From the NCBI RefSeq assembly GCF_028553745.1, contig NZ_CP067133.1, forward strand, positions 1-12,374: a stretch of DNA of 12,374 bases, in the 5' to 3' direction. How positions within the stretch are numbered: position 1 is the stretch's first letter; each line of letters starts with the position of its first letter. A model generated the notes under the pieces. It saw nothing but the letters and a program-made list of their open reading frames with translations, ran no database searches and was not told the DNA's origin. Source of the stretch: Paracoccus seriniphilus (GTDB taxonomy: Bacteria; Pseudomonadota; Alphaproteobacteria; Rhodobacterales; Rhodobacteraceae). Positions 1 to 12,374 of this stretch are shown here, in pieces. The position numbers and the translations under genes were made by a program.

Positions 1-1035
1 ATGGTAACTGAAAACACGAATTCGTTGACGCCTCTGCTCCCTGATCGCCATCCGCAGCACGATCTGTTCATTTGCGATGTGGCTGATGCGGTCCTGAAGG
101 ACGTAATGCAGCACATGGAGCACCCGTTTTACTCCCTTTCTAAGAAGCCGGAGACCACGGTTAAGCGCTACAGGAACGGCGAAAACTGGTTGGAAATCAC
201 GCCGAGTGTCAAAGGTCTCGCCACGATTTATGACAAGGACATCCTGATCTACTGCATCAGTCAGATTATGGCGAAGCTGAAGCTGGGTGAGCAGGTGTCG
301 CCGCGTGTTCGGATTAACTCGCGGGAACTGCTGATCTTCACCAACCGGGGAACAAGCGGTCGGGAGTATCAATCCCTCCTCGATGCGCTTGACCGCCTCG
401 AAGGAACACGGATCAGGACCAACATTGTCAGCGGCGATGAAGAGCAGATCGACGGCTTCGGTCTGATCGACGCATCCTCGATCCGTCGCAAGCACGGGTT
501 GGACGGCCGCCTACTCTGGTGTGAGGTGAAGCTGTCGGATTGGGTGTTCAACGCGATCCGGAAAGAAGAGGTCCTGACCCTGCACCGAGACTATTTCCGA
601 CTGCGTAAGCCAATCGAACGCCGCGTGTACGAGATCGCTCGAAAGCACTGCGGGCAGCAGAGGACGTGGCGGATCACCTTGCGGAAACTTCTGCTCAAGA
701 CCGGATCCCAAAGCCCGGAGAAGCGCTTCCGCCAGATGATCAAGCAGCTGGTCCAGCATGACCACTTGCCCGACTACAACGTTACCTTCGACGAAACTGC
801 GGACATGATTATCTTCACCAATCGCGGCACGATGGCCCCTGCGCCGATGATCGAAGGGCGTGTTCCCCCGCTGACGCCGGATACCTATGAACGCGCTAGG
901 CAAGTCGCGCCAGGCTGGGACGTGCACTACCTCGAACGCGAGTGGCGGGACTGGATTTTTGAACCGCCCCGCGATGCCGATGGGGCTTTTGTCGGCTTCT
1001 GCCGGAAGTGGTTCGAAAAACGTGGGAGACCTTAA
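1..1035 (+). CDS. repA: Plasmid replication initiator, RPA (RepA) family
   Basis: This 344-residue protein resembles the RPA-type initiators of alphaproteobacterial plasmids. These bind iterons at oriV, open the duplex with DnaA and recruit the host replisome. Typical family stretches are the N-terminal LLPDRHPQHDLFICDV, the region around IDGFGLIDASSI (about 150-161), and the winged-helix-like segment RRVYEIARKHCG followed by TWRITLRKLLLKTGS (about 207-237). Codons 2-7 (VTENTN) are written by an iteron (bases 3-21), so the initiator's binding site lies inside its own gene. No Shine-Dalgarno is visible when the window is closed into a circle (the preceding bases are TGTACTCGT), and the next in-frame ATG is far too late. 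Translation may therefore be weak or leaderless. Binding of Rep to the adjacent iterons probably represses its own transcription (inference). parA follows after a 113-base gap. Confidence 0.93.
   Translation: MVTENTNSLTPLLPDRHPQHDLFICDVADAVLKDVMQHMEHPFYSLSKKPETTVKRYRNGENWLEITPSVKGLATIYDKDILIYCISQIMAKLKLGEQVSPRVRINSRELLIFTNRGTSGREYQSLLDALDRLEGTRIRTNIVSGDEEQIDGFGLIDASSIRRKHGLDGRLLWCEVKLSDWVFNAIRKEEVLTLHRDYFRLRKPIERRVYEIARKHCGQQRTWRITLRKLLLKTGSQSPEKRFRQMIKQLVQHDHLPDYNVTFDETADMIIFTNRGTMAPAPMIEGRVPPLTPDTYERARQVAPGWDVHYLEREWRDWIFEPPRDADGAFVGFCRKWFEKRGRP
3..21 (+). repeat. Iteron copy inside the rep coding sequence
   Basis: GGTAACTGAAAACACGAAT is identical to the iteron at 12348-12366 and differs by one base from those at 12277 and 12320. 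On a closed circle it begins 29 bases after the 12348 copy, which begins 28 bases after the 12320 copy. It therefore continues the same array across the window ends. Confidence 0.93.
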
Positions 1036-1047
1036 CAGGATGAAAAT

Positions 1048-1124
1048 CCGGTTATGGAAATGTTGCCGGTTACAGATTTATTTCTGGTGTTGAAAATAAT
1101 TTTGGTAACGGATACAAACCCGGT
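1048..1124 (+). promoter_or_regulatory. Candidate parA promoter with CCGGTTA-type repeats (operator or centromere)
   Basis: The 113 bases between rep and parA hold CCGGTTA at 1048 and again at 1066 (18-base period), an inverted GGTAACGG at 1104-1111, and CCGGTA near 1119. A possible sigma-70 promoter, TTGAAA (1090-1095), 17-base spacer, TACAAA (1113-1118), is covered by these repeats. Type Ib partition loci commonly place the binding sites of the small RHH partner just upstream of parA, so this is the natural place for parS and autoregulation. That function is inferred from position only. Confidence 0.45.
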
Positions 1125-1148
1125 AAAACAAACAGGCAGGTTCGAGCA

Positions 1149-1817
1149 ATGCCCGTCATCGTCATGGCAAGCCCCAAGGGGGGTGTCGGAAAATCCACAT
1201 GCGCCGTGCTCCTCGCATCGGAATTTGCCCGCATGGGGGCTGAGGTTACAGTCCTGGACTGCGACCCGAACAAATCCCTGACCCGTTGGGCCTCTCACGG
1301 CACGCCCAAGGGTGTCACTCTCCTGAGCGATATCGGCCGGTCAGAAATCGTACCGACCATTCGAAGCGCGGATGGGGACGGCAGGATTGTTATCGTGGAC
1401 CTCGAAGGCGTAGCCTCGCAACTCGTTAGCCGGGCAATATCTCAGGCCGATCTGGTGATCGTGCCAATGCAACCAACCGCGCTTGATGCTGAGATCGGCT
1501 CGGAAGCACTCGCGCTGATCCGGGAAGAAGAGGAAGCTCTCGGCCGCAAAATTCGCCACGCGGTCGTTCTGACCAAGACGAGCGCTGCCGTGAAAAGCCG
1601 TGTCCAGAAAGAACTCGAAGAGCAGCTACGCGGGGCAGGGATCGACGTGATCGAGCCCTCTCTGGTCGCACGGGCAGCTTTCTCTGAAATTTTCGCCTAT
1701 GGCGGCGATCTGACAGCGATGATGCAAGACCCGGAGATGGTGACGGGAGGCAAGGTCGATAAGGCTATCACGAACGCCCAAAGTTTCACGGAGGCTGTCT
1801 ATGAGCGGCTCAAATAG
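1149..1817 (+). CDS. parA: ParA-family partition ATPase (small, type Ib)
   Basis: This 222-residue ATPase drives active segregation of plasmid copies over the nucleoid together with a small DNA-binding partner. The deviant Walker A box KGGVGKST lies at residues 10-17, with the lysine before GG typical of ParA/MinD. The A' motif LDCDP is at 36-40, and a Walker B-like strand IVIVDLEG is at about 80-87. There is no N-terminal helix-turn-helix, so it belongs to the short type Ib class in which the partner protein does the DNA binding. The start ATG follows a modest GGCAGG ribosome site. The stop overlaps the start of the next gene by 17 bases, so the two are translationally coupled. Family identity is secure; the partition role is inferred from its place beside rep. 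Confidence 0.92.
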   Translation: MPVIVMASPKGGVGKSTCAVLLASEFARMGAEVTVLDCDPNKSLTRWASHGTPKGVTLLSDIGRSEIVPTIRSADGDGRIVIVDLEGVASQLVSRAISQADLVIVPMQPTALDAEIGSEALALIREEEEALGRKIRHAVVLTKTSAAVKSRVQKELEEQLRGAGIDVIEPSLVARAAFSEIFAYGGDLTAMMQDPEMVTGGKVDKAITNAQSFTEAVYERLK

Positions 1818-2076
1818 ACTATCCGGGCTGAAGGCCCGCCCGAAAGATACTACTGTCGAAGAGGTTCGGCGCGTAGACGACGTGGGAGAGGCGAGGGGGT
1901 TCCTTGATCGAACGCCACGAAAGAAGCCCGGCCGCAAGCCTAGCCCCCGCACTTGGCAACTTCACCCGAAGGTTTTCCCGGAGGTAGGGGAAGCCATAGC
2001 GGCTGAGGCGGAGCGGCTTGGGATTACCCAAGGTCAACTAATCGAGCGGCTTTGGGAGAAATACACATCGGAGTGA
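1801..2076 (+). CDS. Small ribbon-helix-helix protein, probable partition partner of ParA
   Basis: This is a 91-residue basic protein. A strong GGAGG (1790-1794) sits six bases before its ATG, and the gene overlaps the parA end in another frame, the usual arrangement of parA with parG/omega-like partners. The N-terminal half is charged and probably disordered (KARPKDTTVEEVRRVDD, then RTPRKKPGRKPSP). The C-terminal part fits a ribbon-helix-helix fold: a strand RTWQLHPKVF, a helix PEVGEAIAAEAERLG, a turn at IT, and a second helix QGQLIERLWEKY. Known small partners bind operator/centromere repeats as dimers and use a flexible N-terminus to stimulate ParA ATPase; the basic tail here fits that. 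Sequence similarity to a named family was not established, so the role rests on fold and position. Confidence 0.7.
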   Translation: MSGSNRLSGLKARPKDTTVEEVRRVDDVGEARGFLDRTPRKKPGRKPSPRTWQLHPKVFPEVGEAIAAEAERLGITQGQLIERLWEKYTSE

Positions 2077-2150
2077 CTACAGCCGATCCTTCGTACCAGC
2101 ATCGAAAATACCCAAGCATGTTCTGAATCTCGCTTATGGTAAACAAATGG

Positions 2151-3245
2151 TCATTGATCGAATAGCGTTCGCGGGCCAATGCTGGCTTCATACTCGGAGT
2201 ACTGTCCAAGTATGGCCCGGACGGCGGCGGGCGGTAGGGGGTCTGCCAACTTGTCACCGTTGAACTCCAGAACGCGAAGAACGCGCCGGTTCTTGGGGCG
2301 TCCATCGATGTTCTGAAAAGCCCATTGCACTTTCAGATTGTCCAGCACTTCCACATGAAGGGCCTTGTGTGTCACCTTGTGCCAGAATTCGGCGTCTTCG
2401 ATCACGAAGTAACAATCCCGTCTGATCTGGTCCTTGCCCTTCCACTGCCGGGTCTTCTGGTCTTCTTTGTCCCAGTTCGGAGAGGTGACATAGATGCTTT
2501 CAATGGACACAGCCAATTCGGGCGGCTCTTTGCCCTTGGGCTTCCGAGCTGGCTTTTGGGCGCGCTTGGGGAATGAGTTGCGCGGAATCGGGAAGTCGTC
2601 GTCCGGTGTGAAACCTACCCGCTTCACGTCGCGGTCTTCGATACATGCGGCGTAGAAGTCTGCGCGCGCGTCGACGGCATCTGGCAGTGCTCCAACCTCC
2701 ATTCCTACCTTCTGGATTTCGTCCGGACTTTTCTCAAGGACGCCTCGTGCCATCGCCACCACAATTTGCGCCGCCTCTTTGCAGGCTTCATCGGCACTAA
2801 TCGGCAAGGCCTCCGAGGGACCTTCGGTCACGTCAAGACCGGTTTCGTCATTTTCCGACGTTTCTGTTTCGACGTGGAAGGCGTCAATCCGGGCGCGGTG
2901 ATCTTCCCCAAAGGACTGCGCCCATTCTGCCGGTGTCCGCCCAGTAAGTCCTTCAACGTAGGCCGAACCGACATCGGTATTCAGGAAACCAAAGACCGCC
3001 GTTGTCCCGCCTGAAATCCATATAGCCAGCTTGGAAAGGAACGTTCCTTTCGCCGGTGGCAGGACGATCAGTTCATATTCAAGGCTGCCGTTGAAAAAGG
3101 TTTCGTCCAGAGCGTCAATCACCTTCCGGGCGCTTTCCGCCGTCTTGATGAAGGTGTCCAGTTTCAGGAAATGATCGCTGACGTCGAAGTGAATGTAGAG
3201 GCGGTCAAAGCGCCCGTCAAATTCCCAGACCAAGGTGTCTGTCAT
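2151..3245 (-). CDS. Unrecognised 364-residue protein with one hydrophobic segment
   Basis: I do not recognise this protein. The N-terminal third (1-110) ends in the motif LPPAKGTFLSKL (62-73), followed by a hydrophobic stretch at about 72-89 (LAIWISGGTTAVFGFLNT) and then AYVEGLTGRTPAEWAQ. Residues 120-150 are acidic and probably a linker. Residues 151-205 look helical. A Lys/Pro-rich hinge (KRAQKPARKPKGKEPP, about 227-242) precedes a C-terminal beta-rich domain of about 115 residues (SIESIYVTSPNWDKEDQ, CYFVIEDAEFW, LKVQWAFQNIDGRPKNRRVLRVLEF). The gene stands alone, opposite in strand to its neighbours. AAGG precedes the ATG at a loose spacing and a -10-like TATAAG lies just upstream. The shape (sensor-like N-terminus, hydrophobic segment, separate C-terminal domain) resembles accessory cargo of defence islands, but no function can be assigned. 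Confidence 0.75.
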   Translation of the reverse strand: MTDTLVWEFDGRFDRLYIHFDVSDHFLKLDTFIKTAESARKVIDALDETFFNGSLEYELIVLPPAKGTFLSKLAIWISGGTTAVFGFLNTDVGSAYVEGLTGRTPAEWAQSFGEDHRARIDAFHVETETSENDETGLDVTEGPSEALPISADEACKEAAQIVVAMARGVLEKSPDEIQKVGMEVGALPDAVDARADFYAACIEDRDVKRVGFTPDDDFPIPRNSFPKRAQKPARKPKGKEPPELAVSIESIYVTSPNWDKEDQKTRQWKGKDQIRRDCYFVIEDAEFWHKVTHKALHVEVLDNLKVQWAFQNIDGRPKNRRVLRVLEFNGDKLADPLPPAAVRAILGQYSEYEASIGPRTLFDQ

Positions 3246-3476
3246 GCAGCTAATACCTTATACCGTAACAGAAAAATCGTAAGCCGCGAAAATCGCGTCG
3301 CGCAAGAAAAACTTGACGTGTGTCAGTCATTCGAATGGCCGCACTCGGCCGAGCATAATCAGCATCCATGCCCGTGCAGTGACATCGGCTCCAGGTTGCA
3401 CGGCCCCGCAGTCGTCTCAGATATCGAAGAGGTCTGCCCGGGCACGGGCGGAAAGTAGCGAGCGAGGGGGCATATG
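3246..3476. other. Intergenic region with several short palindromes, no gene seen
   Basis: No credible reading frame is seen between the 364-residue gene and the resolvase control region. Short symmetric elements are present: CATTCGAATG (3328-3337), CTCGGCCGAG (3344-3353), CCGTGCA (3372-3378) paired with TGCACGG (3397-3403), TGCCCGGGCA (3435-3444), and GCCCGTGC (3370-3377) paired with GCACGGGC (3442-3449). They may be further recombination or regulatory sites, or chance symmetry in GC-rich DNA. Confidence 0.4.
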
Positions 3477-3610
3477 TGTCCTCAAAACGGTGTTGAAGTT
3501 TTCTGGACACGCCTTAATATGAAGACTATTAAATAGACAGATATCGACACCCAGAAGAACGATCACCCATCTCTCGGGAAGACGTCCTCAAACCGTTCGT
3601 TTTGGAGACA
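3477..3610 (+). promoter_or_regulatory. Candidate res site and promoter of the serine resolvase
   Basis: Two imperfect palindromes share a half-site of the form TGTCYnCAAAAC. The first (3477-3509) has arms TGTCCTCAAAAC and GTTTTCTGGACA around nine bases. The second (3583-3610) starts CGTCCTCAAAC and ends GTTTTGGAGACA, 28 bases in all, the usual length of a crossover subsite. Between them lies TTAATA (3514-3519) mirrored by TATTAA (3527-3532). A promoter TTGAAG (3493-3498), 16 bases, TAATAT (3515-3520) would be covered by the first palindrome, as expected if the resolvase represses itself. The resolvase ribosome site TGGAG (3603-3607) lies inside the second palindrome. Function is inferred from symmetry, spacing and position. 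Confidence 0.6.
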
Positions 3611-3612
3611 CT

Positions 3613-4182
3613 ATGACACGCACGGGCGACATCCTCGGATACGCAAGGGTCTCCACCGCCGATCAAGACCTGTCCGGCCAGAAAGACCGGTTGCTGCAGC
3701 ACGGCGCTATTCGCGTGTTCGAGGACGTGATCTCCGGCAAGACGTTCAACCGACCCGGTCTGGCGGCCTTGCTTGATCAGGCCAGACCCAACGATACTCT
3801 CGCTGTCATCCGCCTCGATCGCTTGGGCCGCTCGCTCAAAGAGCTTCTGGAAATTGTCGATGACCTCAAGGCCCGAGAGATCAATCTGATCAGCCTTGAG
3901 GAGAGGATCGACACGACATCCGCCGCTGGCGAACTCGTATTCCACGTCTTCGGGGCTATTGCGCATTTCGAGCGGCGCCTGATCTCTGAGCGCACCAAAG
4001 ACGGCTTGATCAACGCGCGGAAACATGGCCGCACCCCCGGGCGGCCATCATTGCAGCCCGAGACAATCTCAGCCCTCCAAGATCTCGTCAGCACCGGAAA
4101 ATCCGTCGCCCAGGCCGCAAAACATCTCGGCATAGGCAGATCAACAGCTTACAAGGTGATCAGAAACAGCAACCCACCATGA
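3613..4182 (+). CDS. Serine recombinase, Tn3-type resolvase/invertase
   Basis: This 189-residue, full-length small serine recombinase cuts DNA with a serine nucleophile and exchanges strands at paired res sites. The catalytic YARVSTADQ places Arg12 and the nucleophile Ser14. IRLDRLGRS (66-74) carries the conserved arginine pair, and AHFERRLISERTKDGL (117-132) is the typical E-helix. A basic GRTPGRPS hinge (139-146) leads to a C-terminal helix-turn-helix (about 161-185, SVAQAAKHLGIGRSTAYKV) that would read the subsites just upstream. No transposase, terminal repeats or invertible segment accompany it, so the likely job is resolving plasmid dimers made by homologous recombination. An invertase role is possible but no second inverted site was seen. 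Confidence 0.93.
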   Translation: MTRTGDILGYARVSTADQDLSGQKDRLLQHGAIRVFEDVISGKTFNRPGLAALLDQARPNDTLAVIRLDRLGRSLKELLEIVDDLKAREINLISLEERIDTTSAAGELVFHVFGAIAHFERRLISERTKDGLINARKHGRTPGRPSLQPETISALQDLVSTGKSVAQAAKHLGIGRSTAYKVIRNSNPP

Positions 4183-4299
4183 GTGTTCGCTGAAGGTTCC
4201 GCCTTAGAGTAATCCTACGCACAAACCTTCCGATAGGGCCTCGTCGGGAAATTCTCAGGAATGGCGAGGATCTCGAGAACTTGAACGAAGCAACTTGTC

Positions 4300-4662
4300 T
4301 CAGTCGTCGTAGTGCGGGCCGTCAACAGTGATGTTAGACAGATCAAGTCCATCTTGCATCAGGACCAGAGAGAAACGCTTGAAGAACGAAAAGAATTTCG
4401 ACCCAGTCATCTCAATATCAATGGCTCGGACAACTTTTTCAGGATCGTCATACCTGCCTTTCTGCAAATAGACTAAGACGCCGGGTTCGTATTCTTTTCC
4501 GTGATTGCCGTTGAAAGAAATGCGGTAGCCGATCACTCTTTCATCATCCGTGGCAAGGCCCGCGCCAACCAGATAGTCGGCCATGCTCTCGGTATCAGAC
4601 CTATCTGCGGCGACAGTCCCCTTAAAATCGTTGTACTGAACAGAAGCGACGAAATCGGACAT
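4300..4662 (-). CDS. Small conserved-looking protein of unknown function (120 residues)
   Basis: I cannot name this protein. It begins with a good ribosome site (GGGAG, six bases before the ATG) and has a protein-like composition. The N-terminal part is MSDFVASVQYNDFKGTVAAD; YRISFNGNHGKEYEPGVLVYL (about 46-66) looks like beta strands; the C-terminal part carries VVRAIDIEMTGSKFFSFFKRFS (about 77-98), probably helical, and ends in an acidic HYDD tail. There is no signal peptide or membrane segment. It lies downstream of the broken nuclease gene on the same strand and may be the last gene of the restriction island, or an independent gene using the promoter region at 4663-4775. A stand-alone stress or immunity protein is possible, but nothing in the sequence decides this. 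Confidence 0.7.
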   Translation of the reverse strand: MSDFVASVQYNDFKGTVAADRSDTESMADYLVGAGLATDDERVIGYRISFNGNHGKEYEPGVLVYLQKGRYDDPEKVVRAIDIEMTGSKFFSFFKRFSLVLMQDGLDLSNITVDGPHYDD

Positions 4663-4677
4663 ACTTTACTCCCGGTG

Positions 4678-4740
4678 ACCTGCCCCAAAAATTTGCCCGC
4701 TAGGTATCTCACTGAGCCGTGGGTTCGCGCAACCTGCCCC
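4678..4740 (-). promoter_or_regulatory. Leader of the 120-residue gene with a repeated GGGGCAGGT
   Basis: Read on the minus strand, GGGGCAGGT occurs twice upstream of the start at 4662, at 4732-4740 and 4678-4686, 54 bases apart. The nearer copy is just before the ribosome site. Spaced direct repeats in front of a gene are often operator sites, but no matching regulator is known here and no convincing -10/-35 pair was found between them. Confidence 0.3.
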
Positions 4741-4775
4741 ATGAAGTATGACCGGATATTTTGAAGTTGGCCGGG

Positions 4776-5477
4776 TCAAAGCGAGCGATCCCTTTGGGCG
4801 ACCTGCTCCCGGATCTGATCTTCCAGCAGTCGCTCACCATCTCCCTTCGCTTCGCAGGTGATCAGCGCGAAGGTTTCCATGCCAACACGCAAAGCACGGC
4901 GGCTGTTGTGGCTGACTAGGAACGTGCCGTCGATCTCCGGTTGTGTTTTCATCGACATCTGAAGATGGGTGGGTGACATCGCGAAGACGGCCCCAAAGAG
5001 GCGAGAACAGAGAAAGCTGGCTTTCGATCAGCCGCAGCGATACTGCCACCTGCATAAGCCAGCTTTCTTCTTTCCTGCCCAATTCTCTCGCGACGGCTGG
5101 AACAGTGGCGAATTGCAGAAAATATCTCGGAGTGCTCGCTGTCGGCAGGTAATAATCGGGATACGGTTCGGTCTACCCCGGCGCATAGGGGACAAACTGG
5201 AACACCCGCTTGTCTTCATACCTCTGCCGTCCGAAGAATCCTGCTTTCGCAGCGATGTCCGGCCAATTGTTGTTGGCAGTGCTCTTACGGATGATGTCCT
5301 TCAGGAAGTTCGCAGGATTCCCTGTTCCAAGCTTCGCCTTGCAGGCATGAATGGCGTTTACACATCATCGGAATACACGGTTCCATCCGGATATTTTCCG
5401 GCCTGAAACTCCCGGAACAGATACTCGATGACGGGTGTTTTCTTGGATAATCTAGGCGGCAAAGTGTAGCGTCTCAA
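4776..5477 (-). pseudogene. Broken second restriction endonuclease (PD-(D/E)xK type)
   Basis: Three frames read together give one continuous protein. It starts at a TTG directly after the stop of the upstream nuclease gene (RRYTLPPRLSKKTPVIEYLF), then YPDGTVYSDDV. A one-base loss near 5360 shifts the frame to VNAIHACKAKLGTGNPANFL and WPDIAAKAGFFGRQRYEDKR. A TAG at 5173-5175 interrupts FVPYAPG|TEPYPDYYLP, probably a former CAG (Gln). The frame then runs through RELGRKEESWLMQVAVSLRL until a one-base gain in the GGGTGGGTG stretch (4967-4975). The last frame carries QPEIDGTFLV and FALITCEAKGDGERLLEDQI, a clear PD-(D/E)xK core with EID and EAK as metal-binding and catalytic residues. The protein stops soon after this core, so the C-terminus is also lost. 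Position directly behind the methyltransferase and first nuclease shows it was part of the same system. Family membership is inferred from the motif. Confidence 0.8.
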
Positions 5478-6266
5478 TTAAGTTCGGTAGGCACGGATAG
5501 CATTCGGATCGAGGTCGGACGCTGGCACCAGCTTGTAGTGCCGTTCTTCGACAACCCTGATCTCATCGTCCTGAAGCGTCAACTCAAACAGCGCAACGAC
5601 CTGGTCAGACATGAACTGCGCTGAAATGGCGCGACACTGCATATCGGGAAACCGCTGCTCAACGAAGCGGATGTCTTGCGTGGTCTGAACGATGCCGATC
5701 TGATCTTTACCGCCCTTCGCCTGTACCGGGATGACGTAATGACAGCCGCGCTTGTCGAGACCGACATACAGTTCGTCGATCTCAATCTGCCCGATGCCCC
5801 GCACGGTCGTGCGCAGATGGTTCTGCAAGCTATAGGTGGTCAGCCCTAGGAAAGTGTCGATAAGCCGGTTATAGCGAACGATCGCCAGCAGAGCCTGTTC
5901 GTCGTCCAGGGCATAGGCTCGGATCAGCTCAGGCGTGGCATCAGGGATAGAGATCGTCACCAGATCGTCACGCGGGACGATGCGGTTCGCCTTCACCAAG
6001 CGAAAGCGGTACTGCGCCCTTCCGGCCAGCTCGATAACCCATTCACGCCCCTCGTCCTGCGTCGCGACGATTGGCTCCGGAAGCGCCACACGAAAGCGAA
6101 AGGAATACAGCACATCGCCCAGGTTCTTCGGCAACCGGATATTGAGGGCGGCCGCAGCGTCCTCGATGTCCTCGCGGGTAAACTCCAGCGCCGCAGCACC
6201 TTCTTCGTACCGATCAAAGAAAATCTTCTCGATCAGGGCACCGTAGCGGTTTGGCTCCTTAGCCAT
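5478..6266 (-). CDS. Restriction endonuclease, PD-(D/E)xK-like with a QxK motif
   Basis: This 262-residue protein is probably the cleaving partner of the adjacent cytosine methyltransferase. The core IEIDELYVGLDKRGCHYVIP (161-180) followed by VQAKGGKDQIGIVQ (181-194) gives Asp164 and Gln182-x-Lys184. That is a PD-(D/E)xK nuclease active site with Gln in place of Glu, as in Mrr-like nucleases. N-terminal residues 1-110 (start MAKEPNRYGALIEKIFFDRY) have no motif I recognise and may hold recognition elements. The chosen ATG at 6266 overlaps the methyltransferase stop (ATGGCTAA), implying coupled translation and matched dosage; an upstream frame reaching 6335 lies entirely within the methyltransferase gene. 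The downstream neighbour, separated by no bases, is a ruined second nuclease. Restriction activity and target sequence are unproven. Confidence 0.82.
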   Translation of the reverse strand: MAKEPNRYGALIEKIFFDRYEEGAAALEFTREDIEDAAAALNIRLPKNLGDVLYSFRFRVALPEPIVATQDEGREWVIELAGRAQYRFRLVKANRIVPRDDLVTISIPDATPELIRAYALDDEQALLAIVRYNRLIDTFLGLTTYSLQNHLRTTVRGIGQIEIDELYVGLDKRGCHYVIPVQAKGGKDQIGIVQTTQDIRFVEQRFPDMQCRAISAQFMSDQVVALFELTLQDDEIRVVEERHYKLVPASDLDPNAIRAYRT

Positions 6267-7584
6267 TGGCAGCCTGCTGCAGTTCGGCTTCGATGTCTTC
6301 CTGACGGCGCTTGCGCGCACCGCTCTTGCGGTCACGCCGTCCAGACGGAGCCGGAACCCCGAAATATGCAGCTGCGTCGGTCATGTCGCCGGTTAGCAAG
6401 GCGGTGTCTCCAAGGGCAATCGGTGCAGATGGGCGGGTGGGTTTGACGCCCAGAGCCGCAATAATCTGCTCGGCGATCGCCCTCGCCAGAGGCGGCGGCA
6501 CGGCATTGCCGATTTGACGTGCGCCATGCCACTTCGTAACGTGAAAGCGGAACCAGTCCGGGAAACCGTGCAGCCGCGCCATCTCGCGCACCGTGATGCA
6601 GCGCTGGTAGCGGTAGTGGATTGGGCGGGGGCTTGTAAACGCCCCGCGTGCGCCGTCTGTACCGGCGCGCAGCGTGTTGGAAACACCACCGGGAGCTAGC
6701 TTGAAGAAGCGGCTGATCGGCTCGACCGTTCCAGGCTCAGTAGCCGCGAATCGGCGGCGGGAAATATCCGTGTGTTCAGTACGAGCGCTAGACGTCAGCA
6801 CAGCCGGGTCCCAATCGCGTACATGACCATAGTGCCAAGAGTCGTTGCCTAGGCAACGCATTTCGGCAGCGTAAGCCGAAGGCTCGCCGAAGCGTGAAGT
6901 GGGAACCGCATCGGATGCGTGGAGAGTTCGGTAGCTGTCGGCGTCGGGAAGGTCGCCGATCGCCTCTTCACAACTAGGCCCGAACGGCAGCTCGGGAAAC
7001 TTCACCGGCTTGCCGGAAATGTTCGTCTGCGGTGCCGGATAGTCGGGAAGCGGATGCCCCTTCTTCGCCCCCATGAGGATGAAGCGCTCACGCGACTGCG
7101 GCACGCCGTAATGCGCGGCATTAAGCACCTTCCAAGGCAGGCGCACGTCGTAACCGGCCGTATTGAAGGCGGTCTCCAGCTCCTGCAGGAACTTGCGGTG
7201 CTTCCCAACCGTCAGCCCCTTCACGTTCTCGAAGACGAACATCGTGGCATCCAGCTCGCGTACGATGCGTACAAAATCCAGCACAAGACGGTTACGTGGA
7301 TCGTCCAGGACTCGGTGCCCGATCAGGGAAAATCCCTGGCAGGGCGCACCGCCAAAGACACAGTCTACCTTAGCATCACCCAGACCAGCGGCGCGGCGGA
7401 TGTCATCACCGTTCAGGTGTTCGACAGAGTGGGGCAGCACAGCAGTATTTGGGAAATTAAACTCGTGGACAGCGCAGTGCACTGGGTCGATCTCAACGGC
7501 CGCCCGCACATCGAAGCCGGCCTGTTCAAAGCCCAGGCTGAGGCCGCCCGCACCGGCAAAAAGATCAATACCCACCGGCCGCAT
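6259..7584 (-). CDS. DNA C5-cytosine methyltransferase of a restriction-modification system
   Basis: This 441-residue enzyme transfers a methyl group from S-adenosylmethionine to C5 of cytosine in a specific site. Motif I is DLFAGAGGLSLGFEQAG (7-23), motif IV GGAPCQGFS has the catalytic Cys82, motif VI FENV is at 118-121, motif VIII QSRERFILMG is at 163-172, and motif X RQIGNAVPPPLA is at about 356-367. The stretch between VIII and IX (about 180-330) is the target recognition domain. After motif X there is an unusual tail of about 65 residues ending in a basic segment (SGRRDRKSGARKRRQEDIE). The start at 7584 is fixed by AGGAG (7592-7596) seven bases upstream; longer starts at 7623 or 7632 would overlap vsr and lack a ribosome site. 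Gene order is vsr, 20-base gap, methyltransferase, overlap, nuclease. Confidence 0.95.
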   Translation of the reverse strand: MRPVGIDLFAGAGGLSLGFEQAGFDVRAAVEIDPVHCAVHEFNFPNTAVLPHSVEHLNGDDIRRAAGLGDAKVDCVFGGAPCQGFSLIGHRVLDDPRNRLVLDFVRIVRELDATMFVFENVKGLTVGKHRKFLQELETAFNTAGYDVRLPWKVLNAAHYGVPQSRERFILMGAKKGHPLPDYPAPQTNISGKPVKFPELPFGPSCEEAIGDLPDADSYRTLHASDAVPTSRFGEPSAYAAEMRCLGNDSWHYGHVRDWDPAVLTSSARTEHTDISRRRFAATEPGTVEPISRFFKLAPGGVSNTLRAGTDGARGAFTSPRPIHYRYQRCITVREMARLHGFPDWFRFHVTKWHGARQIGNAVPPPLARAIAEQIIAALGVKPTRPSAPIALGDTALLTGDMTDAAAYFGVPAPSGRRDRKSGARKRRQEDIEAELQQAANG

Positions 7585-7604
7585 TTGCCGTCTCCTGTAG
7601 TTTC

Positions 7605-8063
7605 TTAGTTCTCGATTCGACATTCTAACCAAGAGGTTTCTATATGTCGATCGTTTTCCTTATTCACCCACAAATCCCGGAGAACTAAGAGCAAACGTGC
7701 CGGGTCTCTAGTCTCACATTCCCAGACTGTAAGCACCTGCCATCCGGCATTCACCAAATCACGTACGTTCTTGGCATCGCGCTCCACGTTCTGCGCAAGC
7801 TTCGGCCCCCAGTAATCGAGTTTCGATTTGGGAGCCTTCCCCTTACTGCATCCGTGGGCATGCCAAAAGCAGCCATGTACTAAGATCACCTTCCGCCGCT
7901 TCCCGAAGACGATATCCGGACGGCCCGGCAGGCCTTTACGGTGGAGGCGGTATCGATAGCCAGCACCGTGCAGGAGACGGCGCACCACCAGCTCAGAGGT
8001 TGTGCCCTTTTGCTTAACCGACTGGATAATGCGGCGGCGCTGCTGAGGACTTCGCGTGTCCAT
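7605..8063 (-). CDS. vsr: Very short patch repair endonuclease
   Basis: This 152-residue Vsr nicks beside T:G mismatches that arise when 5-methylcytosine deaminates, starting repair back to C:G. Diagnostic features are all present: TSELVVRRLLHGAGYRYRLH (22-41), GLPGRPDIVF with the catalytic Asp50, the zinc/active-site segment VHGCFWHAHGC (62-72), and LDYWGPKLAQNVERD (82-96). The start at 8063 (MDTRSPQQRRR) gives the usual length. The longer frame to 8135 adds 24 residues atypical of the family, though the ribosome site before 8063 is weak. It precedes the cytosine methyltransferase by 20 bases in one operon, a common pairing because the methyltransferase creates the mutational hotspot that Vsr repairs. 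Its specificity should match the methyltransferase site. Confidence 0.95.
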   Translation of the reverse strand: MDTRSPQQRRRIIQSVKQKGTTSELVVRRLLHGAGYRYRLHRKGLPGRPDIVFGKRRKVILVHGCFWHAHGCSKGKAPKSKLDYWGPKLAQNVERDAKNVRDLVNAGWQVLTVWECETRDPARLLLVLRDLWVNKENDRHIETSWLECRIEN

Positions 8064-8140
8064 GTTCTGAGTTTCTTTAGCTGTGTGGCATGAGTGCCGG
8101 GCAATCGAGGAAGAGACGCTATGTTGCGATGACAAAGCGT

Positions 8141-8159
8141 TGTCCGACTAGGCAGTCAA
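8141..8159 (-). promoter_or_regulatory. Candidate vsr-methyltransferase promoter with a GACT/AGTC box
   Basis: GACT (8146-8149), four bases, AGTC (8154-8157) form a palindrome resembling the GACTnnnAGTC C-boxes bound by controller proteins of restriction systems, though with four rather than three central bases. On the minus strand it overlaps a -35-like TTGACT (8154-8159). A -10 element at the right distance is poor (TTTGTC). The site lies between the XRE regulator gene and vsr, where a controller box would be expected. Confidence 0.4.
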
Positions 8160-8176
8160 AAATCTGAGGCGTTCTA

Positions 8177-8206
8177 GGGGCTGTCTGCCCCCGCGCCTGA
8201 CGGCGC
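8177..8206 (-). terminator. Tandem hairpins between the XRE gene and vsr
   Basis: Two small perfect hairpins follow each other: GGGGC/GCCCC (8177-8181 with 8187-8191, five-base loop) and GCGCC/GGCGC (8193-8197 with 8202-8206, four-base loop). On the minus strand they are followed, about 20 bases on, by ATTTTTG. They may end or attenuate transcription leaving the regulator gene, leaving vsr to its own promoter. The lack of an adjacent T-run makes strong intrinsic termination doubtful. Confidence 0.4.
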
Positions 8207-8236
8207 TCCCCCGAGGATACTTTTGGGAAGATGAAG

Positions 8237-8494
8237 TCAGATACGATGATCTGGCTCAGTCGCATCCACGACCTGCTCCAGGATCACAGACGGCACAACA
8301 CCGATCGCGCGGGCAAGGACCACCAGCTCAACGACATCAATCCGGCGCTCGCCACTCTCGATCCTGGCAACCAGAGACTGATGGCACTTAAGGCGCTCGG
8401 CCATTCCAGCCTGCGTCAGGCCTGCCGCCTTCCGGGCGTCGATCAGCGCTTCACATAAAGCCACATGACCTGTGCTTCTGATCGTCTTCGTCAT
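8237..8494 (-). CDS. XRE-family helix-turn-helix regulator, possible controller of the RM operon
   Basis: This 85-residue protein consists almost wholly of an XRE/Cro-type helix-turn-helix domain (about 12-70): ALIDARKAAGLTQAGMAERL, then KCHQSLVARIESGERRIDVV and ELVVLARAIGVVP. The start at 8494 follows AGAGGTGG at a good distance; the only longer start is a TTG at 8521 without support. Its size matches controller (C) proteins, which delay nuclease expression until methylation is established after plasmid entry. It heads the restriction island on the same strand and faces a divergent gene across palindromes at 8526-8561, which are probably its operator. It could equally be an unrelated regulator of the divergent pair; the sequence does not settle this. 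Confidence 0.8.
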   Translation of the reverse strand: MTKTIRSTGHVALCEALIDARKAAGLTQAGMAERLKCHQSLVARIESGERRIDVVELVVLARAIGVVPSVILEQVVDATEPDHRI

Positions 8495-8525
8495 GTCGCT
8501 GCGCCACCTCTTTGGGCGCAAGCGG

Positions 8526-8561
8526 TAATCTGCTTTTCAGATTATCTAAAAAATGGATAAT
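8526..8561. promoter_or_regulatory. Operator-like palindrome pair between divergent genes
   Basis: TAATCTG (8526-8532) is mirrored by CAGATTA (8538-8544) around CTTTT, and ATTATC (8541-8546) is mirrored by GATAAT (8556-8561) around nine bases. The two inverted repeats overlap and reuse the same ATTATC half-site. GATAAT also fits as a -10 for the plus-strand gene, with TTTTCA (8534-8539) as -35 at 16 bases. A protein bound here would control both directions. The adjacent XRE gene is the obvious candidate; that link is inference. Confidence 0.6.
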
Positions 8562-8597
8562 TCAGCATATTCCAAGCCAGTTCCGAGGAGACACCCC

Positions 8598-9152
8598 ATG
8601 CGCCAGCCCCTTCAGCATTCGATGATCCTGACCAAGCTTACCAGGACAGGACAGGCCCTGATGCAACTGGACAGCCGTGGCTACGTCGACATCGAAACCG
8701 CCCGGCATCTGGTCGCCGCAGGCCTTGCAGCGCCGGAGCGCATTCGTGTCGAAATCCGGCACCTCCCTTCCAGAGAGTTCGAGGGCATCGGCCTAACGTC
8801 TGAGGGCAGCGCTGCCGTGAAAAATCTGGTCCGGCAGATAGCCCCTATATCGGGATTATCGGACAGCCGTTCTTTCACGACCGGCCCCGAGCTTTCCGAC
8901 AGCGAGCGGGTCGTGACCTGTGGCTATTTGGGCTGGCTTGGCGAAGATGCTCTATCGCAACTTGATCGCCGGTTCGCATGGGGCTGGTGCCCTGAGATGC
9001 CCAGGGAGCCAACCCAGGTCTTCGAGGTTCCCCTTCCCATGCTCAAGACATCGCGCCGGAAGATAGCCCGCAGACTTACCGCCAAGATCGGGCCTGTCGA
9101 TCCCGACTTCGACCAGAAGGGTTTCATGGACGCGCTATGGGGCGACGGTTGA
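8598..9152 (+). CDS. Unrecognised 184-residue protein
   Basis: I do not recognise a family here. The start at 8598 is set by GAGGAG six bases before the ATG; the longer frame from 8553 would translate the operator region. The N-terminal part (about 10-80) reads like an alpha/beta segment: MILTKLTRTGQALMQLDSRG, YVDIETARHLVAAGLAAPER, EFEGIGLTSEGSAAVKNLV. The middle carries VVTCGYLGWLGEDALSQLDR and AWGWCP. The C-terminal third is basic (LKTSRRKIARRLTAKIG) and ends in an acidic, aromatic tail. There is no signal peptide or membrane span. The next gene starts 15 bases after the stop, so the two are likely co-transcribed. The gene is divergent from the XRE regulator and may be under its control. 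Confidence 0.7.
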   Translation: MRQPLQHSMILTKLTRTGQALMQLDSRGYVDIETARHLVAAGLAAPERIRVEIRHLPSREFEGIGLTSEGSAAVKNLVRQIAPISGLSDSRSFTTGPELSDSERVVTCGYLGWLGEDALSQLDRRFAWGWCPEMPREPTQVFEVPLPMLKTSRRKIARRLTAKIGPVDPDFDQKGFMDALWGDG

Positions 9153-9167
9153 TCCGGATTGCTGCGA

Positions 9168-9446
9168 ATGCCAAGGGAGCCGACTGAGAAGCCGAAGGCA
9201 GCAGAGGCGAGCGAAGAGCCGAAGGCGGCGGCACCGGGACTGGCCGAAGGCGCGGCGCTTCAAAGCAAGGCAGCTCGCTATCGCCGCCCAGGCGGTATTG
9301 CCAAGGCCAAGGCCCAGACCGCTTTGCCGTTGCCCGAGGGTGGCAAGGTCGACTCCGACGCTTCGCTAGATGACGCGGTTGCGGCAAGCCAGATGATTTC
9401 CAAGGCGCACGAACACGCGATGAAGACATTGAAGCAGGCGAGTTGA
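9168..9446 (+). CDS. Small Ala/Lys/Pro-rich protein of unknown function
   Basis: This is a 92-residue low-complexity protein, probably largely disordered. The N-terminal third is rich in Lys, Glu, Pro and Ala with a near repeat (TEKPKAAEAS, SEEPKAAAPG); the middle is basic (SKAARYRRPGGIAKAKAQ); the C-terminal 30 residues could form a helix (DASLDDAVAASQMISKAHEH). The ATG at 9168 is preferred over a TTG at 9159, although neither has a strong ribosome site, so translation may depend on coupling to the gene 15 bases upstream. It ends 20 bases before a strong terminator hairpin. The nucleic-acid-binding look of the basic stretch is only suggestive. Because composition is so biased, some doubt remains that this is a functional gene. 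Confidence 0.6.
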   Translation: MPREPTEKPKAAEASEEPKAAAPGLAEGAALQSKAARYRRPGGIAKAKAQTALPLPEGGKVDSDASLDDAVAASQMISKAHEHAMKTLKQAS

Positions 9447-9466
9447 AGGCTACCCGCACCTGAAAC

Positions 9467-9498
9467 GAGAAAGGCCGGCGCTTTCGCCGGCCTTCTCT
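9467..9498. terminator. Bidirectional hairpin terminator between convergent genes
   Basis: A ten-base perfect stem AAGGCCGGCG (9471-9480) pairs with CGCCGGCCTT (9485-9494) around CTTT, extended by GAGA/TCTC flanks. It lies between the convergent ends at 9446 (plus) and 9515 (minus) and can stop transcription from both sides. The T-tail is short in the plus direction (TCTCTACTT). Confidence 0.85.
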
Positions 9499-9514
9499 AC
9501 TTATGACGTTTGGT

Positions 9515-10168
9515 CTACTTTTTCGCCTTGCGCTCGAACTTGGTACGTTCGGCATATAGGTCGAAGCTCACCCAGCAATGCTTTGCGAGGTCCATGCCTG
9601 ATTTTCCGATCTTGCCGTGAATGACCTTGATGCCGCGATCCTGAAGTTCCTGCGCAACTGGGATGAAGTCACGATCCGCAGTGACGAGCACAGCAACGTC
9701 ATAGGCCCCGTTCCAAGCGAGGCTCATCATGTCGGAGACAATCCGCGTATCCACACCTTTCTCTTCCATGCCGCGCATGTCGCCGCCACAAGCAACGCAG
9801 TTCGTAGCTTCAGCATGACAGGCGGGGCACTTAGGGGGAGACTTTTTCTGGCTACGTTTGACGCAGGTTGCGACAACGCCAGGGCGCGCATCAAGCCACG
9901 TCTCTACCCAGTTCTTATGCTTCATATCGGCGGCCTTGCCGTCCGTGTATGAGCTATAGACGTGAAGCCCCTCATAGGCGACGCCAGATACAGGCTTGAT
10001 CAGAGCGTTAACTGTGTCACAGCAAGCCCCGGCAACTCCGTTCCAATCGAGCTGAAAGCTCGGTCTACCAGCAGCAGCTTCCATACTGTTTAGGGATAGC
10101 TGGAAATTCCAGAAGTCTACAAAGATGCGAACGCGAACCGGCGGAAGTGGAGACGTCAAGATTTTCAC
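9515..10168 (-). CDS. NYN-domain (PIN-like) predicted nuclease with a four-cysteine insert
   Basis: This 217-residue protein has the NYN/LabA layout of PIN-fold RNases. IFVDFWNFQ (15-23) supplies Asp18 and Asn21. EEKGVDTRIVSDMMSLAW (135-152) supplies Asp140, and VLVTADRDFIPVAQELQDRG (160-179) supplies Asp165 and Asp167; together these are the expected metal-binding acidic cluster. Between the first and second acidic blocks sits CPAC (114-117) and CVAC (124-127), a zinc-ribbon-like knuckle that could hold a metal or bind nucleic acid. The gene has no ATG start: the GTG at 10168 overlaps the stop of a short leader ORF and lacks a good ribosome site, so translation may be coupled. NYN proteins are thought to process or degrade RNA. 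Whether this one defends, regulates or is part of a toxin system is unknown. Confidence 0.85.
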   Translation of the reverse strand: MKILTSPLPPVRVRIFVDFWNFQLSLNSMEAAAGRPSFQLDWNGVAGACCDTVNALIKPVSGVAYEGLHVYSSYTDGKAADMKHKNWVETWLDARPGVVATCVKRSQKKSPPKCPACHAEATNCVACGGDMRGMEEKGVDTRIVSDMMSLAWNGAYDVAVLVTADRDFIPVAQELQDRGIKVIHGKIGKSGMDLAKHCWVSFDLYAERTKFERKAKK

Positions 10169-10221
10169 TCTGCTAAAACGAATAAAGGCGCCTTTAGGGC
10201 GCCCTTACTCATAATGCTCAT
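10165..10221 (-). promoter_or_regulatory. Leader ORF and terminator-like hairpin before the NYN gene
   Basis: On the minus strand an 18-codon ORF (ATG at 10221; peptide MSIMSKGALKAPLFVLAE, or 15 codons from 10212) ends in a TGA that overlaps the GTG start of the NYN gene. Within it, GGCGCC arms (10184-10192 with 10198-10206, one internal mismatch) form a hairpin followed on that strand by TTTATTCGTTTT, like an intrinsic terminator. The combination resembles an attenuator, but no codon pattern (such as runs of one amino acid) shows what it would sense. Confidence 0.45.
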
Positions 10222-10252
10222 TTCACAACATCGCAATCGAGGCGAGTGATCC

Positions 10253-10302
10253 ATGAGGGGTCATAGTGGTCCTCATGTAGCACTCTTTCCTTCCGCAGTC
10301 AA
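10253..10302 (-). promoter_or_regulatory. Candidate NYN promoter
   Basis: On the minus strand TTGACT (10297-10302), a 17-base spacer and TACATG (10274-10279) form a possible sigma-70 promoter; the -35 is good and the -10 weak. ATGAGG (10253-10258) mirrored by CCTCAT (10271-10276) overlaps the -10 region and could be an operator. Transcription would run into the leader ORF and hairpin before the NYN gene. Confidence 0.4.
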
Positions 10303-10462
10303 GTTTGAGTCCATTTACATACTGTGGATCAGTACTTCGAACTTCGAGCTGCAACACGATGTGCGAGGCTCTGCGCTCCGGCCGTCGCCTTCTTGGCCCC
10401 GGCCGCGCGGCCCGCAGCACTCGTGACTGTCTGTCTTCTCCCCGTAATGTTCGGAGGTGATC
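10303..10462. other. Gene-free stretch upstream of the oriT region
   Basis: No gene is supported here. Open frames on both strands cross the large inverted repeats further right and have no ribosome site. One 12-base perfect palindrome, GGCCGCGCGGCC (10401-10412), stands in a very GC-rich stretch. The left part holds the NYN promoter candidate and the right part leads into the oriT hairpins. Confidence 0.5.
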
Positions 10463-10605
10463 GCCTGCCGTTAGGCAGGCCGTTTGAAGGAAGTGAGTAT
10501 GTGTCTTTCCCGCCTTTTGGCGGGCGAACGACAATTGGGTTGCGCGACGCGGAATCAAATTGTCTAGTGAGTACACATACTCACTTCCTTCAAACGGAGG
10601 CTCCC
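10463..10605 (+). other. Candidate origin of transfer (oriT) with perfect 25-base inverted arms
   Basis: Bases 10480-10504 and 10573-10597 are exact reverse complements, separated by 68 bases. Bases 10566-10572 (AGTGAGT) can instead pair with 10579-10585 (ACTCACT) around ACACAT, so the right arm takes part in two mutually exclusive hairpins. Two more perfect hairpins flank or fill the structure: GCCTGCC/GGCAGGC (10463-10480) and CCCGCC/GGCGGG (10509-10524). MobV-family origins such as that of pMV158 lie directly upstream of the relaxase gene and carry overlapping inverted repeats, so position and form both fit. The right arm runs into the GGAGG ribosome site of mobV (10596-10600), which could also make relaxase translation structure-dependent. 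The nick position cannot be read from sequence alone. Confidence 0.7.
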
Positions 10606-12150
10606 ATGTCCGCAGAACCCCACAAGCTCCTTGATGAAGGCTGGTCCAAGGTCCGGGGCAGCATGCAGGGCCTTCACGGTGAGGGGAAATCCTTCGGCAT
10701 CATGCGGACTGCGAAGATCAAAACGCTCGGCAACATGGGGGCCAGCCTTCAGCATAGCTTCCGGGAGCGGGAGACCCCGAATGCCGATCCCGCCAGGACC
10801 AGCGACAACACGATCCTGGTCGGTGGCGACAACAGCAAGGACGTGCTGGCAGCGTGGAAGGATCGGGCTCCCGAGAAGATCAGGAAGAACGCCGTGCACG
10901 GTCTGGAATACTTCATCGGTGGCTCGCCCGCGAAGATGAAGGCCATGACCAGGGAGGAGCAGGACACGTACTTCCGGGATGCGCTTGGCTGGATCGAGAA
11001 CCGGCACGGCAAGGAAAACGTCCTCTCGGCCATGATCCACCGCGACGAGACCACCCCGCACATGACGGTGATGACCATCCCCCTCGATGACAGGGGCAAG
11101 CTGAACTGCCGGTCGTTCGTGGGGAACAAGAAGGCTCTTTCCGATCTCCAGACAGACTTTGCGGAGAAGGTCAGCGAGAAGCATGGCCTTCGGCGGGGCA
11201 TCAAGGGCTCCACAGCGCGTCACGAGCGCGTGCAGCGGGTCTATGGGGCCTACATGTCCGGTGAAGACGCTGTGGCCCTCCCTGAGCGCGTCAGAGGCTC
11301 CCTTCTGCGCGGCGGCAAGGAAAGCGACGCTGACTGGCATGCACGGGCCACAGAAGCCGCCACAGACGCGCTCCGCGGCTTCCAGATGAAGATGCGGGAA
11401 GAAAAACTCGACATGGACGCGAAGCTGAACACGGCGCAGTCGATGATTCAGTCTCTTCAGTCACTGCAGCAGAGCTATAAGACCCAGCTCGACGCAGCCC
11501 GTGAAACGCTGTCGCGATTGGTGTCGAGCCTGGAACTGGCTGACAAGGGGGCCGAGGCAAACGCTGCCCTCGAAGCCTATGCCGATCTGGAAGGGAAAAT
11601 CCTCAACGGTGACCTTGGTGTCCTCAAGGATGCGGCGGGTTCGCCAGCTCGGATCGATAAGATCGTGGACATCTATGACCGTGTCATTCCTGAAGGCACC
11701 GCGATGACGGAGGAACAGGCCCGGTTCGACCGGGCACTGGATCTGACATTGGATGCCATGGCTGATGGCAGGGTCGTAAAACGGAAAGACCCGGTACGGA
11801 TTGCAATTGAGGCTCGGGCCCTGCCCTGTGTTCAAAAAGCCCTTGTTCACTTGGCACAGGATCGAGTGAACCCGCCCTTCACCAGTCGTGACGAACGTTT
11901 GGCGTTCCAAGCGGAAATCGAAGGTGCTCTTTCCGAGGAGCAGCTGGTGGTCCTGAAACAGGGGGACGAGACAGTACTGGAAGACATTCTTGGTGATCGA
12001 CTTTCTCAGCCGCAACAGCTCAGCTTGGCACTGGCCTACTTTGATCATGCGGACGTTGATATCGATGCTGGTGTTCGGCGGGGTGTGATCGAGCGGCTTT
12101 CAGATGCAGAGGATGGACCTAAATATCAGGAGCTAGGGCTCCGGCACTGA
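10606..12150 (+). CDS. mobV: MobV-family relaxase (plasmid mobilisation / Pre protein)
   Basis: This 514-residue relaxase would nick one strand at oriT and stay bound to the 5' end for conjugative mobilisation by a helper. The N-terminal IMRTAKIKTLGNMGASLQHS (32-51) carries His50, equivalent to the nucleophile His22 of MobM in the KHNER motif. ETPNADP (56-62) is typical of Gram-negative members. The metal motif HRDETTPHMT (145-154) supplies His145, Glu148 and His152; the last His of HxDExxPHxH is Thr154 here, as in other proteobacterial MobV proteins I recall. Residues about 258-312 are a coiled coil (MIQSLQSLQQSYKTQLDAAR), and the C-terminal 150 residues have no named domain. The ATG at 10606 follows GGAGG; the frame extends back to 10324 but only through oriT hairpins. 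Length matches the family (MobM is 494). Confidence 0.93.
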   Translation: MSAEPHKLLDEGWSKVRGSMQGLHGEGKSFGIMRTAKIKTLGNMGASLQHSFRERETPNADPARTSDNTILVGGDNSKDVLAAWKDRAPEKIRKNAVHGLEYFIGGSPAKMKAMTREEQDTYFRDALGWIENRHGKENVLSAMIHRDETTPHMTVMTIPLDDRGKLNCRSFVGNKKALSDLQTDFAEKVSEKHGLRRGIKGSTARHERVQRVYGAYMSGEDAVALPERVRGSLLRGGKESDADWHARATEAATDALRGFQMKMREEKLDMDAKLNTAQSMIQSLQSLQQSYKTQLDAARETLSRLVSSLELADKGAEANAALEAYADLEGKILNGDLGVLKDAAGSPARIDKIVDIYDRVIPEGTAMTEEQARFDRALDLTLDAMADGRVVKRKDPVRIAIEARALPCVQKALVHLAQDRVNPPFTSRDERLAFQAEIEGALSEEQLVVLKQGDETVLEDILGDRLSQPQQLSLALAYFDHADVDIDAGVRRGVIERLSDAEDGPKYQELGLRH

Positions 12151-12374
12151 CCGAGCGTGGAGACTTATCCACAGGCCGCACGATCTCCGGGAGTGTTAAA
12201 TATGTGTTAGATTCTGTGTTACGCGGGTCTGGCGCGTCTTTTTATTCATTAAAAACAAACAGTTACGCGCAGCAAAGGTAACTAAAAACACGAATTTCGG
12301 TAACTAAAATCCTGCTTTGGGTAACTAAAAACACGAATCTTGACTGAGGTAACTGAAAACACGAATGTACTCGT
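12151..12374 (+). other. Vegetative replication origin (oriV)
   Basis: A consensus DnaA box TTATCCACA lies at 12165-12173. It is followed by three GTGTTA elements (12193, 12204, 12216) spaced 11-12 bases apart, an AT-rich stretch (about 12239-12260, TTTTTATTCATTAAAAACAA) suited to strand opening, a repeated GTTACGCG (12218-12225 and 12262-12269), and then the iteron array leading into rep. This is the standard order of an iteron-controlled theta origin. No coding frame is supported here. A -35-like TTGACT (12340-12345) between iterons could drive rep, though its -10 is poor. Confidence 0.88.
12277..12366 (+). repeat. Iteron array (Rep-binding direct repeats)
   Basis: The unit GGTAACTAAAAACACGAAT occurs at 12277-12295 and 12320-12338, with a one-base variant at 12348-12366 identical to the copy at 3-21 in rep. 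A degenerate unit at 12299 keeps only the first 11 bases (GGTAACTAAAA). Start-to-start distances are 22, 21, 28 and, across the circular junction, 29 bases. These are the expected binding sites of the adjacent RPA-family initiator and set copy number and incompatibility. Confidence 0.95.

Follow-up and report, generated by a model that had tools for sequence, protein, structure and literature searches.

The window, by which we mean the whole stretch of DNA that was analysed, is an entire contig of 12,374 bases belonging to a 4.26-Mb genome of five contigs. It looks like a small plasmid and carries plasmid-type genes for RepA (PF10134), a resolvase (PF00239), a Mob_Pre relaxase (PF01076) and a ParA-type ATPase. 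The block considered here consists of genes for a Vsr endonuclease, a C5 cytosine DNA methyltransferase, a nuclease called N1 and the remains of a second nuclease, N2 (Table 1). The methyltransferase and N1 genes are adjacent and both are open, as is required of a Type II restriction-modification system. A 97% relative of N1 (P0121) matches the PADLOC profile PDLC03404, REase_II (2e-135), and its own match in the window extends from 5481 to 6266 free of stops. The initial residues of the listed methyltransferase reading frame may be unused, and the true start of Vsr is probably located further inside its listed frame.

A helix-turn-helix gene upstream of Vsr (8237-8521, minus strand) is also found on Paracoccus and Thioclava plasmids, with 94% DNA identity. 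As these plasmid matches stop short of the restriction-modification block, the gene is probably part of the plasmid backbone and probably not a controller of the system.

Table 1. Restriction-modification genes of the window, parts of the N2 remnant, and PF01555 methylases at other loci
Feature	Position	Strand	Remarks
N1, intact 'QxK' nuclease	5478..6266	minus	262 aa from ATG 6266; ORF list starts at GTG 6335
C5 cytosine DNA methyltransferase	6259..7632	minus	PF00145 8e-67, TIGR00675, PDLC03326 3e-177
Vsr endonuclease	7605..8135	minus	PF03852 7e-27, TIGR00632 8e-44
N2 pseudogene (second nuclease)	4797..5462	minus	TTG start 5462, cut off at 4797
N2 piece A, N-terminus	5361..5462	minus	stops at one-base loss
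N2 piece B, other frame	4970..5363	minus	in-frame TAG 5173-5175; stops at four-base gain
N2 piece C, EID...EAK motif	4797..4970	minus	about 88 C-terminal residues gone
PF01555 methylase, one family	L031 2443-3876; L033 5486-6961; L067 2316-3734		beside remote N2 (L031, L033) and remote N1 (L067)

Comparison with intact relatives confirms the observation that the region next to N1 is a pseudogene of the N2 nuclease. Intact N2 is about 309 residues long. One such relative, P0001 (309 residues), matches the window by tblastn in three frames, at 5462-5319 (E 2e-16; true part to 5361), at 5364-4864 (E 2e-82; true part to near 4970) and at 4970-4797 (E 4e-34, 98% identical). The three-frame match lies far beyond chance. 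The homology to the N2 family spans the whole remaining length, the EID...EAK residues being conserved, and the read-through translation finds 190 homologous proteins at E<=0.001, the best of them with 95% identity across 95% of the query. An intact N2 reading frame is absent from the window, where the gene occupies three frames, is interrupted by one stop and lacks its C-terminus; no second copy was found in the window's own genome. The check proposed by the sequence-only reading, a search for homologues of the repaired translation, was thus answered in its favor. In Paracoccus sp. C2R09 (locus L011) an intact N2 stands beside Vsr, the C5 methyltransferase and N1, in the same order, which bears out the four-gene ancestral operon that had been proposed.

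The nature of the lesions can be described by aligning the window with the DNA of this locus and of a second intact syntenic copy (L095, genome G1201), the two of which show no differences in the 1061 alignment columns they share over N2. G1201 and the genome of the window belong to one genus, and the host is therefore most likely a Paracoccus. The window has lost one base near 5360, carries the nonsense codon TAG at 5173-5175, and has gained four bases near 4970. The first two lesions had been recognized correctly from the sequence alone, and the third had been read as an insertion of one base. The TTG at 5462 aligns with the TTG start of the intact reading frame (3608-4537 of L011). At the other end, both the protein similarity and the DNA synteny end at 4797/4798, so that the truncation first described is real and the extent given for the gene, 4776-5477, is too long; positions 4776-4796 are outside it. 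The DNA synteny with L011 runs at 91% from 4798 to 9069. Since it stops at 4798, the 3' end of N2, encoding about 88 residues, must have been removed by a rearrangement.

The remnant retains the low dN/dS ratio of a living gene, as would be expected if the gene were really intact and the lesions were errors of sequencing or assembly. Such an explanation is extremely improbable. There are four lesions of very different kinds, one of them a nonsense codon and another a rearrangement at which synteny also ends, for which sequencing error is a hard explanation, and three missense changes are specific to the window as well.

The same ratio is informative about the age of the loss. Compared with L011, the N2 remnant has a dN/dS of 0.049 (dN 0.014, dS 0.289) over 160 codons, taken from pieces A and B plus two codons from piece C. 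The ratio resembles those of the methyltransferase (0.047) and N1 (0.075), and with a value of about 0.05 the loss of N2 must be recent. Inspection by eye against P0001 and L011 finds three missense changes and one nonsense change specific to the window. One of the missense changes, G83E, affects a position that is glycine in 41 of 44 rows of the N2 family alignment; the remaining two vary more, being S in 35 and R in 25 of the 44 rows. If the four changes, spread over about 490 nonsynonymous sites, are compared with dS/2 and neutral drift is assumed after inactivation, the loss would fall, as a rough estimate, within the last 6% or so of the period elapsed after divergence from L011.

It has been suggested that the whole restriction side of the system is now decaying, with N2 the first gene to go and the methyltransferase alone to persist. 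The death of N2 is in keeping with this, and such decay does occur: on a viral contig (L093, 2356-4464) a related methyltransferase and N1 are spread over several frames, making another restriction-modification block that looks broken. In the window, however, N1 is open and full-length, the methyltransferase and Vsr are open too, and their dN/dS ratios against L011 are low (0.075 for N1, 0.047 for the methyltransferase and 0.129 for Vsr), values that average over a long time and are compatible with a very recent relaxation. Moreover, a methyltransferase with N1 and without N2 is an ordinary arrangement. The suggested decay of the system is thus unlikely.

The N2 protein has no family match in Pfam, NCBIfam, PADLOC or PHROGs at the limits used; 12 rows of the family gave only chance-level matches to Pfam (best 0.021). 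Residues E175, D177, E203 and K205 are invariant in the 44 family rows, and these acidic...(D/E)xK residues are presumably the PD-(D/E)XK motif. The best explanation is that N2 is a restriction nuclease and that its active site is PD-(D/E)XK-like. A search of PDB sequences gave nothing at E<=1 for either N1 or the N2 profile. When the two profiles are compared with each other by hhalign (84%, E 7e-6), N1 and N2 appear as probable distant homologues, which does not agree with the earlier description of N1 as a nuclease of a different type. The N2 pseudogene itself is ordinary in kind; the less ordinary features are a family absent from the libraries and the exchange of nucleases around one methyltransferase family.

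This exchange becomes apparent when the loci carrying either nuclease are compared. Genome contigs contain 24 N2 loci, 21 of which have the same C5 methyltransferase family together with Vsr, the methyltransferases being 63-96% identical to that of the window. Of the remaining three, one locus is cut by the contig end (L030) and two have a PF01555 methylase adjoining N2 (L031 and L033). A viral contig (L035) carries the methyltransferase and N2 without Vsr. N1 accompanies the methyltransferase, Vsr and N2 in 8 of the 21 loci, and in the other 13 there is none within the fetched flank, which was up to 7 kb and shorter at contig ends; the N2-only loci include near-copies, such as L025, L026 and L049 with identical methyltransferases. 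N2 can thus serve alone, and these 13 loci make it very improbable that N2 is a modification-dependent nuclease or some other accessory rather than a second cognate nuclease. There N2 is the sole nuclease found beside the methyltransferase and Vsr, and cutting the mark of its own methyltransferase would be lethal.

N1 is likewise found without N2, and the methyltransferase plus N1 alone is a common arrangement. In a family sample of 394 genomes, N1 is present in 16 and N2 in five, with at most five N2 candidates scored per genome and the genome sets for N1 and N2 taken as identical. The overlap is the window's own genome alone, where N2 is dead, and the earlier proposal that N2 is dispensable is supported by the absence of all 15 other N1 genomes from the N2 set. 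The other N1 genome loci were used with flanks of about 1.5 kb, in which an N2 gene placed before Vsr could be missed; the family sample covers that case. Counted for N1 alone, 13 of 385 genomes in the class sample and 5 of 398 in the phylum sample are positive. Among plasmids, relatives of N1 occur on 65 records, of which 39 are from Klebsiella and 17 from Salmonella. The annotation of pB1019 has the methyltransferase and N1 and neither Vsr nor N2. The names 'Modification methylase HaeIII' and 'AplI' on the Klebsiella records look automatic and were set aside. On plasmids N2 is seldom seen: in the plasmid collection, the only match to its middle piece is S. meliloti psymA.

Both nucleases and the methyltransferase are present together in ten fetched loci (eight genome loci, S. 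meliloti L005 and viral contig L091). In all ten, the profile matches of N1 and N2 cover almost the full length. The gene order is Vsr-MTase-N1-N2 in four of them and N2-Vsr-MTase-N1 in six. The two nucleases might be subunits of one heterodimeric Type IIT enzyme, in which case the loss of N2 would abolish restriction. In L011, L017, L018 and L005 they lie side by side in the same operon, and their distances correlate over nine loci with an r of 0.88. This correlation, however, is accounted for by the methyltransferase distances alone. In addition, each nuclease occurs without the other, N2 in the 13 loci mentioned above and N1 with its methyltransferase elsewhere, and the constant co-presence expected of subunits fails in every one of the 15 other N1 genomes of the family sample. 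A two-subunit enzyme is therefore improbable.

By combining these data with comparisons of the methyltransferases, it is possible to describe the partnership in some detail. The distances between methyltransferases and those between N2 proteins correlate with an r of 0.91 over 21 non-redundant loci (27 before methyltransferase near-duplicates were removed), a value reached in none of 2000 permutations, which suggests that N2 is a long-standing partner of the methyltransferase. The corresponding value for N1 in N1-only loci is 0.74 (40 loci, reduced from 42 in the same way). In a quick tree of 71 methyltransferases (43 accompanied by N1, 17 by N2, 10 by both, and that of the window), from which loci with two or incomplete methyltransferase reads were left out, the four labels need nine changes. 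The arrangements thus interleave, each still being clustered. The rows nearest to the window are L011, with both nucleases, and L056, with N1 only.

In C5 methyltransferases the target-recognition region is located between motifs VIII and IX. For the half of the protein between these motifs, the median identity between N1-only and N2-only loci is 0.656, about the same as the 0.669 and 0.655 within the two groups, after 11 remote methyltransferases, all from N1-only loci, had been left out. A second kind of methyltransferase is found with both nucleases. The PF01555 methylase beside the remote N2 of L031 is 60% identical to that of L033 and 57% identical to that of L067, where the neighboring nuclease is a remote N1 matching PDLC03404 (6e-97). 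The kind of methyltransferase, PF01555 or C5, has apparently been swapped around the same nucleases. Each of the two methyltransferase families thus occurs with N1 as well as with N2, and the most parsimonious explanation would be a common cut sequence for the two nucleases.

The reading that we consider probable is that N2 is a recent pseudogene, that N1 and N2 are alternative nucleases for one target, and that the remaining methyltransferase, Vsr and N1 should still work. Homology, synteny, lesions, low dN/dS ratios, co-occurrence and co-divergence were computed; from these we infer the common target, the redundancy, and that N1 and intact N2 are active. The N2 lineage has been associated for a long time with one family of C5 methyltransferase and Vsr, either as the sole nuclease or alongside N1. 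As read from the named families, the methyltransferase would mark the site and Vsr would repair T:G mismatches arising from deaminated 5-methylcytosine. N1 would cut unmarked DNA, as intact N2 presumably would too, and most likely both cut the same unmethylated site, protected by the methyltransferase they share. If one methyltransferase protects against both, losing one nuclease need not end the defence. N2 was probably redundant here. It was lost late, through the TAG codon, the frameshifts near 5360 and 4970 and the rearrangement at its 3' end, and ordinary Type II restriction should persist via N1, with the methyltransferase and Vsr remaining open.

A wider and more tentative possibility is that N1 and N2 form an anciently diverged interchangeable pair that serves one target, has been combined with methyltransferases of unrelated kinds, C5 and PF01555, was joined in one operon more than once, in two gene orders, and is retained whole where both members are present, the window having just fallen back to one. 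Both nucleases might be retained elsewhere if phage countermeasures perhaps seldom stop the two at once.

The system resembles known Type II systems with Vsr in that one operon holds a C5 methyltransferase (PF00145) and Vsr (PF03852) alongside a nuclease from a listed Type II family (PDLC03404). Unlike these, it contains a second, dead nuclease from a family absent from the libraries. BbvCI and Bpu10I are described as heterodimeric Type IIT enzymes (PMC4081073); they are similar in having two different nuclease genes per system, whereas N1 and N2 each also occur alone with a methyltransferase. By gene content alone, a likeness can be drawn to the XorII system of Xanthomonas oryzae, for which passages of the literature give a C5 methyltransferase with a vsr homologue (PMC4853030) and term M.XorII CGATCG-specific (PMC4390886). 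The L034 locus of Xanthomonas hortorum has the methyltransferase, Vsr and N2, and among the 120 matches listed for its methyltransferase no record is named XorII. Kinship with XorII and a CGATCG target would thus be tentative possibilities. The window contains six CGATCG sites, compared with 7.05 expected, a count that does not inform on the target.

A narrow literature search found no described case of two nucleases sharing one methyltransferase, and nothing on restriction-nuclease pseudogenes. N2 appears to represent a restriction nuclease family outside Pfam, NCBIfam, PADLOC and PHROGs, with intact members ready for assay. The loci form a natural series in which one methyltransferase family is accompanied by N1, by N2, by both, or by N1 and a freshly dead N2. 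This series could address why some systems keep two nucleases per methyltransferase.

Several other features of the window can be mentioned. For a 364-residue reading frame on the minus strand, at 2151-3245, searches of Pfam, NCBIfam, PADLOC and PHROGs and a tblastn search of the plasmid collection gave no match. A 120-residue frame at 4300-4662, adjoining the N2 break on the same strand, has no family match in these four libraries and is about 48% identical to hypothetical proteins of five sphingomonad plasmids. The resolvase and its flank (3420-4245) have their matches in Tn3-transposon regions on plasmids from Sulfitobacter and Yoonia, and a stretch of about 40 bases (4202-4244) recurs on two plasmids of the Roseobacter group. 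A remnant of transposition may lie near the break that cuts N2.
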